64,000 bases of DNA. Source: Arthrobacter sp. U41. GTDB lineage: Bacteria > Actinomycetota > Actinomycetes > Actinomycetales > Micrococcaceae. Each line of letters opens with the position of its first letter. Position 1 is the stretch's first letter. The stretch covers positions 3,472,001-3,536,000 of the forward strand of contig NZ_CP015732.1 in NCBI RefSeq assembly GCF_001750145.1, written 5' to 3'. This document shows positions 1-64,000 of this stretch, piece after piece. A program made the position numbers and the translations under genes. The notes beneath the pieces were generated by a model. The model ran no database searches and was not told the origin of the DNA. It saw only the letters and a program-made list of their open reading frames with translations.

Positions 1-254
1 AGGACGAGGAATTCGGCCGCACCCGGCTGGGCCTGGACGGAGCCTTCGGCAGCATCGACCGGTCAAAGCTGAACGTGAACGGGTCCTCCCTCGCCGCCGG
101 CCACCCCTTCGCGGCCACCGGCGGGCGGATCGTCGCCTCGCTCGCGAAAATGCTGCACGCCAGGGGCCACGTCGACGGCCGCCCGGCCCGCGGCCTGATC
201 TCCATCTGCGCCGCCGGCGGCCAGGGCGTCGTCGCGATTCTTGAAGCACACTAG
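1..254 (+). CDS. Acetyl-CoA acetyltransferase (thiolase), C-terminal end
   Basis: This is the last 83 codons of a thiolase that begins outside the window. Thiolases join or cleave acyl-CoA and acetyl-CoA. Visible are GHPFAATGGR, the conserved His-containing block near the C-terminus, and CAAGGQG, the block holding the second catalytic Cys. The reading frame starts at base 3 and ends with TAG at 252-254. The fabG gene follows after 9 nt, so the two are probably co-transcribed. The order thiolase, long FabG, MaoC hydratase matches mycobacterial fadA2, fabG4, htdX, which suggests a fatty-acyl elongation or degradation role. The neighbourhood role is inferred; the family is clear. Confidence 0.9.
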   Translation, partial: DEEFGRTRLGLDGAFGSIDRSKLNVNGSSLAAGHPFAATGGRIVASLAKMLHARGHVDGRPARGLISICAAGGQGVVAILEAH

Positions 255-263
255 GGGAACCCG

Positions 264-1604
264 ATGACCGACAAGTACACGCAGATGGTGAGCAAGGGCT
301 TCGGCCGGGACATCGCCAAAAAACTCGGGCTGCCGCAACCGGTGGTGCTGCGGCGCCACCAGCCGGGCCAGCCGCTAATCACCGGGCCCGTCCTGGTCCA
401 GGGCACCGGCAGCGGCGCGGATGAGCTGGCCTCGATCCTCCTGTCCTGGGACCTCGATGTGCGCCGTCATGCGGTGCCCAAGGAAAAACTCGGCGCCATC
501 ATCCTCGTGCTGGACGAACTGGTGCATCCGCAGGACCTGGCCAAGCCGGTGCTCACGGCCGCCGCTTCCCTCCGGGATCTGGCCCCCAATTCCCGCGTCA
601 TCACGGTCTCCCGCACGGCCGCTGACGCCGCGGACCCGGCGGCCGCGGCCGCCCGGCAGGGCGTGGACGGCCTGCTCCGGTCACTGGCCAAGGAACTCCG
701 CGCGGGCGCCACCGCCAACGGCATCCTGCTCGCCGGCGGCGCCCTGACAACGAGCACCAGCACCCTCGGCGCGCTCCGGTTCTTCCTCTCCGGCCGCTCG
801 GCCTTCGTCGACGGGCAGTTCCTCACCGTCAGTTCCGCCGAGGGGCAGCTGCCGGCCGACGCCGAGAAGCCGCTGGCGGGCAAAGTCGCCGTCGTGACCG
901 GTGCGGCTCGCGGAATCGGCGCAGCGATAGCCCGCACCCTGTACCGCGACGGCGCCACGCTCGTCCTGGTTGACATCCCGGCGGCCGGGGACCACCTGGC
1001 GGCGGTGGCCAACGAAGTGCACGGCACGGCGCTGCAGCTGGACATCAGCCGTGCGGACGCCGGGCTGCGGATCATCGACCACGCCGTGGAACGCCACGGG
1101 CGCCTGGACATCGTGATCCACAATGCCGGCATCACCCGGGACAAGCTGCTGGCCAACATGGACGAAGGGCGATGGAACTCGGTGATCGCGGTCAACATCG
1201 CCGCGCAGCTGCGGATCAACGAGGCCCTGCTGGCGTCCGGGCACTTCCGAAGCAGCCCGCGGATCGTGTCCGTCGCCTCCACCAGCGGCATCGCCGGCAA
1301 CCGCGGCCAGACCAACTATGCCGCCTCCAAGGGCGGCGTGATGGGCATGGTCCAGGCCACGGCACCGCTGATCGGCAGGCACGGCGGATCCATCAACGCC
1401 GTCGCCCCGGGCTTTATCGAGACCGAGATGACCGCGAAGATCCCGTTCGCCACCCGGGAGGTCGCGCGCAGGCTGAACTCCCTGCAGCAGGGCGGCCAGC
1501 CCGGCGACGTCGCCGAGGCGATCGCGTTCCTGGCCAGTGACGCGGCCGGCGGCATCTCCGGCGAGGTGCTCCGGGTCTGCGGGCAGAACCTGGTGGGAGC
1601 ATGA
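264..1604 (+). CDS. fabG: Long-form 3-oxoacyl-ACP/CoA reductase (FabG4-like SDR)
   Basis: A short-chain dehydrogenase of 446 aa that reduces 3-oxoacyl thioesters with NAD(P)H. Ordinary FabG is about 250 aa. This one carries an extra N-terminal domain of about 200 residues, as in the high-molecular-weight FabG4 type. The C-terminal SDR domain shows the nucleotide-binding TGAARGIG at about 212-219, an NAG motif, and the catalytic Ser...Tyr-x3-Lys in a stretch ending TNYAASKGG. Its stop overlaps the start of the next gene (ATGA at 1601-1604), indicating translational coupling to the MaoC-type hydratase, the enzyme that would act next on the 3-hydroxyacyl product. Confidence 0.92.
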   Translation: MTDKYTQMVSKGFGRDIAKKLGLPQPVVLRRHQPGQPLITGPVLVQGTGSGADELASILLSWDLDVRRHAVPKEKLGAIILVLDELVHPQDLAKPVLTAAASLRDLAPNSRVITVSRTAADAADPAAAAARQGVDGLLRSLAKELRAGATANGILLAGGALTTSTSTLGALRFFLSGRSAFVDGQFLTVSSAEGQLPADAEKPLAGKVAVVTGAARGIGAAIARTLYRDGATLVLVDIPAAGDHLAAVANEVHGTALQLDISRADAGLRIIDHAVERHGRLDIVIHNAGITRDKLLANMDEGRWNSVIAVNIAAQLRINEALLASGHFRSSPRIVSVASTSGIAGNRGQTNYAASKGGVMGMVQATAPLIGRHGGSINAVAPGFIETEMTAKIPFATREVARRLNSLQQGGQPGDVAEAIAFLASDAAGGISGEVLRVCGQNLVGA

Positions 1605-2518
1605 CCCCTCCGCAGGCCGTCATCCTGGGCGAGATGCCGTCGCTGTCGAAGCTTTACCTCAACGCGGCGGCCACCGCCGCCCGACGCAGGGTTTTTTTGG
1701 GGGCCCATGCCTGCACCGGTCTCCCGGAGACCCGGCACGAGGTCCGCGACGTGAAGGCGTCGGTGGAGAACCTCACGGCGTACCAGCACCTGATCGGCGA
1801 GACCGCGAGCGATGTCCTGCCGGCCGGTTTTATCCATGCGCTGGCGTTCCCCCTGGCCATGAGCGTGATGAACCGGGACGATTTCCCGCTGCCGCTGCTT
1901 GGCATGATCCACCTGGAGAACCGGGTGGTGCAGTCCGAACCCATCCGCTTCACCGAGGCCCTGGACCTCCGGGCCTGGACGGAGAACCTGCGCGGGCACC
2001 GGTCCGGGAGCCGGCTGGACCTCGTCACTGAAGTGCGCGGTGCGGGGGAGCAGGACGTGCGCTGGCGCGGTGTCTCCAGCTATCTGGCCAAGGGCGTGTT
2101 CCTGCCGGGAATCGACAAGCCCACAGCCGCTCCGGTTCCGGCGGGTTTTTCCGCGCCGGACCCAACCGCGCTGTGGCAGCTGGGCGTGGACACGGGGCGC
2201 GCCTACGCCGCCGTGTCCGGCGACTTCAACCCGATCCACCTGAGCGTCCTCTCGGCCAAGGCCCTGGGCCTGCGACGGTCGATAGCGCACGGCATGTATC
2301 TGGCATCGAGGGCCCTGGCGGACGTGGGTGCCGCCAAGGGCGATGCTTTCAGCTGGGACGTGGCCTTCGAGGCGCCGGTGTTCCTGCCGGCCCGCGTGGC
2401 CCTGGACATCAGTACGGTCAAGGACGCTGACGGGGCGTGGCAGCGCTCGGACTATGTCGCCTGGAACTCGCGTTCAGGGCGCAAGCACTTCAGCGGATCG
2501 GTGGCCGCACTCCAGTAG
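1601..2518 (+). CDS. MaoC-family (R)-specific 3-hydroxyacyl-thioester dehydratase (HtdX-like)
   Basis: A hot-dog-fold hydratase of 305 aa. The hydratase-2 signature AVSGDFNPIHLS is at about 204-215, with D208 and H213 in the spacing expected for the catalytic pair. It is followed by a GLRRSIAHGMYLASRAL helix typical of MaoC proteins. The length suggests a double hot-dog protein in which the N-terminal half has lost the catalytic motif. It starts in an ATGA overlap with fabG. With the thiolase and FabG it forms a three-step cycle (condense or cleave, reduce, dehydrate). The direction of the pathway cannot be told from sequence. Confidence 0.88.
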   Translation: MTPPQAVILGEMPSLSKLYLNAAATAARRRVFLGAHACTGLPETRHEVRDVKASVENLTAYQHLIGETASDVLPAGFIHALAFPLAMSVMNRDDFPLPLLGMIHLENRVVQSEPIRFTEALDLRAWTENLRGHRSGSRLDLVTEVRGAGEQDVRWRGVSSYLAKGVFLPGIDKPTAAPVPAGFSAPDPTALWQLGVDTGRAYAAVSGDFNPIHLSVLSAKALGLRRSIAHGMYLASRALADVGAAKGDAFSWDVAFEAPVFLPARVALDISTVKDADGAWQRSDYVAWNSRSGRKHFSGSVAALQ

Positions 2519-2532
2519 TGCCCGCAGCAAGA

Positions 2533-2579
2533 GGCGACGGCGGTGTCCGCCCCGGAGAGGGGCGGACACCGCCGTCGCC
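2533..2579. terminator. Perfect 21-bp inverted repeat between convergent genes
   Basis: Arms 2533-2553 and 2559-2579 are perfectly complementary over 21 bp around a 5-nt loop (GGAGA). It lies between the converging MaoC gene (+) and FUSC gene (-), so it can act as a terminator for both. There is no clear T-run, so this would be a stem-driven terminator of the kind common in actinobacteria. Confidence 0.8.
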
Positions 2580-2606
2580 GCCTAATCTCTTATCTGCGCC
2601 TGCGCG

Positions 2607-3737
2607 CTACATGCTGTCCGCGGAGGACTTCGCCACGCGCAGCATCCGGTGCAGGCTCAGCAGGATCGATTCGACGGCGCTCGGGGCGTCGGTTGCGGCT
2701 TCCTCGGCACCGACGCGTGCCGTCAGGGCCTTGACAGCGGCGTCGGCTGCTTCGCTCAGCTCCGACTGCCGGTCCGGGCTCTCCTCCTGCAGTGAGCGCA
2801 GGACGTCGCCCACCGCAGACATGGCGTCGGCGAGCGGGGCGGCGTATTCATCGGGCACGACAAAGGGGGTGTCCTTGGCCCAGATGACATCCGAGAGCAC
2901 CTGGGTCACATCCTGGACGTGGAAGGTCACCCGTTCCAGGTCGCGCAGGTTGCGGTAGTCCAGGTCGATGTCCCGCGGATGGAGCCTGCGGCGCGGGTTC
3001 GCGCGCCGGCTGGCGTCAGCCTTCTCCACGGCCAGGCGCACGGAGCGGGCGGACGCTTCAAGCGCGTCGGACCGCCTGGACCAGTCTTCGTGTTCCGGCG
3101 GCCAGCTCTCCTTCAGCGCCTTGGCCATGTCCCAGAGCTGCTGGGCGAGGGCCAGGCGCAGTTCGGCGATGCTGAGCTCGGCCGCGCGGAAGTGCAGCGG
3201 CGGAAAGACCAGCAGGTTCACAAGGATGCCCACCGTGACTCCGGCACCCATCTGGAGGAGATAGCCGAAGGAGAACTGGTCAGGGTTGTGGCCGCCCACC
3301 AGCAGGACCAGCAGTGCCGCCGTCGGGATCCAGTCCCGGCCGGCGCCGATCTTCGGGAGTCCGGCCAGAATCACGCCGAAGGCCATCACAACGCCGACCG
3401 TCAGCGGCGTCGGACTGCCGAGGATGAACAGCACAAAGGCCAGCCCCACCCCGATCGCCAGCCCCGCAAGCGTCTGCACACCCTGCCGCATCGACCCGGC
3501 AACATTCTCGTACATCGCCACCAGGGCGCCCAGCGGCGCGTAATAAGGGTAGTCGGCCGCGGAGCCGGGCATGAACGGGGCGATCGCGAACGCAATTCCC
3601 GCGGCCAGTCCGGCCTTCATCGCCAGCTGCAGCCGTGGCCAGAGCAGCGCCGACGTGACGTTGCCGGCCACGATCCGCCAGAACCGCCGAAACAGTGACG
3701 GGCCCCCGGTGTGTGTTGCCTCGTCTGTAGTAGTCAT
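2607..3737 (-). CDS. FUSC-family (aromatic acid exporter-like) membrane protein
   Basis: A protein of 376 aa with a cluster of hydrophobic segments between about residues 40 and 200, followed by a long charged helical C-terminal domain rich in Glu, Arg and Ala. This layout fits the FUSC / aromatic-acid-exporter superfamily, with an N-terminal membrane half and a cytoplasmic helical half. No substrate can be assigned. A TAGGGT box (minus strand, 3746-3751) ends 8 nt before the start codon, suggesting a very short or absent leader. The downstream end faces the perfect inverted repeat at 2533-2579. Confidence 0.72.
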   Translation of the reverse strand: MTTTDEATHTGGPSLFRRFWRIVAGNVTSALLWPRLQLAMKAGLAAGIAFAIAPFMPGSAADYPYYAPLGALVAMYENVAGSMRQGVQTLAGLAIGVGLAFVLFILGSPTPLTVGVVMAFGVILAGLPKIGAGRDWIPTAALLVLLVGGHNPDQFSFGYLLQMGAGVTVGILVNLLVFPPLHFRAAELSIAELRLALAQQLWDMAKALKESWPPEHEDWSRRSDALEASARSVRLAVEKADASRRANPRRRLHPRDIDLDYRNLRDLERVTFHVQDVTQVLSDVIWAKDTPFVVPDEYAAPLADAMSAVGDVLRSLQEESPDRQSELSEAADAAVKALTARVGAEEAATDAPSAVESILLSLHRMLRVAKSSADSM

Positions 3738-3805
3738 CCCGGCTCACCCTAGGGCGGGGATGTTGCTGCGACAAGTGGACGAACCCCTGCCGGGCACCGC
3801 CCGGT

Positions 3806-4870
3806 TCAGACCGCCCCGTGCCCCGGGGCCACTTCTTCCCCGGCCCGGACCGGGCCGGGCGGTGTTCCGTCGCCGAACGGGCGTCCGCCGAGGGCTTCCC
3901 GGCCGTGCGCCGTCAGCCAGTTCCCGAGTCCGGGCCCCGCCGGAACGATCACGGTGGGGTTGATGTCCTCGTGGACGATGTAGTAGTGCTGCTTGATCTG
4001 CACGAAGTCCGTGGTGTCGCCAAACCCGGGGGTCTGGAACAGGTCGCGGGCGTAGGCCCACAGTGCAGGCATCTCGCTGAGTTTCTGCCGGTTGCACTTG
4101 AAGTGTCCGTGGTAGACGGCGTCGAACCGTGCCAGCGTTGTGAAGAGGCGGACGTCGGCCTCGGTGATCGTGTCTCCTACCAGGTAGCGCTGGCCGGTGA
4201 GGCGTTCCTCCAGCCAGTCCAGGGCAGTCCAGAGCCGGTCATAAGCGGCGTCGTACGCTTCCTGGGAGCCGGCGAAGCCACAGCGGTACACACCGTTGTT
4301 CACCTCGGTGAACACCCTCTTGTTGACGGCGTCGATCTCCCCGCGCAGGGCCTCCGGGTACAGCTCCGGCGCACCGGGCCGGTGGTAGGCGGCCCACTCG
4401 GTGGAGAAATCCAGGGTGATCTGGGGGAAGTTGTTGGTCACCACCTGGCCGGAGGCCACGTCCACGATGGCCGGGACAGTGATGCCGCGGGGATAGTCCG
4501 GGAAGCGGCGGAAGTACGCCTCCTGGATCCGCTCCATCCCGAGCACCGGGTCCTTGCCGCCGGGATCAAGGTCAAACGTCCAGGAGCGCGCATCGTGGGT
4601 GGGCCCGGGCTGGCCGAGGGATATGACGTCCTCAAGGCCAAGGAGCCGCCGCACGATCACGGTCCGGTTGGCCCACGGGCACGCGCGGGCCGCGATCAAC
4701 CGGTAGCGTCCCGGCTCCACCGGCCAGCCGGGCTCGCCATTCCGGCCCGGGGCGCCGTCGCGGGTGATCCGGTCCTCGATGTAGTTGGTGTCCCGGGTGA
4801 ACTCCTCGCCGCCGGTGACGTAGGAACCCTTCGTGCTGAATCCGGGGTCGTCCGTGTGTGTTTGGCTCAT
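3806..4870 (-). CDS. Xi-class glutathione S-transferase-like (quinone/thiol-conjugate reductase)
   Basis: A protein of 354 aa with the Xi-class signature CPWANR (Cys64) after a thioredoxin-like start, and an all-helical C-terminal half containing EADVRLFTTLARFDAVY. Xi-class enzymes such as YqjG reduce glutathionyl-hydroquinones through the CPW cysteine. This organism encodes the mycothiol ligase MshC (19798-21078) and actinobacteria generally lack glutathione, so the real thiol partner is probably mycothiol; that is inference. A TAGGCT box (4877-4882, minus strand) ends 6 nt before the ATG, fixing the start and suggesting a leaderless mRNA. Confidence 0.87.
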   Translation of the reverse strand: MSQTHTDDPGFSTKGSYVTGGEEFTRDTNYIEDRITRDGAPGRNGEPGWPVEPGRYRLIAARACPWANRTVIVRRLLGLEDVISLGQPGPTHDARSWTFDLDPGGKDPVLGMERIQEAYFRRFPDYPRGITVPAIVDVASGQVVTNNFPQITLDFSTEWAAYHRPGAPELYPEALRGEIDAVNKRVFTEVNNGVYRCGFAGSQEAYDAAYDRLWTALDWLEERLTGQRYLVGDTITEADVRLFTTLARFDAVYHGHFKCNRQKLSEMPALWAYARDLFQTPGFGDTTDFVQIKQHYYIVHEDINPTVIVPAGPGLGNWLTAHGREALGGRPFGDGTPPGPVRAGEEVAPGHGAV

Positions 4871-4879
4871 GGTCCAAGC

Positions 4880-5659
4880 CTATGCCCGGAGGTCAGCCGG
4901 CCCGGGCAACCGTGCGCCCGGCAGTGCTGCGAACACCTCGGACATCGGCTGCCAGGCCACCCACCAGGCGGCACCGACCACGGCGGCGAACAGCACAATC
5001 CACACGGCTGCGGGGATGCGGGTGGACCGGGAGAGCAGATAGGCGTCCGATGTCGCCAGCCGGTCCCGGCGCCGCAGGTGCACGTTGCCGAGCTTGCCGA
5101 GGTCCCGGACGGCGGCAACCAGCAGGGCCAGGCCGAGCACGATCATGACATGGCTGTTGAATTCCGGCGGGACGAAGAGCACGAGCAGGACCGCGGCCAA
5201 CACCGCACCGGCGGTGATCAGCAGCCCGATGCCGTTGCGGATGAACAGCAGTGAGGCCAGCAGGATGAGGGTTCCGATCGACATCGCCGCCGGGCCCCAG
5301 CCGCTGAAGCCGCTCCAGACCATGGCCGAGCCGACGACCGCCGGCACCGGGTAGCCCCAGAAGGTGGACCAGACGGCAGCCAGGGGCCGCCTGCTGTAGG
5401 TGGTGGTCGTGCCCGAATGGTCCAGGCCCAGGCGGATGCCGCCGAGGCGCTGCCCGGTCATAAGCGCGGCGAAGGCGTGGCCGAGTTCGTGGGTTACGGT
5501 GGCCAGCAGCCCGAAGTACCGCCAGGTCACCCGCGGCAGGGAAAGCGCGACGGCGATCAGGATCACCAGGGCAAGTTCGGTGCCGGTGACGTGGGGCACG
5601 GGGGACTGGGTGAATCCGGCCACGATCCGGCCCCACCAGGTTTCAGCAGCATCGGTCAT
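4880..5659 (-). CDS. M50B-like membrane zinc metallopeptidase family protein
   Basis: A multi-pass membrane protein of 259 aa with a zinc-site HELGH at residues 57-61 next to a hydrophobic segment, and at least four more hydrophobic segments. This resembles the M50B-like group, whose substrates are unknown. The start chosen (MTDAAETWWG) overlaps the stop of the upstream DksA-like gene as ATGA on the minus strand (5656-5659). That overlap is the reason to prefer it over a longer in-frame start. The coupling makes a two-gene unit with the DksA-like protein. Confidence 0.75.
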   Translation of the reverse strand: MTDAAETWWGRIVAGFTQSPVPHVTGTELALVILIAVALSLPRVTWRYFGLLATVTHELGHAFAALMTGQRLGGIRLGLDHSGTTTTYSRRPLAAVWSTFWGYPVPAVVGSAMVWSGFSGWGPAAMSIGTLILLASLLFIRNGIGLLITAGAVLAAVLLVLFVPPEFNSHVMIVLGLALLVAAVRDLGKLGNVHLRRRDRLATSDAYLLSRSTRIPAAVWIVLFAAVVGAAWWVAWQPMSEVFAALPGARLPGPADLRA

Positions 5660-6033
5660 GCTGATGTTCGTGCCGTGGTGCCCGCGGGGCCCGCACTGTG
5701 CCGGATGCAATACGGTGTCCAGGGCCTGGCTTCGAGCCGGCCTTCCGCAATCTCTTCCCCACAGACTTCACAGCTGCCATAGCTGCCGGCGTCGATCCTC
5801 GCCAGGGCCGCCTCGACCTGCGCCAGACCCTGGCGGCTCTGCTCCAGCAGGGCCGACGCCTGGGAGAGCTCAAACGCAATCGTCACGCCCTCGGGATCGT
5901 GCTCGTCGTCGACATTCGAATCCTGCCGGGCGGCGTTAACCGAGGCGATGTCCCGGCGAAGGGCGGGAAGGAGGGCAAGTTTCCGGTCGCGCTCCACGAG
6001 CAGGAGAATCCGGAACCGTTCGACGTCAACCAT
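5656..6033 (-). CDS. TraR/DksA-type zinc-finger protein
   Basis: A protein of 125 aa with a long helical N-terminal part and a C-terminal zinc finger: C88, C91, C109, then H112 where the DksA family usually has a fourth Cys. DksA-type proteins bind the RNA polymerase secondary channel and alter promoter response. Small actinobacterial relatives are less well defined. A TAGCCT box (6042-6047, minus strand) ends 8 nt before the ATG. The gene overlaps the following M50-like gene by ATGA. Family assignment is good; function as a polymerase effector is inferred. Confidence 0.78.
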   Translation of the reverse strand: MVDVERFRILLLVERDRKLALLPALRRDIASVNAARQDSNVDDEHDPEGVTIAFELSQASALLEQSRQGLAQVEAALARIDAGSYGSCEVCGEEIAEGRLEARPWTPYCIRHSAGPAGTTARTSA

Positions 6034-6218
6034 AGGCTGCAAGGCTAGCGCGGACGTCGTCGCCGCGTCTAAAGGCGCCGCCGGAAACCGCGGCGTGCGG
6101 CCGCAGCCCGGGGTGGGCCGAAAGGCCCGGTGCCCGGGCGGGTCCCCGCCGTACAGTGGGGAGGAGAGCCTGCATGCCGGCAACCGGCGTGCCCCCATGA
6201 AGCAGACCGGGAGACGTT

Positions 6219-6758
6219 ATGGACCAGCCAGCGGCCAACACCCTGAACAAAAACCCTGACGAGGAATCCGGAGCCCTGGCGGCCGTGGAGCAGCACCACG
6301 CGAGCATGCTCAAGCGCCTCAACGCGCTCACCGCGACGCTTACCCGTGCCGTACAGACCGGGGACACCGTGGCGGAGCACGACGCCCACGAGGTCCTGGT
6401 GGAATGGTGCGAGACCGAACTCGTCCCGCATGCGCTCGCTGAGGAGGGTCCGCTGTACGGCGGGCCAAGGAACATGCCAGAGGGCCGGCTGCTCGTGGAG
6501 GGGATGCTCGCCGAGCACCAGGTGATCGTGGGTCTGGTCGAGGAACTGCGGGGATCGACCGGGGTGCCGGCCGCCGTGGCCGCCGGCTCCATCCGGAACA
6601 TCTTCGCCCTGCACCTGGACAAGGAAAACAGGCTCCTGATGCCATTCATCGTTGCGTCCCCCGGACTGTCCCTGGCACGCGCCGTCGAGGGCCTGCACGA
6701 ACTGGTCGGTGAGACCCCGGTCCATCAACACGGCACGAAGCACGGGGACAGCGTCTAG
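6219..6758 (+). CDS. Hemerythrin HHE-domain protein
   Basis: A protein of 179 aa with His and Glu spaced along helices as in HHE cation-binding (hemerythrin) domains: HH at 26-27, then HDAHEVLVEW, MLAEHQVIV and FALHLDKENRLLMPFI. Such proteins bind a di-iron centre and take part in oxygen, nitric oxide or iron handling. The start has GGGAG upstream. malQ begins 10 nt after the stop with its own -10-like box, so it is probably separately transcribed. Confidence 0.85.
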   Translation: MDQPAANTLNKNPDEESGALAAVEQHHASMLKRLNALTATLTRAVQTGDTVAEHDAHEVLVEWCETELVPHALAEEGPLYGGPRNMPEGRLLVEGMLAEHQVIVGLVEELRGSTGVPAAVAAGSIRNIFALHLDKENRLLMPFIVASPGLSLARAVEGLHELVGETPVHQHGTKHGDSV

Positions 6759-6768
6759 AGTTGCCCCC

Positions 6769-8931
6769 ATGGCGGATGGCATTGACAACGAAAACGACCA
6801 CGGGCCGGGCGCGGCCGAACTGCTGCGGGAACTCGCGGCGACCCACGGTGTAGGAACCTCCTACCGGGGCTGGGACGGCGCTGAACGTTCCGTCACGGAC
6901 AGTACACTTCGCGGTGTCCTCGCCGCGCTGGGGGTCCCGGCCGGGGGAGCGGATGAGATGGAACGGTCCCTGGCTGAAGCCAGACTCGCACCCTGGCGGC
7001 GCCTCCTGCCGCCGGTCGCCGTTGCCCGTGAAGGGCAGGAGCTTCTTGTCAATGTCCACGTACCGCACGGAAGCGCCGTCAGCGTGTGGATCGCTGCCGA
7101 GGACGGCGGCAGGTACGAAGCAACACAGCGGGAGAACTGGGACGCGCCGGTCGACGTCGACGGCGTCCTCACCGGCCGGGCCACCTTCGCCGTCCCGGAC
7201 CATGTGCCCCTCGGCTGGCACACCCTGCTGGCAGAGCACGAAGGCACGGTATCCCAGTGCCCGCTCGTCGTCACACCGCAAAGGCTCCAGACGACCGAGG
7301 CGCTCGCCGGGCGGCGGAACTGGGGACTGACCGCTCAACTCTATTCCGTGCGGTCTTCACGGTCCTGGGGCATCGGTGACTTCGCGGACCTCGCGGACCT
7401 GGCGACCATCACGGGGGAGGAGGGCGCTGGTTTCCTGCTGGTCAACCCTTTGCACGCAGCCGAACCACGGCCGCCGGTCGAAGACTCGCCCTATTTGCCC
7501 ACCACCAGGCGGTACTTCAACCCGCTCTACCTCCGGGTGGAAGAGATCCCGGAATACGGCTACCTCGACCCGGCAGGCCGGGCCGAGGTGGAGCGGCTGG
7601 CCAATCAGCTGCACGCCGCGAACCACTCCACCGGGCTGCTGGACCGGAACTCCAGTTACGGGGCAAAACTGACCGCCCTTGAGCTGGTCTTCGGGGTCCC
7701 GCGCGACCCGGCCCGCGCACGCGCATTTGCGGACTTCTGCACCGAACAGGGGCAGGGACTCGACGACTTCGCCCTCTGGTGCGCCCTGGCCGAGAAGCTG
7801 GGCCCGGGGGCCCCCCAGTGGGCCGGGGCGGCTTCCGCGCCGGACACCGCCTACTGCAAGGAACAAGGGGCGCTGCTCGCCCGCCGGATCGAATTCCACC
7901 GCTGGCTGCAGTGGCTCTGCGACCAGCAGCTTGAAACCGCGCAGCGCTCGGCCCGGCGGTCGGGCATGGAAATCGGCGTGGTCCACGATCTTGCGGTGGG
8001 CGTGAAACAGGGCGGGGCGGACGACTGGTCTCTTGCCGGCGTCCTGGCCCGGGGCGTCACGGTCGGCGCCCCGCCGGACATGTTCAACCAGCAGGGCCAG
8101 AACTGGACCCAACCGCCGTGGCACCCGGCACGGCTCGCTGAGTCGGGTTACACCGCCTACCGGGACATGCTCCGTACCGTGCTGCGCCATGCCGGCGGGA
8201 TCCGCGTGGACCACATTCTGGGCTTGTTCCGTTTGTGGTGGATTCCGGAGGGGGCAGGACCGGGGGAGGGCACGTACGTCTACTACGACCATGAGGCGCT
8301 GATCGGAATCCTGGCGCTGGAGGCGCAGCGGGCCGGAGCGGTCGTGATCGGTGAGGACCTGGGGGTGTTCGAGCCGTGGGTGCGGGACTACCTGGCCGGG
8401 CGCGGGATCTTCGGCACCTCGATCCTCTGGTTCGAGCACGACGCCGACGGCCCGATTCCGCCGGAGCGGTACCGGCAGCAGTGCCTGACCAGCGTCAATA
8501 CCCATGACCTGCCGCCGACGGCCGGCTACCTGGCCGGCGAGCACGTGACGCTCCGCGAATCCCTGGGACTGCTGCAACGGCCGGTGGAAGAGGAACGCGC
8601 TGAAGCCGCTGCGGAGCAGGAGGCGGTGCTCGGACTCCTGCGGAAGCGCAGCCTCCTGCCCGGGCCGGGACACCAGGATGTGCAGGACACTGTCGAAGCG
8701 CTGTACGCCTTCACCGCGCTGACCCCCTCGTCCCTGCTGGGGGTCGCGCTGGTTGATGCGGTGGGCGAAACCCGGACCCAAAACCAGCCCGGAACCAGCA
8801 CGCAGTACCCCAACTGGCGCATACCGCTGGCAGGACCGCGGGGACCCGTCCTGCTCGACGCGCTGCAGGACGATCCAAGGTACCGGTCACTCGTCGGCAC
8901 GATAAAAACCGCGCTGCATCACGGTGTGTAG
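6769..8931 (+). CDS. malQ: 4-alpha-glucanotransferase (amylomaltase, GH77)
   Basis: The protein is 720 aa and transfers alpha-1,4-glucan segments between maltodextrins in cytoplasmic glycogen/maltose metabolism. GH77 landmarks are visible: the nucleophile Asp in GGIRVDHILG at about 476, the acid/base Glu in VIGEDLGVF at about 528, and NTHDLPPT at about 577. The N-terminal 150 residues form the extra domain found in actinobacterial MalQ. The ATG at 6769 follows a TAGAGT box (6756-6761) after 7 nt. An in-frame start further upstream would lie inside the hemerythrin gene and is not needed. Confidence 0.93.
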   Translation: MADGIDNENDHGPGAAELLRELAATHGVGTSYRGWDGAERSVTDSTLRGVLAALGVPAGGADEMERSLAEARLAPWRRLLPPVAVAREGQELLVNVHVPHGSAVSVWIAAEDGGRYEATQRENWDAPVDVDGVLTGRATFAVPDHVPLGWHTLLAEHEGTVSQCPLVVTPQRLQTTEALAGRRNWGLTAQLYSVRSSRSWGIGDFADLADLATITGEEGAGFLLVNPLHAAEPRPPVEDSPYLPTTRRYFNPLYLRVEEIPEYGYLDPAGRAEVERLANQLHAANHSTGLLDRNSSYGAKLTALELVFGVPRDPARARAFADFCTEQGQGLDDFALWCALAEKLGPGAPQWAGAASAPDTAYCKEQGALLARRIEFHRWLQWLCDQQLETAQRSARRSGMEIGVVHDLAVGVKQGGADDWSLAGVLARGVTVGAPPDMFNQQGQNWTQPPWHPARLAESGYTAYRDMLRTVLRHAGGIRVDHILGLFRLWWIPEGAGPGEGTYVYYDHEALIGILALEAQRAGAVVIGEDLGVFEPWVRDYLAGRGIFGTSILWFEHDADGPIPPERYRQQCLTSVNTHDLPPTAGYLAGEHVTLRESLGLLQRPVEEERAEAAAEQEAVLGLLRKRSLLPGPGHQDVQDTVEALYAFTALTPSSLLGVALVDAVGETRTQNQPGTSTQYPNWRIPLAGPRGPVLLDALQDDPRYRSLVGTIKTALHHGV

Positions 8932-9006
8932 CGGCGGCGTGTGTGCCGGCGCCCCGGAGGATACCGGTCTCTGGCAGGGCATGCCCGGCCCGGCTAGCAT
9001 GTAGCG

Positions 9007-9969
9007 ATGAGGCGCGCCGGCGAAGGCTCCCTGGCCATATTCCTTGCCCTGCTTCTGGCCGGGTGCACTTCTCCTGGGCCGACACCCTCCCCGGCGCCGC
9101 CGCCGTCGTCGTCGGGTGCTGCATCGTCCTCCCCGCCGGCGACGCGGGCACCGTCACCGTCCGGATCGGCGCGGCAGGGCACGATCGATCATGTCGTCAT
9201 CATCGTGATGGAGAACAAGGCCGCCAGCCGGATTCTGGGAGCCGGTGATGCGCCCTACCTGAACCGCCTGGCGAAGGAGTATGCGCTGGCAGCCAACTAT
9301 CACGCGATCACCCGGCCCAGCCTGCCGAACTACCTTGCCCTGACCAGCGGAACCACTGCCGGGATCAGGAGCAACTGCGACCCCGCGGACAGTGACTGCC
9401 AGGCACGGGTCCGCACCATTGCCGACGAGATCAGTGAGTCCGGGAGGCAATGGCGGATGTACGCGGAGGGGATGCCCGAACCCTGCCAGGCCCATGATTC
9501 GGGCCGATACGCGGTGAAGCACAACCCGTTTATGTACTACCCCTCGGTGACCGGCGACCGGGAGTTGTGCACCGACCGCGTGGTGCCCTTCAGCTGGCTG
9601 GACGACGACCTGAAGACGGACCACAGCCTGCCGGACTACGTCTTTATCACCCCCGACATGTGCAGCGACACCCATGACTGCCCGGTTCAGTCCGGCGACG
9701 ACTGGCTGGCCCGGGAAGTTCCCAAAATCCTCGCCGCACCGGCGTTCAGCACGAAGAACTCGTTGCTAGTGGTCACCTATGACGAGGGAAGCGGATCCAG
9801 CAACCGGGTCGTCACGGTCTTCGCCGGACCCGCGGCGCGGAAGGGCTACGTCTCGGAAACCCTATACACGCACTATTCCTTGCTGCGAACGATCGAAGAC
9901 GCCTGGGGCCTTGATCCTTTGACCGACAATGACCGGAAGGCCGCGGGCATGACCGAACTGCTCAAATGA
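9007..9969 (+). CDS. Phosphoesterase-family lipoprotein (acid phosphatase/phospholipase C-like)
   Basis: A protein of 320 aa with a lipoprotein signal peptide (lipobox LLAGC near residue 20) and a Ser/Pro-rich linker, so it is anchored outside the membrane. The catalytic domain starts at DHVVIIVMENK and has TRPSLPNYLALTSG, SWLDDDL and VTYDEGSGSSNRVVTVFAG, as in the phosphoesterase family that includes AcpA and phospholipase C. The substrate is unknown. A TAGCAT box (8995-9000) ends 6 nt before the ATG, so the message is probably leaderless. Confidence 0.85.
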   Translation: MRRAGEGSLAIFLALLLAGCTSPGPTPSPAPPPSSSGAASSSPPATRAPSPSGSARQGTIDHVVIIVMENKAASRILGAGDAPYLNRLAKEYALAANYHAITRPSLPNYLALTSGTTAGIRSNCDPADSDCQARVRTIADEISESGRQWRMYAEGMPEPCQAHDSGRYAVKHNPFMYYPSVTGDRELCTDRVVPFSWLDDDLKTDHSLPDYVFITPDMCSDTHDCPVQSGDDWLAREVPKILAAPAFSTKNSLLVVTYDEGSGSSNRVVTVFAGPAARKGYVSETLYTHYSLLRTIEDAWGLDPLTDNDRKAAGMTELLK

Positions 9970-10370
9970 TGCACCGACCGGACGGGTCCTGTGAGCACGC
10001 CGGTCCCTGTAACGTCGTGGCAACGACAGTACGCCGCAGCAGGGCTACGACGCGGGGCAGACCGTGGTTGCCGAGATCCAGACGGCTGCGGGCAATTAGC
10101 ACCATCGGTGAGATCACCCGCCGATACGGCTACGAGGCGCCGACAATCGACGGCCTGGAAAGCTGGTCTGCCGAAGACCGCATCCGAGACCTTGGCGGGC
10201 TCACTCCGGACAAGCAAGTTATTGTTTTTGGCGTCGCCCTGGGTCCGGCAGGTCAGTGGCTATCCTTGAGGTTCCAGGATCCTTCAAAAGACACTAGCGG
10301 CACCTTCGAAGAACGGCTCCGGCCGCCGGAAGGCTCACAGTGGCAGATGAACACGCAGGCGTTGAGTTAA
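9966..10370 (+). CDS. Doubtful hypothetical protein
   Basis: An open frame of 134 codons whose ATG overlaps the phosphoesterase stop (ATGA at 9966-9969). The first 45 residues are Arg-rich and look like chance coding. The second half (from about WSAEDRIRDLGG to the end) looks more protein-like but matches no family I recognise. The 474-bp interval 9970-10443 contains nothing else convincing, so this could be a decayed gene rather than a functional one. Confidence 0.25.
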   Translation: MMHRPDGSCEHAGPCNVVATTVRRSRATTRGRPWLPRSRRLRAISTIGEITRRYGYEAPTIDGLESWSAEDRIRDLGGLTPDKQVIVFGVALGPAGQWLSLRFQDPSKDTSGTFEERLRPPEGSQWQMNTQALS

Positions 10371-10443
10371 TGATTGCGGTTCTTTGGTCCCGCGGATGAT
10401 TCCCCAAACGGGACGGAGGCGACGTATCAGACAAGCGAGGCCG

Positions 10444-11517
10444 TCACCAACCGCCGCGCGTCGGCGTATGTCCCTTTCGGGCATCGTCGGGCATTGCCAT
10501 TTCGGCGCGCAGGCCCAGGAGCCGGATCGGCCGGCCCGCTTCGATTCCGGCTGCAAGGTCCAAGGCCCGCGCGAGGATTTCGTCCCGGTCGAATGTCTCG
10601 GGAATCTTCCTCGCATGGGTTTTGGTGAAGAACGGCGCGTACCGAACCTTGAGGGTCAGCCCAACCACGGGCCGACCCTCGGCGGCAACATCCTCAAGGA
10701 CACGCGCTGTCAGCTCCCTCACGGCGTCGTCCACCTGGGCGGGCTCGGTCAGGTCCCGCTGGAAGGTCGTCTCCCGGCTGTGCCCGCGGGCAACCCACGG
10801 GGTGGCGTCCACAACGCTGGCGCCGTCCCCGCGTCCAAGCTCCGCGTACCAGGGCCCCATCCTGGGGCCGAACTCCGGGACTAGGTCTTGGGGGTCGGAC
10901 GCGGCGAGCTCGGCGACCGTGTTGATGCCGAGTTTGGCCAGCCGGCCCGACACTTTGCTTCCGACGCCCCACAGGTCCTTGGTGGGCCGGCTGCCCATGA
11001 CGTCAAGCCAGTTCCCGGCAGTGAGACGGAAGACGCCAGCCGGCTTGCCGAAACCGGTGGCGACCTTGGCTCGGACCAGGGTGTCGCCGATGCCCACGCT
11101 GCAATGCAGCTGCGTTCGCTCCAGGACAGCGGCCTGCACCTGCCGGGCGTACGCCTCCGGATTCTCTGTCTCGGTGCCGATAAAGGCCTCATCCCAACCC
11201 CGCACCTGCACGGTGGCGTCGGGCTGCGCGCGCAGGGTGGCCATCACCGTTTCAGACGCCGCGAGGTAAGCCTCGTGATCGACGGGCAGGATCACCGCGT
11301 CGGGCACTTTCCGGGCCGCAATGCGTAAGGGCATTCCGGAACCCACGCCGAACGCCCTGGCCTCGTAAGATGCGGTCGACACCACGGCTCGTTCCGTGGG
11401 ATCGCCCCGACCCCCGACAATGATCGGCTTGCCCGCAAGCTCCGGGCGCCGGAGCACTTCGACCGCCGCGATGAACTGGTCAAGGTCGACGTGCAGCACC
11501 CACCGGATTCCGCTCAC
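10444..11517 (-). CDS. dinB: Y-family DNA polymerase IV (DinB/DinB2-like)
   Basis: A translesion polymerase of 357 aa. The catalytic acids are visible: D11 in HVDLDQF, and D109-E110 in GWDEAFIG, where most DinB proteins have SIDEAYLD. The SYEARAFGVGSGMP fingers motif and a little-finger domain are present. The C-terminus ends without a recognisable beta-clamp peptide of QLxLF type, which recalls mycobacterial DinB2. The start is a GTG. A CAGACT box 6 nt upstream on the minus strand could be its -10 element. Confidence 0.9.
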   Translation of the reverse strand: MSGIRWVLHVDLDQFIAAVEVLRRPELAGKPIIVGGRGDPTERAVVSTASYEARAFGVGSGMPLRIAARKVPDAVILPVDHEAYLAASETVMATLRAQPDATVQVRGWDEAFIGTETENPEAYARQVQAAVLERTQLHCSVGIGDTLVRAKVATGFGKPAGVFRLTAGNWLDVMGSRPTKDLWGVGSKVSGRLAKLGINTVAELAASDPQDLVPEFGPRMGPWYAELGRGDGASVVDATPWVARGHSRETTFQRDLTEPAQVDDAVRELTARVLEDVAAEGRPVVGLTLKVRYAPFFTKTHARKIPETFDRDEILARALDLAAGIEAGRPIRLLGLRAEMAMPDDARKGHTPTRGGW

Positions 11518-11816
11518 GCCACCAGTCTGCCCTAAACATCCCTGGCAGGCATCGGCTCTCCACCGTGCTTGGCCGCTGAGCCTGCGGACTGCGCGCCCGA
11601 GCCGGTGAGACGGACCAGGGTCGGAGACGAGTGCACGAATCTGAGATTCCCACGTCGAGCAAGTTCAGAAATCTTCTCTACAAAAGATAATGTCTGCCTC
11701 TGGCACCAACGTGATCTTCGCGCGAAGTTTTCTGCCAGCCCGTCGGATCCGGAGCAAGGCGTTCGCAGCAAAGTGAGAGTCGGCGCTGAGAGGCCGCCGG
11801 GACAAGGAGCCACAGG
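11518..11816. other. Intergenic interval, possible weak promoter
   Basis: About 300 bp between dinB and the YCII gene with no convincing gene. It contains a locally AT-richer patch. A weak promoter-like pair on the plus strand is TTCAGA (11664-11669) and GATAAT (11686-11691) with a 16-nt spacer, which could serve the YCII gene. The AAGGAG ribosome-binding site of that gene lies at the right edge. Confidence 0.4.
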
Positions 11817-12059
11817 ATGACGCGATACCTCATTTCGTTCGATGACGGCGCAATGACCGTCCCCGAGGAGGCGAGCCTGGTGGCCACCGACGGTACGGTC
11901 ACCGACAACCCGTATCCGGAGAGCAAGGAGCGACTGGGCGGATTCTCCGTCGTTGACGTGGCCTCCCGCGACGAGGCGTTGAAGTGGGCTGCCAAGATCG
12001 CCGTCGCCTGCCGCTGCGCGCAAGAGGTCCGGGAGTTCGTGCCCGACCCGACCGTCTGA
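11817..12059 (+). CDS. YCII-related (DGPF-type) small protein
   Basis: An 80-aa protein with the YCII/DGPF pattern: a polar strand, then ESKERLGGFSVVDVASRDEALKWAAK, closely resembling the family's KE-LGGF-DV-DEAL-WA core. Typical DGPF proteins are 110-130 aa, so this one is a shortened version with a compressed N-terminal half. They adopt a ferredoxin-like fold; many have no known function. The start has AAGGAG at a good distance. Confidence 0.72.
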   Translation: MTRYLISFDDGAMTVPEEASLVATDGTVTDNPYPESKERLGGFSVVDVASRDEALKWAAKIAVACRCAQEVREFVPDPTV

Positions 12060-12119
12060 CCGCGGAGGGCACACCACGGCCATGCCTGCCGCTACTCCCG
12101 AACAGGCGCCGCCCAGTGG

Positions 12120-12674
12120 CTACTGTCCGCGGTGGGTCGTCCCGGCGGCAAGTTCCCTGACCCAGTCCGGGGTGGCCAGGCCGAGGCGCCGATCAGTGAC
12201 GAGACGCAGCCGCGCGGCGGCGCCTTGAACAACGCGGTCCCGGGAGGATGCCTTGCTCCCGGGGACTGCCGCTTCCGACGGCGGGACGATGGTCGGCTGG
12301 GCCGGCGCGGTTTGCAGCGGTTCCTGCCACGCGACGGTGATGATCTCGAGTTCCTCAGGACTGGCCAGATCGCTCTCGGCCAGGACCGCCATAATCCCCA
12401 GGCCCAGTTCGGCCTGCCCCGGGTCTGCGGAGAGCGAGCTGTCGAGGGCCCACTGGGTCCGGCGCCACCATTCGCTCCGGTTGTCTGCCTCCCGTTGCTG
12501 GACCAGGGCCGCCGTGTCAGCAGTGGTGCGCTGCTTCAGCATGCGCAGGCTGATGACGGCACCGATGACGGCCGCGATCAGCACTGCCAATGGACCCAGG
12601 GCGGCAAGGACCTGCCACCACTCGGCCGGGCCGGACCGGACCAAGACTTCGAGGGGATCTGCAGACGGTGTCAC
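12120..12674 (-). CDS. Hypothetical single-pass membrane protein
   Basis: A 184-aa protein with one clear membrane segment at about 22-44 (LAALGPLAVLIAAVIGAVIS), followed by a charged helical region with RREADN/WWRRTQW character and a C-terminal cytoplasmic tail. I do not recognise the family. Start: GTG with TAGGCT (12681-12686, minus strand) ending 6 nt upstream, the same leaderless arrangement seen elsewhere in the window, which supports the gene being real. It converges on the YCII gene. Confidence 0.6.
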   Translation of the reverse strand: MTPSADPLEVLVRSGPAEWWQVLAALGPLAVLIAAVIGAVISLRMLKQRTTADTAALVQQREADNRSEWWRRTQWALDSSLSADPGQAELGLGIMAVLAESDLASPEELEIITVAWQEPLQTAPAQPTIVPPSEAAVPGSKASSRDRVVQGAAARLRLVTDRRLGLATPDWVRELAAGTTHRGQ

Positions 12675-12788
12675 GGAAACAGCCTATAACCGTGCCGGGC
12701 AACGGACACCGACCATGTCGTGGCGCAGGCGGGATGCCGCACAGTGGGCGCCATGGTGGACTATGAGGACCCGTACCGAACTAGATCT

Positions 12789-12867
12789 GGAGGAGAACCC
12801 GTGACCGACGAAACCCCGGAAACGACAACCGGAGGAGAACCCCTGATCCACGGAACCCTGGAAACGA
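12789..12867 (+). repeat. 42-bp tandem imperfect duplication covering an RBS and start codon
   Basis: Two copies (from 12789 and from 12831, period 42 bp = 14 codons) each read GGAGGAGAACCC, then a start-like codon, then a matching stretch ending GGAAACGA. Copy one has GTG at the start position; copy two has CTG. The duplication is in frame with the SRPBCC gene that follows. Confidence 0.8.
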
Positions 12868-13352
12868 TCGAGGGTCGCCCGGCGCTGCGCTTCGAGCGCA
12901 GCCTGACCCACCCTGTGGACCGCGTGTGGCGGGCTGTCAGCGTGCCGGCGGAGCTTGGGAGCTGGTTTCCGGCAGTCGTCGAGTGGACACCGGCGGTGGG
13001 TGAGACTTTCGACGCCTCAGGCGCGACGCTCGAGGTAACGGAGGTCGATCCGCCCCGTCGCCTGGCTTGGATCTACGCCGGCCAGCCGCAAAGCTTCGAG
13101 CTCGTTGCCGAGGCGGGCGGTTGCCGGCTGATCTTCACTCACGTCCTCGACGACCATGTTCTCGCTGCGCAAACGGCAACCGGCTGGGAGATCTATCTCT
13201 CCCGGCTGGACCCGCATCTTGGCGGCGAGCACCTCTCCGAAGAGGTGGCACATGAGCAGTGGGCGGAGATCCACGAACGATACGCCGCGCTCTTCGGAGT
13301 CGACCCGACGCCGGGACGACAGTTCGCGGCAGCTCTGCGTACCGGTCAATGA
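12801..13352 (+). CDS. SRPBCC (AHSA1/activator of Hsp90-like) domain protein
   Basis: From the GTG at 12801 the protein is 183 aa. The domain starts at about residue 26 with LRFERSLTHPVDRVWRAVS and continues through ELGSWFP, PPRRLAWIYAG and LIFTHVLDD, the normal AHSA1-type START-like pattern. These hydrophobic-pocket proteins bind or process small ligands; the function here is unknown. The start is uncertain because the ribosome-binding site and start are tandemly duplicated. The GTG of copy one has a perfect GGAGGAG. A longer form from ATG 12753 is also open. Confidence 0.78.
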   Translation: MTDETPETTTGGEPLIHGTLETIEGRPALRFERSLTHPVDRVWRAVSVPAELGSWFPAVVEWTPAVGETFDASGATLEVTEVDPPRRLAWIYAGQPQSFELVAEAGGCRLIFTHVLDDHVLAAQTATGWEIYLSRLDPHLGGEHLSEEVAHEQWAEIHERYAALFGVDPTPGRQFAAALRTGQ

Positions 13353-13403
13353 TGATCAACCAAATCCGGATTTGACGCCCTTAAGGACTGATGTTGGCCA
13401 CAG

Positions 13404-13751
13404 TCAGTCCTTGTCGAGTTCGTCGAGCAGCGACTTCGCTGCTTTGGCGACGTCGGCGTGGTCGTACTGGGCGGCCCGGCTCTCAATGGCAAGGATCGCG
13501 CAGCGGTGCAGCCGCCGGAAATCCCCGAAGGGAAAGCTGTAGCGTCCCTTCATATCGTGCGTCTTCTCGCTGTCAATGCCGAGGTGCCACTTCCCGTATT
13601 CGGCGTACCCGTGCTTGTCGACGAACGCGTTTTCCTGGTCGGCGTCAGGAGCGTGTTCGCTCCAGTCATCGCGCGTGTCTCGGGCGATTTTTGCGTCCTT
13701 GATCAGCTGCCGGGCATGACCCAGAGCCGCGTTGTTGACCTTGATTGTCAT
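13404..13751 (-). CDS. Conserved-looking hypothetical protein
   Basis: A soluble, charged protein of 115 aa with several well-formed stretches (KHGYAEYGKWHLGID, KGRYSFPFGDFRRLHRCA, AAKSLLDELDKD). It has no signal peptide or membrane segment. I recall similar proteins in actinobacterial genomes without assigned function, but cannot name a family. A GAGGAAAG ribosome-binding site lies just upstream of the ATG. It converges with the SRPBCC gene after about 50 bp. Confidence 0.65.
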   Translation of the reverse strand: MTIKVNNAALGHARQLIKDAKIARDTRDDWSEHAPDADQENAFVDKHGYAEYGKWHLGIDSEKTHDMKGRYSFPFGDFRRLHRCAILAIESRAAQYDHADVAKAAKSLLDELDKD

Positions 13752-13979
13752 GGGCTTTCCTCCGGTCTGTCGTGTGTTTCCTTGTCCGGTCCGACGCGGG
13801 GCCTGAGAAATGGGCCAGGCCCGCGGTATCGGGGGAGTGCGACGTTCTGGAATCAGTTAATCAGCATGCTTATGGTGCTGCAATTCCCGCCGATCAAAGC
13901 AGTGGCTATGCCGACGAAGCGCCACTCTTGAGGCTTTCTGGCTCATCGCAATCTCTCCGGCGGCAGGTACGGTCAACCC

Positions 13980-14348
13980 ATGACGGTTCGTATCCGCTGG
14001 GCCGACGGGGCATGGGCACTGCTCGTCCTGCTTGCTGCCGTGCTAACGGCCTGCGGGCTGGCCATGACCTTCAGCATCATTGTCCGCTCACCCACGGATG
14101 CGGAAGGCCACGGGCTGATTTTCCTTGGATCCGTCGCGTTCGCGGGGTCCGCTGTATGGGCGAAGCTGACAGGACGACCACTCTGGGTTTCGATACTGAC
14201 GGCGCTGCCCGCGCTGGTCGTAGGAGGCCTGTCCGTGGAAATGCCTGACGGGCTCTATGCCCATCTGGCAGCCCTCGGCCTGATACCAGCAGCGCTGAGC
14301 GCGATGCTGGCGGACCTCCTGTCCCCATCGACCGGTGATGAACCCTGA
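13980..14348 (+). CDS. Small four-helix membrane protein
   Basis: A 122-aa protein with four hydrophobic segments (about 11-33, 45-62, 66-84, 90-112) and short loops, so an integral membrane protein of unknown function. A TACGGT box (13968-13973) ends 6 nt before the ATG, consistent with leaderless transcription and supporting this start. The 235 bp after it, up to the tRNA terminator, holds no gene I can support. Confidence 0.6.
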   Translation: MTVRIRWADGAWALLVLLAAVLTACGLAMTFSIIVRSPTDAEGHGLIFLGSVAFAGSAVWAKLTGRPLWVSILTALPALVVGGLSVEMPDGLYAHLAALGLIPAALSAMLADLLSPSTGDEP

Positions 14349-14583
14349 GAGCCCCGGGCCTCGCATAGCCTTCTCCCACCCTGCCAGTCAGCGCATTCCT
14401 CTGAGTCCTTCTTGTGCCACTCGCGCAGTCTGGTAACCGGGTCGATCCACCTACCCGTAGAAGGTGACAGATCCGTCTTTGCGTTTCCCGTCTTCGATGT
14501 AAACCACCTGCGCGACGGCGGGCAGCTAACCCCGCCAACCCCCAACCCCGCTGACCCCGGAACCCGGGGTGCCTGCGGACACA

Positions 14584-14620
14584 AAAAGGCCCCGGAATCC
14601 ATCGGATTCCAGGGCCTTTT
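14584..14620 (-). terminator. Intrinsic terminator of tRNA-Leu
   Basis: Two 17-nt arms (14584-14600 and 14604-14620) pair with one mismatch around a 3-nt loop. Read on the minus strand it ends in a run of five T, and starts 7 nt after the tRNA 3' end. This is a classic rho-independent terminator. Confidence 0.9.
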
Positions 14621-14627
14621 CCTGTTG

Positions 14628-14710
14628 TGCGCGGAGGGGGACTTGAACCCCCACCCCCTTTCGAGGACTAGCACCTCAAGCTAGCGCGTCTGCCATTCCG
14701 CCACCCGCGC
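14628..14710 (-). tRNA. tRNA-Leu (anticodon GAG)
   Basis: Read on the minus strand it begins GCGCGGGTGGCGGAATGG and ends CCCCCTCCGCGC plus discriminator A. The acceptor stem pairs over 7 bp with one G-U. The anticodon loop CUUGAGG sits on a stem GCUAG/CUAGU-type and gives anticodon GAG. A long variable arm follows, as expected for tRNA-Leu, and the T-loop GGTTCAAGTCC is present. The 3' CCA is not encoded (CAA follows). Confidence 0.96.
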
Positions 14711-14829
14711 AGGTGGTATTCGGTGAACCTTTTCGCCTTTCAGCGTTTCGGTTTTCTCCGAAGCAGCGAGAAAGACTCTAGCATGAAGTTTCCCGAAACA
14801 AATAATCGGGGCCCGACCGGGCAGGTGGG

Positions 14830-14835
14830 TAGGCT
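14830..14835 (+). promoter_or_regulatory. -10-like box of the M20 peptidase gene
   Basis: TAGGCT lies 38 nt before the ATG at 14874, and a GAGGAG ribosome-binding site lies between them. So this gene has a normal short leader rather than a leaderless start. Confidence 0.5.
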
Positions 14836-14873
14836 GAAGCAAACAAGAAGGCCGACCCCACGAGGAGTGAAAC

Positions 14874-16178
14874 ATGACTGAAATCAGGCCCGAGGACGAA
14901 GTCGTCAGAATCTGCCAGGAACTGATTCGGATCGATACTTCCAACTACGGGGACGGTTCCGGCCCGGGGGAGCGGGCGGCCGCCGAATACACCGCGGGGC
15001 TGATGACGGAAGTGGGGCTGGACGCCGAAATCTTCGAGGCCGCCCCGGGCCGCGCCAGCGTGGTGACCCGGCTCGCCGGGGAAGACCCGTCCGCCAGCGC
15101 CCTCGTCGTCCACGGGCACTTGGATGTTGTCCCCGCACTCCGCGAGCAGTGGTCGGTGGATCCCTTTGGTGCGGAGCTCAAAGACGGCATGATCTGGGGC
15201 CGCGGCGCCGTGGACATGAAGGACATGGACGCCATGATCCTCTCCGTCCTGCGCAATTTTGCCCGCACCGGACGCAAACCCAAGCGGGACCTGATCTTCG
15301 CGTTCTTTGCGGACGAGGAGGCCGGCGGCACCTACGGCGCCCGCTACGCGATCGAGAAGCGGCCCGAACTCTTTGACGGCGCCACCGAGGCGATCTCCGA
15401 AGTCGGGGGGTTTTCCGCCACAATCGGCGGCCAACGCACCTACCTGCTCCAGACCGCGGAGAAGGGCCTCTCCTGGCTCCGCCTCGTCGCCCACGGCCGC
15501 GCGGGCCACGGTTCCCAGATCAACACGGACAACGCCGTCACGCGGCTGGCCAGTGCCGTGTCCCGGATCGGGGAATACCGGTGGCCGGTAGAGCTCACCC
15601 CCACCACCCGGCAGTTCCTCGACGGCGTGACCGAACTCACGGGCGTGGAATTCGACCCGGACGATCCGGACAAGATCCTGCAGGAGCTCGGCACCGTGGC
15701 CCGCTTCGTCGGCGCCACCCTGCAGAACACCACCAACCCGACCCTGCTCAAGGGCGGCTACAAGCACAACGTGATCCCGGAATCGGCCGAGGCCCTCATC
15801 GACTGCCGCACCCTGCCCGGCCAGGAAGAACACGTCCTCGAAGTCGTCCGCGAACTTGCCGGCAAGGGCGTGGACGTGAGCTACGTCCACAACGACGTCT
15901 CCCTCGAGGTTCCGTTCGCCGGAAACCTCGTGGACTCCATGATCGACGCGCTGCACTCCGAGGACCCTGGGGCCAAGGTCCTGCCCTACACCCTCTCCGG
16001 CGGCACGGACAACAAGTCCCTGAGCCGGCTGGGCATCACCGGCTACGGGTTCGCCCCGCTCCAGCTTCCGGACGAACTGGACTTCACCGGGATGTTCCAT
16101 GGGGTGGACGAACGCGTCCCCACCGACTCCCTGAAATTCGGCGCACGGGTGCTGGACACCCTGCTTACGAACTACTGA
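14874..16178 (+). CDS. M20-family metallopeptidase (dipeptidase/deacylase type)
   Basis: A cytoplasmic di-zinc hydrolase of 434 aa. Metal and catalytic residues are visible: H82 and D84 in HGHLDVVP, D114 in GRGAVDMKD, E148-E149 in FADEEAGG, with a dimerisation lid domain in the middle. The family includes succinyl-DAP desuccinylase, carboxypeptidase G2 and several dipeptidases. This one is longer than DapE and its substrate cannot be chosen by eye. The acyl-CoA dehydrogenase gene starts 21 nt after its stop, so the two may be co-transcribed. Confidence 0.9.
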   Translation: MTEIRPEDEVVRICQELIRIDTSNYGDGSGPGERAAAEYTAGLMTEVGLDAEIFEAAPGRASVVTRLAGEDPSASALVVHGHLDVVPALREQWSVDPFGAELKDGMIWGRGAVDMKDMDAMILSVLRNFARTGRKPKRDLIFAFFADEEAGGTYGARYAIEKRPELFDGATEAISEVGGFSATIGGQRTYLLQTAEKGLSWLRLVAHGRAGHGSQINTDNAVTRLASAVSRIGEYRWPVELTPTTRQFLDGVTELTGVEFDPDDPDKILQELGTVARFVGATLQNTTNPTLLKGGYKHNVIPESAEALIDCRTLPGQEEHVLEVVRELAGKGVDVSYVHNDVSLEVPFAGNLVDSMIDALHSEDPGAKVLPYTLSGGTDNKSLSRLGITGYGFAPLQLPDELDFTGMFHGVDERVPTDSLKFGARVLDTLLTNY

Positions 16179-16199
16179 CAGCTGAAAGTCACCCCGCCC

Positions 16200-17363
16200 A
16201 TGAGCCCTGAAGACGTCCTGCCCGATGCCCTGCTGGAACGGATCCGCGGCCGCGCCGCCGGCTACGACCGCGAGAACGCCTTCTTTCACGAGGATCTGGC
16301 GGAGCTGGCCGCGGCGGGTTACCTGCAGATCTTCGTTCCGGCGTCCGACGGCGGACTGGGACTCGGGCTTGCCGCGGCGGCGCAGCTGCAGCGGCGATTG
16401 GCGACGGCGGCCCCGGCCACCGCGCTGGCCATCAACATGCATCTGGTGTGGACCGGCGTCGCGCATGTCCTGGCCGCCCGGGGCGATTCCTCGCTCGACT
16501 TTGTCCTCCGGGAGGCCGCGCAGGGCGAGATCTTCGCGTTCGGGAACTCGGAGGCGGGGAATGACTCGGTGCTCTTCGACTCCCGCACCGCGGCCGTCCC
16601 CCAGCCCGGCGGCGGCTACGCCTTCACCGGCCGCAAGATCTTCACCAGCCTCTCCCCGGCGTGGACCCGGCTGGGGATCTTCGGGAAGGACGCCTCGGCC
16701 GGAAACGGCGAAGGGCAGCTGGTCCACGGGTTCATTACCCGGGACACTCCGGGGTACGAAATCCTCGCGGATTGGGACACCCTGGGCATGCGGGCCAGTC
16801 AGTCGAACACCACGGTCCTGGACGGTGCAGTGGTGCCGGCGGAGCGGATCTTCCGGAAGCTGCCGGTGGGACCGAACGCGGACCCGCTGATCTTCGCCAT
16901 CTTCGCCTGCTTCGAGACGCTGCTCGCGGCGGTCTATACGGGCATCGGCGAACGGGCCCTTGCCCTGGGGGTTGATGTCGTGAAGCGGCGCACATCGTTC
17001 AAGAACGGCGGGCGCAGCTATGCCCAGGATCCCGACAGCCGGTGGAAGGTGGCAGCCGCGGCGATGGCGATGGACGCACTGTACCCCCACCTGTCCGGCG
17101 TGGCCGGCGACGTCGACGCGCTGGCCGATCACGGCGGCCAGTGGTTCCCGAAGCTGGTCGGCCTGAAAGTGAACGCCACCGAGACAGCCCGCACGGTCGT
17201 GGACCTGGCCATCAGGGTCTCCGGGGGATCCAGCTACTTCCGCGGTTCCGAACTGGAACGGCTGTACCGCGACGTGTTAGCCGGAATGTTCCACCCTTCA
17301 GATGACGAATCCGCGCATAACACGGTGGCCAACGCCTGGCTGGGACCGCTCGAGACAAACTGA
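16200..17363 (+). CDS. Acyl-CoA dehydrogenase family protein
   Basis: A flavoprotein of 387 aa with the family's order: N-terminal helical domain, FAD-binding middle (FAFGNSEAGNDSVLF, GGYAFTGRKIFTSLSPAW), the WDTLGMRASQSNTTVLDGAVVP block, then a C-terminal helical bundle. Such enzymes oxidise acyl-CoA to enoyl-CoA or, in a subgroup, hydroxylate aromatic compounds. Substrate unknown. It follows the M20 gene at a short distance and ends against a small repeat array at 17363-17411. Confidence 0.87.
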   Translation: MSPEDVLPDALLERIRGRAAGYDRENAFFHEDLAELAAAGYLQIFVPASDGGLGLGLAAAAQLQRRLATAAPATALAINMHLVWTGVAHVLAARGDSSLDFVLREAAQGEIFAFGNSEAGNDSVLFDSRTAAVPQPGGGYAFTGRKIFTSLSPAWTRLGIFGKDASAGNGEGQLVHGFITRDTPGYEILADWDTLGMRASQSNTTVLDGAVVPAERIFRKLPVGPNADPLIFAIFACFETLLAAVYTGIGERALALGVDVVKRRTSFKNGGRSYAQDPDSRWKVAAAAMAMDALYPHLSGVAGDVDALADHGGQWFPKLVGLKVNATETARTVVDLAIRVSGGSSYFRGSELERLYRDVLAGMFHPSDDESAHNTVANAWLGPLETN

Positions 17364-17411
17364 ACGGTCCGCTGGATCCCGGATCCCGGATCCCCTAAAC
17401 GGTCCGCTGGA
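17363..17411. repeat. 14-bp direct repeat flanking three tandem GGATCCC heptamers
   Basis: AACGGTCCGCTGGA occurs at 17363-17376 and again at 17398-17411. Between them GGATCCC is repeated three times without gaps (17374-17394). It spans the stops of two converging genes, so part of one gene's end has probably been copied to the other. Confidence 0.75.
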
Positions 17412-17628
17412 CCTGGGTGACCCGGCGGCGGAGCCAGAAGCGGCGGCCGCCGCCCAAATACAGCACGCTGCGCTCCAGTTCCCACTTCCCGTACTCGGAG
17501 TGCTCTATCAGGCGGCGGCGTGCTTCCGGCAGGGAATCGTCGGGACTTACCGTCAGTACGAGGTACTCGTACTGCCTCAAATAGTCCCGTTCCCGCCGGA
17601 CCGAACTGCTGAGAAAATGTTCCTTCAT
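17395..17628 (-). CDS. DUF5703-like small protein
   Basis: A basic protein of 77 aa: EYLVLTVSPDDSLPEARRRL, then EYGKWELERSVLYLGG and RRFWLRRRV. I recall this arrangement as the actinobacterial family DUF5703, of unknown function. The ATG chosen (17626-17628 on the minus strand) has GGAG upstream; a longer in-frame extension reads through poor sequence. It is divergent from the acidic protein gene at 17668. Confidence 0.72.
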   Translation of the reverse strand: MKEHFLSSSVRRERDYLRQYEYLVLTVSPDDSLPEARRRLIEHSEYGKWELERSVLYLGGGRRFWLRRRVTQVQRTV

Positions 17629-17667
17629 TGCTCTCCATTTTCTACTTTTTCCGGCTAACGTGAAGTC

Positions 17668-17928
17668 ATGAGCATCGATCCGCGTGTCGCGCTTCAATCC
17701 CTGACGGCTGCCCTGGAAGAACATCTCGTCGCCGTGTCGGCCCGCCGTGGAGCCGGGGACCCTGCGGTCGAGGCTGCGTTTTTTGCCGTTGCTGATGCCT
17801 TTGAAGTCTACGACGACTCGCTCTATGAAGCGTATGGCGAAGTGACGCCGCTCCAGGTGATGGAGGACGACAGCGATGAGGAAGAGGACGTCGACGACGA
17901 GGAAGACCTCGAAATCCTCCAGGACTAA
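17668..17928 (+). CDS. Small acidic actinobacterial protein
   Basis: An 86-aa protein with a helical N-terminal half (LTAALEEHLVAVSARRG, FFAVADAFEVYDDSLYEAYGE) and a strikingly acidic tail of Asp and Glu from about residue 66. I do not know the function. Comparable Micrococcaceae proteins have been loosely labelled primosomal protein, which I cannot support from sequence. A TAACGT box (17656-17661) ends 6 nt before the ATG. Confidence 0.68.
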   Translation: MSIDPRVALQSLTAALEEHLVAVSARRGAGDPAVEAAFFAVADAFEVYDDSLYEAYGEVTPLQVMEDDSDEEEDVDDEEDLEILQD

Positions 17929-17960
17929 TTCCGGCTCTTACGCCGGAGCACAGACTCCGC

Positions 17961-18896
17961 TTACGCGGGGTTGGACACATCCTCCAGCGCCTGGGCAATC
18001 TGCGGCGGAAGCGGTGCAAGGGTGGAATCCAGGATTTCCTTGAGCTGCACGGGCGTGCGTGCTCCCACAATCGCCGTCGCCACACCATGCCGGGACAGCA
18101 GCCAGCTCAGCGAGACGTCCAGGGCTGTCCGCCCCAAACCCTTCGCAGCCATCGCAACTGCCTCCACCACACTGGACGCGGCACCCTCAAGGTACGGCTC
18201 CACGTACCCGGCGAGCCGCGAATGCGCCGCCCGGGAATCCGCGGGAATGTGCCCGCGGTACTTGCCGCTCAACACCCCGCGCCCCACCGGACCCCACGCC
18301 ATCAGGCCCATTCCCGCGTCCTCAACGGCGGGAATGAGTTCAGCCTCGGGGGAGCGGTGCAGCAGGGAGTACTCCGACTGGTTCGCGATCAGCGGGAAAC
18401 CCGCGACCGCGGCCGCTTTCGCCGTCTGCCACCCGTTGAAGTTTGAGACCCCTGCGTAGCGGGCGCGGCCCGAGCGCACGGCGAACTCGAGCGCGGACAG
18501 GGTCTCCTCCAGCGGGACGTTGGGGTCCCAGGCCTGGGCGAACCAGAGGTCCACATAGTCGGTGCCCAGCCGGGCCAGGCTGGCGTCCAGCCCGGAGAGC
18601 AGTCCGTTCCGGGAGGTGTCGACGCTGCGCCGGCCATCCGACGTCGTAAGTCCGGCCTTGGTGGAGATCACCACTTCGGAGCGGGCAACCACATCGCCCA
18701 GCATTCCGCCCAGCATCGCCTCAGCCTGGCCGTCCCCGTAGGAGGCGGCCGTGTCGATCAGGGTCCCGCCGCCGTCCACGAACGTGCGGAGCAGCGCCGA
18801 GGCATCCTGCTCATCAGTTTCCCGGGCCCAGGACATGGTGCCGAGGGAAAGGGAGGACACACGCAATCCACTGTTGCCGACATAACGCTGCTGCAT
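17961..18896 (-). CDS. Aldo/keto reductase family oxidoreductase
   Basis: A TIM-barrel NAD(P)H-dependent reductase of 311 aa. Tetrad residues D48, Y53 (DTAASYGDG) and K80 (ISTKAGL) are present. The position that normally carries the catalytic His in the VDLxxxH motif reads VDLWFAQAW, so Gln appears to replace it. Substrate unknown. TAAGCT (18904-18909, minus strand) ends 7 nt before the ATG. It is divergent from uppP. Confidence 0.87.
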
Positions 18897-18948
18897 GTCA
18901 GCAAGCTTACGGGGATTGCGCCTGCTTCATGACGTAGGGTCTATAAAC

Positions 18949-19782
18949 GTGAACTGGTTTGAAGCGGCCTTTTTGGGCCTTGTGCAGGGATTGACCGAAT
19001 TTCTCCCGATTTCCTCAAGCGCCCATCTGCGGATCGTGGGATCGTTCCTGCCCAACGCTTCCGATCCGGGGGCAGCGTTCACGGCAATCACCCAGCTCGG
19101 CACGGAAACCGCCGTGATTGTGTACTTCTGGCGCGACATCGTCAGGATCGTCAAAGCGTGGGCAGGTTCCCTGAGCGGTAAAGTCTCCCGGCAGCACCCG
19201 GATGCCAAGATGGGCTGGCTGGTTATCCTGGGCAGCCTGCCGATCATCGTCCTCGGACTGCTGTTCCAGGACCAGATCGAGTCCGTGCTCCGCAGCCTGT
19301 GGATCGTCGCCACCATGCTGATCGTCTTCGGCATGATCCTGGCCGTTGCCGACGCCATCGGACGCCAGGAACGGGAACTGACCCAGCTGGGCTACAAGCA
19401 CGGCATCATCTTTGGCCTCGCCCAGGCCATGGCCCTGATTCCCGGGGTCTCCCGCTCCGGCGGCACGATCACCGCCGGCCTGCTGATGGGCTACACCCGG
19501 GAAGCGGCGGCCCGCTACTCCTTCCTGCTGGCCATCCCGGCCGTGTTCGGCAGCGGCCTGTACCAGCTCTACAAGGTGGTCTCCAAGGACGGCATCACCG
19601 GCCCCTACAGCCTCCCGGAAACGGCCCTTGCGACGGCTGTGGCGTTTGTGGTGGGATACATCATCATCGGCTGGTTCCTGAAGTACGTCTCCACGCACAC
19701 CTACCGGCTCTTCGTCTGGTACCGGATTCTCCTGGGCCTGGCGCTGTACCTGCTGCTCGGTTTCAACGTCATCAGCGCCTAG
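18949..19782 (+). CDS. uppP: Undecaprenyl-diphosphatase
   Basis: An integral membrane phosphatase of 277 aa that recycles undecaprenyl pyrophosphate for cell-wall synthesis and gives basal bacitracin resistance. Both signature blocks are visible: [14 protein letters not shown] at about 14-27 with the essential Glu and Ser, and PGVSRSGGT near 180 with the active-site Arg. About eight hydrophobic segments are present. The GTG start at 18949 gives the usual family length and follows TAGGGT (18935-18940) by 8 nt. mshC starts 15 nt after its stop. Confidence 0.95.
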
Positions 19783-19797
19783 CACTAGGCTTGGGCT

Positions 19798-21078
19798 GTG
19801 AAGTCTTGGATCTCCCGCCCCGTTCCCCAGCTCCCCGGCAGCATGGCTGCCCTCCGCCTCTTCGACACCGTCAAAGGCGGCGTCGTCACCCTCGGGGCAG
19901 CAGGCGAACAGTCAATGTATGTCTGCGGAATCACCCCGTATGACGCAACCCATATGGGGCATGCGGCCAGCTACGTCGCGTTCGACCTGCTCAACCGCGC
20001 CTGGCGGGACGGCCGCCAACAGGTCGCCTACGTGCAGAACGTCACTGACGTCGACGACCCCCTGCTGGAGCGCGCGACGGCGACCGGCGTGGACTGGCGC
20101 GACCTCGCCGCCAGCCAGATCGAGCTCTTCCAGACAGATATGGAAGCGCTCAACGTGCTCGCCCCGGACCACTATGTGGGCGCCGTTGAAGCCATTCCCC
20201 TGATCGTGCCTGCCATCGAGCGGCTGGTGCAGCGGGGTCTGGCCTACCGGGTGGCCGGCACTGCCGGCGAGCCGGACGGAGATGTCTATTACGACGTCGA
20301 AGCGGCCGGCAAGCACTCCGCCGATGCCACGGACGCCTGGACCCTCGGCGCCATCTCCGGGCTGTCCGACGCCGAGATGCTGGAGCTTTTTGCCGAGCGC
20401 GGCGGCGACCCCGGGCGGGCCGGCAAACGGCAGGCGCTGGACCCGCTGCTGTGGCGGGTCGCCCGCGAGGGCGAACCGAGCTGGCCCGGCGGCGCGCTCG
20501 GGGAGGGCCGGCCGGGCTGGCACATCGAATGCACCGTCATCGCCCAGAAGTACCTGCCCGCCCCGTTCACGGTGCAGGGCGGCGGCTCGGACCTGATCTT
20601 CCCGCACCACGAAATGGGTGCCGGGCATGCCTACTCCCTCTCCGGGGTGCCGCTGGCCCGCCACTTCGCGCACGCCGGCATGGTGGGACTCGACGGCGAG
20701 AAGATGAGCAAGTCCAAGGGAAACCTCGTCCTGGTGTCCAAACTCCGCGCCGACGGCGAGGAGCCGGCCGCGATCCGGCTGGCCATCCTGGCCCACCACT
20801 ACCGCAGCGACTGGTCCTGGACCGAAGCCGGGTTCGCCGCCGCCAAGGAACGGCTCCGCACCTGGCGGGCCGCCCTCGCCACGGCCCCCGAAGGCTCAGC
20901 CGCCGGGCTGGTGTCCCGGCTCCGGGCCGAACTCTCCAACGACCTGAACGCCCCCGGCGCCCTGGCCGCCGTGGATGACTGGGCCAGGGCCGCGCTCGAG
21001 GATGGCCGCGCGGGATCCCCGTTGGACGCCGCACTGGTCAGCGACGCCGTCAACGCGCTGCTCGGCGTCGAGGTCTAG
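19798..21078 (+). CDS. mshC: Cysteine:GlcN-Ins ligase of mycothiol biosynthesis
   Basis: A 426-aa paralogue of class I cysteinyl-tRNA synthetase that joins Cys to glucosaminyl-inositol, the penultimate step to mycothiol. The HIGH-type region is [14 protein letters not shown] (C43 a likely zinc ligand), with a second zinc region around [10 protein letters not shown] and the KMSKSKGN loop at about 302. It lacks the long tRNA-binding tail of CysS. TAGGCT (19786-19791) ends 6 nt before the GTG. Its presence indicates that the cell uses mycothiol as its main low-molecular-weight thiol. Confidence 0.95.
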
Positions 21079-21118
21079 GGACCGGCCTCCGGAGCCGGGG
21101 CCCAAACGTGTCATTGCG

Positions 21119-22024
21119 CTAGGGCTTGTCCTTGCCGCGGCGCTTGAGGTAGCGCTCGAATTCCCGGGCGATCGACTCGCCGCTGGCCTCGGGAAGGTCG
21201 GCGGTGTCCTTCGCTTCTTCGAGCTGGCGGACGTACACCGCGATTTCGGGGTCTTCGGTGGCCAGTTCGTCAACGCCGCGCTCCCAGGCGTCGGATTCCT
21301 CAACGAGGTCCTGGGTGTCGAGCGGCACCTGCAGTAGCTCCTCAATCCGGTGCAGCAGCGCGAGCTGGGCCTTGGGGGACGGCGCCTGCGCCACATAGTG
21401 CGGCACGGCCGCCCAGAGTGAGACCGTGGGCAGCCCGGCCAGCAGCGCAACCTCGGCGAGGACCCCGACGATGCCGACCGGACCCTCGTACTGCGAGGCC
21501 TCGAGGCCCAACCGTTCACGCAGCGCAGGGTCATCCGTGGACGCGCTCACCGGGATCGGCCGGCTGTGCGGCACATCGGCGAGGAGGGCGCCGACCAGGA
21601 TCACGTAGTCCACGTGCAGCGCCTCGGCATGAACCAGCAGCTCGGCGGTGTAGGCCCGCCACTTGTAGGACGGCTCCGTGCCCTGGACGAAGATGACGTC
21701 CACGTTGGTGCCGGGGACGCTGGCCTTGAAGATGCGGGTGGACGGCCACTTGATCTTCCGCTCCCCGGATGCTGTGCGGCGGATCGTGGGCCGGGTGAAC
21801 TGGAAGTCGTAGTATTCGTCGGCGTCGACCGTGCCGACCTTCTTGCCGGCCCAGAGCTTGTTGAGGTAGCGCAGGGCATCGCTGGCAGCCTCCCCGGCAT
21901 CGTTCCAGCCTTCGAAGGCGGCGAGCATCACCGTGATGCGCTGGCCCTCGGGAACGGGCTGCAGCAGCCGTTCCGGCTCGGGCACGTCGCCCGTTTCCGC
22001 GGGGTCAACCTCGAAGCTATTCAT
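21119..22024 (-). CDS. PAC2-family protein
   Basis: A 301-aa protein with the PAC2 (proteasome assembly chaperone-like) fold motifs: MLAAFEGWNDAGEAASDAL near residue 31, YDFQFTRPTIR, VDVIFVQGTEPSYKWR, and VGALLADVPHSRPIPV. Bacterial PAC2 proteins are common in actinobacteria; a role in proteasome assembly is suggested by name only. It lies only 3.4 kb from the proteasome operon. TAGGGT (22031-22036) ends 6 nt before the ATG and the six nucleotides between read GAGGAG. Confidence 0.85.
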   Translation of the reverse strand: MNSFEVDPAETGDVPEPERLLQPVPEGQRITVMLAAFEGWNDAGEAASDALRYLNKLWAGKKVGTVDADEYYDFQFTRPTIRRTASGERKIKWPSTRIFKASVPGTNVDVIFVQGTEPSYKWRAYTAELLVHAEALHVDYVILVGALLADVPHSRPIPVSASTDDPALRERLGLEASQYEGPVGIVGVLAEVALLAGLPTVSLWAAVPHYVAQAPSPKAQLALLHRIEELLQVPLDTQDLVEESDAWERGVDELATEDPEIAVYVRQLEEAKDTADLPEASGESIAREFERYLKRRGKDKP

Positions 22025-22154
22025 CTCCTCACCCTACGTCCAAGGACCCGGCCGCCGCATGGAATGAAGCGCCGGAAATCGCGGACGCGCGGGCGATATT
22101 CGCCGTAGGCGTAGTATCAGGACCCTCACAGGGCCGCACCGTAGACTTGAAGGC

Positions 22155-22934
22155 ATGCAATTCTCAGCCCCCCAGCCCCTCCTCAAAGCCGCGCTTTGGG
22201 ACATGGATGGCACCATCGTTGACACCGAGCCGTACTGGATTGAGGCCGAACACGCCCTCGTTGCCGCGCACGGCGGGCAGTGGTCCCATGAGAAGGCCAT
22301 GCAGCTGGTGGGCCAGTCCCTGGTTTTCTCCGCGGGCATCCTGCAGGACGCCGGCGTCAGGCTGGAGCGCCGGGAAATCATCGACATCCTGACGGCCCAC
22401 GTCATCAGCCAGGTCCGCACCTCCGTGCCCTGGCGGCCCGGCGCCCGTGAACTGCTGGAGGGGCTCCACACTGCCGGCGTCCGCTGCGCCCTCGTGACCA
22501 TGTCAGAGGCCCCGCTGGCCCGGGAGATTGTGGCCAGCCTGCCCAAGCCCTACTTCGATTTCCTGGTCACCGGCGATACCGTCACGCAGGGCAAGCCGCA
22601 CCCCGAGGCCTACCTCAAGGCCGTCGAACTGCTGCAGGAGCAGGACCCGGAACTGGGCCTGCAGCACTGCATCGCGCTGGAGGACTCCCAGCCGGGAGTC
22701 GCCGCCGCTCTCGCCTCCGGCGTCCTGACCGTCGCCATCCCGCACATCATGCCCCTGCAGCACGATCCGCGCCACGCCATGTGGGACACCCTGGCGGGGC
22801 GCACCGTGGCCGACCTCGAAGAGCTCGTCGCGCTGCGCCACGAATTCCCGGACGCGACCTTCGGCAGCGAGGCCGGCAGCGGTCCCGTAAGCCGGCGGGA
22901 ACGCGGCGCGGCCCTGGTGCCGGCCCATGACTGA
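22155..22934 (+). CDS. HAD-superfamily hydrolase (phosphatase/phosphoglucomutase-like)
   Basis: A 259-aa protein with HAD motif I LWDMDGTIVDTEPYW (nucleophile D16, acid D18), motif II in ALVTMSEAP, motif III near GKPHPEAYLKA and motif IV in ALEDSQPGVAAALA. A cap domain lies between motifs I and II. The substrate is a small phosphorylated metabolite that cannot be identified by eye. TAGACT (22142-22147) ends 7 nt before the ATG. The gene overlaps the site-2 protease gene by 8 nt, so the two are translationally linked. Confidence 0.88.
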   Translation: MQFSAPQPLLKAALWDMDGTIVDTEPYWIEAEHALVAAHGGQWSHEKAMQLVGQSLVFSAGILQDAGVRLERREIIDILTAHVISQVRTSVPWRPGARELLEGLHTAGVRCALVTMSEAPLAREIVASLPKPYFDFLVTGDTVTQGKPHPEAYLKAVELLQEQDPELGLQHCIALEDSQPGVAAALASGVLTVAIPHIMPLQHDPRHAMWDTLAGRTVADLEELVALRHEFPDATFGSEAGSGPVSRRERGAALVPAHD

Positions 22935-24135
22935 CACCGACATCCGCGGCCGCAGCGGCCAGGATCCGCAGAACCAAGGCCGCAAAGAGGGCATCCCGCT
23001 GGGACGCATCGCCGGCGTCCCGGTCATCCTTGCTTACTCGTGGTTCGTCATTGCGGCGTTCACCGTGATCGTCTACGGCCCGGTGCTGCAGGCCAACAAC
23101 CCGTACCTGGGCGTCGGCGCGTACTTCGTCGCGTTCGCCTATGCGGTGCTGCTGCTGATCTCGGTCCTGGTGCATGAGCTCGCGCACGCGCTGACCGCCA
23201 GGATCTACGGCTGGCCCAGCGAAAAGATCGTCCTGAATCTCTGGGGCGGGCACACCCAGTTCGAGAGCTTCACTGCGACGCCGGGCCGTTCCGTCCTGGT
23301 CGCGATGGCAGGTCCGGCGGCAAACTTGGTCCTTGCCGGCGCGGGCTGGCTGGTGCTGACCGCCGGCGAGCTCACCGGCGTCGCCGGCATCCTGGCCAAC
23401 ATCTTCGTCTGGGCCAACCTGCTGATCGGCATCTTCAACGTCCTGCCCGGGCTGCCGCTGGACGGCGGCCGGCTCGTCGAGTCGGCCGTCTGGAAGCTGA
23501 CCGGCAGCCAGGAAAAGGGGACCGTGGCCGCCGGCTGGGGCGGCCGGATCATCGTGATTGCCCTCGTGGCGTGGTTTGTGGCCCTGCCCCTGCTCAGCGG
23601 CGGCCGGCCTGACACCTCACTGATGCTCATCACGCTCCTCGTCTGCAGCTTCCTCTGGATGGGCGCCGGCGCCTCCATCAGGCAGGCGCAGCTGCGCGGC
23701 CGGCTGCCGCTGGTGGAGGCCGGAGCCCTGGCCGAACCTGCGGTGGGCCTCCCGGAATTTGCCACCGTCGCGGACGTGCTGGCGCTGCACCGGGACCGTG
23801 CCACCGGGGCCGCTCCCGCCGTCGTGCTCTACGGCCCGGACGGGCGTCCCACCGCCGTGGTCGACGGCGGCGCCCTCGCTACGGTTCCCGCGGCCGCCGC
23901 CGCGGCAACACCCGTCACGGCGGTGTCGTACGCCCTTGGCGCCGGCGCCTACGTGCCGGAGTGGTCCAAGGGACAGGAACTGATCCAGTACCTGGCCCAG
24001 CTCGACGGCCTGGAGTACGCCGTTGTGGACCGCGACGGAACCGTCACCGGGCTGCTGCGGCAATCCACCGTCCTGGGGACCCTCACGGGCAAGGGTGCCG
24101 GGGCCGGCAAGCGGATGTTCGGCCAGAACCGGTAG
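22927..24135 (+). CDS. Site-2 protease family (M50) membrane metalloprotease with CBS domains
   Basis: A 402-aa intramembrane zinc protease. H83, E84 and H87 form HELAH, and the third zinc ligand D is in NVLPGLPLDGGR near residue 179. About six hydrophobic segments are visible, then from about 270 two CBS-like repeats (VADVLALHRDRATG, LDGLEYAVVDRDGTVTG) that could sense nucleotides. Members cut membrane-anchored regulators such as anti-sigma factors; no target is evident nearby. Confidence 0.9.
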   Translation: MTDTDIRGRSGQDPQNQGRKEGIPLGRIAGVPVILAYSWFVIAAFTVIVYGPVLQANNPYLGVGAYFVAFAYAVLLLISVLVHELAHALTARIYGWPSEKIVLNLWGGHTQFESFTATPGRSVLVAMAGPAANLVLAGAGWLVLTAGELTGVAGILANIFVWANLLIGIFNVLPGLPLDGGRLVESAVWKLTGSQEKGTVAAGWGGRIIVIALVAWFVALPLLSGGRPDTSLMLITLLVCSFLWMGAGASIRQAQLRGRLPLVEAGALAEPAVGLPEFATVADVLALHRDRATGAAPAVVLYGPDGRPTAVVDGGALATVPAAAAAATPVTAVSYALGAGAYVPEWSKGQELIQYLAQLDGLEYAVVDRDGTVTGLLRQSTVLGTLTGKGAGAGKRMFGQNR

Positions 24136-24249
24136 AGTTACCTGCCGGTCGTGTATTTCCGGCCCCGGGCTGAAGTCCCTGGGCACAAGCAGCCGGACCG
24201 CCGGCAACGTCCGCGGCCACCCAGCTTTACAGGAGCGAGGAACATCTTC

Positions 24250-25353
24250 ATGAGCAGCGACACCGCCGCCAGCACCAGCACGGACGACGCCGGAACAGCC
24301 GGCCGCGCAGCACCCCATACCGCCGCCCCGGCGGGCAGCACCGCAGGCACGGCCGCCGCCCCCGTCGGCGCAGCCCGCCGTCGTGGACCGTTCCGGGAAG
24401 GTGAGCGCGTGCAGCTCACTGACGAGCGCGGCCGGATGAACACGATCAGCCTCGAGGCCGGCGGCGCATTCCACACGCACCGCGGCTTCCTGAACCATGA
24501 CGAGATCATTGGCAAGCCGGACGGCTCCGTCGTGGTCAACAACGTCGGCCAGCAGTACCAGACACTGCGCCCCCTGCTCTCGGACTTCGTTCTCTCGATG
24601 CCCCGCGGCGCAGCCGTCGTGTACCCCAAGGACGCCGGCCAGATCGTCACCATGGCGGACATCTTCCCCGGTGCACGCGTTGTCGAAGCCGGGGTCGGCT
24701 CAGGTGCCCTGTCCATCTCGCTGCTCCGCGCCGTGGGCGACAACGGCTACCTGCATTCCTTTGAGCGCCGCGAAGAATTCGCAGACATTGCCCGCGGCAA
24801 TGTCGAGACGATCTTCGGCGGACCGCACCCGGCCTGGCAGATCTCGATCGGGGATTTCCAGGAGGAAGTGGTCCGCACCGAGGAACCGGGCTCGGTGGAC
24901 CGCGTGGTCCTGGACATGCTCGCCCCGTGGGAGTGCCTCGACGCTGTCGCCACCGTCCTGGCACCGGGCGGCGTGTGGATCAACTACGTCGCCACAGTGA
25001 CGCAGCTGTCCCGGACCGCGGAGGCCATCCGGTCCGACGGCCGCTTCACCGAACCCGACGCCTGGGAATCCATGGTCCGCGGCTGGCACCTCGAGGGCCT
25101 TGCGGTGCGTCCGGACCATAGAATGGTCGCGCACACCGGGTTCCTGCTCGTCACCCGCAGGCTGGCCGACGGCGTCACCGGCATCTCGGTGAAGCGCCGC
25201 CCGTCCAAGACCGGCTTCAACGAGGAGGACGTCAACGCCTGGACGCCGGGCGCCGTGGGGGAGCGCGCCGTCTCGGACAAGAAGCTCCGCCGGGCCGCCC
25301 GGGACGCCATTGCCGGAACCAACGTCAAGGACGATCCGGATATTACGAAGTAG
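24250..25353 (+). CDS. trmI: tRNA (adenine-58-N1)-methyltransferase
   Basis: A 367-aa enzyme that methylates A58 in the tRNA T-loop. The N-terminal 40 residues are Ala/Thr-rich and probably disordered. The catalytic core shows the SAM motif VVEAGVGSGALSISLLRA at about 143-160, DRVVLDMLAPWECLD, and IKRRPSKTG-type C-terminal sequence. The start at 24250 follows a CAGGAGCGAGG ribosome-binding site. Its position just before mpa is shared with mycobacteria and other actinobacteria. Confidence 0.92.
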   Translation: MSSDTAASTSTDDAGTAGRAAPHTAAPAGSTAGTAAAPVGAARRRGPFREGERVQLTDERGRMNTISLEAGGAFHTHRGFLNHDEIIGKPDGSVVVNNVGQQYQTLRPLLSDFVLSMPRGAAVVYPKDAGQIVTMADIFPGARVVEAGVGSGALSISLLRAVGDNGYLHSFERREEFADIARGNVETIFGGPHPAWQISIGDFQEEVVRTEEPGSVDRVVLDMLAPWECLDAVATVLAPGGVWINYVATVTQLSRTAEAIRSDGRFTEPDAWESMVRGWHLEGLAVRPDHRMVAHTGFLLVTRRLADGVTGISVKRRPSKTGFNEEDVNAWTPGAVGERAVSDKKLRRAARDAIAGTNVKDDPDITK

Positions 25354-25435
25354 CCCGTATTTCGGAAGTCTTCAGCAGCGTCTGCCTTCTTGGGGCTAAT
25401 GTCTTAATAGAAGCGCAGGAAGGGGCTGATGCACG

Positions 25436-27232
25436 ATGGAGACTCCGAACACTGATCCGGGCCTGACACCGGCAGAGGACGCGGCAGCTGCCGCGGGACA
25501 GGCGCACGCCACCGACGGTGACCGCTACGCCGCCAGCGAATTTTCCGTGGCCGAGCGGCAGGTCAATATCCTCCGGGACAAACTCAGGCATATTGACCGC
25601 CAGCTCGCCGCCGCCACGCAGAACAACTCCAAGCTCGTGGGCATGCTGGAAACCGCCAAGGCGGAAATCCTCCGGCTCAAGAACGCCCTCGACCAGGAAG
25701 GCCAGCCGCCGTACAGCTTCGGCACGGTGCTGCAGCTGAACCCCAAACGGCAGCCCTCCGCCGGCAACGGCGGGCAGGCCGCCACCGAGGAATCGGTGGA
25801 CATCTTCAACGCCGGCCGCAAGATGCGGGTGGGGATCAGTCCGCTGGTCAACATGAACCAGCTCGCGGTCGGCCAGGAAGTGCTCCTGAACGAAGCGCTG
25901 ATGGTGGTTGCCGGGCTGGGGTACGAGCGGGCCGGAGACCTTGTCACGCTCAAGGAAATGCTGGGCGCGGACCGTGCCTTGGTGGTCGGCCGGGCTGACG
26001 AGGAACGCGTGGTCCGGCTCTCCGGCGCCCTGCTCGCGCAGAAGCTCCGGGTCGGCGACGCCCTCTCGATTGATTCGCGCACCGGTTACGCCCTCGAGAA
26101 GATCCCCCGCTCCGAGGTGGAGAACCTGGTCCTGGAAGAGGTCCCGGACATCACCTACCAGGACATCGGCGGGCTGGGACCGCAGATCGAGCAGATCCGC
26201 GACGCCGTAGAACTGCCGTTCCTGCATCCGGACCTCTACCGCGAGCACGGGCTCAAGGCCCCCAAGGGGATCCTGCTGTACGGCCCGCCGGGCTGCGGCA
26301 AGACTCTGATTGCCAAGGCCGTCGCAAATTCCCTCGCGGCCCGCGCGGCGGAACGCACCGGCAAAACGGACATGAAGAGCTACTTCCTGAACATCAAGGG
26401 CCCGGAGCTGCTGGACAAGTACGTCGGCGAGACCGAACGGCACATCCGGCTGATCTTCGCCCGCGCCCGGGAGAAGGCGTCCGAGGGCAGCCCCGTGGTG
26501 GTGTTCTTCGACGAAATGGACTCGCTGTTCCGCACCCGCGGCACCGGCATCTCCTCCGACGTGGAAACGACCATCGTCCCGCAGCTGCTCAGCGAGATCG
26601 ACGGCGTGGAGCGGCTCGACAACGTGATCGTCATCGGCGCGTCCAACCGCGAGGACATGATCGACCCCGCGATCCTGCGGCCGGGCCGGCTGGACGTCAA
26701 GGTCAAGATCCACCGCCCCGACGCGGAGGCCGCGGCGGACATCTTTAACAAATACATCACCGCAGACCTTCCCTTCCACGAGTCCGACCTCGCCGAGCAC
26801 CACGGTGATGTTCAGGCCACCGTGGATGCGATGGTCCAGCGCACCGTGGAGGCCATGTACTCCACCGACAAGTCCAACGAATACCTCGAGGTCACCTACG
26901 CCAACGGCGACACGGAGATGCTCTACTTCAAGGACTTCAACTCCGGCGCCGTTGTCCAGAACGTCGTGGACCGGGCCAAGAAGTACGCCATCAAGGACCT
27001 GCTCACCGTGGGCCAGAAGGGCATCCGGATCGACCACCTGCTGCGCGCCGTGGTGGACGAGTTCCGCGAGCACGAGGACATGCCCAACACCACGAATCCC
27101 GACGACTGGGCGCGGATTTCGGGCAAGAAGGGCGAACGCATCACGTACATCCGCACCATCGTCCAGGGCAAGGCGGGGCAGGAACCCGGCAAGTCCATCG
27201 AGACGATGCCCAACACGGGCCAGTACCTGTGA
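25436..27232 (+). CDS. mpa: Proteasome-associated AAA+ ATPase (Mpa/ARC)
   Basis: A 598-aa hexameric unfoldase that recognises Pup through an N-terminal coiled coil (about 35-85, [19 protein letters not shown]) and feeds substrates into the 20S core. Then come OB folds and one AAA domain with Walker A GPPGCGKT at about 283, Walker [12 protein letters not shown] near 354 and an arginine-finger region. The protein ends GQYL, the C-terminal tail that docks into the alpha ring. Its stop overlaps the GTG of dop (GTGA at 27229-27232). Confidence 0.97.
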
Positions 27233-28902
27233 CCTCGGCGGTGCCCGGCAGACCGGCCGGCGCCTCCGGCGCGCTGCCGGCGGGCGGAGCCATGCGGGTG
27301 ATGGGTTCGGAGACCGAATACGGCATCCACGCGCCCTCCGCCCCGGGCGCCAACGCCACGATGATGTCCGCCCGCGTGATCCAGGCGTACGCCCAGGTGA
27401 CACGGCAGCGCGCCGCCGGCGGCGCCGAGACCCGCTGGGACTACACCGACGAGGAACCGCTCCATGACGCCCGCGGCTGGACGCTGGAGCGCAGCCAGGC
27501 GGAACCGGCCCAGCTGACCGACCAGCCGCCCGTGCTCGACGCCGAGGCCGTCGCCCTCGCTTACGGGCGGCAGGAACTGGAGTCCGACGGCGAGGACGAG
27601 TCCGGAACGCTGCTGATGAACATGGTCCTGGGCAACGGCGCCCGGCTGTACGTGGACCATGCCCACCCCGAGTACTCCAGCCCGGAAGTGACCAACCCGC
27701 GCGCCGCCGTGGCCTGGGATGCCGCCGGGGACCTCGTGGCGCTTGCGGCGGTGCGGCGGCTGGCGGCCGACCCTGAGCTGCCGCCGGTCAACCTGTACAA
27801 GAACAACACCGACAACAAGTCGGTCTCCTACGGATCCCACGAGAATTACCTCATGCCCCGCTCGGTGCCGTTCGGGGACATTGTCCGCGGCCTGACGCCG
27901 TTCTTCGTCACCCGCCAGATCATCTGCGGCGCCGGCCGGGTCGGCATGAAACAGGACGGCTCCCGCCCCGGCTACCAGATCAGCCAGCGGGCAGACTTTT
28001 TCGAGACCGAAGTCGGCCTCGAGACCACGATCCGCCGCCCGATCATCAACACCCGCGATGAACCCCACGCGACCGCGGACAAGTACCGGCGGCTGCACGT
28101 CATCATCGGTGACGCCAACCTCAGCCAGGCCTCCAATTTCCTCAAATTCGGCACCACGGCGATGGTGCTGAGCCTGATCGAGGCCGGTCTGGCGCCCAGG
28201 CTCGAGGTCCACGAGCCGGTCGCCGCCCTGCAGGCCGTCAGCCATGACACCTCGCTCACGGCCACCGTGCGGCTCCTCGACGGCCGGCGGATCACCGCCC
28301 TGGACCTGCAGTGGATCTACTACGAAGCCGCCGCAAAACATGCCCAGGACACCGGAGTTGCCGACGCCGTGGACGGGGACGGGCATACCCATGAGGTGCT
28401 GGAACGCTGGTCGGCGACGCTGACCGAACTGGCCGGCGACCGGGCGGCGGCCGCGACGTCCGTGGAATGGCTCGCGAAGCTTTCCCTGCTGGACGGCTAC
28501 CGGGAACGCGACGGGCTGGACTGGGGCCACGCGCGGTTGGGCCTCGTGGACCTGCAGTGGGCTGACATCCGGCCCGAAAAAGGCCTGTACTACCGTCTGC
28601 TGGCACGGGACCGCATGCAGCGGATCGTGGACGACGCAGTGATCCAGCGGGCGGTCACCGAACCGCCGTCGGACACCCGGGCCTTCTTCCGGGGCCGTTG
28701 CGTGAGCCGTTTCGGGGCCGACGTTGTCGGTGCCAGCTGGGACTCCGTGATCTTCGACGTGCCCGGCCGCGGCAGGCTTCAGCGGGTCCCCACCAGGGAA
28801 CCGCTGCGCGGCACCGAGGCCCTCACCGGCGGACTGTTCGCGCGGCACCGGGAAGCCGGGCCGTTCCTCGCCGAACTGCTGGGACTCCCACCCGGTTCCT
28901 AG
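27229..28902 (+). CDS. dop: Pup deamidase/depupylase
   Basis: Dop converts the C-terminal Gln of Pup to Glu and also removes Pup from substrates. It is a carboxylate-amine ligase-type fold using ATP. Visible are [12 protein letters not shown] with the conserved Glu, [22 protein letters not shown], and [16 protein letters not shown], shared with PafA. From GTG 27229 the protein is 557 aa, with about 21 residues ahead of the usual family start. ATG 27292 ([11 protein letters not shown]) would give the normal N-terminus. I keep the GTG because it overlaps the mpa stop, but the start is not settled. Confidence 0.93.
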
Positions 28903-28952
28903 CGAAAAGCGCCCCGCCGGGGCCCCCGGCGTGGCAATATGGCTTACAGGAT

Positions 28953-28973
28953 GTCCCTTGCGAATAAGGGGAC
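28953..28973 (+). other. Stem-loop in the pup leader
   Basis: GTCCCTT (28953-28959) pairs with AAGGGGAC (28966-28973) with one bulged base around a 6-nt loop, ending just before the AAGGAG ribosome-binding site of pup. It could influence pup translation or mRNA stability; no evidence beyond its position. Confidence 0.35.
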
Positions 28974-28991
28974 GGACAGAAGGAGAAAACC

Positions 28992-29195
28992 ATGGCAGGC
29001 CAGGAGCAGCAGCAGCCGCAGTCGCGGGACACCGAAGTCGACGAAGACGTCCCCGCGGCCCCTCCCGCTCCCGCGGAGGGACAGGCGTCAGCCGCCACCC
29101 AGGGCGTCGACGATCTGCTCGATGAGATCGACGGTGTGCTGGAGTCCAACGCCGAAGAGTTCGTCCGCGCGTTCGTCCAAAAGGGCGGCCAATAG
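28992..29195 (+). CDS. pup: Prokaryotic ubiquitin-like protein Pup
   Basis: A 67-aa disordered tag protein that is linked to lysines of proteasome substrates. It is rich in Gln, Glu and Asp in the first half. The second half has the Mpa-binding helix GVDDLLDEIDGVLESNAEEFVRAF in short form, and it ends GGQ, so Dop must deamidate the last Gln before PafA can use it. An AAGGAG site precedes the ATG. Confidence 0.97.
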   Translation: MAGQEQQQPQSRDTEVDEDVPAAPPAPAEGQASAATQGVDDLLDEIDGVLESNAEEFVRAFVQKGGQ

Positions 29196-29281
29196 CGCGG
29201 CCGGACCGCGGCGGCCCGGCGTTGCGCCGCCACAGGGCTGAGGGCCAAGTCGTTGATTCACTACGTTGAGGGAGTGCACCA

Positions 29282-30121
29282 GTGCAGGAAACCACCGCCA
29301 ACCAGGTAGCAGCCAACGCCACATCCTCCTTCACTGAACATCTGCAGCGCCAACGCCCCGACTTACTGCCGTTCGGCCAACTGGCTTTCGGCCAGGGCCA
29401 GCAGCTTCCGGCGGGCCACCCCGTCACACCCCTGCAGGCGCCGCACGGGACAACGATCGTGGCCCTGACCTACGCCGGCGGGGTGCTGATGGCGGGGGAC
29501 CGGCGCGCCACGATGGGCAACGTCATCGCCAGCCGGCACATCGAGAAAGTGTTCCCGGCGGACCAGTATTCCGTGCTCGGCATCGCCGGGACTGCGGGCA
29601 TCGCGCTCGACATCACCCGGCTCTTCCAGGTCGAACTCGAACACTACGAGAAGATCGAAGGGACCCTCCTGAGCCTCGACGGCAAAGCCAACCGGCTCGG
29701 GGCCATGATCCGCAGCAACCTGCCGATGGCGATGCAGGGCCTCGCCGTGGTCCCGCTGTTTGCCGGCTTCGACCGTCCCGCCGGCCTTGGCCGGCTCTTC
29801 TCCTATGACGTCACCGGCGGACGGTACGAGGAGCAGGAGCACCACTCGGTCGGGTCGGGCTCGATGTTTGCCCGCGGCGCGCTCAAGAAACTCTGGCGGC
29901 CCAACCTCCCCGAGCAGGAGGCCGTCGCAGTCGCCGTCGAGGCGCTCTACGACGCCGCCGACGACGACTCCGCCACCGGCGGCCCGGACCCCGTCCGGCA
30001 GCTCTGGCCCGTGGTCTACATCGTCAACCGCACCGGGGCCTTCCGGGTTCCGGAACGCGAGCTCGCGGCCATGGCCGGCACCATCATAGAATCCAGGGCC
30101 GTGGCCCAGCGGGAGGCCTGA
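29282..30121 (+). CDS. prcB: 20S proteasome beta subunit
   Basis: The catalytic subunit of the core particle, 279 aa from a GTG start. A propeptide of 56 residues is expected to be cut at HG|TT, exposing Thr57 as the nucleophile ([19 protein letters not shown]). Lys and Asp of the active site lie in the following strands. prcA starts after 1 nt, ensuring equal synthesis of the two rings. Confidence 0.97.
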
Positions 30122-30122
30122 G

Positions 30123-30830
30123 ATGACCCAGCAGTTCTACGTATCGCCCGAACAACTGATGAAGGACCGCGCGGATTTCGCGCGGAAAGGCATCGCCCGC
30201 GGGCGCTCCGTGGTGGTCATCAGCTGCCGCGACGGGATCGCCCTCGTGGCCGAGAACCCCTCCCCGTCACTGCACAAAATCGGCGAAATCTACGACAAGA
30301 TCGCCTTTGCCGCCGTGGGCAAATACAACGAATTCGAAAGCCTCCGCCAGGCGGGCGTGCGCTACGCCGACGTGCGCGGCTACTCCTACGACCGGGAGGA
30401 CGTCACGGCCAGGGGGCTCGCGAGCGTCTACGCCCAAAGCCTGGGGGCCGTGTTCACCGCGGAGCAGAAACCCTTCGAGGTCGAGCTGGCCGTGGCCGAG
30501 GTGGGGTCCTCCCCGGAAGAGGACCACCTCTACCGGCTGACCTTCGACGGGTCGATCGCCGACGAGAACGGCTTCATCGTAATGGGCGGCCAGGCGGACA
30601 AGGTATCCGAGGCCGTCGCCGCGGGCTGGCAGGGCGAACTCGACTTCGCCGGCGCCATCAGGCTTGCCCTGTCCGGACTCGTGGCGGACAAGGAGAGCAC
30701 CACTCTGCCGGCGTCGGCCGTGGAGGTGGCGGTGCTGGACCGGGATTCGGAGAGCCGCCGCGGCACCCGCCGTGCCTTCCGCCGGCTCGAAGACGCAGAC
30801 GTCACCGCACTGCTGGTTGAGGAGAACTGA
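30123..30830 (+). CDS. prcA: 20S proteasome alpha subunit
   Basis: Structural and gating subunit of 235 aa. The N-terminal [22 protein letters not shown] is the gate/H0 region typical of actinobacterial PrcA, followed by [17 protein letters not shown]. It has no catalytic Thr. pafA starts 1 nt after its stop, in the same operon. Confidence 0.96.
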
Positions 30831-30831
30831 G

Positions 30832-32196
30832 ATGGACAAGCGCATTTTCGGCATCGAGACCGAGTTCGGGATTTCCTACTCAAGCCCGGAGTCCCGCCCG
30901 CTGGCCCCCGAGGAGGTGGCCCGCTACCTGTTCCGCAAGGTGGTCAGCTGGGGCAGGTCCTCCAATGTGTTCCTGACCAACGGGTCCAGGCTGTATCTCG
31001 ACGTCGGATCCCACCCGGAGTATGCCACCGCCGAATGCGACGACCTCGCCCAGCTGATCGCACACGACAAAGCCGGGGAACTGATCCTCGACGACCTGGT
31101 CGACGAGGCGCAGGACCGGCTCGCGGCGGAGGGCTTCAACGGCACGGTCTACCTGTTCAAGAACAACACCGACTCCGCCGGGAACTCCTACGGCAGCCAC
31201 GAGAACTACCTCATCCCGCGGCGCGGCGAATTCTCCCGGCTGGCCGAGATCCTGATTCCGTTCCTCGTGACCCGGCAGCTGATCGCCGGCGCCGGCAAGA
31301 TCCTGAAGACCCCGCACGGGGCCACGTTCGCCTTTTCCCAGCGCGCCGACCACATCTGGGAGGGCGTCTCCTCCGCCACAACGAGGTCACGGCCGATCAT
31401 CAACACCCGCGATGAGCCGCATGCCGACGCCGAGTTCTACCGCCGGCTGCACGTGATCGTGGGCGACTCCAACATGTCCGAGACCACGGCGCTGCTCAAG
31501 GTCGGAACCGTTGACCTGATCCTGCGGATGATCGAGGCAGGGGTGATCATGCGCGACATGCGGATGGAGAACCCGATCCGCAGCATCCGGGAAATCTCCC
31601 ACGACCTCAGCGGCCGCGCCCTCGTCCGGCTCGCCAACGGCCGGCAGCTCACGGCCCTGGAGATCCAGCGCGAATACCTGGGCAAGGTCACCGCCTTCGT
31701 CGCAGAGCAGGGCGCCCACAATCCCCACGTCCCGCTGATCCTGGACCTCTGGGAACGCACCCTCGAGGCGATCGAAAGCGGCGACACCAGCCGGATCGAC
31801 ACCGAAGTGGACTGGGCGATCAAGAAGAAGCTCATGGACAACTACCGCGAACGGCACAACCTGGGCCTCGACGCGCCCCGGATCGCCCAGCTGGACCTGA
31901 CCTACCACGACATCTCGCGCACCCGCGGGCTCTATTACCTGCTCCAGTCCCGCGGGGCTGTGCGCCGCGTGGTGGAGGACCCCGCGGTCAAGGACGCCGT
32001 GGACGCCCCGCCGCAGACCACCCGTGCCAAGCTCCGCGGCGACTTCGTCCGGCGGGCGCAGGAGCTGGGCCGGGACTACACCGTGGACTGGGTGCACCTG
32101 AAGCTCAATGACCGCGCCCACCAGACCCTCCTGTGCAAAGACCCGTTCCGCAGTGTGGACGAACGGGTGGATGCGTTGCTGGACTCTATGGGCTGA
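30832..32196 (+). CDS. pafA: Pup-protein ligase
   Basis: PafA (454 aa) phosphorylates the C-terminal Glu of Pup and links it to substrate lysines. The start [16 protein letters not shown] gives the normal family N-terminus. Also visible are [40 protein letters not shown] and [16 protein letters not shown], paralogous to the blocks in Dop. A longer open frame upstream lies inside prcA and is not needed. Confidence 0.97.
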
Positions 32197-32306
32197 CACC
32201 CAGCTTTCCGCGTTATTCTGAAGGGGTGCCGTTCGCGGCCAACGCTTGCCTTGCCGCGGGCAACTGCCCGGCGAGGCGTCCATCCTGCCCCGACGAAAGT
32301 TCTTAA

Positions 32307-33245
32307 GTGCGCCGACTACTAGCAATTCTTCTTCCCGGACTGCTGCTGCTGACTGCCTGCGGCGGCGGCGAACCAGCCGCCCCGGAGCCCACCAGCCAGT
32401 CCGCCGGCGAGACCGCCAAGCTGGACTCCCTCAAGCTGACGGAGAACGGCGACAAGAAGGCCCCCGGTGTCGAATTCACCCAGCCCCTCGAGGTCAAGGA
32501 ACCCACCGTCAAGGTGGTCAAGGAGGGAGACGGCGAGCGGGTCAAGGATAACCAGGTCGCTTCCATCTCCATCGTTGCCCTCAGCGGCAAGGACGGCTCC
32601 ACCCTCGAGGACACCTTCCCGAAGGATCCGGAGGAGCTCGAACTCACCGAGGAGCTCAAGACCGAAAGCCCCGTCATCTACAACGCCTTCGTAGGCGCGA
32701 AGGTCGGCACCCATCTGGCACTGGCCGTTCCCGGCGCCGCAGCCGCTGAGGGCGCCGAAGCGCAGCCCACGCAGCTCCTCGTCGTCAAGGTGCTCTCCGC
32801 CAGGGACGCACCCAAGGTCCTGGACAAGCCCGAGGGCGAAACTGTCACCCCTCCGGCCGGCCTGCCGACCGTGAAGGACAACGACAAGGGCATCCCGGAG
32901 ATCTCCGTCGAGGGCGTCGCCGCCCCGACCGCCCTGGTGTCCCAGGACCTCATCAAGGGCACTGGCCCCGAGGTCAAGGAAACCGACACCCTCACCGTGA
33001 ACTACGTCGGCGTTACGCTGGCCGGCGGCACGGTCTTCGACTCCAGCTTTGAACGCGGCGAGAAGGCCACCTTCCCGCTGACCGGTGTCATCAAGGGCTG
33101 GACCCAGGGCCTGGCCGGCAAGACGGTCGGCTCCCGTGTCCTCCTGGTCATCCCCAAGGACCTGGCCTACCCCGACGCCACTGCTGCCAGCGGCCAGCCT
33201 GAAGGCGACCTCGTCTTCGTCGTGGACATCCTCGGCACCAAGTAA
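32307..33245 (+). CDS. FKBP-type peptidyl-prolyl isomerase lipoprotein
   Basis: A 312-aa protein with a signal peptide and lipobox LLTACGGG, so it acts outside the membrane. The C-terminal 100 residues are an FKBP domain (TLTVNYVGVTLAGGTVFDSSFERG, VIKGWTQGLAGKTVGSRVLLVIP, GDLVFVVDI). A degenerate FKBP-like region lies between about 60 and 160. A TATTCT box (32214-32219) is the likely -10 element about 90 nt upstream. It sits between pafA and pafBC together with a second, cytoplasmic FKBP. Confidence 0.9.
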   Translation: MRRLLAILLPGLLLLTACGGGEPAAPEPTSQSAGETAKLDSLKLTENGDKKAPGVEFTQPLEVKEPTVKVVKEGDGERVKDNQVASISIVALSGKDGSTLEDTFPKDPEELELTEELKTESPVIYNAFVGAKVGTHLALAVPGAAAAEGAEAQPTQLLVVKVLSARDAPKVLDKPEGETVTPPAGLPTVKDNDKGIPEISVEGVAAPTALVSQDLIKGTGPEVKETDTLTVNYVGVTLAGGTVFDSSFERGEKATFPLTGVIKGWTQGLAGKTVGSRVLLVIPKDLAYPDATAASGQPEGDLVFVVDILGTK

Positions 33246-33285
33246 CCACCACACCCGCACCACCCCAACGTTAGAAGGAGCAACC

Positions 33286-33681
33286 ATGTCATTTGGACAG
33301 CGCAAGCTTGACCGCGAGAAGCCGGAAATTGACTTCCCCCAGGGCGACGTTCCCACCGAGCTGGTCATCACCGATCTGATCGAGGGCGACGGCGCGGAGG
33401 CCAAGACCGGCGACACCGTCTCCGCCCACTACGTCGGCGTAGCCTGGTCCACCGGCGAAGAGTTTGACGCCTCCTGGGGCCGCGGCGCACCGCTCGACTT
33501 CCGCGTCGGCGTCGGCCAGGTCATCCAGGGCTGGGACCAGGGCCTGCTGGGCATGAAGGTCGGCGGCCGCCGCCGTCTGGAAATCCCCTCCGAGCTGGCC
33601 TACGGCTCGCGCGGCGCCGGCGGAGCGATCGGCCCCAACGAGGCCCTGATCTTCGTCGTCGACCTCGTCGGCGTCCGCTAG
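33286..33681 (+). CDS. Cytoplasmic FKBP-type peptidyl-prolyl isomerase
   Basis: A 131-aa single-domain FKBP: GDTVSAHYVGVAWSTGEEFD, VIQGWDQGLLGMKVGGRRRLEIP, LAYGSRGAGGAIGPNEALIFVVDLVGV. No signal peptide. It catalyses proline isomerisation during folding. A strong AGAAGGAG site precedes the ATG at 33286. It follows the lipoprotein FKBP by 40 nt, so probably one transcript. Confidence 0.93.
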   Translation: MSFGQRKLDREKPEIDFPQGDVPTELVITDLIEGDGAEAKTGDTVSAHYVGVAWSTGEEFDASWGRGAPLDFRVGVGQVIQGWDQGLLGMKVGGRRRLEIPSELAYGSRGAGGAIGPNEALIFVVDLVGVR

Positions 33682-33820
33682 TCACTCAGCGGCTGTCACT
33701 GCCGGCCGTCCCCACCGGGCGCCGGCATGATCCACAAGGCGCGGTAACAATCGGAAAAGTTCTTCCGGCTGTTGCCGCGCTTTTGTCAGTTTCGGGCAGG
33801 GACTTTAGTACCCTTGCGGG

Positions 33821-35812
33821 GTGTCAGCCTCACGTGCAGAACGCCTCCTGAACCTGCTCATCGCCCTGCTCAACACCACGTACGGCCTGCGCCGCAGTGA
33901 GCTGCGCGACAAGGTGTACCACGACACCACCAGCACCGACGTCGCCTTCGGCCGGAGGTTCGAACGCGACAAGGGCGAGCTGCGGCGCTTCGGTTTCGAC
34001 GTCGAGACGGTCACGGATTTGGGCTGGGGATCCGATGACCCGGCAACCACCCGCTACCGGATCGGCAAGGAATCCAACCGCCTTCCGGACGTCAGCCTGA
34101 CCCCGGCGGAATGTACCGTGCTGATCCTCGCGGCCCAGCTGTGGGAACACGCCGCCCTGGGCTCAGCGGCCGTCAATGCCGTGCGCAAACTGCAGGCCTC
34201 CGGCGGCCTCGTCGACGCCGAGCTCCCCGCCGGGGTCCAGCCGCGGATCCGGCCCGCCGGCCAGGCTTTCGAGGACCTCGTCGCCGCCATGCACGCCCAG
34301 CACCCGGTCAGCTTCCGCTACCTCGCCGGCAGCACGGGCAAGGAGGAAGAGCGGTTCGTGGAGCCCTGGGGCCTCGGCAGCCGATTCGGCCAGTGGTACC
34401 TCGTTGCCCGGGACAGGACCCGCGGGGAAAAGCGCTTCTTCCGCCTCTCCCGCCTCACGTCCGCCGTGACCGTCCTGGACAAAGAGCGCTTCACCCCGCC
34501 GGCGGACTTCAATGTGCGCGCCGAACTGGCCGGGCTGCCGGAGCTGCCGGTCCGGACCGCCGTCGTCGACGTCCAGGCCGGCCGGCTGCACGGCCTGCGC
34601 AAACGGGCCCTCGCCGGCCCCGTCGATCCGGAACCCGGCACGGCACTGCCCGCCGCCGGCCGGGACCGGCTCAGCGTGCCCTACCGGGACGCCGAGGTCC
34701 TCGCCGAGGAACTCGCCTCCTACGGGCCCCGGGTCCTCGTGGTGTCCCCGCCCGGACTCGTTGACTCCGTGCGGCGCCGGCTGGCGTCCGCAGCCGGGTT
34801 CGCCGCCGCACCCGTCCCGCCGATCGCGTTCCCTCCGGCCGCACCGCGCCACGGCCGCAAACGCACCTCCGAGGACCAGCTGACCCGGATGCTGCAGCTC
34901 GTGCCGTTCCTGGTGCACCATCAGGGCCTGCACATCAGCGAAGTGGCGGCCAACTTCGGCATCACCCGCGAGGAGCTGGAAGCGGACCTGCGGATCCTGA
35001 TCTGCTCCGGCCTGCCCGAGGGCTACCCTGACGACCTGCTGGACATCCAGTGGGACGACGACCATGTCACCATCACCCAGGACCTGGACCTGAACCGGCC
35101 CGTCCGGTTCACCGTGGAAGAGGCGTGTGCCCTGCTGACCGGCCTGGAAACGCTCAATGGCCTGCCGGAGCTGGCCGAAGGCGGCGCGCTGGAATCCGTC
35201 ACGCTCAAACTCATGGCTGCGGCAGGGGAGGAAGGGCTCAAGGCGGCCGCGTTGTCCGGCCCCGAGGTGGGACCAGGCAACTCCGCAGCCCTGGAAACGG
35301 CACGTGAGGCCATCCGGACCGGCGAACAGCTGCGGCTGCGCTATTTCTCGCCCCTCCGGGATACCGTCTCCGAACGGGACATTGATCCGCTGCGGCTCTA
35401 CTCGCTGGACAACACCTGGTACCTCGAGGCCTACTGCCATTCGGCGCACGGCCTGCGCAACTTCCGGCTGGACCGGATCGAAGCCCTGGAAACCACCGGC
35501 CGGCCCGCCTCGGAGACGGCCCGGCCCGGCGGCAGCTTCCCGGTCAAACTCTTCACCGCCAACGACGACGACACGATGGTGGTGGTGGAACTGACCCGGC
35601 GCGGCATCGGCCTCGCCGATGAGTATTACGCGGAGCGTACGGCGGAACTGCCCGACGGCGGGCTGCTGGCCGAAATCCGCTTCGGCAGCACCGACTGGCT
35701 GCCGATGTTGGTGGCCCAGCACGGCGGGACGGCCCGGATCCTGCAGCCCGAAGAGCTCGCGGACGCTTCCCGCGAGTGGCTTGCCGCGGCCCTGGCCCAA
35801 TATGAAGACTAG
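33821..35812 (+). CDS. pafBC: PafBC, fused DNA-damage transcription activator
   Basis: A 663-aa protein containing PafB and PafC in one chain. Each half has a helix-turn-helix region (about 1-60 and about 350-400) and a WYL domain (about 140-230 and about 480-560; WYLVARDRTRGEKRFFRLSRL and WYLEAYCHSAHGLRNFRLDRI). In mycobacteria PafB and PafC are separate genes and act together on the LexA-independent damage response. A natural fusion is known from Arthrobacter. TACCCT (33809-33814) ends 6 nt before the GTG start. Confidence 0.95.
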   Translation: MSASRAERLLNLLIALLNTTYGLRRSELRDKVYHDTTSTDVAFGRRFERDKGELRRFGFDVETVTDLGWGSDDPATTRYRIGKESNRLPDVSLTPAECTVLILAAQLWEHAALGSAAVNAVRKLQASGGLVDAELPAGVQPRIRPAGQAFEDLVAAMHAQHPVSFRYLAGSTGKEEERFVEPWGLGSRFGQWYLVARDRTRGEKRFFRLSRLTSAVTVLDKERFTPPADFNVRAELAGLPELPVRTAVVDVQAGRLHGLRKRALAGPVDPEPGTALPAAGRDRLSVPYRDAEVLAEELASYGPRVLVVSPPGLVDSVRRRLASAAGFAAAPVPPIAFPPAAPRHGRKRTSEDQLTRMLQLVPFLVHHQGLHISEVAANFGITREELEADLRILICSGLPEGYPDDLLDIQWDDDHVTITQDLDLNRPVRFTVEEACALLTGLETLNGLPELAEGGALESVTLKLMAAAGEEGLKAAALSGPEVGPGNSAALETAREAIRTGEQLRLRYFSPLRDTVSERDIDPLRLYSLDNTWYLEAYCHSAHGLRNFRLDRIEALETTGRPASETARPGGSFPVKLFTANDDDTMVVVELTRRGIGLADEYYAERTAELPDGGLLAEIRFGSTDWLPMLVAQHGGTARILQPEELADASREWLAAALAQYED

Positions 35813-35838
35813 CCGGTGCGGCGGCTAGACTACTCAGC

Positions 35839-36237
35839 ATGCCTTGGTGGACCTGGATCGTGATCTGGATAGCGCTCGTAGCGCTGTCGCTGCTGTTTTT
35901 CGTTGTGCTCGGCGTCCGGTTGTTCCGGAAGTTCATGGCCACGGTCAAGGAACTCGGGGAAGCGGGGGAACGGTTCTCCACGATCCCGTCCGGCCCGGTT
36001 ACCTCCGGTTCAGCCGATGTTCATGTGGGCCGCGTAGGCTCGGACGGCGACGAGGCCGGGGACGGCTCCGGCCCGCGCGCCGCGCCCGGTTCGGCCGTGT
36101 TTGCCTCGCCCGCGCAGACGGGTCATGACTACCGTGCAGCCAAGTCCGCCCGCCGGGAAGTCCGCCGTATGCGGCGCGTCCAGCGCAAGCTGGACCGCGG
36201 CCAGCCCCAGCGGCTGCACGACATCGAATTCAGTTAG
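35839..36237 (+). CDS. Single-pass membrane protein next to tatA
   Basis: A 132-aa protein with one N-terminal membrane helix (about 4-25) and a long charged cytoplasmic tail that ends in a basic helix (KSARREVRRMRRVQRKLDRG). I do not recognise a family. TAGACT (35826-35831) ends 7 nt before the ATG. It lies between pafBC and tatA on the same strand, which suggests but does not show a link with the Tat genes. Confidence 0.7.
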   Translation: MPWWTWIVIWIALVALSLLFFVVLGVRLFRKFMATVKELGEAGERFSTIPSGPVTSGSADVHVGRVGSDGDEAGDGSGPRAAPGSAVFASPAQTGHDYRAAKSARREVRRMRRVQRKLDRGQPQRLHDIEFS

Positions 36238-36272
36238 ACATAGGATGTATTCAAACGAAAGGACCTCCCGTC

Positions 36273-36542
36273 ATGAGGCTTGAAGGCTGGCATCTCATCA
36301 TCATCATCGTCCTGGCACTGGTGCTTTTCGCTGCACCGAAGCTGCCCGGCATGGCCCGGAGCCTTGGCCAGTCGATGCGCATCTTTAAGTCGGAAGTCCG
36401 CGAGATGAAGAAGGACGGCTCCACGGACTCCACGGACGGCTCCGAGCCGGTTGAGGGCCGGGTCGTGAACCACCCGAAGTCCAACGGCACGGAAACGCGC
36501 ACCGGAGACGGAACCGACGTTCCGCCGCCGAACCGCGCCTAA
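36273..36542 (+). CDS. tatA: Sec-independent translocase pore protein TatA
   Basis: An 89-aa protein with the TatA plan: a short N-terminus MRLEGWH, one membrane helix (about 8-22), the hinge FAAPKLPGMARSLGQS, an amphipathic helix, and a charged disordered tail. It has Ala-Pro where most TatA have Gly-Pro. tatC follows after 6 nt. A TAGGAT box (36241-36246) and a GAAAGGA ribosome-binding site precede the start. Confidence 0.93.
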   Translation: MRLEGWHLIIIIVLALVLFAAPKLPGMARSLGQSMRIFKSEVREMKKDGSTDSTDGSEPVEGRVVNHPKSNGTETRTGDGTDVPPPNRA

Positions 36543-36548
36543 CACCGC

Positions 36549-37385
36549 GTGGCAGTAACCATGGGCCGCCGGTCGAACCCCGAGGGGAGGATGGCGCTCC
36601 TCGATCACCTCAAAGAACTGCGGAACCGCCTCTTCAAGTCCGCGATCGCCGTCATCCTGGGCACCGTCGCCGGATTCCTCGTCTACCAGCCCATGCTCGC
36701 GGCGCTGATCAAACCCATCAGCGACCTCAACGTGCGTGAAGGCCGGCAGGCGACGCTCAATTTTGATGGCGTGGCCAGTTCTTTTGACCTGATGATCCAG
36801 GTCTCGGTCTTCCTGGGCCTGATCGTCGCCAGCCCGGTCTGGCTCTACCAGCTGTGGGCCTTCATCGTCCCCGGCCTGCACAAGAAGGAACGCCGGCTCG
36901 CGCTGTCCTTCGTGGCTGCCGCCGTCCCGCTGTTTGTCGGCGGCGTCCTGCTGGCGTGGCTGGTTCTTCCGAACGCGGTCCGGGTGCTGACCGACTTCAC
37001 CCCCTCCGGCGGCTCCAACTTCATCAGCGCCCAGGTGTATCTGTCGTTCGTGCTCCGGCTCCTGCTGGCCTTCGGCATCGCCTTCCTGCTCCCGGTCATC
37101 CTCGTCGGGCTGAACCTGGCGGGGATCATCAAGGGCAAGCAGCTCGTCAAGAGCTGGCGCATCACCGTCTTCCTGGTCTGCCTCTTCGCCGCCATGGCCG
37201 CGCCGGGCGCGGACGCGATGAGCATGTTCTACCTCGCCGGCCCCATGCTGCTGCTCTTCTTTGCCGCCATCGGACTGTGTCTGCTCAACGACCGCCGCCG
37301 CGAACGCCGCGCGGTCAAAAGGGCCGCCGAGACGGAAGCGACCGCAGACCAGGGGACTTCCAGCTCCGAGCTGGAGAATCTCTAG
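36549..37385 (+). CDS. tatC: Twin-arginine translocase subunit TatC
   Basis: A six-helix membrane protein of 278 aa (274 if the ATG at 36561 is used) that recognises twin-arginine signal peptides. Visible: MALLDHLKELRNRLFKSAI with the conserved Glu and Arg, SSFDLMIQVSVFLGLIVASPVWLYQLWAFIVPGL, and the FxGADAMSMF-type last helix. No tatB is seen, which is usual for actinobacteria that keep it elsewhere or use TatA and TatC with a distant TatB. Confidence 0.94.
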   Translation: MAVTMGRRSNPEGRMALLDHLKELRNRLFKSAIAVILGTVAGFLVYQPMLAALIKPISDLNVREGRQATLNFDGVASSFDLMIQVSVFLGLIVASPVWLYQLWAFIVPGLHKKERRLALSFVAAAVPLFVGGVLLAWLVLPNAVRVLTDFTPSGGSNFISAQVYLSFVLRLLLAFGIAFLLPVILVGLNLAGIIKGKQLVKSWRITVFLVCLFAAMAAPGADAMSMFYLAGPMLLLFFAAIGLCLLNDRRRERRAVKRAAETEATADQGTSSSELENL

Positions 37386-37409
37386 CCCTTGGCGCACTAG
37401 GCTGGAAGC

Positions 37410-40304
37410 ATGTCCTCACTACCCGGGCCGGAATCGCCGTCTGAACGCTACCGAGCCAGTGCCGAGCGGGCCGCAGAAGCCAAAACCTATCTGGGCGGCT
37501 TCATCCGTTCGCTCGCTTTCGAACTTGATGATTTCCAGCGCGACGCGTGCCTGTCCCTGCAGGCCGGCCGGGGCGTCCTGGTGGCCGCCCCCACGGGCGC
37601 CGGCAAGACGATCGTCGGGGAGTTCGCCATCTACCTGGCACTCCAGCGCGGCCTCAAGGCCTTCTACACGACCCCGATCAAGGCCCTGAGCAACCAGAAG
37701 TACTCCGAACTCGCCGACAAGTACGGTGCCGACCGGGTGGGTCTCCTGACCGGCGACACCAGCATCAACGGCGATGCCCCCGTTGTGGTGATGACCACCG
37801 AGGTGCTGCGCAATATGCTCTACGCGGACTCCAGCACCCTGGCCGATCTCGGCTACGTCGTGATGGACGAGGTGCACTACCTTGCGGACCGGTTCCGGGG
37901 CGCCGTCTGGGAAGAGGTCATCATCCACCTGCCCAGCGAAGTCCAGGTCGCCTCGCTCAGCGCGACCGTATCCAATGCCGAAGAATTCGGCGCGTGGCTG
38001 GATACCGTGCGCGGCCAGACCGACGTGATCGTCTCCGAGCACCGGCCGGTCCCGCTCTGGCAGCACGTGATGGTGGGCCGGAAAATCGTGGACCTCTTCG
38101 CCGGAGACACCAGCTTCGACGAGATCGCCCCGGCCGGAGAGGCCGCCGTGTCCGCCGTGTCCGCCACCACGGAAACCGCGGACCTGACCACCCGCCCGGG
38201 CTTCGAAGTGAACCCCGAACTCCTCTCGATGGCACGCGCCGAGAGCCAGATGAACTTCCGCGGCCGCTTCGGCCAGGGCGGCCGCAACGTCCGGCGCCAG
38301 CGGAACCAGCGCGACGACGCCTCCCAGGGCGGGACGCGCAGCCCGGTCCGGAAGGCCAGCCGCCCCCAGGTCATCGCCAGCCTGGACCGGCAGGACCTGC
38401 TGCCGGCCATCACCTTCATCTTCTCCCGCGCCGGCTGTGACGCCGCCGTGGCGCAGTGCGTCGCCGCCGGGCTGTGGCTGACCACCGAACAGGAACAGCT
38501 CATCATTGCCCGGCGCGTCGACGAGGCGGCGCAGGACATCCCCCCGGACGACCTGGACGTCCTGGGCTTCTGGAGCTGGCGGGACGGCCTGCTCCGCGGG
38601 CTGGCGGCCCACCACGCCGGCATGCTGCCCACGTTCAAGGAGGTGGTGGAGAAACTCTTCGTCGACGGGCTGGTCAAGGCCGTATTCGCGACCGAAACCC
38701 TGGCGCTTGGCGTCAACATGCCGGCACGCTCCGTCGTGCTGGAGAAGCTCGACAAGTTCAACGGCGAGGCGCACGTGAACATCACCGCGGGGGAGTACAC
38801 CCAGCTGACCGGCCGCGCGGGCCGGCGCGGGATCGACGTCGAGGGCCACGCCGTGGTCCTGTGGCAGCCCGGCACGGATCCGGCCTCCGTCGCCGGCCTC
38901 GCCTCCCGCCGCACGTATCCGCTGAACTCCAGCTTCCGGCCCACGTACAACATGTCCATCAACCTGCTCGCCCAGTTCGGCCGGCCCCGGGCCCGGGAGA
39001 TCCTCGAGTCCTCCTTCGCCCAGTTCCAGGCCGACCGCTCCGTCGTCGGGCTGGCCAAACAGGTCCGCAGCCGCGAGGAATCCCTGGCCGGCTTCAGCAA
39101 AGCGATGAGCTGCCACCTCGGCGACTTCACCGAGTACTCCCGGATCCGGCGGGCACTCTCCGACGCGGAAAAAAACGCCTCCCAGACCAGCTCCCGCGCC
39201 AGGAAATCCGTGACCGAGGATTCCCTGAGCCGCCTGCTCCCCGGGGATGTGGTGGATCTGCCCGCCGGCCGGGCGCCCGGCCTCGCCGTCGTCCTCAGCT
39301 CCGACCACCACTCCCGCGAACCGCGGCCCGCCGTGATGACCCTGGACAACCAGCTGCGGCGGATCGGCACCCAGGATGTGGAGGGGCCGCTTGCCCCGAT
39401 CACCCGGGTCCGGATTCCGAAATCCTTCAACGCCAAGGTCCCCAAGTCGCGCCGGGACCTGGCGTCCTCGGTCCGCAACGCGCTCCGGGAGAACCGGCCC
39501 CCTGCGCCGCCGAACCGGAACGACGACTTTGGCCGCGCTGCCGCCCTGCCGGACCAGGAAAAGAGGATCGCGGAGCTGCGCCGCGAACTCCGCGCCCACC
39601 CGTGCCATGGCTGCAGTGAGCGCGAGGACCATGCGCGCTGGTCCGAGCGCTACTGGAAGCTCCGCCAGGAGACAGACGGACTGGTGCGCCAGATCCAGGG
39701 CCGCACCAACACCATCGCCAAGACCTTCGACCGGGTGTGCGGCGTCCTGTCCGGCTACGGCTACCTGGAAACCTCCGACGCGGGGGTGCTGACCATCAGC
39801 CCTGACGGGCAGCGGCTGCGCCGGATCTACGGTGAGAAGGACCTGCTGATTTCCCAGTCCCTGCGGCTGGGCGCCTTCAGTGATCTTGACGCCGCCGAGG
39901 TCGCCGCCCTCGCCAGCGTCCTGGTGTACCAGGCCAAACGGGAGGACCGCGGCCTCCGGCCCAAGATGCCGAGTGTGTCCCTGGAATCCGCGGTGGACAT
40001 CGTGGTGCGTGAGTGGTCCGCCCTGGAGGACGTCGAGGAAGCCAGCAAGCTCCCGCTCACCGGCGAACCCGAGCTCGGCCTGGTCTGGCCCATTTTCAAG
40101 TGGGCCAAGGGCCGGCACCTGCAGGACGTCCTCAGCGGCACGGACCTTGCCGCGGGCGACTTCGTCCGCTGGGTGAAGCAGGTCATCGACCTGCTGGACC
40201 AGCTGGCAAAAATCCCGTCCCTGGACCCGCGGGTTGCCCGGCTGTGCGGTGAAGCGATCAAACTCATCAAGCGCGGCGTCGTCGCGTATTCCTCCGTGGC
40301 CTGA
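37410..40304 (+). CDS. helY: DEAD/DEAH-box helicase HelY (Ski2-like)
   Basis: A 964-aa superfamily 2 helicase. Walker A APTGAGKT at about 58-65, DExH box VMDEVHYLAD near 152, motif III SLSATVSN, and the C-terminal RecA motif QLTGRAGRRGID are visible, followed by the long Ski2/DOB1-type C-terminal domain. It is thought to act on RNA. TAGGCT (37398-37403) ends 6 nt before the ATG. The order pafBC, tatA, tatC, helY is the same as in Mycobacterium tuberculosis. Confidence 0.95.
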   Translation: MSSLPGPESPSERYRASAERAAEAKTYLGGFIRSLAFELDDFQRDACLSLQAGRGVLVAAPTGAGKTIVGEFAIYLALQRGLKAFYTTPIKALSNQKYSELADKYGADRVGLLTGDTSINGDAPVVVMTTEVLRNMLYADSSTLADLGYVVMDEVHYLADRFRGAVWEEVIIHLPSEVQVASLSATVSNAEEFGAWLDTVRGQTDVIVSEHRPVPLWQHVMVGRKIVDLFAGDTSFDEIAPAGEAAVSAVSATTETADLTTRPGFEVNPELLSMARAESQMNFRGRFGQGGRNVRRQRNQRDDASQGGTRSPVRKASRPQVIASLDRQDLLPAITFIFSRAGCDAAVAQCVAAGLWLTTEQEQLIIARRVDEAAQDIPPDDLDVLGFWSWRDGLLRGLAAHHAGMLPTFKEVVEKLFVDGLVKAVFATETLALGVNMPARSVVLEKLDKFNGEAHVNITAGEYTQLTGRAGRRGIDVEGHAVVLWQPGTDPASVAGLASRRTYPLNSSFRPTYNMSINLLAQFGRPRAREILESSFAQFQADRSVVGLAKQVRSREESLAGFSKAMSCHLGDFTEYSRIRRALSDAEKNASQTSSRARKSVTEDSLSRLLPGDVVDLPAGRAPGLAVVLSSDHHSREPRPAVMTLDNQLRRIGTQDVEGPLAPITRVRIPKSFNAKVPKSRRDLASSVRNALRENRPPAPPNRNDDFGRAAALPDQEKRIAELRRELRAHPCHGCSEREDHARWSERYWKLRQETDGLVRQIQGRTNTIAKTFDRVCGVLSGYGYLETSDAGVLTISPDGQRLRRIYGEKDLLISQSLRLGAFSDLDAAEVAALASVLVYQAKREDRGLRPKMPSVSLESAVDIVVREWSALEDVEEASKLPLTGEPELGLVWPIFKWAKGRHLQDVLSGTDLAAGDFVRWVKQVIDLLDQLAKIPSLDPRVARLCGEAIKLIKRGVVAYSSVA

Positions 40305-40396
40305 CCGCCGCGGCCGGCCGTCCCGCCGGAACCTGCCACCGTCGTCGAACCCGCCCGGCCCGCGCCGGACACCAGCCCCAAAGGAGCCCCCCCCCC

Positions 40397-42055
40397 ATGA
40401 CCGATTCACCAGCCACCCCCGCGCCGAACAAGGTGACGCTGTACCGGAACGGTTCCGTCTACACCGCCGCCGACCCGTTCGCGTCGGCAATGCTGGTCGA
40501 CGGCGACACCGTCGCCTGGGTTGGCTCCGAACAGGCGGCCACCTCGATTGCCGACTCCTCCATGGAGGTCATCGATTTGCACGGTGCGCTCCTGGCTCCC
40601 GGCTTCGTCGATTCCCACGTCCATCTCACCGAAACCGGAATCGCCCTGGACTCCCTGCAGCTGGGGGAGGTGCGTTCGGCCCGGGAACTGCTTGACGCCG
40701 TCGCAGGCTTCTGCGGCTCCGCTGCCACCGCGGGCGACACCGTGCTGGGCCACGGCTGGGACGAGACCCAGTGGCCGGATTCCACCCTGCCGTCCCGGGA
40801 GGAACTGGAACGCGCCGCCGGCGGGCGGAAGGTCTACCTCTCCCGCGTCGATGTGCACTCGGCACTGGTGTCCTCCTCGCTGGCAGTCTCCGCCGGCGTG
40901 GACGGGATCGAGGGCGCCGGTGCAGGCAGCCAGGTCACCCGCGCCGCGCACACCGCCGCACGGCTGGCTGCGCGCCGGCTGCCCGCCGCCGCGATCCGCG
41001 GCTACCAGCAGCTGGCCCTGGCCGAGGCGGCAGCCAACGGCTATGTGGCTCTGGCTGAAATGGCGGCACCGCACATTGGCAGCGTCGAGGACCTCCAGCT
41101 GGCCGCGGCCTGGAACAGCGGGCCGGACGCGGTTCCGGAAATCCTGCCCTACTGGGGCGAGCTGGCCCGCTCAGCGGAGCACGCCCGGTCCACCCTGGAC
41201 GGCCTGGGCGTTTCCGTGCTCGGACTGGGCGGGGACCTGAACCTTGACGGCTCGATCGGGTCGCGCACCGCGGCACTGCGGGCGGACTACAGCGACGCCC
41301 CGGGGGAACGCGGCAGCCTGTACCTCTCGGTCGCGGAGGCGGCGGCCCACCTGGCGGCGTGCTCGCTGCTCGGCGTCCAGGCGGGCTTTCATGTGATCGG
41401 CGACGCCGGCCTGGATGCGGCGCTGGACGCCCTGGACCAGGCGGCGGCGGAAGTCGGCGAGCAGAAGGTCCGTGCCGCCGGCCACCGCTTCGAACACGTC
41501 GAGCTCGCGGACGCTGCCGCCATCAGCCGGCTGGCCAAGTACGCCGTTACAGTCAGCGCGCAGCCCGGGTTCGACGCTGCCTGGGGCGGAGGGGGCAGCC
41601 TCTACCAGCAGCGGCTGGGCTCCCGGAGCGGCGGCATGAACCCCTTTGCCTCGTTCTACGCCGCCGGCGTCCCGATCTGCTTTGGCAGTGACAGCCCGGT
41701 TACGCCGCTGCGTCCCTGGGCGAGCGTGCGTGCCTGCCTGCAGCACCACAACCCGGCGGAACAGATCTCTGCCCGTGCGGCGTTCCTCGGACACACGCGC
41801 GCGGGCTGGCGGGCTGCCCGGTACCGGAACCCGATGGCGGGCCAGCTGGTGCCGGGCGCTCCCGCCAGCTTCGCCGTGTGGGAGGTCGAGGAACTGATGG
41901 TCCAGGTGGCCGACGGCCGGGTCCAGTCCTGGAGCACGGACCCCCGTGCCCGGACGCCGCTCCTGCCGGCGCTGGACACAGGCTCCGAGCCCGTCTGCCT
42001 GCAGACGGTCAGGGACGGCCGGGAACTGTACTCCGGCGGTTCGCTCCGGGGCTGA
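40397..42055 (+). CDS. Amidohydrolase family protein (YtcJ-like)
   Basis: A metal-dependent hydrolase of 552 aa. The metal-binding VDSHVHLTETG is near residue 75, GFHVIGDAGLDAAL supplies a later His, and CFGSDSPVTPLRPW holds the catalytic Asp. N- and C-terminal strands complete the small beta domain. YtcJ-type proteins are often annotated as hydrolysing N-substituted formamides, but substrates are mostly unknown. An AAAGGAG ribosome-binding site precedes a run of C and the ATG. Confidence 0.87.
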   Translation: MTDSPATPAPNKVTLYRNGSVYTAADPFASAMLVDGDTVAWVGSEQAATSIADSSMEVIDLHGALLAPGFVDSHVHLTETGIALDSLQLGEVRSARELLDAVAGFCGSAATAGDTVLGHGWDETQWPDSTLPSREELERAAGGRKVYLSRVDVHSALVSSSLAVSAGVDGIEGAGAGSQVTRAAHTAARLAARRLPAAAIRGYQQLALAEAAANGYVALAEMAAPHIGSVEDLQLAAAWNSGPDAVPEILPYWGELARSAEHARSTLDGLGVSVLGLGGDLNLDGSIGSRTAALRADYSDAPGERGSLYLSVAEAAAHLAACSLLGVQAGFHVIGDAGLDAALDALDQAAAEVGEQKVRAAGHRFEHVELADAAAISRLAKYAVTVSAQPGFDAAWGGGGSLYQQRLGSRSGGMNPFASFYAAGVPICFGSDSPVTPLRPWASVRACLQHHNPAEQISARAAFLGHTRAGWRAARYRNPMAGQLVPGAPASFAVWEVEELMVQVADGRVQSWSTDPRARTPLLPALDTGSEPVCLQTVRDGRELYSGGSLRG

Positions 42056-42161
42056 CCGCCGGTCCTGGAACCGCAGGTCCGCCCCGTCCGCCCGGAAACT
42101 TCTCCCGCCGCAAGGTGCTCCTGACCTGCGGCGATGAATGAATCGGCAGGTCACGGAGCGG

Positions 42162-42189
42162 TTGACAGATCAGTGCCGGCCCGTAGCAT
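42162..42189 (+). promoter_or_regulatory. Housekeeping-type promoter upstream of ppm1
   Basis: A perfect TTGACA (42162-42167) and TAGCAT (42184-42189) are separated by 16 nt. A second possible -10, TATAAT at 42423-42428, lies closer to the gene without a clear -35. The interval 42056-42501 (446 bp) holds no gene I can support; the first promoter would give a leader of about 300 nt. Confidence 0.6.
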
Positions 42190-42501
42190 TGAGGGTCAAC
42201 GGGGGCTTGCGCAGACGGCGGCCTCCGGACATCCCCGGCCAGCCCCAGGTTGCCGCACGCGCGGCGGCTTCCGTGGTCGTGGCCATGGGTAGTCCCAGGG
42301 GCGGGTCCACTTCGCAGCAGAAAACGGTTCCGGCGGCGTATGTCAAAGCCTGCCGCTACTGGCCCGAAGCGGGTGGACCTGCCCGGCGGACCGGAATGGG
42401 CCGGGACGGCGCGGCTATTGCCTATAATGGAGAGTTGCGCCTGGTGTCAGCTACCACAGACCGCCCGGCACCTGACCGCCCCTCCAAGGAAAGGCCTCGC
42501 T

Positions 42502-43239
42502 GTGCGTGTCCTCACGATCATCCCGACCTACAACGAGCTGGAATCGTTGCCCAGGACCCTCGAGCGCCTGCGCAAGGCTGTGCCGGGCTCCGATGTCCTG
42601 GTTGTCGACGACAACAGCCCCGACGGAACCGGGCAGCTGGCGGACCGCTTCGCGGCAGAGGACAGTCAGGTCCATGTAATGCACCGTTCGGGCAAAGCCG
42701 GACTCGGAGCGGCCTACATCGCCGGCTTCAAGTGGGGGCTCGACGCCGGATACGACGTCCTCGTCGAAATGGACGCCGATGGCTCCCACCAGCCCGAGCA
42801 GCTTCCGCAGCTCCTTGAGGCCGTGGAACAGGGCGCCGACCTTGCCATGGGGTCCCGCTGGGTACCCGGCGGCAGCGTCGTGAACTGGCCGTTGTACCGG
42901 CAGGCGATCTCCCGGGTGGGCAGCACCTACGCGCGGATCATGCTGGGCCTGGACATCAAGGATGTCACCGGAGGCTTCCGCGCGTTCCGCCGGAGCACCC
43001 TGGAGAAACTGAACCTGGACACCGTCGACTCAGTCGGCTACGGCTTCCAGGTGGACCTGGCCTGGCGCGTGGCCAAGCTCGGGCTGAAAATTGTGGAACG
43101 CCCCATCACTTTTGTCGAGCGCGAACTGGGCGACTCGAAGATGAGCGGAAACATCGTGGTCGAAGCCATGATCAATGTCACCCGGTGGGGACTGACCGCC
43201 CGCTGGAACACACTCGCCGGGAAGCTCACCGGCAAGTAG
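42502..43239 (+). CDS. ppm1: Polyprenol-phosphate mannosyltransferase (Ppm1-type GT2)
   Basis: A 245-aa glycosyltransferase family 2 enzyme that moves mannose from GDP-mannose to polyprenyl phosphate, the donor for cell-envelope glycolipids and protein mannosylation. VLVVDDNSPDGTG (D36-D37) and the DxD motif VEMDADGSH (D91, D93) are visible. It has only the catalytic domain, without the acyltransferase half fused in M. tuberculosis Ppm1. The GTG start at 42502 gives the standard N-terminus; an in-frame upstream extension is not protein-like. rbpA converges from the other side, as in mycobacteria. Confidence 0.92.
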   Translation: MRVLTIIPTYNELESLPRTLERLRKAVPGSDVLVVDDNSPDGTGQLADRFAAEDSQVHVMHRSGKAGLGAAYIAGFKWGLDAGYDVLVEMDADGSHQPEQLPQLLEAVEQGADLAMGSRWVPGGSVVNWPLYRQAISRVGSTYARIMLGLDIKDVTGGFRAFRRSTLEKLNLDTVDSVGYGFQVDLAWRVAKLGLKIVERPITFVERELGDSKMSGNIVVEAMINVTRWGLTARWNTLAGKLTGK

Positions 43240-43252
43240 GCCCGATAACAAA

Positions 43253-43317
43253 GCAACGCGAGGTCACTTCCAGCCCATCCGATGCGTCAGGATGGGCCGG
43301 AAGTGACCCCGCGTTGC
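43253..43317. terminator. Long hairpin between ppm1 and rbpA
   Basis: Arms 43253-43280 and 43290-43317 (28 nt each) pair almost completely around a 9-nt loop, between two converging genes. It probably terminates both transcripts. Confidence 0.8.
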
Positions 43318-43342
43318 GTAAAACGGCGGGTGCGCGGAGTGA

Positions 43343-43690
43343 CTAGGCTGAGCGCCGTTCGCCGCGGCGTTCGCGCAGAATCGTCAGACGGTCGGCGAGG
43401 ATCTGCTCGAGTTCAGGCAGCGAGCGACGTTCCAAGAGCATGTCCCAGTGCGTGCGGACTGCCTTCTCGTTGAGGTTCACGGGGCGTTCGCCATTGACGA
43501 GCAAGGCTTCCTTGCCGGTCTTCGACACCCATACCGGGGGGATCTCCGCTTCGGAGGAGAAGGTCACGAATACCTGCTCGCCGTCCGCGCAGCGGTACTC
43601 AACCCGCTGGCGCGGAGCCGGCTCGACACCGGATTCGGTCTCCATGCTCTGTGCGCCGAGGCGCATACCCCGCAGGCTGCGATCGCTCAT
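43343..43690 (-). CDS. rbpA: RNA polymerase-binding protein RbpA
   Basis: A 115-aa actinobacterial transcription factor that binds RNA polymerase and the principal sigma factor and stabilises the open complex. The start MSDRSLRGMRLGAQSMETE and the core YRCADGEQVFVTFSSEAEIPP are typical, and the C-terminal helix (THWDMLLERRSLPELEQILA) is the sigma-interaction region. Only one Cys remains in the zinc-knuckle region. Two promoters lie upstream (43817-43842 and 43873-43902). Confidence 0.95.
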   Translation of the reverse strand: MSDRSLRGMRLGAQSMETESGVEPAPRQRVEYRCADGEQVFVTFSSEAEIPPVWVSKTGKEALLVNGERPVNLNEKAVRTHWDMLLERRSLPELEQILADRLTILRERRGERRSA

Positions 43691-43816
43691 CTTTTCTCCC
43701 TCTATTCGGTTCGCAGGGTCATGCCCTGCGTCAGCCGGGGGCCCTGGGGCCGCGCCGGACTCTTATTTGCATTGCGCTGTCTCGCTGGACATGCCGGACA
43801 AATCATCACTGGATTA

Positions 43817-43842
43817 AACGCTTTGCGAAGCTGAATTGTTCC
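43817..43842 (-). promoter_or_regulatory. SigR/SigH-type promoter of rbpA
   Basis: On the minus strand GGAAC (43838-43842) and GTT (43817-43819) are separated by exactly 18 nt, matching the GGAAT/C-N18-GTT consensus of thiol-oxidative-stress sigma factors. It lies about 127 nt upstream of the rbpA ATG. The Streptomyces rbpA gene is known to be under SigR, which supports the call. Confidence 0.65.
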
Positions 43843-43872
43843 GCCGGACTGAACCGGCCGGACAAATATTTA

Positions 43873-43902
43873 AGTATACGGGAACAGTCCGGCCCCGGTA
43901 AA
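43873..43902 (-). promoter_or_regulatory. Housekeeping-type promoter of rbpA
   Basis: On the minus strand TTTACC (43897-43902) and TATACT (43873-43878) are separated by 18 nt, upstream of the SigR-like site. Together they would give rbpA a constitutive and a stress-inducible start. Confidence 0.5.
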
Positions 43903-43970
43903 GCCTGCGGCGTCTTGTTCTGCGGTGACTGGTTGTGCGCATCCGCGTGCACGGTCCCGCGCAACGGAAC

Positions 43971-44001
43971 GGGGAGGCACCCGCCGCGCGGCTGCCTCCC
44001 C
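43971..44001 (-). terminator. Hairpin after the SPFH gene
   Basis: GGGGAGGCA (43971-43979) pairs with TGCCTCCCC (43993-44001) over 9 bp around a GC-rich 13-nt loop, 15 nt past the SPFH stop on the minus strand. No T-run. The rest of the 43691-44015 interval is occupied by the rbpA promoters. Confidence 0.5.
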
Positions 44002-44015
44002 CTTCGCTGCGGCGC

Positions 44016-45032
44016 TCAGGCCTCCGGCTGTCCCGGCAAGCCTGCGGCTCCGGTGGCGGAGGCTGCCGGCGCGGTGGCGGGCGCAGCCGGACGGGTGGCT
44101 GCGGGCTCCGCCGCGGCGTCAGATCCGGGGCCGAACAGCCCGTCATTGAACTGGCCGTCCTTGCTGCCGCCCAGCGCGTTGCCGATGCCTTTGAGGGCTT
44201 CGCCGACCTCGCTCGGGATGATCCAGAGCTTGTTCGCTGATCCCTCGGCGATCTTAGGGAGGGTCTGCAGGTACTGGTAGGCGAGGAGTTTCTGGTCCGG
44301 GTTGCCCTTGTGGATCGCGTCAAACACCTTCTGGATCGCCTGCGCCTCGCCGTCGGCCCGGAGGATCGCCGCCTTCGCGTCACCTTCGGCTTTCAGGATC
44401 GAGGACTGCCGCTGCCCCTCAGCGGTGAGGATGGCGGACTGCTTGGTGCCTTCCGCGGTCAGGATGGCGGCGCGGCGGTCACGCTCGGCCCGCATCTGCT
44501 TCTCCATCGAGTCCTGGATGGAGTGGGGCGGGTCGATCGCCTTGAGCTCCACCCGGGAGACCCGGATGCCCCAGCGGCCGGTCGCCTCGTCCAGCACGCC
44601 GCGGAGCTGCCCGTTGATCTGGTCACGCGAGGTCAGGGCCTCTTCGAGGTTCAGGCCGCCGACGACGTTGCGCAGCGTCGTGGTGGTGAGCTGTTCGACC
44701 GCCTGGATGTAGTTGGCGATCTCGTACGTCGCCGCACGGGCGTCGGTGACCTGGAAGTAGACGACCGTGTCAATCGAGACAACGAGGTTGTCCTCGGTGA
44801 TCACCGGCTGCGGTGGGAAGGAGACCACCTGTTCACGCAGGTCAAGCAGCGGCAGCAGCCGGTCCACGAACGGGATCAGGATCGTGAGGCCGGGGTTCAG
44901 CGTCCGCTGGTACTTGCCCAGCCGTTCGACGACGCCGGCACGGGCCTGCGGGACAATCCGCACCGCCCGGACGAGCACGATTATTACGAACGCAACGAGA
45001 ACCAGCAGCACGATTGCGACTGCGATATCCAT
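44016..45032 (-). CDS. SPFH/band 7 (stomatin-like, QmcA-type) protein
   Basis: A 338-aa membrane-anchored protein: N-terminal helix (about 4-22), the band 7 domain (VVERLGKYQRTLNPGLTILIPFVDR), a coiled coil rich in Ala, Glu and Arg with repeated AILTAEG/AILKAEG units, and a Pro/Ala-rich tail. Such proteins form ring-like membrane microdomain scaffolds. The NfeD gene is just upstream on the same strand, the usual partner arrangement. Confidence 0.9.
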   Translation of the reverse strand: MDIAVAIVLLVLVAFVIIVLVRAVRIVPQARAGVVERLGKYQRTLNPGLTILIPFVDRLLPLLDLREQVVSFPPQPVITEDNLVVSIDTVVYFQVTDARAATYEIANYIQAVEQLTTTTLRNVVGGLNLEEALTSRDQINGQLRGVLDEATGRWGIRVSRVELKAIDPPHSIQDSMEKQMRAERDRRAAILTAEGTKQSAILTAEGQRQSSILKAEGDAKAAILRADGEAQAIQKVFDAIHKGNPDQKLLAYQYLQTLPKIAEGSANKLWIIPSEVGEALKGIGNALGGSKDGQFNDGLFGPGSDAAAEPAATRPAAPATAPAASATGAAGLPGQPEA

Positions 45033-45128
45033 ACATCACCTATTCCCCAGATTGGTCTTGCTGTGGTGTGCGGCGGTGTCCTGCCGCGTGCCCGGTGCCG
45101 GTGGCGGCCGCCGGAATCCTTGCGGGTG

Positions 45129-45590
45129 CTACTGGGTGACGGTTTCCGGCTGCGGGGCAACGACGGCGGTGGCGCCGTCGATCGCGCTGACGATCGCGTG
45201 CTGGCCCGGGGCCAGGACTCCGGTCTCGGAACGGGCGCTCCAGACGTCCCCGCCGATCTTGACCAGGCCGCCGCTTGCGCTGACCGGCTCCATCACGAGG
45301 GCCGATTCGCCGATCAGCCGCTCGACGTTGCTCCGGCGGTCCGCCGGACCCTTGTGGAGGTGCTTGAGCGCGACGGGCCGGACGAAGCCGATCATCAGGA
45401 GGGAAACCACGCAGAAGGCCACAACCTGCAGCCCAAGGTCGGCGCCGGCGAACGCTGCCACCAGACCGGCCAGGGCCCCGCCGCCGAGCATGATGAAGAA
45501 CAGGTCGAGGGTGAGCATCTCCACCACGGCAAACACCAGGAAGACCGTGAGCCACAGGGCCCACCAGTTTTCGGGTAGCCATTCAAACAT
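45129..45590 (-). CDS. NfeD-family membrane protein
   Basis: From ATG 45590 the protein is 153 aa: MFEWLPENWWALWLTVFLV, two or three membrane helices in the first 75 residues, and an OB-fold domain at the C-terminus (GESALVMEPVSASGGLVKIGGDVWSAR). NfeD proteins partner SPFH proteins, and the SPFH gene follows after 96 nt. A GGGGGAAACG site supports this start over a longer one. Confidence 0.87.
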   Translation of the reverse strand: MFEWLPENWWALWLTVFLVFAVVEMLTLDLFFIMLGGGALAGLVAAFAGADLGLQVVAFCVVSLLMIGFVRPVALKHLHKGPADRRSNVERLIGESALVMEPVSASGGLVKIGGDVWSARSETGVLAPGQHAIVSAIDGATAVVAPQPETVTQ

Positions 45591-45733
45591 CGTTTCCCCC
45601 TTCGCCCCGGGGGCTGCAGGCGCAGACCCTCCGTAACTGTGATTCCATCCTAAGCCGAAGGTCAACGCCTGCCGAGGGCCCCGGAAGACCGCCGGCGAAA
45701 GTGGCCAAGTCGTTACCTGGGCGTGCACCGGGA

Positions 45734-46609
45734 CTACCCGCGCGGCGTGAAAACACTGATCCGGAACCGGGCCGACACGGACGTCAGCGGCGGGAGCACG
45801 GCCGCGAGGGACGCCAGCGCGCCGGGGTCAAGGTGGTGCCCGGCCGGGCCCATAAGGGCCAGCCTGGCGACGTCATCCGGGGCCAGCAGGAGCGGTACGT
45901 CCAGGGTGTCGGCGGAGAGCGTCGAAAAGTGTCCCTCGAGTGAGGCCGCGAGCCGCTCGTCCTTGGCCGGGTCGATTCCGAGCATACCGGCGCGCCCCGC
46001 GACTTCCTCGAGATGGCCCGGGCGGGGGGTCACCACAACGAGACGGCCGCCGGGACGGAGCACCCGGGCAAACTCGCCCGCGTTGCGCGGCGCGAAGACC
46101 ACGGTGACGACGTCGACTGCGGCATCAGCGACCGGCAGCGGCTGCCACACGTCGCAGACGAGGTTAACGGCCTCCGGGTTCACCCTGGCGGCGCGGCGGA
46201 GCGCGAACTTCGAAATATCCAGCCCCACGGCCGCTGCAGGCGTCCGGTTCAGGGCCATCCGGTCCAGCACGGCCCGGAGGTAGTGGCCGGTCCCGGTTCC
46301 GGCGTCCAGCACGGAAGCGGGATTTTGCACGGTACCGCCGGAAAGGGCCGGGGCGGCGAGTTCCGCGACGGCTCCTGCGAGTGGACGGTAGTGGCCGGCG
46401 GAGAGGAAATCGAAGCGTGCCGCGACCATGGCGGCCGTGTCCGCTTCAAACACGGTGCCTTTGCCAACCAGGAAGTTGAAGTAGCCCTGTTTCGCCGCGT
46501 CGAAGCTGTGGCCGGCCGGACATACCAGGCTGCGGCCGGCGCCGTCGCTGAATCCGAGGAGGTCCCGGCATACCGGACACAGCAGGGAGGCGGCGGAGGG
46601 AGCGGGCAT
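45734..46609 (-). CDS. RlmA-type 23S rRNA (guanine-N1)-methyltransferase
   Basis: A 291-aa methyltransferase with the RlmA zinc finger at the start (LLCPVCRDLLGF, LVCPAGHSFD), the family sequence AKQGYFNFLVGKG, and SAM motif I VLDAGTGTGHYLRAVL. RlmA enzymes methylate G745 or G748 in 23S rRNA; the latter gives tylosin resistance. Two ATG codons are possible. A TAGGAT box (46617-46622, minus strand) overlaps the first one and ends 7 nt before the second, so I use the second (MPAPSAASLL). Confidence 0.87.
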   Translation of the reverse strand: MPAPSAASLLCPVCRDLLGFSDGAGRSLVCPAGHSFDAAKQGYFNFLVGKGTVFEADTAAMVAARFDFLSAGHYRPLAGAVAELAAPALSGGTVQNPASVLDAGTGTGHYLRAVLDRMALNRTPAAAVGLDISKFALRRAARVNPEAVNLVCDVWQPLPVADAAVDVVTVVFAPRNAGEFARVLRPGGRLVVVTPRPGHLEEVAGRAGMLGIDPAKDERLAASLEGHFSTLSADTLDVPLLLAPDDVARLALMGPAGHHLDPGALASLAAVLPPLTSVSARFRISVFTPRG

Positions 46610-46728
46610 ACTGTCCATCCTAGGGGTGCTGCGCCGGGCCCGGGCGGCCGCGGCCGCGCCACCACGGGCCGGGACCCGCCGGGGTGAGCCATTTCACAGC
46701 ACGGGAAACTGGGGCTAGGCTCGCACAG

Positions 46729-48783
46729 GTGAAATCAGAACACTTGACGCTGATCTATTCCGTTTCCGCTCCTGCCATCCATCCGGACGGCGCGCGTGCT
46801 GTGGTGTCCGTGCTCCGGCCCGACTTCGACGCCGATGCCTACGTCGGCCAGCTCTGGGCGGTGCCGCTGGACGCGGGCCAGCCCCCGCGCCGCCTGACCC
46901 GCGGATTCCGCGACACGGCCCCGGATTTCTCCCCGGACGGGCAGGCGCTGGCGTTCCTGCGCGCCGCCGCCGGCGGCAAACCCCAGCTGCATATCGTGGA
47001 GGCCGGCGGCGGGGAGCCGCAGCCCGTCACCGGCGCGCCGCTGGGAGTGTCGGCGTTCGCGTGGTCGCCAGACTCGCGGCGCATCGTCTACAGTGCCCGC
47101 ACTCCGGAGGATGGCCGCTACGGCACCACCGAGGGGGTCTCCGCCGGATCCGAGGACGCGCGGCTGATCACCGACTACCAGTACCGGATGAACGGCATCG
47201 GGTACACCGCGGACAAACCGGTACAGCTCTTTCTCGTCGAGCTTCCCGAACTTGGAGCGGAACCCGGTGTGGCACCCCAGGGCAGGGCCCTGAAAACCCG
47301 CGAGGCAGCTGATGCCGCCAGCGGCACCTCCGGCGGCCTGCTGCCGGAGGTGCGGCAGCTGACCCGCGCGGCCACCGACCACACCGGGGCCAGCTTCGGC
47401 ACCGACGGCAACACCATCTACTTCACGGCCGCGCTGCATGAGGGCAGCGACGCCGATCTCGCCAGCGGCATCTACCGCATCACGGTTGGGGAAGGCTCCG
47501 GGGGAGAGGAGCCGGTACCCGTTGCCCCCGCCAACACCGGCCGTCAGAGCGTCCACGCTGTCCGCCAGTCGGGGGACGGGCAGTGGCTGTTCTTCCTCGC
47601 CCAGGACCTCGGCGGATCGGGACAGGATTTCGTGGCACGCAACACCGCGCTCTACGTGGTGCCGTCCGGCGGCGGCGACGCCACCCTGCTGAGCGACGCC
47701 GAGACGATGGACCTCGGCTGCAACGGCAGGATCGAACTGTCCGGGCCCGACTCGGCGCTGCTGCTGAACAATGCCCGGGGAACGGTCGAGCTGCTCGAGT
47801 TCACGGTCTCCGGGAACCACCGGCCGCTGGTCCACGGCCAGCGTGTGGTCACCGGCGCCGCGGCCCGCGGAGGGTCGCTGGTTCTCAGCTTCGCCGACGC
47901 GGCGACCGCGGGGGATGTGGCGGTGTCCGAGGGCGGGCAGCTGCGTGTCCTGACTGATTTCTCCGCGCCCCTGCGTTCGGGCGCCGGAATCATCGAACCG
48001 CTAGAGCTCACGGTCCCGTCCGCGGACGGCTACCCTGTCCACGGCTGGCTCGTGAAACCTCCAGGCCAGGGACCACACCCGGTCCTGCTGAACATCCACG
48101 GCGGTCCCTTTGCCCAGTTCACCGGCGCGCTTTTCGATGAGGCCCAGGTCTACGCCGCGGCAGGCTACGCGGTCCTGATGTGCAACCCGCGAGGTTCCGC
48201 CGGCTACGGCCAGGCCCACGGTCGGGCCATCAAGGAGAGGATGGGCACCCTGGACATGCAGGACGTCCTGGCCTTCCTCGACGGCGCGCTCGGCAAGTTC
48301 GCGGAGCTCGACGGCGGGGCGCTCGGCATCATGGGAGGCTCCTATGGCGGCTACCTGAGCGCCTGGACGATCAGCCACGACCACCGCTTCAAGGCCGCCA
48401 TCGTGGAACGCGGATTCCTCGATCCCGTGAGTTTTACCGGCTCCTCCGACATTGGCTGGTTTTTCGGCGGGGAGTACACCGGCCCTTCGGCCGATCAGAT
48501 GGCGGCGCAGAGCCCGATGGCCCGGGTGGAGCAGGTGCGCACGCCGGCCCTGGTCATCCACAGCGAGGAGGATCTCCGGTGCCCGGTGGAACAGGGCCAG
48601 CGGTATTTCACGGCGCTTAAACAGCTCGGGGTGGAGGCCGCGTTCCTGGTCTTCCCGGGAGAGAACCATGAGCTGTCCCGCTCCGGGACACCGCACCACC
48701 GCAAGCAGCGCTTCGACCAGATCCTGCGGTGGTGGGCCCGCTACCTTCCGACGACGGCGAACCCGGCCGCCGCCGGCGACTGA
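46729..48783 (+). CDS. S9-family prolyl oligopeptidase-type serine peptidase
   Basis: A peptidase of about 684 aa with a beta-propeller N-terminal half (WD-like repeats such as GFRDTAPDFSPDGQALAF) and a C-terminal alpha/beta hydrolase. The catalytic triad is visible as Ser in MGGSYGGYLSAW, Asp in IHSEEDLRCPVEQG and His in GENHELSRSG. No signal peptide. The GTG at 46729 lies 7 nt after TAGGCT (46716-46721) and is preferred to an in-frame ATG 45 nt upstream. Confidence 0.9.
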   Translation: MKSEHLTLIYSVSAPAIHPDGARAVVSVLRPDFDADAYVGQLWAVPLDAGQPPRRLTRGFRDTAPDFSPDGQALAFLRAAAGGKPQLHIVEAGGGEPQPVTGAPLGVSAFAWSPDSRRIVYSARTPEDGRYGTTEGVSAGSEDARLITDYQYRMNGIGYTADKPVQLFLVELPELGAEPGVAPQGRALKTREAADAASGTSGGLLPEVRQLTRAATDHTGASFGTDGNTIYFTAALHEGSDADLASGIYRITVGEGSGGEEPVPVAPANTGRQSVHAVRQSGDGQWLFFLAQDLGGSGQDFVARNTALYVVPSGGGDATLLSDAETMDLGCNGRIELSGPDSALLLNNARGTVELLEFTVSGNHRPLVHGQRVVTGAAARGGSLVLSFADAATAGDVAVSEGGQLRVLTDFSAPLRSGAGIIEPLELTVPSADGYPVHGWLVKPPGQGPHPVLLNIHGGPFAQFTGALFDEAQVYAAAGYAVLMCNPRGSAGYGQAHGRAIKERMGTLDMQDVLAFLDGALGKFAELDGGALGIMGGSYGGYLSAWTISHDHRFKAAIVERGFLDPVSFTGSSDIGWFFGGEYTGPSADQMAAQSPMARVEQVRTPALVIHSEEDLRCPVEQGQRYFTALKQLGVEAAFLVFPGENHELSRSGTPHHRKQRFDQILRWWARYLPTTANPAAAGD

Positions 48784-48878
48784 GGGAATCCGGCGACTGC
48801 GGTGTCCAGCAGCTCAGGGACTGCAGCACCGGAGGACTCCGCGGACGGACAGGTCCGGGTGGCGCAGGTGCCTCAGCC

Positions 48879-49541
48879 TCAGTCCCCTGCCAGGAACCCG
48901 AGTTCCCGCCGGGCGAGGCTGATATCCGGTTGTGACCACCGGGCGGCGTATTCGGCGTTGGTGGTGAGGGAACGCAGCTCGGCGCGGTCCAGATAGAGGA
49001 TGCCGTGCAGATGGTCGGTTTCGTGCTGGACGATCCGGGCCTGCCAGCCGCTGAACACCCGTTCCTGCCTGCTACCGTCCGGGAGCAGGAAGTCGAGCCG
49101 CACCGACCCGGGACGGGATACAGCGGCCTGCAGTCCGTTCACCGAGAGGCATCCTTCGTAGAACGCCGGGGTGTTTCCGGGCAGCGGCTGGTAGCTCGGG
49201 TTCAGCATGGCGAAGAACGGCAGCGGCTCACGTCCGCGGACGGCGGCTACCTCCGGATCTACCTCGAACTGGTCCTCGAGCACCGCGAGCTGCAGCGGAA
49301 TGCCCAGCTGCGGCGCCGCCAGGCCAACGCCCGGCGCCTTGTGCATAACACTGCGCATCAGGTCGATCAGCTGGCCGAGTTCGGCGTCGCCCAGCTGGCC
49401 GTTGAACGGCGCGGCGACCTGCCGCAGTACCGGATCTCCCGCCTGGACAATGGTGGGCAGCACCCCGGCGGCCAGTATTTGCTGGACGGTTTCATGGATG
49501 CGGGCGGGGCTGAAGTCAGTCGGCTTAGCGTCAGGGGACAT
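48879..49541 (-). CDS. def: Peptide deformylase
   Basis: A 220-aa metalloenzyme that removes the formyl group from nascent proteins. All three motifs are present: GVGLAAPQ (71-78), EGCLS with C131, and QHETDHLHG with H173, E174 and H177. The N-terminal 25 residues and an inserted loop make it longer than the E. coli enzyme, as in many actinobacteria. TAGTCT (49548-49553) ends 6 nt before the ATG. Confidence 0.95.
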   Translation of the reverse strand: MSPDAKPTDFSPARIHETVQQILAAGVLPTIVQAGDPVLRQVAAPFNGQLGDAELGQLIDLMRSVMHKAPGVGLAAPQLGIPLQLAVLEDQFEVDPEVAAVRGREPLPFFAMLNPSYQPLPGNTPAFYEGCLSVNGLQAAVSRPGSVRLDFLLPDGSRQERVFSGWQARIVQHETDHLHGILYLDRAELRSLTTNAEYAARWSQPDISLARRELGFLAGD

Positions 49542-49550
49542 GGCACCAGA

Positions 49551-50525
49551 CTACTGGCGTCCGCAAGCAGCGGTAATGAATTCGTGAATGCGTCCTCGCA
49601 GCGGCGCTCCGGCGTCAACTTTCAGGATGCCCTCCCGTCCGCCCGCGGACACTCTGAGCGGCAACAGCGTCCCCACTTTGTCGTCCGCCAGGGCGTGCGG
49701 ATCGCAGCGTGCGGGCCGGATCCCCAGCCGGAGTTGCTGGCTTGCACCGCCGGCGTTGACCGAGACCGAGCGCGGCCACGGGGCGGACGGGTCCTCTTCG
49801 AGCAGGATGGTCCGGTCGATCCGGTTGATTGTCAGGGATCCCGTTGAGCCCGGATTGACGGCGCCGGGGGTGCTTCGCGGCACGATGGTGAGTCTCATCA
49901 CCGCGCTCTGCCCGTCGGCAGACACTTCGAGTTCGGGTTCCAGCCGGATTCCGGCGACCGCGGCGGCCGCCTGGGCGAGGCACATCTCCGCGTTGTTCCG
50001 GGACAGTACCCCGTAGGGATCCGTGGCGCGCAACGTCGCGGCGGACTCGGGTCCCGGGCCAACAGCCAGGCGAAGGGCCAGCGCCGGCCCCTCGGCCACC
50101 GGTCCTGTCTGGAGTCCGCATTCCGCGGCGGGCAGTTGTGCCGGCAGGATCTTGGTCAGGCCCGGCGGCAGTACGATCCCGCCGGGCGTTCCCGGCCACT
50201 CGATAGTGCCGGCAAACAGCGGGCTGGCCACGCTGGCACCGTGGACGGTGACCGGGCCGGAAGTGGTGTTGGTCAGCTGGATGGCAATGATTTGCTGGCT
50301 GTAGTGGTCGCGGAGCTGGTTGATCTCGGCGGTGACGGGGCCGGCCGACGCCTCTGCCGTGGGCGTGGCCGGCGGGCTGCCCGCAGCGGACGTGCCCGTT
50401 TCGGACATGCCCGCCCCGCAGGAGGCCGTCAGGGCGAGGGCAGCCACGGCGGCCGCCATTACACCCGCCGAAGAGTGTCGAGTTCCGCCGTCCGGGCGCC
50501 GGAGCGGCCGGGGGAAGCAGCCCAT
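49551..50525 (-). CDS. Hypothetical lipoprotein
   Basis: A 324-aa exported protein with a long N-terminus and a lipobox (ALTASC at about 31-36), then a Thr/Ala/Pro-rich linker and a beta-rich domain of about 270 residues. No family recognised. TACACT (50532-50537, minus strand) ends 6 nt before the ATG, which supports the long start. It ends 9 nt before the def start on the same strand. Confidence 0.7.
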   Translation of the reverse strand: MGCFPRPLRRPDGGTRHSSAGVMAAAVAALALTASCGAGMSETGTSAAGSPPATPTAEASAGPVTAEINQLRDHYSQQIIAIQLTNTTSGPVTVHGASVASPLFAGTIEWPGTPGGIVLPPGLTKILPAQLPAAECGLQTGPVAEGPALALRLAVGPGPESAATLRATDPYGVLSRNNAEMCLAQAAAAVAGIRLEPELEVSADGQSAVMRLTIVPRSTPGAVNPGSTGSLTINRIDRTILLEEDPSAPWPRSVSVNAGGASQQLRLGIRPARCDPHALADDKVGTLLPLRVSAGGREGILKVDAGAPLRGRIHEFITAACGRQ

Positions 50526-50595
50526 GGGGCCAGTGTATTTCCCCGCGCCGGCCCGTGTAACCCGGTGGGCGGGCGCGTTCGGCTATTCTCGTTCC

Positions 50596-51000
50596 ATGAC
50601 TTCTCTGGCCCCCTTGGACTGCGTCCTCAGCCTGCTGCCCGCCATCGAGGCCGGCGGCGGAGCGGAGGACATTTCGCCCTACCTGGCCGAGGACTACACC
50701 CTGAGCGAGGCGCCCCATCTGCTGGCCCCGGCCGGAGCAACCCGGAACCGCGAGCAGGCCCTGGCGGGGGCAGCCGCCGCCCATGAGGTCGTCTCGGGGC
50801 AGCGCTTCGAGGTGCGGCGCACGACCTGTGAGGGCACCCGTGTGGTACTGGAAGCCGAGTGGACGGCCACGCTGCTGATGGATCTGCCGCACTGGGATAC
50901 CGGCGAGGTCATCCGCGCCAGGGTCGCGGCCGTCTTTGAGGTCCGGGACGGCAGGATTGTCAGCCAGGACAGCTACGACTGCTATTTCACACCCGACTGA
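50596..51000 (+). CDS. NTF2/SnoaL-like protein
   Basis: A 134-aa protein resembling the SnoaL-like fold: a helical start, YLAEDYTLSEAPHLLAPAG, and strands RFEVRRTTCEGTRVVLEAEWTATLL and ARVAAVFEVRDGRIVSQDSYDCYF. It binds or converts a small ligand. TATTCT (50584-50589) ends 6 nt before the ATG. It is divergent from the lipoprotein, and both promoters lie within 70 bp. Confidence 0.8.
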   Translation: MTSLAPLDCVLSLLPAIEAGGGAEDISPYLAEDYTLSEAPHLLAPAGATRNREQALAGAAAAHEVVSGQRFEVRRTTCEGTRVVLEAEWTATLLMDLPHWDTGEVIRARVAAVFEVRDGRIVSQDSYDCYFTPD

Positions 51001-51039
51001 ATCACCCTGCGCCTGCGGCCCGGCGTTCGGGCCGGGCGT

Positions 51040-52173
51040 TCACTGCATGGTGAAACGGCGGGCCACGAATCCGTTGACGGCTGGCATGGCGGCCGCCGCC
51101 GCGATGGCGCGGTTCCGCACTGTCCACGGTCCTGCCGGCAGGGGCCGCCCCAGCGCCATGTTTATTTCGGACTGGCGGGCCGCCCGGGCTGCTGCCGCCG
51201 TGCGGGTGAGCTCGAAGTTGCGGAGTTCCACCCCCACGTCCGCGCCCCGCAGCGACGCGAGAATCACCGGGGCGAGGGCGGCGGCGTCGAGCCAGCCCAG
51301 GTTCATGCCCTGGCCTCCGATCGGGCTGATCTCGTGGGCGGCGTCGCCGATCAGCACCGTCCTGCCGGCCACCATCCGGCGCACCAGCCGTGAGCGTACG
51401 CCAAAGCGGCTCAGCATGCTGTTGCTTGCGGCATCGACGTCGATCCCGGTGCGTTCCCCGATCCGTTGCACGAGCCAGCGGGCGTCCCCGCCGCTGCCGG
51501 TTTCCGCAAGGCGCACCACCCAGCGGCGCTGCTTCCCTGGCAGCGGAAAGGACTCCACGATTCCCCCGGCTTCCAGGAACAGGGCCGCGTCCGGACCGAA
51601 TCCGGTGCTGTCGGCGAAGTCGCCCATAAGGTAGCTGTCCGGGTAGTCCTTCGCCCGGACAGCGGTGCCCAGCAGGGAGCGGACGGTGGAACGGACGCCG
51701 TCGGCTGCAACCACAAGGGCCGCCGTGTGGCGGACCGTCCGGCCGGCCGAGTGCGCTTCCGCGGTGACGTGGCCGGCGTCGGACTGCAGCCGGGTGACCC
51801 GGACACCGCGGTGCAGGGCCACGGGGTCGAGTTGCCGGACGTGTTCCTCCAGCACCGCCTCCGTCCGGGACTGCGGCAAGGCGAGGACGAACGGGAAACG
51901 GTCGGAGACGCCGGCGAAGGACATCTCGGCGAGCCGGGTGCCACCGCCGAGGGCGATGCCGCGCCGGATCGGGATCCCTTCGGCCACAAGGTCCGGTGCC
52001 ACGCCGATTGACTGGAGTGCCTCCAGTGACGGCGGATGGATGCCGATCGCCCGGGAGCGCGGCTCGGCGCCGGTCCGCTGCTCCAGGACCCGCACGCTCA
52101 CGCCGTGTTGCAGCAGCAGGGCGGCCATGAACAATCCCACCGGCCCGCCGCCGATCACCAGCACGTCAAGCAT
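51040..52173 (-). CDS. FAD-dependent aromatic monooxygenase
   Basis: A 377-aa class A flavin hydroxylase: VLVIGGGPVGLFMAALLLQ at the N-terminus (dinucleotide binding), the DG-type motif AADGVRSTVRSLLG, and the GD motif LIGDAAHEISPIGGQGMN. It overlaps the methyltransferase gene by 8 nt. In a type III PKS cluster it probably hydroxylates the resorcinol or pyrone ring, like SrsC of Streptomyces griseus. Confidence 0.88.
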   Translation of the reverse strand: MLDVLVIGGGPVGLFMAALLLQHGVSVRVLEQRTGAEPRSRAIGIHPPSLEALQSIGVAPDLVAEGIPIRRGIALGGGTRLAEMSFAGVSDRFPFVLALPQSRTEAVLEEHVRQLDPVALHRGVRVTRLQSDAGHVTAEAHSAGRTVRHTAALVVAADGVRSTVRSLLGTAVRAKDYPDSYLMGDFADSTGFGPDAALFLEAGGIVESFPLPGKQRRWVVRLAETGSGGDARWLVQRIGERTGIDVDAASNSMLSRFGVRSRLVRRMVAGRTVLIGDAAHEISPIGGQGMNLGWLDAAALAPVILASLRGADVGVELRNFELTRTAAAARAARQSEINMALGRPLPAGPWTVRNRAIAAAAAMPAVNGFVARRFTMQ

Positions 52174-52867
52174 GGGCCCGGCCCTTGTCCAGGATCAGCA
52201 GGTTACGGAAAGGGGCGTGGCGGAGGACGGCCCAGCCCGGGGGAGCGGCCGCCCGGAGTTCGGCCGTGGTGTAGCTGCGGCGGATCGAGGTCAGGCCGTC
52301 CTGGCGGATGTAGGAGCCGGTGAAAGGCCAGGAGGAGGCGAAGAAGAGGCGGTAGGCGGCCGGGCTGCGCCGGAGGTCGTTGTGGATGACCAGGCCGCGG
52401 CAGAGTCCGGCGGACTCGGTCAGGAACGCCGGAAGGTCGTCCTCCGCCAGATGGTGCAGCACATGGTTGGAGACCACCAGGTCGAAGCTCAGCCCTTCGC
52501 TGGCCAGTTCCGCTGCCGTGGCCTGACGGAACGTCACGCCGGTGGCCGCGTGCCGTTCCGCGGCGAAGCGGCTGGCGCGGGGATCCGGATCGATGGCTGT
52601 GATCCCGAGGCGCAGTCCGTCCAAGGCGGCCCAGCGGGCGAGCATCACCGGCACGTCGCCGCCGCCGCAGCCGATGTCCAGCAGGGTGGCCGGGGTGCGC
52701 TGGCTGAGTCGAGGCCTGAGCTGGCGCAGGTAGATGCCCCGCCAGCCGGCGACGGCCCGGTTGACCAGGGCAAATTGGGCGTAGGTACGGTCCAGCCGCA
52801 CCGGATCGCAGCCGGGAAGGTCCATTTCCTCGACGGCATGAGCCGCGCGATCCCGCAGTAGTTGCAC
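52166..52867 (-). CDS. SAM-dependent methyltransferase of the PKS cluster
   Basis: A 233-aa class I methyltransferase with motif I LLDIGCGGGDVPVMLARWA at about 60-78 and motif II GLRLGITAIDPDPRAS. It starts 10 nt after the PKS stop and overlaps the monooxygenase start. It probably methylates the polyketide product. It is not the membrane ICMT-type methyltransferase (SrsB) that accompanies srsA in Streptomyces. Confidence 0.87.
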   Translation of the reverse strand: MQLLRDRAAHAVEEMDLPGCDPVRLDRTYAQFALVNRAVAGWRGIYLRQLRPRLSQRTPATLLDIGCGGGDVPVMLARWAALDGLRLGITAIDPDPRASRFAAERHAATGVTFRQATAAELASEGLSFDLVVSNHVLHHLAEDDLPAFLTESAGLCRGLVIHNDLRRSPAAYRLFFASSWPFTGSYIRQDGLTSIRRSYTTAELRAAAPPGWAVLRHAPFRNLLILDKGRAHA

Positions 52868-52877
52868 GCTCGGGTTC

Positions 52878-54086
52878 TCAGGCCAGGGCCGATTCGGGCC
52901 GGGTTGCGGCGTCCCCCGACGATGCCGTTTGCCCGCCGCTGCGGGGGCTGCTGATCTTGGTGAAAAGCGCCGTCTCCACGGTCAGTCCGGGCCCGAATGC
53001 CATGGAGCAGATCCGTTCGCCGCCGTCGGCGTCCACTGCCGCCGGCGGCAGGTCAAGGATGTGGCGGAGCACGAACAGCACGGTGGCGCTGCTCATGTTC
53101 CCGTAGTTGCGCAGGGTCTCCCGGGCCGGGACCAGCTGCTCGTCGCTGAGCTCCAGCCGGGACTGGACCTTGTCCAGGATGCTGCGGCCGCCCGGGTGGA
53201 TGGCCCAGTGCCGGATATCGCGGTAGGGGAGTCCCTGCAGGGAAGATTCCCGGGAGAGGAGCGGCTCCAGGGCTCCGATGATGTGGTCATCGATAATGTG
53301 CGGGACGTAGTTGCCCAGGACCATCTCAAAGCCCTCGTCGCCGATGTTCCACGCCATCGATTCCTCGCCGACCGGGGTCAGGACCGTCTCGAAATGGTCC
53401 AGCTGCAGCAGTGCGGGTTCGTCCGGGACCTCCCGGGCGGTGACGATTGCCGCTGCCGCGCCGTCGGCAAACAGGGCCGACCCCATGATGGTGTCCGGAT
53501 CGTTGGAGGTCCGGACGTGCAGCGAGCAGAGCTCGGCGCAGACCACGAGGACGACGGCGTTCGGGTCCGCCTCGCAGAAGGACTTGGCGGCCCGCAGCGC
53601 CGGGAACGCCGCGTAACAGCCCATAAATCCAAGGTGGTAGCGCTGGACGGCTGGGTTCAGGCCGAGGGCCCGGACGATTTTGTAGTCCGGGCCGGGGTTG
53701 AAAAAACCGGTGCAGGACACCGTGACGAGATGAGTTATGTCAGGTGAAGTGATTCCGCGGCAAGCGTCGAGGGCCTTTTGTGCCGCCTCGATGAACAGTT
53801 TGGTGGCCTCGGTGGCGAAGATGTCGTTGCGCACCTTTGTGCTGGGGCTGAGCAGCAGGCCGGTGCCGGCGTCGAAAAACCGCGGATTCTCCGCCCGGTG
53901 GTCCCTGGTCATTTCGTCCACAGCCGTGTAGCGGGTGTCGATGGCGGCGGAATCGAAGCAGGTGCTGACCAGCCGGGTGCCCAGCCGGGTGAGACCCGGC
54001 TGGGCCGCGAATACGTCCCGGGCCTCCGTCTGGATCAACACGGTTGGCGGGACAGCAGTTTCGAGGGACCTCAGGTAGACCGTCAT
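52878..54086 (-). CDS. Type III polyketide synthase
   Basis: A 402-aa chalcone-synthase-like homodimeric ketosynthase. The catalytic triad is C157 (GFMGCYAAFPALRAA), H297 (HWAIHPGGRSIL) and N330 (NYGNMSSATVLF). It extends an acyl starter with malonyl-CoA and cyclises the chain to alkylpyrones or alkylresorcinols. The genes after it, a methyltransferase and a flavin hydroxylase, resemble srsABC of S. griseus, which makes phenolic lipids. The 157 bp upstream, to the tandem-SRPBCC gene, has no clear second gene. Confidence 0.94.
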   Translation of the reverse strand: MTVYLRSLETAVPPTVLIQTEARDVFAAQPGLTRLGTRLVSTCFDSAAIDTRYTAVDEMTRDHRAENPRFFDAGTGLLLSPSTKVRNDIFATEATKLFIEAAQKALDACRGITSPDITHLVTVSCTGFFNPGPDYKIVRALGLNPAVQRYHLGFMGCYAAFPALRAAKSFCEADPNAVVLVVCAELCSLHVRTSNDPDTIMGSALFADGAAAAIVTAREVPDEPALLQLDHFETVLTPVGEESMAWNIGDEGFEMVLGNYVPHIIDDHIIGALEPLLSRESSLQGLPYRDIRHWAIHPGGRSILDKVQSRLELSDEQLVPARETLRNYGNMSSATVLFVLRHILDLPPAAVDADGGERICSMAFGPGLTVETALFTKISSPRSGGQTASSGDAATRPESALA

Positions 54087-54242
54087 GGTTCATTCTCAGT
54101 GAGGGTGGAGCAGAAGACAATGGACCCGGCCGCAGACGCGGGCCCGAAGCTGGTTGGATGGAGCCAGATGACTCCGACGGAGAGCGCGACCGTGGCCCCG
54201 CCCTGGAGATGGAGACCATGAGCAGGGCGGGCCGCAGTGGTG

Positions 54243-55151
54243 CTAGGACTGGTTGCCGCCTGATTCTGCAGTGGCCTTGATGCCTGCAAGGAGTTCGGCC
54301 TGGCCGCGCTCGGAGATCTTGATGACGAGCGAATCGACCGCGGCCTCCGCCCAGTTGGCCGGGACGACGTCGGATCGCATCCTGAGCCGGGTCCCGCCGT
54401 CGTTCGGCTCCAGTGTCACGTTGAAGACGGGACCCAGTGCCGCCTTTGACGTGAAGTGTTCATTCGGAACGAACTCGGTGTACTCGTGGGTCGTCTTGAG
54501 CGGGATGCCAAGGACCTTCCACGCGGCCTCGAATGTTGTCCCGACGCCCTGGGGCGTGGTCCTGAGATTGGTGACCTGGACGTCCGGCCCCAGCCATACG
54601 GACGGATCTTTCACAAGATCAAACACGCGCTGCACCGGGGCGGCGATGGTGATTTCGTCGGACCATGTCAGCGTATGGGGGAGCTTCGCCTTCTTCTCGG
54701 TTTCGGTGACCGTCTTCTCGCCGCTCTCCACCATGCTCTTGATGTTGGCCACCAGGGCCTCGATGTCGTCCTCGGCCCACCGGGCGAAGATCGCCTGGAC
54801 CGGCACCCGGACGAACGGCGCCTGGATGTCGAAGCTCTGTTCGACGTTCAACTCTGTGCCGACGTCGACCGGTTCGAGGGAGAACGTGAGCACCGGACCC
54901 ACCGAGGCCTTGGACACGATGCGCTTTCCGGGAATCACCTCTCGGTACTCGTGGGTCACGGACATGTTGATGCCGAGCATCTTGGCCGACCAGCGGGCGG
55001 AGGTGCCGACTCCGTCTGGCTTGATGTTGACCCCGGTGACCTCGCTGTCACCGGGGAACGCGGACATCCAGTGTGTCGGATCACTTAGGAAGGAGAACAC
55101 TTTCTCCACCGGCGCATGGATCGTAATGCTCTGAACCAGGTTCTTAGTCAT
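54243..55151 (-). CDS. Tandem SRPBCC (START-like) domain protein
   Basis: A 302-aa protein made of two START/Bet v1-like domains of about 145 residues, each beginning with a related strand (SITIHAPVEKVFSFLSDPTHW; EITIAAPVQRVFDLVKDPSVW) and ending in a long helix. The ATG at 55151 has GAGGAG 9 nt upstream. It lies directly upstream of the type III PKS on the same strand. Related folds cyclise polyketides, so a supporting role is possible, but many SRPBCC proteins only bind lipids. Confidence 0.82.
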   Translation of the reverse strand: MTKNLVQSITIHAPVEKVFSFLSDPTHWMSAFPGDSEVTGVNIKPDGVGTSARWSAKMLGINMSVTHEYREVIPGKRIVSKASVGPVLTFSLEPVDVGTELNVEQSFDIQAPFVRVPVQAIFARWAEDDIEALVANIKSMVESGEKTVTETEKKAKLPHTLTWSDEITIAAPVQRVFDLVKDPSVWLGPDVQVTNLRTTPQGVGTTFEAAWKVLGIPLKTTHEYTEFVPNEHFTSKAALGPVFNVTLEPNDGGTRLRMRSDVVPANWAEAAVDSLVIKISERGQAELLAGIKATAESGGNQS

Positions 55152-55366
55152 CGTTAAATCTCCTCTCGGACAGAAACGGCATCCGGACACGTGCCGGTTC
55201 CAGTGCAGTCCAAAGCCGCGTGCTCACCCAGAGGAAAAGGTCCCTGCATCCTGGATTGCTGGGCATCGCATCCGCTGCAACCTCGGTTGCTCAAACGCCG
55301 ATAATCAACATTATGTCAACTCATGGCGATTTGACGATCTGGTCAGGGGCGTCATGCATGTCCGGT
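55152..55366. other. Intergenic left flank of the transposon
   Basis: About 215 bp with a visibly lower GC content than neighbouring genes and no supportable gene. It holds the promoter region of the tandem-SRPBCC gene and the sequence into which the transposon inserted. Confidence 0.5.
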
Positions 55367-55371
55367 CTCAG
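55367..55371. repeat. Target-site duplication, left copy
   Basis: CTCAG immediately outside the left terminal repeat; identical to 60370-60374. A 5-bp duplication is the hallmark of Tn7-family insertion. Confidence 0.88.
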
Positions 55372-55396
55372 TGTCCTTTCTCAATTTAGTTGGCCA
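55372..55396 (+). repeat. Left terminal inverted repeat (25 bp)
   Basis: Begins TGTCCTTTCTC and ends GGCCA; the exact reverse complement of 60345-60369. The outermost TnsB-type 17-bp repeat (55380-55396) forms its inner part. Confidence 0.92.
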
Positions 55397-55456
55397 TTTT
55401 CGCAACTTACCTGGCCACCTACGGATTTCTGGGGTTTGTCTCAGTTAATCTGGCCA
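55380..55456 (+). repeat. Three left-end TnsB-type repeats
   Basis: Three 17-bp copies of a CTCA(A/G)TTTAxTTGGCCA-like motif at 55380-55396, 55401-55417 (diverged, CGCAACTTACCTGGCCA) and 55440-55456 (CTCAGTTAATCTGGCCA), all in the same orientation. Repeats of this kind bind TnsB in Tn7-like ends. The innermost copy stops 2 bp before the tnsA ATG. Confidence 0.85.
55446..55451 (+). promoter_or_regulatory. -10-like box of tnsA inside a TnsB repeat
   Basis: TAATCT lies 7 nt before the tnsA ATG (55459), the same spacing as other leaderless genes in this window. It is part of the innermost left-end repeat, so TnsB binding there would block transcription. Confidence 0.5.
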
Positions 55457-55458
55457 CC

Positions 55459-56274
55459 ATGGATGCTGTTCAGCCGCTGAGGTCGCTGCCTTCGAACATG
55501 ACGGACGAGACCCGTGTGCTGGCGCGCCTGGACGGGCGTATGGCGAATACGCCGCTTTCTGGGGCTCTTGCATCGCTCGGGCTTGAGTCGGCGCTTCCCG
55601 TGCGGGCGTTCTTCTCGTGGACGGGCAAGCGGAACTACGAGGGCAGGTGGTGGTCCAGCACGGTCCGGTCCCATGTTGGGTTCGAGAGCCTGCTGGAGCG
55701 CGACTTCATACTCTCGGCGGACCATAACCGGGATGTCGTTGGGGTCGCGTCCCAGCCGTTCGCGTTCCTGTGGCCGCGCGGGACCGAGGGTTCCCGGGGG
55801 CACGTGCCCGACTTCTTCGTCCGGCTGCGGGATGGCACGGGCAGGGTCGTCGACGTTAAGCCTGCAGGCCGTGTCCGGTCCGCGGAGCGCCAGTTCGGCC
55901 TGACCCGCGAAGCCTGCGCGGCGGCCGGATGGGAGTACGAGGTCTTCACCGGTCTGGCCGAGCCGCTGGCGTCGAATCTGCGGTGGCTCGCCGGCTACCG
56001 CCAGGACCGCTTCGCCCCCGACGGCACCGCAGCGGCCGTGCTGGTCGACTCGTTTAACCCGGAGGCCTCTTTGACCGGGGGCGTGCGGCGGGCAGCCAAG
56101 GCGCTGGGCATCGACGAGGGCATCGTCCGCGCGCAGGTGCTCCACCTGCTGTTCACGGGGGTGCTGGCCGTCGACCTCGACGCCCTGCTCACGCAAAACA
56201 CGCGGGTGTCCCTGGGTGTCGCACCGAAGGCGGGCTCCGCCTGGGACGCTAGGTCGCGGGAGGCCGCGTCGTGA
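55459..56274 (+). CDS. tnsA: TnsA-like transposon endonuclease
   Basis: A 271-aa restriction-fold nuclease that cuts the 5' ends of the transposon. Its candidate catalytic residues are E76 (GFESLLERDF), D118 (HVPDFFVRL) and K134 (VVDVKPAG), in the order and approximate spacing of Tn7 TnsA (Glu-Asp-Lys). The C-terminal part is a basic, helical TnsC-binding region. The ATG at 55459 follows the last left-end repeat. The stop overlaps the GTG of tnsB (GTGA at 56271-56274). Confidence 0.85.
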   Translation: MDAVQPLRSLPSNMTDETRVLARLDGRMANTPLSGALASLGLESALPVRAFFSWTGKRNYEGRWWSSTVRSHVGFESLLERDFILSADHNRDVVGVASQPFAFLWPRGTEGSRGHVPDFFVRLRDGTGRVVDVKPAGRVRSAERQFGLTREACAAAGWEYEVFTGLAEPLASNLRWLAGYRQDRFAPDGTAAAVLVDSFNPEASLTGGVRRAAKALGIDEGIVRAQVLHLLFTGVLAVDLDALLTQNTRVSLGVAPKAGSAWDARSREAAS

Positions 56275-58316
56275 AGTCTGTGCGCCTGTTCGACTTCATC
56301 CAGTTCGATGGCGCCTCCTGGCAGGTGGCGGCCCACGACGGCGCCGAGCTGGCTTTGAAGAATCTCTCCACCGGCCGCATCCGCCGGGTGCCGGTCGCCG
56401 AGCTGCTTGCCGACGACTCGTACCTGCCTGACGCGCCCGCTCCCCTGCCGTCCCTGGCCGGTGTCGCGCTGCTCGAAACGCTCGAGCCCGGTGCCCGGGC
56501 GCAGGCTGAGCTGCTGCACCGTCACGTCTACGAGCTCGTCAACGGGACCCCGCCGGACGCCGCCCCCGGGACGGCGCCCAAGCCGGAGTACGACCTGGCC
56601 AACCCGCTGCTGCGCCGCATCGAGGCCAAGGCGGCCGAGCTCGCCGCCGCGGGCACGCCGATCGCGGCCCGTACGTTGCGCCGCCACGTCGCCGCCTACC
56701 GCAAGCAAGGCATCGCCGGACTTGCCGACGGGCGCAACACACGTCAGAGCACCCTGGCTGGCTGGGCCGACCCGGAGCTCGTGGCGCTGCTTGAGGCCGA
56801 GATCGCAGGGCAGACCAACACCTCCACCGGGACACGGTCCCGCGCCGTCACCCGAGTCCGTGCCCTCGCCGAGCGGCAGGGCCTGGGGGTCCCGTCCCCC
56901 GCCACTCTCTACCGGATTCTGGCCAAACTGGAGAAGTCCCGGCACCCGTTCGGCAACGCCACGACCCGCAGGACCCAGGCCAGCCGGCCCGACCGGACAT
57001 GGGGCCGGCAGGCGCCCGTGCGGCCTGGGGAACTCGTGGAGATCGACTCCAGCCCTTTGGACCTGATGCTCATCTACCCTGACGGGTCCACGGGCAAGGC
57101 CGACCTGACCGTCGCGTTGGACATCGCGACCCGGACGCCGCTGGCGGCGGTCCTGCGCCCCGAGGCGACCAAGGCAGTCGACGCCGCGGTCTTGCTGGCC
57201 AGGGCCATGACCCCCTTGCCGCTGCAGCCCGGCTGGGACGCAGCCCTGGGCTACTCCCGATCGGTCCTGCCCCAGGGCATGATCCCTGGCGGCGCGGACG
57301 TCCGCTCCGCGATCGCTGCCAAGCCCGTCATCGTGCCAGAGTCGATCACCGTGGACCGGGGCAAGGTCTACATCGGCGCCACGTTCACCGCCGCGTGCGA
57401 ACGCCTCCAGATCAGCCTGACCAAGGCCGCACCGCGGACCGGGACCGACAAGCCGCACATCGAGCGGTTCTTCGCCGCGGTCAACTCGGGCTTCACGCAG
57501 TACCTCGCCGGCTACACCGGACCGAACGTCGTCCGCCGCGGCAAGGACCCCGCCGCCGAGGCACGGTTCGGCCTCGCCGATGTCCAGAGCCTGCTTGACT
57601 GGTGGCTCGTCGCCGTCTGGCAGAACCGCCCGCACCCGGGCCTGCGCCATCCGGCCATGCCGAAGAAGGACCTGACCCCGAACGAGGCCTTCGCCGCGCT
57701 CTCGGGCGTCGCCCCGCAGATTCCGGTCACGCTCACCCGCGAGGACTACATCGCCCTGCTGCCCCTGGACTGGCGCACCATCCAGCCGTACGGGATCAAC
57801 TTCCACAACCTCCACTACGACAATCCCGCCCTGCACGAATACCGGGGCGTGCCCTCGGGGCTGCCCGCCCCCGCGAACGGACGCTGGGAGATCCGTTACG
57901 ACCCCTACCGGCTGCAGTCCATCCATGTCCGAGACCACCGCAAGGGCGTCTGGATCGAAGCCGAATGGACCATGGCACGCCAGCTCGCCGGCCCGTTCTC
58001 CCTCGACGTCCTCGCCGCCGCGAAAAAGGCCCTGGACAGACGCTCCGGCAGCATCCCCGGCGCGGACCTGCTCGCAGAGGTCAATCGCATCATGACCGCC
58101 CCGTCAGGTCGGGCGGAGGCCCGGGCCGCCAGACGCGCCAGTGCCTCGCCGTCGAGCGTTCCGGATCCGGCTCCGCTGCGGCTTCTGGCCCCTGTCTCTG
58201 AAGGAGAACCTAAGCCCGAACCGGGCGCCGCTGCCCCGTCCGCGGCGACTGCGACCGCACCTGCGGGTCCGCGTCCGCGTCGTCATGCCCGCCGCATCGA
58301 CCTTCTGGAGGACTGA
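56271..58316 (+). CDS. tnsB: TnsB-like DDE transposase
   Basis: A 681-aa Mu/Tn7-type transposase with N-terminal helix-turn-helix DNA-binding regions (AARTLRRHVAAYRKQGIAGL; RVRALAERQGLGVPSPATLYRIL) and an RNase H core with D259 (VEIDSSPLD), D362 (ITVDRGKVYIG) and E398 (HIERFFAAVN), i.e. D-x-D-35-E. A Mu-type C-terminal beta domain follows, then a disordered Ala/Pro-rich tail that ends RRHARRIDLLED, possibly the TnsC-binding hook. A GGAGG site for tnsC is inside its last codons. Confidence 0.93.
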   Translation: MKSVRLFDFIQFDGASWQVAAHDGAELALKNLSTGRIRRVPVAELLADDSYLPDAPAPLPSLAGVALLETLEPGARAQAELLHRHVYELVNGTPPDAAPGTAPKPEYDLANPLLRRIEAKAAELAAAGTPIAARTLRRHVAAYRKQGIAGLADGRNTRQSTLAGWADPELVALLEAEIAGQTNTSTGTRSRAVTRVRALAERQGLGVPSPATLYRILAKLEKSRHPFGNATTRRTQASRPDRTWGRQAPVRPGELVEIDSSPLDLMLIYPDGSTGKADLTVALDIATRTPLAAVLRPEATKAVDAAVLLARAMTPLPLQPGWDAALGYSRSVLPQGMIPGGADVRSAIAAKPVIVPESITVDRGKVYIGATFTAACERLQISLTKAAPRTGTDKPHIERFFAAVNSGFTQYLAGYTGPNVVRRGKDPAAEARFGLADVQSLLDWWLVAVWQNRPHPGLRHPAMPKKDLTPNEAFAALSGVAPQIPVTLTREDYIALLPLDWRTIQPYGINFHNLHYDNPALHEYRGVPSGLPAPANGRWEIRYDPYRLQSIHVRDHRKGVWIEAEWTMARQLAGPFSLDVLAAAKKALDRRSGSIPGADLLAEVNRIMTAPSGRAEARAARRASASPSSVPDPAPLRLLAPVSEGEPKPEPGAAAPSAATATAPAGPRPRRHARRIDLLED

Positions 58317-58319
58317 GCC

Positions 58320-59363
58320 ATCGCGACCCCCGACTCCCTGACCGCCTGGCGCCAGTTCGTCGACCACGCCCCGATCGAGCCGGAGCGGCTCTCCCGCAAG
58401 GAGCTCAAAGCCCTCTCACCCGAGGAGAAGGATGCCTACGACCGGGAACGCTTCGGCTGGCTGGCGGCCGACACCGTGCTGGAGACCACGGACACGCATG
58501 CCCTTACCCGGCAGACCAGAATCATCCTCTCGCGCAACGCGGCCACCACCGCCACGGCGCGGCGAGGGCTCGCGATCTCCGGGGCGGCCGGGATGGGCAA
58601 GTCCACGGCCGCGCTGCTGATCGGCAAGCGCCATGAGAAAGCCGAGCGCAGGCGCCTCGAACGTATCGATGACGTGTCCTTCGCCCCGGTGGTCTATGCC
58701 GTGGTCCCCCCAGCGACCACACCGAGGATGCTCATGCAGGCCTTCGCCAGCTGGCTCGGCCTACCGGTGCCCCAGCGGTCCACCGCGCAGTTGGTCACCG
58801 AGCACGTCGTGGGTGTGCTGCGCACCTTGGGGACATCGCTGGTGGTCGTCGACGAAGTTCACAACCTGACGACGAACAGGCAGGCCGGCGCCGAGGCGGC
58901 CAGCACCCTCAAACAGTTCGCCGACCGGCTGGACGCGACCTTCCTCTACGCCGGCATCGACCTGCCCACCACGGACCTGTTCGCCGGGGACATGGGGAGG
59001 CAGATCAAGGCCAGGATGATCATGCATCAGATGCGCCCCTACGGGAACGGATCCAAGACAGACCGCGAGGCCTGGACCGAGCTCGTCCTCGGCGTCGAGG
59101 ACCTCCTCCCGCTTGCCGAGCACGAACCCGAGTCCCTCGCCGAGGAAGCCGCATACCTGTGGGACCGCACCGGCGGGAGCATCGGCGGCCTCCGCGCCCT
59201 CCTGTCGGACGCGGCCATCGGAGCGATCATCGACGGCACCGAAAAGATCGACCGTCGCCGCCTCCAGGCCACAGCCACGGACTACGCCGCCGAAGAACAC
59301 CACCACACACGTGCAGCCATGTCCGCCGGCAGCCACAAACGCGGGCTGCAGCGGGCCCAGTGA
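58320..59363 (+). CDS. tnsC: TnsC-like AAA+ ATPase with an apparent ATC start
   Basis: TnsC links target selection to TnsB. With a start at 58320 it is 347 aa: Walker A GAAGMGKST with K94 and Walker B VVVDEVHNL with D178-E179. The codon at 58320 is ATC. A GGAGG site (58307-58311) lies 8 nt before it, and no ATG or GTG occurs in frame until the GTG at 58476. The residues in between (ATPDSLTAWRQFVDHAP and onward) look like real coding. Either ATC is used, or an ATG has mutated and the protein is truncated to 295 aa. The stop overlaps the GTG of tniQ. Confidence 0.85.
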   Translation: MATPDSLTAWRQFVDHAPIEPERLSRKELKALSPEEKDAYDRERFGWLAADTVLETTDTHALTRQTRIILSRNAATTATARRGLAISGAAGMGKSTAALLIGKRHEKAERRRLERIDDVSFAPVVYAVVPPATTPRMLMQAFASWLGLPVPQRSTAQLVTEHVVGVLRTLGTSLVVVDEVHNLTTNRQAGAEAASTLKQFADRLDATFLYAGIDLPTTDLFAGDMGRQIKARMIMHQMRPYGNGSKTDREAWTELVLGVEDLLPLAEHEPESLAEEAAYLWDRTGGSIGGLRALLSDAAIGAIIDGTEKIDRRRLQATATDYAAEEHHHTRAAMSAGSHKRGLQRAQ

Positions 59364-60196
59364 CGATCCAGCCGCTCCCCGTCCCCACCAGGATCTTCGG
59401 CGGCGAGGGCTTGATCAGCTACGCCTCCCGCCACGCCGCCCGCAACGGCACGACCGTCGAGAAGATCGAACGCTCGCTCTCCGAAGCGGGATCCATCCCC
59501 AAGCCCAGCCACCGCCGGACCCCGGAAAGGCTGCAGGCCTGGCGCAGCCTCGGCGCGCTTCACGAGAACGCCTTCGCAACGCCCGCCGTGATCGACGGCG
59601 CCGATGTCATCGACCGCATGCTCTGCCTGCGCTGCACCCAAGGATCAGGCGGAACCGGGCGGCTGCCGCGCATCGGGTGGGTCTGCGCCGGACACCGGCG
59701 CTGGCTCGGCACGCCACAGCACGACATCCGGTCCCTGCCCGAACTCGTCGCCGCCGAACGCCACTACCGCCGGGTCCTTGCCCCACGCGGCGTCCTCGTC
59801 CGATCCCCCATCATGCAATGGGCGCGCGAATGCGCGATCACCGGGATCGCTCAATCCGAGATGGCCGAGCGGAATCGTCGAGTCGCCACCTCCAACCCCA
59901 ACCTGCTCACCTACCCCGAAACCGTCAGAATCGCCCGACTTGTCACGGACCCGGGATTCAACACAGGGATGCTCCAACCCGGGTTCCGTGCCCGTGAACG
60001 CCACGCCGTGAGCGTCAAAGCCAGTACGGGGATGTTCCCCCAGGCCGAGGACAACGAATCATGGCGCGTAGCCCACCGGATCACCGTCATGTTCAACGCA
60101 ATCGCCGGAGAGATCGAGAGGAATCCCTCCCGTACGGCAGGCACTACGCCATACAGCACGACACTGGCTCAAGCCTGGAGAATCTGGGGAAGATAG
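59360..60196 (+). CDS. tniQ: TniQ-domain target-selection protein
   Basis: A 278-aa protein from the GTG that overlaps the tnsC stop (59360-59363). The N-terminal PLPVPTRIFGGEGLISYASRHAARNG is a TniQ start, and the zinc finger is C89-x2-C92 ... C109-x2-H112 (MLCLRCTQG, WVCAGHRRWL). It is short: it has no long C-terminal DNA-binding part like Tn7 TnsD, so the site it recognises is not obvious. Confidence 0.85.
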   Translation: MTIQPLPVPTRIFGGEGLISYASRHAARNGTTVEKIERSLSEAGSIPKPSHRRTPERLQAWRSLGALHENAFATPAVIDGADVIDRMLCLRCTQGSGGTGRLPRIGWVCAGHRRWLGTPQHDIRSLPELVAAERHYRRVLAPRGVLVRSPIMQWARECAITGIAQSEMAERNRRVATSNPNLLTYPETVRIARLVTDPGFNTGMLQPGFRARERHAVSVKASTGMFPQAEDNESWRVAHRITVMFNAIAGEIERNPSRTAGTTPYSTTLAQAWRIWGR

Positions 60197-60275
60197 CCCA
60201 CCGGCCACGGCACCCCACTCAGCGACACCGGGCCTCAGCCCCGCGGGACAAGGACGCCGAGCGTTCCATACGGAA

Positions 60276-60361
60276 TGGCCAACTAAATTGAGACGGTTCC
60301 TACCCCATCCGTCTCAATTTATCTGGCCTTTTCCCACGTCAAGGTGGCCAACTAAATTGAG
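60276..60361 (-). repeat. Three right-end TnsB-type repeats, middle one reversed
   Basis: Copies at 60276-60292 and 60345-60361 read TGGCCAACTAAATTGAG on the plus strand, the inverse of the left-end copies. The middle copy, 60313-60329, reads CTCAATTTATCTGGCCT on the plus strand, so it faces the other way. Confidence 0.85.
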
Positions 60362-60369
60362 AAAGGACA
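60345..60369 (-). repeat. Right terminal inverted repeat (25 bp)
   Basis: Exact reverse complement of the left terminal repeat at 55372-55396; ends GGACA at 60369. Confidence 0.92.
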
Positions 60370-60374
60370 CTCAG
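60370..60374. repeat. Target-site duplication, right copy
   Basis: CTCAG directly outside the right terminal repeat; pairs with 55367-55371. Confidence 0.88.
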
Positions 60375-60634
60375 TTTTGTTGGCAAGAATCTCAATAGAC
60401 ATGGCGAGCTACGGGATTTCGTCCTGTCTCACTCGAGTTGGCAACGCGGATCGGCGGCTCCCATGGAGCCTGCGGGCCGATCGGCTGGATTCTAGTGCCG
60501 AGAGGACTTGGAAGCAGAGAAACATAAGCCTACTTATAATTCAAGCCTTCTACGTTCTCGCGGCGCATGGTAGTCCTACAGAGTGGAATCGGACAGGCAG
60601 AATGCGGGCACCTGGTAGTGCCCCGGAGCGGGAC
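60375..60634. other. Right flank of the transposon, no gene seen
   Basis: About 260 bp of lower-GC sequence between the transposon and the DUF6480-like gene. An open frame runs across it, but its composition does not look like coding sequence. Confidence 0.5.
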
Positions 60635-60862
60635 CTACTCCTCGTGCCCCTGGTCAGCGCTCATCTGATCCTCCGCGGGCGGAGTTTCGCCCGGCGGCAC
60701 ACCGCCTCCGGGTTCGAGCCCGGTGATGTTCCCCTTCAGCGGATCCGGGTTCGGCGACGACGCCGGGTCCGAGGGTGTTTCGTCGGCCGGGCCGGCGCTT
60801 TCAGCGGAGGCCGCCCGCTCCCTGCCCTTCTCCGCGTTGCCGCCTAGGCCGTTCGTTTTCAT
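60635..60862 (-). CDS. DUF6480-like small protein
   Basis: A 75-aa disordered protein ending with TGLEPGGGVPPGETPPAE, the pattern I associate with DUF6480, common in Micrococcaceae and without known function. The ATG at 60862 has GAGGAG 9 nt upstream, preferable to a TTG 9 nt earlier. It is divergent from the hydrophilic gene at 60974. Confidence 0.7.
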   Translation of the reverse strand: MKTNGLGGNAEKGRERAASAESAGPADETPSDPASSPNPDPLKGNITGLEPGGGVPPGETPPAEDQMSADQGHEE

Positions 60863-60973
60863 CGGACCCAACTCCTCGCACCGGTTGACTATGGACTATT
60901 GGTAAGCCTGCTGATAATTCTGGTTCTGTCAAGACCGGACACCCGAGAGGGAACGTAGCGAAGGAGCAAGCTG

Positions 60974-61375
60974 ATGGGAATCGGAGACAACATCCGGAGG
61001 TCGGCCGAGGACGCCCTCCGGGATTTGGCCGGGCTATCGGAACCGACCGATGACGCCCACGCACCAGAGCCAGGCGACCCTGACGAGGGAATCAAGGTCC
61101 ACTCCTCAATCAGCGAAGGATCCAACGCCGGGGACGTGCGCGACGGCAACCCGGGCCGCGCCCCTGAATCTGCGCAGGCGCAAGCGCCAGGCCAAGGGAC
61201 CTCCGGGAATATCCTCCGCGGGGACGGGGGGGACGGGAACGATTCGGGCGCCGGGTCGACTCAAGCCCGAGAAGCGGATGCGCCTCCCCCGCGCGACGTT
61301 CCCGACCCCGGCGGCCTTCGCGCGGACCCCTCCGAGGGGGAAAGTGATCCTTCGTCGTCCATGGGTCGCGGCTGA
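60974..61375 (+). CDS. Hydrophilic disordered protein
   Basis: A 133-aa protein with a short helical start (MGIGDNIRRSAEDALRDLAG) recalling CsbD-type stress proteins, then a long Gly/Asp/Pro/Ser-rich stretch with no predicted structure. AAGGAG precedes the ATG. Function unknown; its neighbours suggest a stress or desiccation role. Confidence 0.6.
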   Translation: MGIGDNIRRSAEDALRDLAGLSEPTDDAHAPEPGDPDEGIKVHSSISEGSNAGDVRDGNPGRAPESAQAQAPGQGTSGNILRGDGGDGNDSGAGSTQAREADAPPPRDVPDPGGLRADPSEGESDPSSSMGRG

Positions 61376-61495
61376 CCGGGCCACCCCGGCGAATGGTGAG
61401 CCTCTGGCCGGGCGGCACATCGACGGATATAGTAAGCACACTGATGAATTATTCGCCTCGTCAGTTTCCCCAAAATCCAGTCATAAGGAGACATC

Positions 61496-62398
61496 GTGAG
61501 CACCAGGGTGGAAAATCGGGTTCTGGTCAATGTTCCCGTGAGTGTGGCCTACAACCAGTGGACGCAGTTCGAGGAATTTCCCCATTTCATGGGTGGGGTC
61601 AAGAGCGTCAAACAGCTCAGCGACGACCGGCTCGAGTGGGTTGCCGAGATCGCCGGGGTACGCAGGCAATGGGAGGCCAAAATCCTTGAGCAGGTACCGG
61701 ACCGGAAAGTCTCATGGGCTGCCACGGAAGGTGCCACGAACGCAGGATCGGTGACGTTCGAAGACCTGGGCGGCGGGCAGACGTCGGTGCAGTTGTCACT
61801 CGAATATGAGCCGGAAGGCCTCGTGGAAAAGGTGGGCGACAAGCTGAATATCGTGGAGAAACAGGCCGAGAACGATCTCAACCGGTTCAAGGCCTTCATC
61901 GAGGACGAAGGCTACGCGACAGGCGCCTGGCGCGGAACAGTTGGAAGCGGCACCTCGGCAGGTACTCCGGGCGTTGAGGCCGCGGCGGGATCACGCGGAG
62001 ACAGCGGGAAAACCGGCGTTTCCGGCAAGGTGATAGCCGGCGTGGGACTCGCGGCTGCAGCAGCCGCAGGTGTTGCCGCCGCCACGGGACAAAAGAGTGA
62101 CGAGCCTGCCTCCCCAACCCGCGAGGGTGTTGCCCCGCGCACCATGCCACCGACCGGGACGGCGGGAAGCGTTTTCCCGGGTGAAGGAATACCCCAGGAC
62201 CCGACTCTTACCGAGGATGAGGCCGCCGACCGGACCATTGGGAAGCCCTTCGACCAGACAAATGGGCTTGTTGATGTCGAGGGCGATTCGGACGGGACCG
62301 CCTTGAGCGACACAAAGAGCGCCGCCCAGCGGAGTGCCGGCACCGACGACCGGACAGGACCTGTTCCGCCGGCCGGAGGCAGCCTGGGACAGCACTGA
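61496..62398 (+). CDS. SRPBCC (cyclase/dehydrase-type) protein with C-terminal tail
   Basis: A 300-aa protein: an SRPBCC domain in the first 140 residues (VENRVLVNVPVSVAYNQWTQFEEFPHFMGGV, QLSLEYEPEGLVEKVGDKL), a Gly/Ser linker, one possible membrane or amphipathic Ala-rich segment (VIAGVGLAAAAAAGVAAATG) and an acidic disordered tail. GTG start with ATAAGGAG. Proteins of this type are often found among general-stress genes. Confidence 0.85.
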   Translation: MSTRVENRVLVNVPVSVAYNQWTQFEEFPHFMGGVKSVKQLSDDRLEWVAEIAGVRRQWEAKILEQVPDRKVSWAATEGATNAGSVTFEDLGGGQTSVQLSLEYEPEGLVEKVGDKLNIVEKQAENDLNRFKAFIEDEGYATGAWRGTVGSGTSAGTPGVEAAAGSRGDSGKTGVSGKVIAGVGLAAAAAAGVAAATGQKSDEPASPTREGVAPRTMPPTGTAGSVFPGEGIPQDPTLTEDEAADRTIGKPFDQTNGLVDVEGDSDGTALSDTKSAAQRSAGTDDRTGPVPPAGGSLGQH

Positions 62399-62404
62399 GC
62401 GATT

Positions 62405-62440
62405 CCCGCGGCATGCGAGCAGTTATTTGCATGCCGCGGG
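62405..62440 (+). terminator. Hairpin after the SRPBCC gene
   Basis: CCCGCGGCATGC (62405-62416) pairs perfectly with GCATGCCGCGGG (62429-62440) around a 12-nt AT-richer loop, 6 nt after the stop. No T-run. Confidence 0.7.
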
Positions 62441-62591
62441 ATGCGCGGCGCGCCGTCAGCCGCAGGGACAGGTCGAGGAAAACTGGCGGGGCCCGCGTTG
62501 CCGTGCTGACTAACATCGCCGGCATGGACTGTCCGGCGGGACGTTTGCAGCCCCGGACGGACGGGCCCCGCCGACGCCAAACGAGAACCCG

Positions 62592-62952
62592 ATGAAATCA
62601 TTTCTCAGCTTCTTCGTTGCCGCACTTGTACTGGCTGCGGGCCTCCTGTTGCCGTCGGCGGCAGGAAGCGCCGCGGCGGGCGGCCCGTCGCTCGTGACGG
62701 CAGCGGTCAGTCCCGCTTCAGCGAGGCCACCCCAACGGGCACCACGACCCCTCCCGGTCCTGTGCATCCGGGCACCGGAGAGACGCCGGCGGCGAAGGAC
62801 ACGCGTGTGGACTACGCACCGTACGTCATCGGCGCAGCCCTGGTCCGCCATCGCCGCCGTTGCTCTGGTCTGGCGTCGCGGACGGGGCGGCCCGTCGTCC
62901 AGGTCGCTCCGCCGGGCCGACCAATCGACCGACAATCAGGCAGCCCAGATGA
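62592..62952 (+). pseudogene. Frameshifted exported membrane-anchored small protein
   Basis: The reading starts with a good signal peptide (MKSFLSFFVAALVLAAGLLL). After about 35 codons the protein-like sequence moves to another frame (ATPTGTTTPPGPVHPGTGE, VDYAPYVIGAALV) and then back to the first frame for the rest of a membrane helix (IAAVALVWRRGRGG). That implies at least two frameshifts, all explainable by missing bases. The end is uncertain; a TGA at 62950 would overlap the next gene's ATG. Either a decayed gene or sequence errors. Confidence 0.55.
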
Positions 62953-63534
62953 TCGCGGTACTGGTCGTTGACATGCAGAACGCCTTTTTGAAGATCCGGC
63001 GCTGGGCGCCAGCCAGGCGAAGCTGACGTCGGCGTGCAACCAAGTGATCGCCACGGCGCAGGAGAACGGCACAAAGTCCTGCTGGTGCGCACCGAACATG
63101 AGGAGGACAAATCAACCTGGACGGTCAACATGCTCGACGACGATCAGGGTTTCATTTTCCGGGGTACCACCCCCGCTGAATTCGTTTCCGGGCTCACGAC
63201 TGCGGGTTTGCCGCAGCTGGTGAAGACCCGGGACAGCGCGTTCCTCGGAACAGATTTGCTCCTGCGGCTACGTAACTGGGATGCCGACACGATCGTGCTC
63301 GCCGGCGTCTCCACGCACAACTGCGTCGCCCAGACCGCCGCCGATGCGTTCGGCCACAACATCCGTGTGATGTATGCCGCCGAGGCAACGGCTTCCGAAA
63401 ACGCCGAGGCTGCCGCTGCCGTGCAGGACATCCTCTGCCAGGAGTATCGCCAAAGGATTCTCACCACCACGCAGATCGCGGAGATTCTTGCTGCGGCCGC
63501 CAAGGATAGGACAGGACAGGACGGGAGATCATGA
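62949..63534 (+). pseudogene. Isochorismatase-family cysteine hydrolase, frameshifted
   Basis: The family start MIAVLVVDMQNAF with the catalytic Asp begins at 62949. After a run of five T (62985-62989) the sequence goes on in another frame (EDPALGASQAKL, VIATAQENGT), and after about 63076 in a third frame (HKVLLVRTEHEEDKSTW and onward). The last frame holds the catalytic Cys in AGVSTHNCVAQTAAD and runs to the TGA at 63534. Both shifts fit single missing bases. The stop overlaps the next ATG. Confidence 0.75.
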
Positions 63535-64000
63535 CTTCACTCTGGCTGGACGGAGACCGGGCTATTCCGGTCGACGATTTTGTACCGGATGCCTCCTACG
63601 ACACGGTTGTCGTGGGGGCCGGCATTACCGGACTGGCAACTGCCCTGCTGCTCGCACGGTCCGGTATGACCGTCGCAGTCCTGGAGGCCAGATCCGTGGG
63701 GGCGGGGACCACAGGCAACACCACCGCGAAGCTGAGCCTCCTTCAGGGCACCGTGCTGTCCACCCTGCGTGGGCAGTACTCCCAAAAGACCGTCAACGCC
63801 TATGTGGAAGCCAACAAGGAAGGCCAGGCCTGGCTGCTCCGGCTTTTAGAGGAGAGGGCGGTGCCGTTCCAGCGCCGGGACGCTTACACCTTTGCGGTGA
63901 CCGACGCAGGGACAGACCGCATCCGGGCCGAGCTGGCAGTCGGCAAGGCTGCGGGGCTGGCAGTGGAGGAGGCCGCCGGGGATGCTGGGCTGCCGTTCAG
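63531..64000 (+). CDS. FAD-dependent oxidoreductase, N-terminal part
   Basis: The first 156 codons of a DAO-type flavoprotein; the rest lies outside the window. VVVGAGITGLATALLLARSG is the FAD-binding motif with the downstream acidic residue in AVLEARSVGAGTTGNTTAKLS. Family members of this kind often carry a C-terminal Rieske [2Fe-2S] domain, which cannot be checked here. ATGA overlap with the isochorismatase gene suggests one operon. Confidence 0.87.
   Translation, partial: MTSLWLDGDRAIPVDDFVPDASYDTVVVGAGITGLATALLLARSGMTVAVLEARSVGAGTTGNTTAKLSLLQGTVLSTLRGQYSQKTVNAYVEANKEGQAWLLRLLEERAVPFQRRDAYTFAVTDAGTDRIRAELAVGKAAGLAVEEAAGDAGLPF

Follow-up and report, generated by a model that had tools for sequence, protein, structure and literature searches.

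A cargo-free Tn7-like element of 4,998 bp, consisting of tnsA, tnsB, tnsC and a tniQ-like gene, lies at positions 55372 to 60369 of the window (the whole stretch of 64,000 nucleotides of Arthrobacter sp. U41 DNA that was analysed), and it is probably a member of an actinobacterial Tn7-like family that uses dif as its attachment site on both chromosomes and plasmids; on the strength of sequence comparisons, a probability of about 0.87 is assigned to this reading. The dif site is the position at which XerC and XerD act to resolve chromosome dimers. Within the family the orientation and spacing of the insertions are nearly fixed, in that the left end faces dif and is situated 33 to 50 bp beyond one of the two Xer arms, usually that of XerD. 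The preliminary description of this DNA had proposed a minimal copy without cargo, and a complete, cargo-free Tn7-like element is indeed supported; the adjacency to dif and the nesting within an older relative had been missed.

The element is delimited by terminal inverted repeats of 25 bp, the left end (LE) at 55372 to 55396 on the + strand and the right end (RE) at 60345 to 60369 on the - strand, which match each other perfectly in inverted orientation. These are flanked by two copies of the target-site duplication CTCAG, the left at 55367 to 55371 and the right at 60370 to 60374 (both +). The perfect repeats, the duplication on both sides and four genes in one direction with TnsA, TnsB, TnsC and TniQ motifs had already been claimed in the preliminary description, and all are borne out, the four genes lying on the + strand. 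With up to three mismatches allowed, the LE motif occurs three times in the window, always at the ends of the element, the number expected in shuffled sequences being 0.00. An array of three repeats of about 21 bp (starting at 55379, 55400 and 55439; repeat family D1) occupies 55379 to 55459 (+) at the left end, and these repeats are presumed to be TnsB sites. The right-end repeats are spread over 60276 to 60362, with those at 60276-60293 and 60345-60362 on the - strand and that at 60312-60332 on the + strand (families D1 and D9; inverted pairs I4, I5 and I10). The TGT...ACA ends, multiple end repeats and 5-bp duplication of Tn7-like elements are therefore all present. All other open reading frames of at least 90 aa listed inside the element overlap the four genes. 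The cargo-free build is not unique to the window copy: target duplications also flank relatives of 4,826, 4,845 and 4,967 bp, and a single element would roughly fill each of three contigs that are 4,845-4,952 bp long. It is plausible that the window element is a minimal autonomous copy.

The four genes correspond to a TnsA-type endonuclease, a TnsB DDE transposase, a TnsC AAA+ ATPase and a TniQ/TnsD-type selector. The tnsA gene (55459 to 56274, +), for which the ATG start was chosen by comparison with relatives, encodes a TnsA-like endonuclease subunit that matches NCBIfam NF033179 (TnsA_like_Actin; 1.1e-63) and Pfam PF08722 (TnsA N; 1.6e-6). The tnsB gene (56271 to 58316, +) encodes a DDE transposase of 681 aa with a match to Mu-transpos_C (1.8e-9) and profile matches to solved TnsB chains (best 6.8e-25); D259, D362 and E398 are invariant among seven aligned sequences and, as assigned by reading, are presumed to be the DDE residues. 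The AAA+ ATPase gene tnsC (58320 to 59363, +; TniB 3.1e-14, AAA_22 2.1e-12) has an ATC codon as its apparent rare start, following a GGAGG motif (GGACTGAGCCATCGCGAC, 58314-58325), and this arrangement is identical in the window, L008 and L077; in other relatives the start position holds ATG (L042) or GTG (L047). The tniQ-like gene (59360 to 60196, +) encodes a protein of 278 aa with an invariant CxxC...CxxH arrangement; it has no Pfam match of its own, and a weak match to PF06527 was obtained for 6 of 16 aligned relatives. The Foldseek fold comparison yielded no significant row, and the rows of the VIA fold comparison are modest, with no informative match there for the C-terminal half of the TniQ-like protein.

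The dif site beside the element comprises 28 bp at 55294 to 55321 (+), with the XerC arm at 55294-55304, a spacer at 55305-55310 and the XerD arm at 55311-55321, and it is identical at 24 of 28 positions to the Frankia alni dif given in the available part of PMC3025954. When at most two mismatches are allowed, five sites in the genome fit CGATAAN6TTATGTCAA, and only the one at 55294-55321 is exact. DnaA is encoded at C1:1,215,288, the opposite point of this 4,386,369-bp contig is at about 3.41 Mb, and the site is at 3.53 Mb, about 119 kb off. As the sole exact match, and one close to the antipode of dnaA, the site is most likely the chromosomal dif. The LE starts 50 bp past its XerD arm and faces it, which agrees with the upper limit of about 65 bp set for the proposed family; in 30 of the 38 ends examined the distance is 35-63 bp. 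The host also encodes XerD, the match scoring above the curated cut-off.

Several further observations concern dif and related recombination systems in this host and genus. A second, weak dif-like sequence (15/18) is located at 60909-60932, about 540 bp past the right end, and the region next to dif, 52166-55190, contains a chalcone-synthase-like gene, a methyltransferase and other genes, all named by reading. The host's 178-kb contig has a pair of oppositely oriented dif-like sites separated by a few bases (L049, G000:C2:107,427-107,474), possibly a plasmid dif module. At seven loci (L115, L126, L127, L135, L140, L149 and L153) dif sites of the genus have a downstream stretch in common, ACTCTGCGTATTGCATCAGATGAATCA, which is perhaps another dif-associated element. 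Clusters with three tyrosine-recombinase matches are present in multiple copies (G000:C1:1886356-1889050, 3110130-3112824 and 3314215-3316909; C2:37659-40410 and 164726-167477), and we take these to resemble recombinase-in-trio elements.

Placement beside dif recurs among relatives. A scan of named genome contigs with a TnsB alignment produced 39 loci. For scoring with an 18-position dif consensus, 38 of them were combined with the window and plasmid NC_019339 to give a set of 40. A dif-like site scoring at least 15 is found at -910 to -975 from tnsB in 18 of the 40, a count for which the ends need not be set; these 18 are from Arthrobacter, Mycobacterium, Mycolicibacterium, Corynebacterium, Kocuria, Nesterenkonia, Tersicoccus, Propioniciclava, Enemella and Dermacoccus. 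At three more loci (L080, L081 and L082, from Microbacterium and Mycobacterium) the dif-like site is at the left end and extra DNA separates the left end from tnsA. When left ends of relatives and miniatures are considered, a dif-like site scoring 14/18 or better lies within 150 bp of 31 of 38, about 20 of the 38 ends having been set by eye with dif in view, a circumstance of which the tnsB offsets are independent. Twenty-nine of the 31 are at 35-52 bp, one is at 63 bp, and one, beside a weak and reversed site, is at 8 bp; elsewhere in these loci, 16 of 7,329 windows of 150 bp contain a site scoring at least 14. The account in the preliminary description implies that a Tn7-like element of the ordinary kind landed by chance where it lies, and the anatomy taken alone is indeed that of any small Tn7-like element, but the association with dif across genera renders this explanation extremely improbable.

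The proposed dif-targeting is also apparent at the level of the TnsB phylogeny, where the window's clade comprises 28 rows and receives full support. Twenty-two rows of this clade were scored, and 21 of these are at dif (18 on the XerD side and 3 on the XerC side), with one lacking dif. Outside the scored rows, the left end of L057, which is the same element as L008, lies beside an exact dif on another contig of its genome. On plasmid NC_019339, which is typed as conjugative, the left end faces a 17/18 dif on the XerC side. The dif sites at loci of one genus have arms in common, as would be expected if the host dif is the target. The motif CCGATAAN6TTATG occurs once in 15 of 21 genomes, in each case beside the element, and two or three times in the other six, the reversed control giving one match in all; by coordinates, the matched site is the one beside the element in 17 of 17 cases checked, two of them from multi-match genomes. 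By TnsB matches at E 1e-100, such elements were detected in 10 of 396 genomes sampled from the order and 7 of 396 sampled from the phylum. At another 18 dif-side loci, including ones from Mycobacterium, Corynebacterium and Kocuria, a search by exact duplication plus inverted repeat recovered 0 of 18 right ends; at L058 an inverted end (20/24) lies at a distance of 5,582 bp but lacks a duplication. Two incidental observations were made. A second, distant TniQ-like frame (E 5e-8) is present at L060 2080-2964, about 6 kb upstream of the element, and a MAG labelled Ectothiorhodospiraceae (Pseudomonadota; L073 and L072) has a TnsB nearly identical to that of Enemella, likely as a result of binning contamination.

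Exceptions to the placement are the seven of 38 left ends without dif within 150 bp, namely L077, L083, L084, L085, L093, L159 and L039. The closest DNA relative of the window element (L077; 81%), on plasmid pHiyo8-1, has disrupted reading frames and a dif about 3.9 kb away, and L039 is a 342-bp miniature in genome G122. Four others are distant relatives with clear ends, from Streptomyces (L085 and L093), a Pseudonocardiales MAG (L083) and Nonomuraea (L084), the last with a 14/18 site about 440 bp away. In two instances the adjacent site is not the best one nearby: at L056 it is weak (14/18) and a better site (17/18) is 0.9 kb off, and at L080 it scores 15/18 and a 17/18 site is 7 kb off.

The arrangement can also be recovered by a pattern that ignores the transposase, consisting of dif, 32-56 bp and a TGTCC end (TGTCCNNTCTC). 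Of 395 genomes in the host's family (Micrococcaceae by its named members), 23 contain this pattern and 0 its reversed control. Twenty of the 23 sites were analysed anew, the remaining three being those of G000 (the window's own genome), G182 and G243. A TnsB relative is present at four of the 20 (one of them partial), and a right end with duplicated target at four; the latter include a second cargo-free element (L198; 4,967 bp, duplication ACGGC), whose TnsB falls in a distant group, together with miniatures 1,105 and 357 bp long. No TnsB relative was found at 16 of the 20, three of the stretches (L200, L204 and L210) being too short to tell, and the L204 stretch carries the left end of the L008 element. 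The remaining pattern sites are presumably remnants, and some may be unrelated.

In the window, the insertion has split an older, MITE-like miniature relative within its left end. The first 13 bases of that left end are at 55359 to 55371 (+), and the remainder, a left-end half whose right half is missing, is at 60375 to 60512 (+), as defined by alignment with L002. When joined, the flanks read TGTCCGGTCTCAGTTTTGTTGGC..., a diverged left end, and they are identical at 127 of 144 positions to a complete miniature element of about 248 bp at G000:C1:735 kb, with one CTCAG. This second copy in the window genome (L002 1493-1740; G000:C1 about 735,106; 248 bp) has both ends and no target duplication, and it lies 8 bp from a weak, reversed dif-like sequence. 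A search that tolerated three mismatches recovered no partner right end for the older miniature, either in the window or in the 19 kb of L006. The preliminary description had proposed looking for an empty site with a single CTCAG, and this was obtained in part, as an uninterrupted paralogous site in the same genome; no allelic empty site was found among 61 genus genomes searched with the left flank (54200-55248). The search gave seven long matches, and since none of these relatives has the block beside dif, no allelic empty site is shown; the block and an exact dif are apart in five of them, and in the other two no exact dif match was found.

Such variation of the dif neighbourhood between related strains is in keeping with another explanation, by which insertion occurs at many places and the copies near dif survive, the terminus being neutral or hypervariable. 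Neutrality would nevertheless leave unexplained the spacing of 35-52 bp in 29 of 31 cases, the fact that the left end is the near end, and the insertion at a plasmid dif, and it is considered very unlikely. Targeting of dif remains the preferred reading.

New copies inside older left ends were found at three dif loci, those of the window, G182 and G141. At G182 (L040, G182:C2:113-116 kb) four 248-bp miniature units form an array beside a dif-like site, and one unit is split by about 1.7 kb of other DNA. Since three of the four units are identical (246/246) and the other one is interrupted, repeated transposition is no more likely than a single nested insertion that was later amplified in tandem. 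The nested copies suggest that target immunity between diverged ends is weak. The nested end in the window gave rise to the first idea entertained, that the element aims at the ends of its own relatives and that dif is incidental, and all three nested loci agree with it. The position of the duplication within the old end differs, however, covering bases 9-13 in the window, bases 3-7 at G182 and two flank bases plus bases 1-3 at G141 (-2 to 3), whereas the distance to dif stays similar, and the flanks at most of the other dif-adjacent loci have no clear older end, as judged by eye and not scored. The idea was dropped on these grounds, and we hold it to be highly improbable. The insertion point thus seems to be set by dif, from which its distance is almost constant, rather than by the old end, within which its position shifts.

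Tn7 has its attachment site at glmS. The element resembles Tn7 and Tn7-like elements (TnsABC with TnsD/TniQ) in its gene set, TGT...ACA ends, 5-bp duplication and several end repeats, and in being inserted beside the site and not in it; it differs in that the site is dif and not glmS, tRNA genes, comM or guide-RNA targets, in the lack of cargo, and in that one site serves chromosomes and plasmids. Tn5053/Tn402 elements are TniQ-type, lack tnsA and carry a resolvase. These resemble the present element as TniQ-type elements that use a recombination site of the host replicon, and are unlike it in that here tnsA is present, the target is dif and no resolvase appears in the ORF list; according to the portions of the literature available, Tn5053/Tn402-type elements hunt the res sites of serine resolvases. 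The IS1202 family (ISAjo2 and others), as presented in the sections of PMC10132070 available, consists of dif/pdif hunters with a TnsB-like transposase and no partner proteins. The likeness extends to TGT/ACA ends, a 5-bp duplication and a single orientation beside dif on chromosomes and plasmids, but IS1202 is a single-gene element of 1.5 kb that inserts 5 bp from the XerC arm (PMC10132070, same sections), whereas the element described here has four genes and 4,998 bp, and its family keeps a distance of 33-50 bp, in most cases from the XerD side.

IMEX elements and phages also use dif, recombining at dif itself through the host XerC/XerD, whereas here a DDE transposase inserts beside dif with target duplication. 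Among the matches listed in searches of the open PMC literature, as far as their titles and the openings of their abstracts go, no TnsABC/TniQ element at dif is reported. In the main texts of PMC8649781 and PMC10293859 dif is absent as a whole word and Xer occurs once, in a reference title; in the text retrieved, PMC12907356 and PMC8987985 have 'Tn7-like' in their reference lists only, and PMC12893667 mentions tniQ away from dif. Within these sources a dif-targeting Tn7-like family was not found described, and dif hunting by IS1202-type elements is already known.

With regard to mechanism, TnsA and TnsB would cut and join the DNA, TnsC would act as the ATPase link, and the TniQ-like protein would choose the target by reading either dif DNA or the Xer proteins bound to dif. 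Because insertion leaves dif intact, dif would be a safe site; the same zone would be reusable, and therefore a new copy can come to be placed inside the left end of an old one. A TniQ-like frame (E 1e-4 or better) is present in 23 of the 28 rows of the window's TnsB clade, and four of the other five are contigs that end early (L068, L072, L073 and L078). The fifth, L081, has no TniQ-like frame that could be found, though its contig does not end early and its element sits at dif, which lends something to a different view, that dif is indeed targeted, though not through TniQ, being recognized instead by TnsB or TnsC or through contact with XerC/XerD. A precedent is offered by the IS1202 family, which has no TniQ and targets dif by means of a lone TnsB-like transposase (PMC10132070, in the sections available). 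The presence of the TniQ-like frame in most of the clade, and a spacing unlike the approximately 5 bp of IS1202 (same source), speak for reading by the TniQ-like protein, and the different view is regarded as less likely than not. Three TniQ-like proteins of subclades with XerC-side elements have 257-258 residues and are shorter than the rest of the alignment, the side having been scored for one of these three loci.

If the TniQ-like protein is the selector, it may sense dif as occupied by XerC/XerD, that is a nucleoprotein and not DNA alone, so that the host's own dimer-resolution machinery would steer insertion; this is put forward tentatively, at somewhat less than even odds. Tn7 employs two selectors, TnsD and TnsE. 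Were nucleoprotein sensing to apply, a single selector would do the work of those two, giving the element a safe place on the chromosome as well as access to dif-bearing plasmids. As dif is predicted in most bacterial chromosomes surveyed (PMC3025954, in the part available) and dif-like sites occur on plasmids, it constitutes a conserved and predictable address. Serial nesting at dif would make the zone a record of past insertions. A small and complete TnsABC-TniQ system that finds dif would represent a new class of Tn7 attachment site and would link Tn7-like elements with the res-site and dif hunters, and it would offer a compact system for studying target reading by TniQ proteins, whether of a site or of a host protein bound there.
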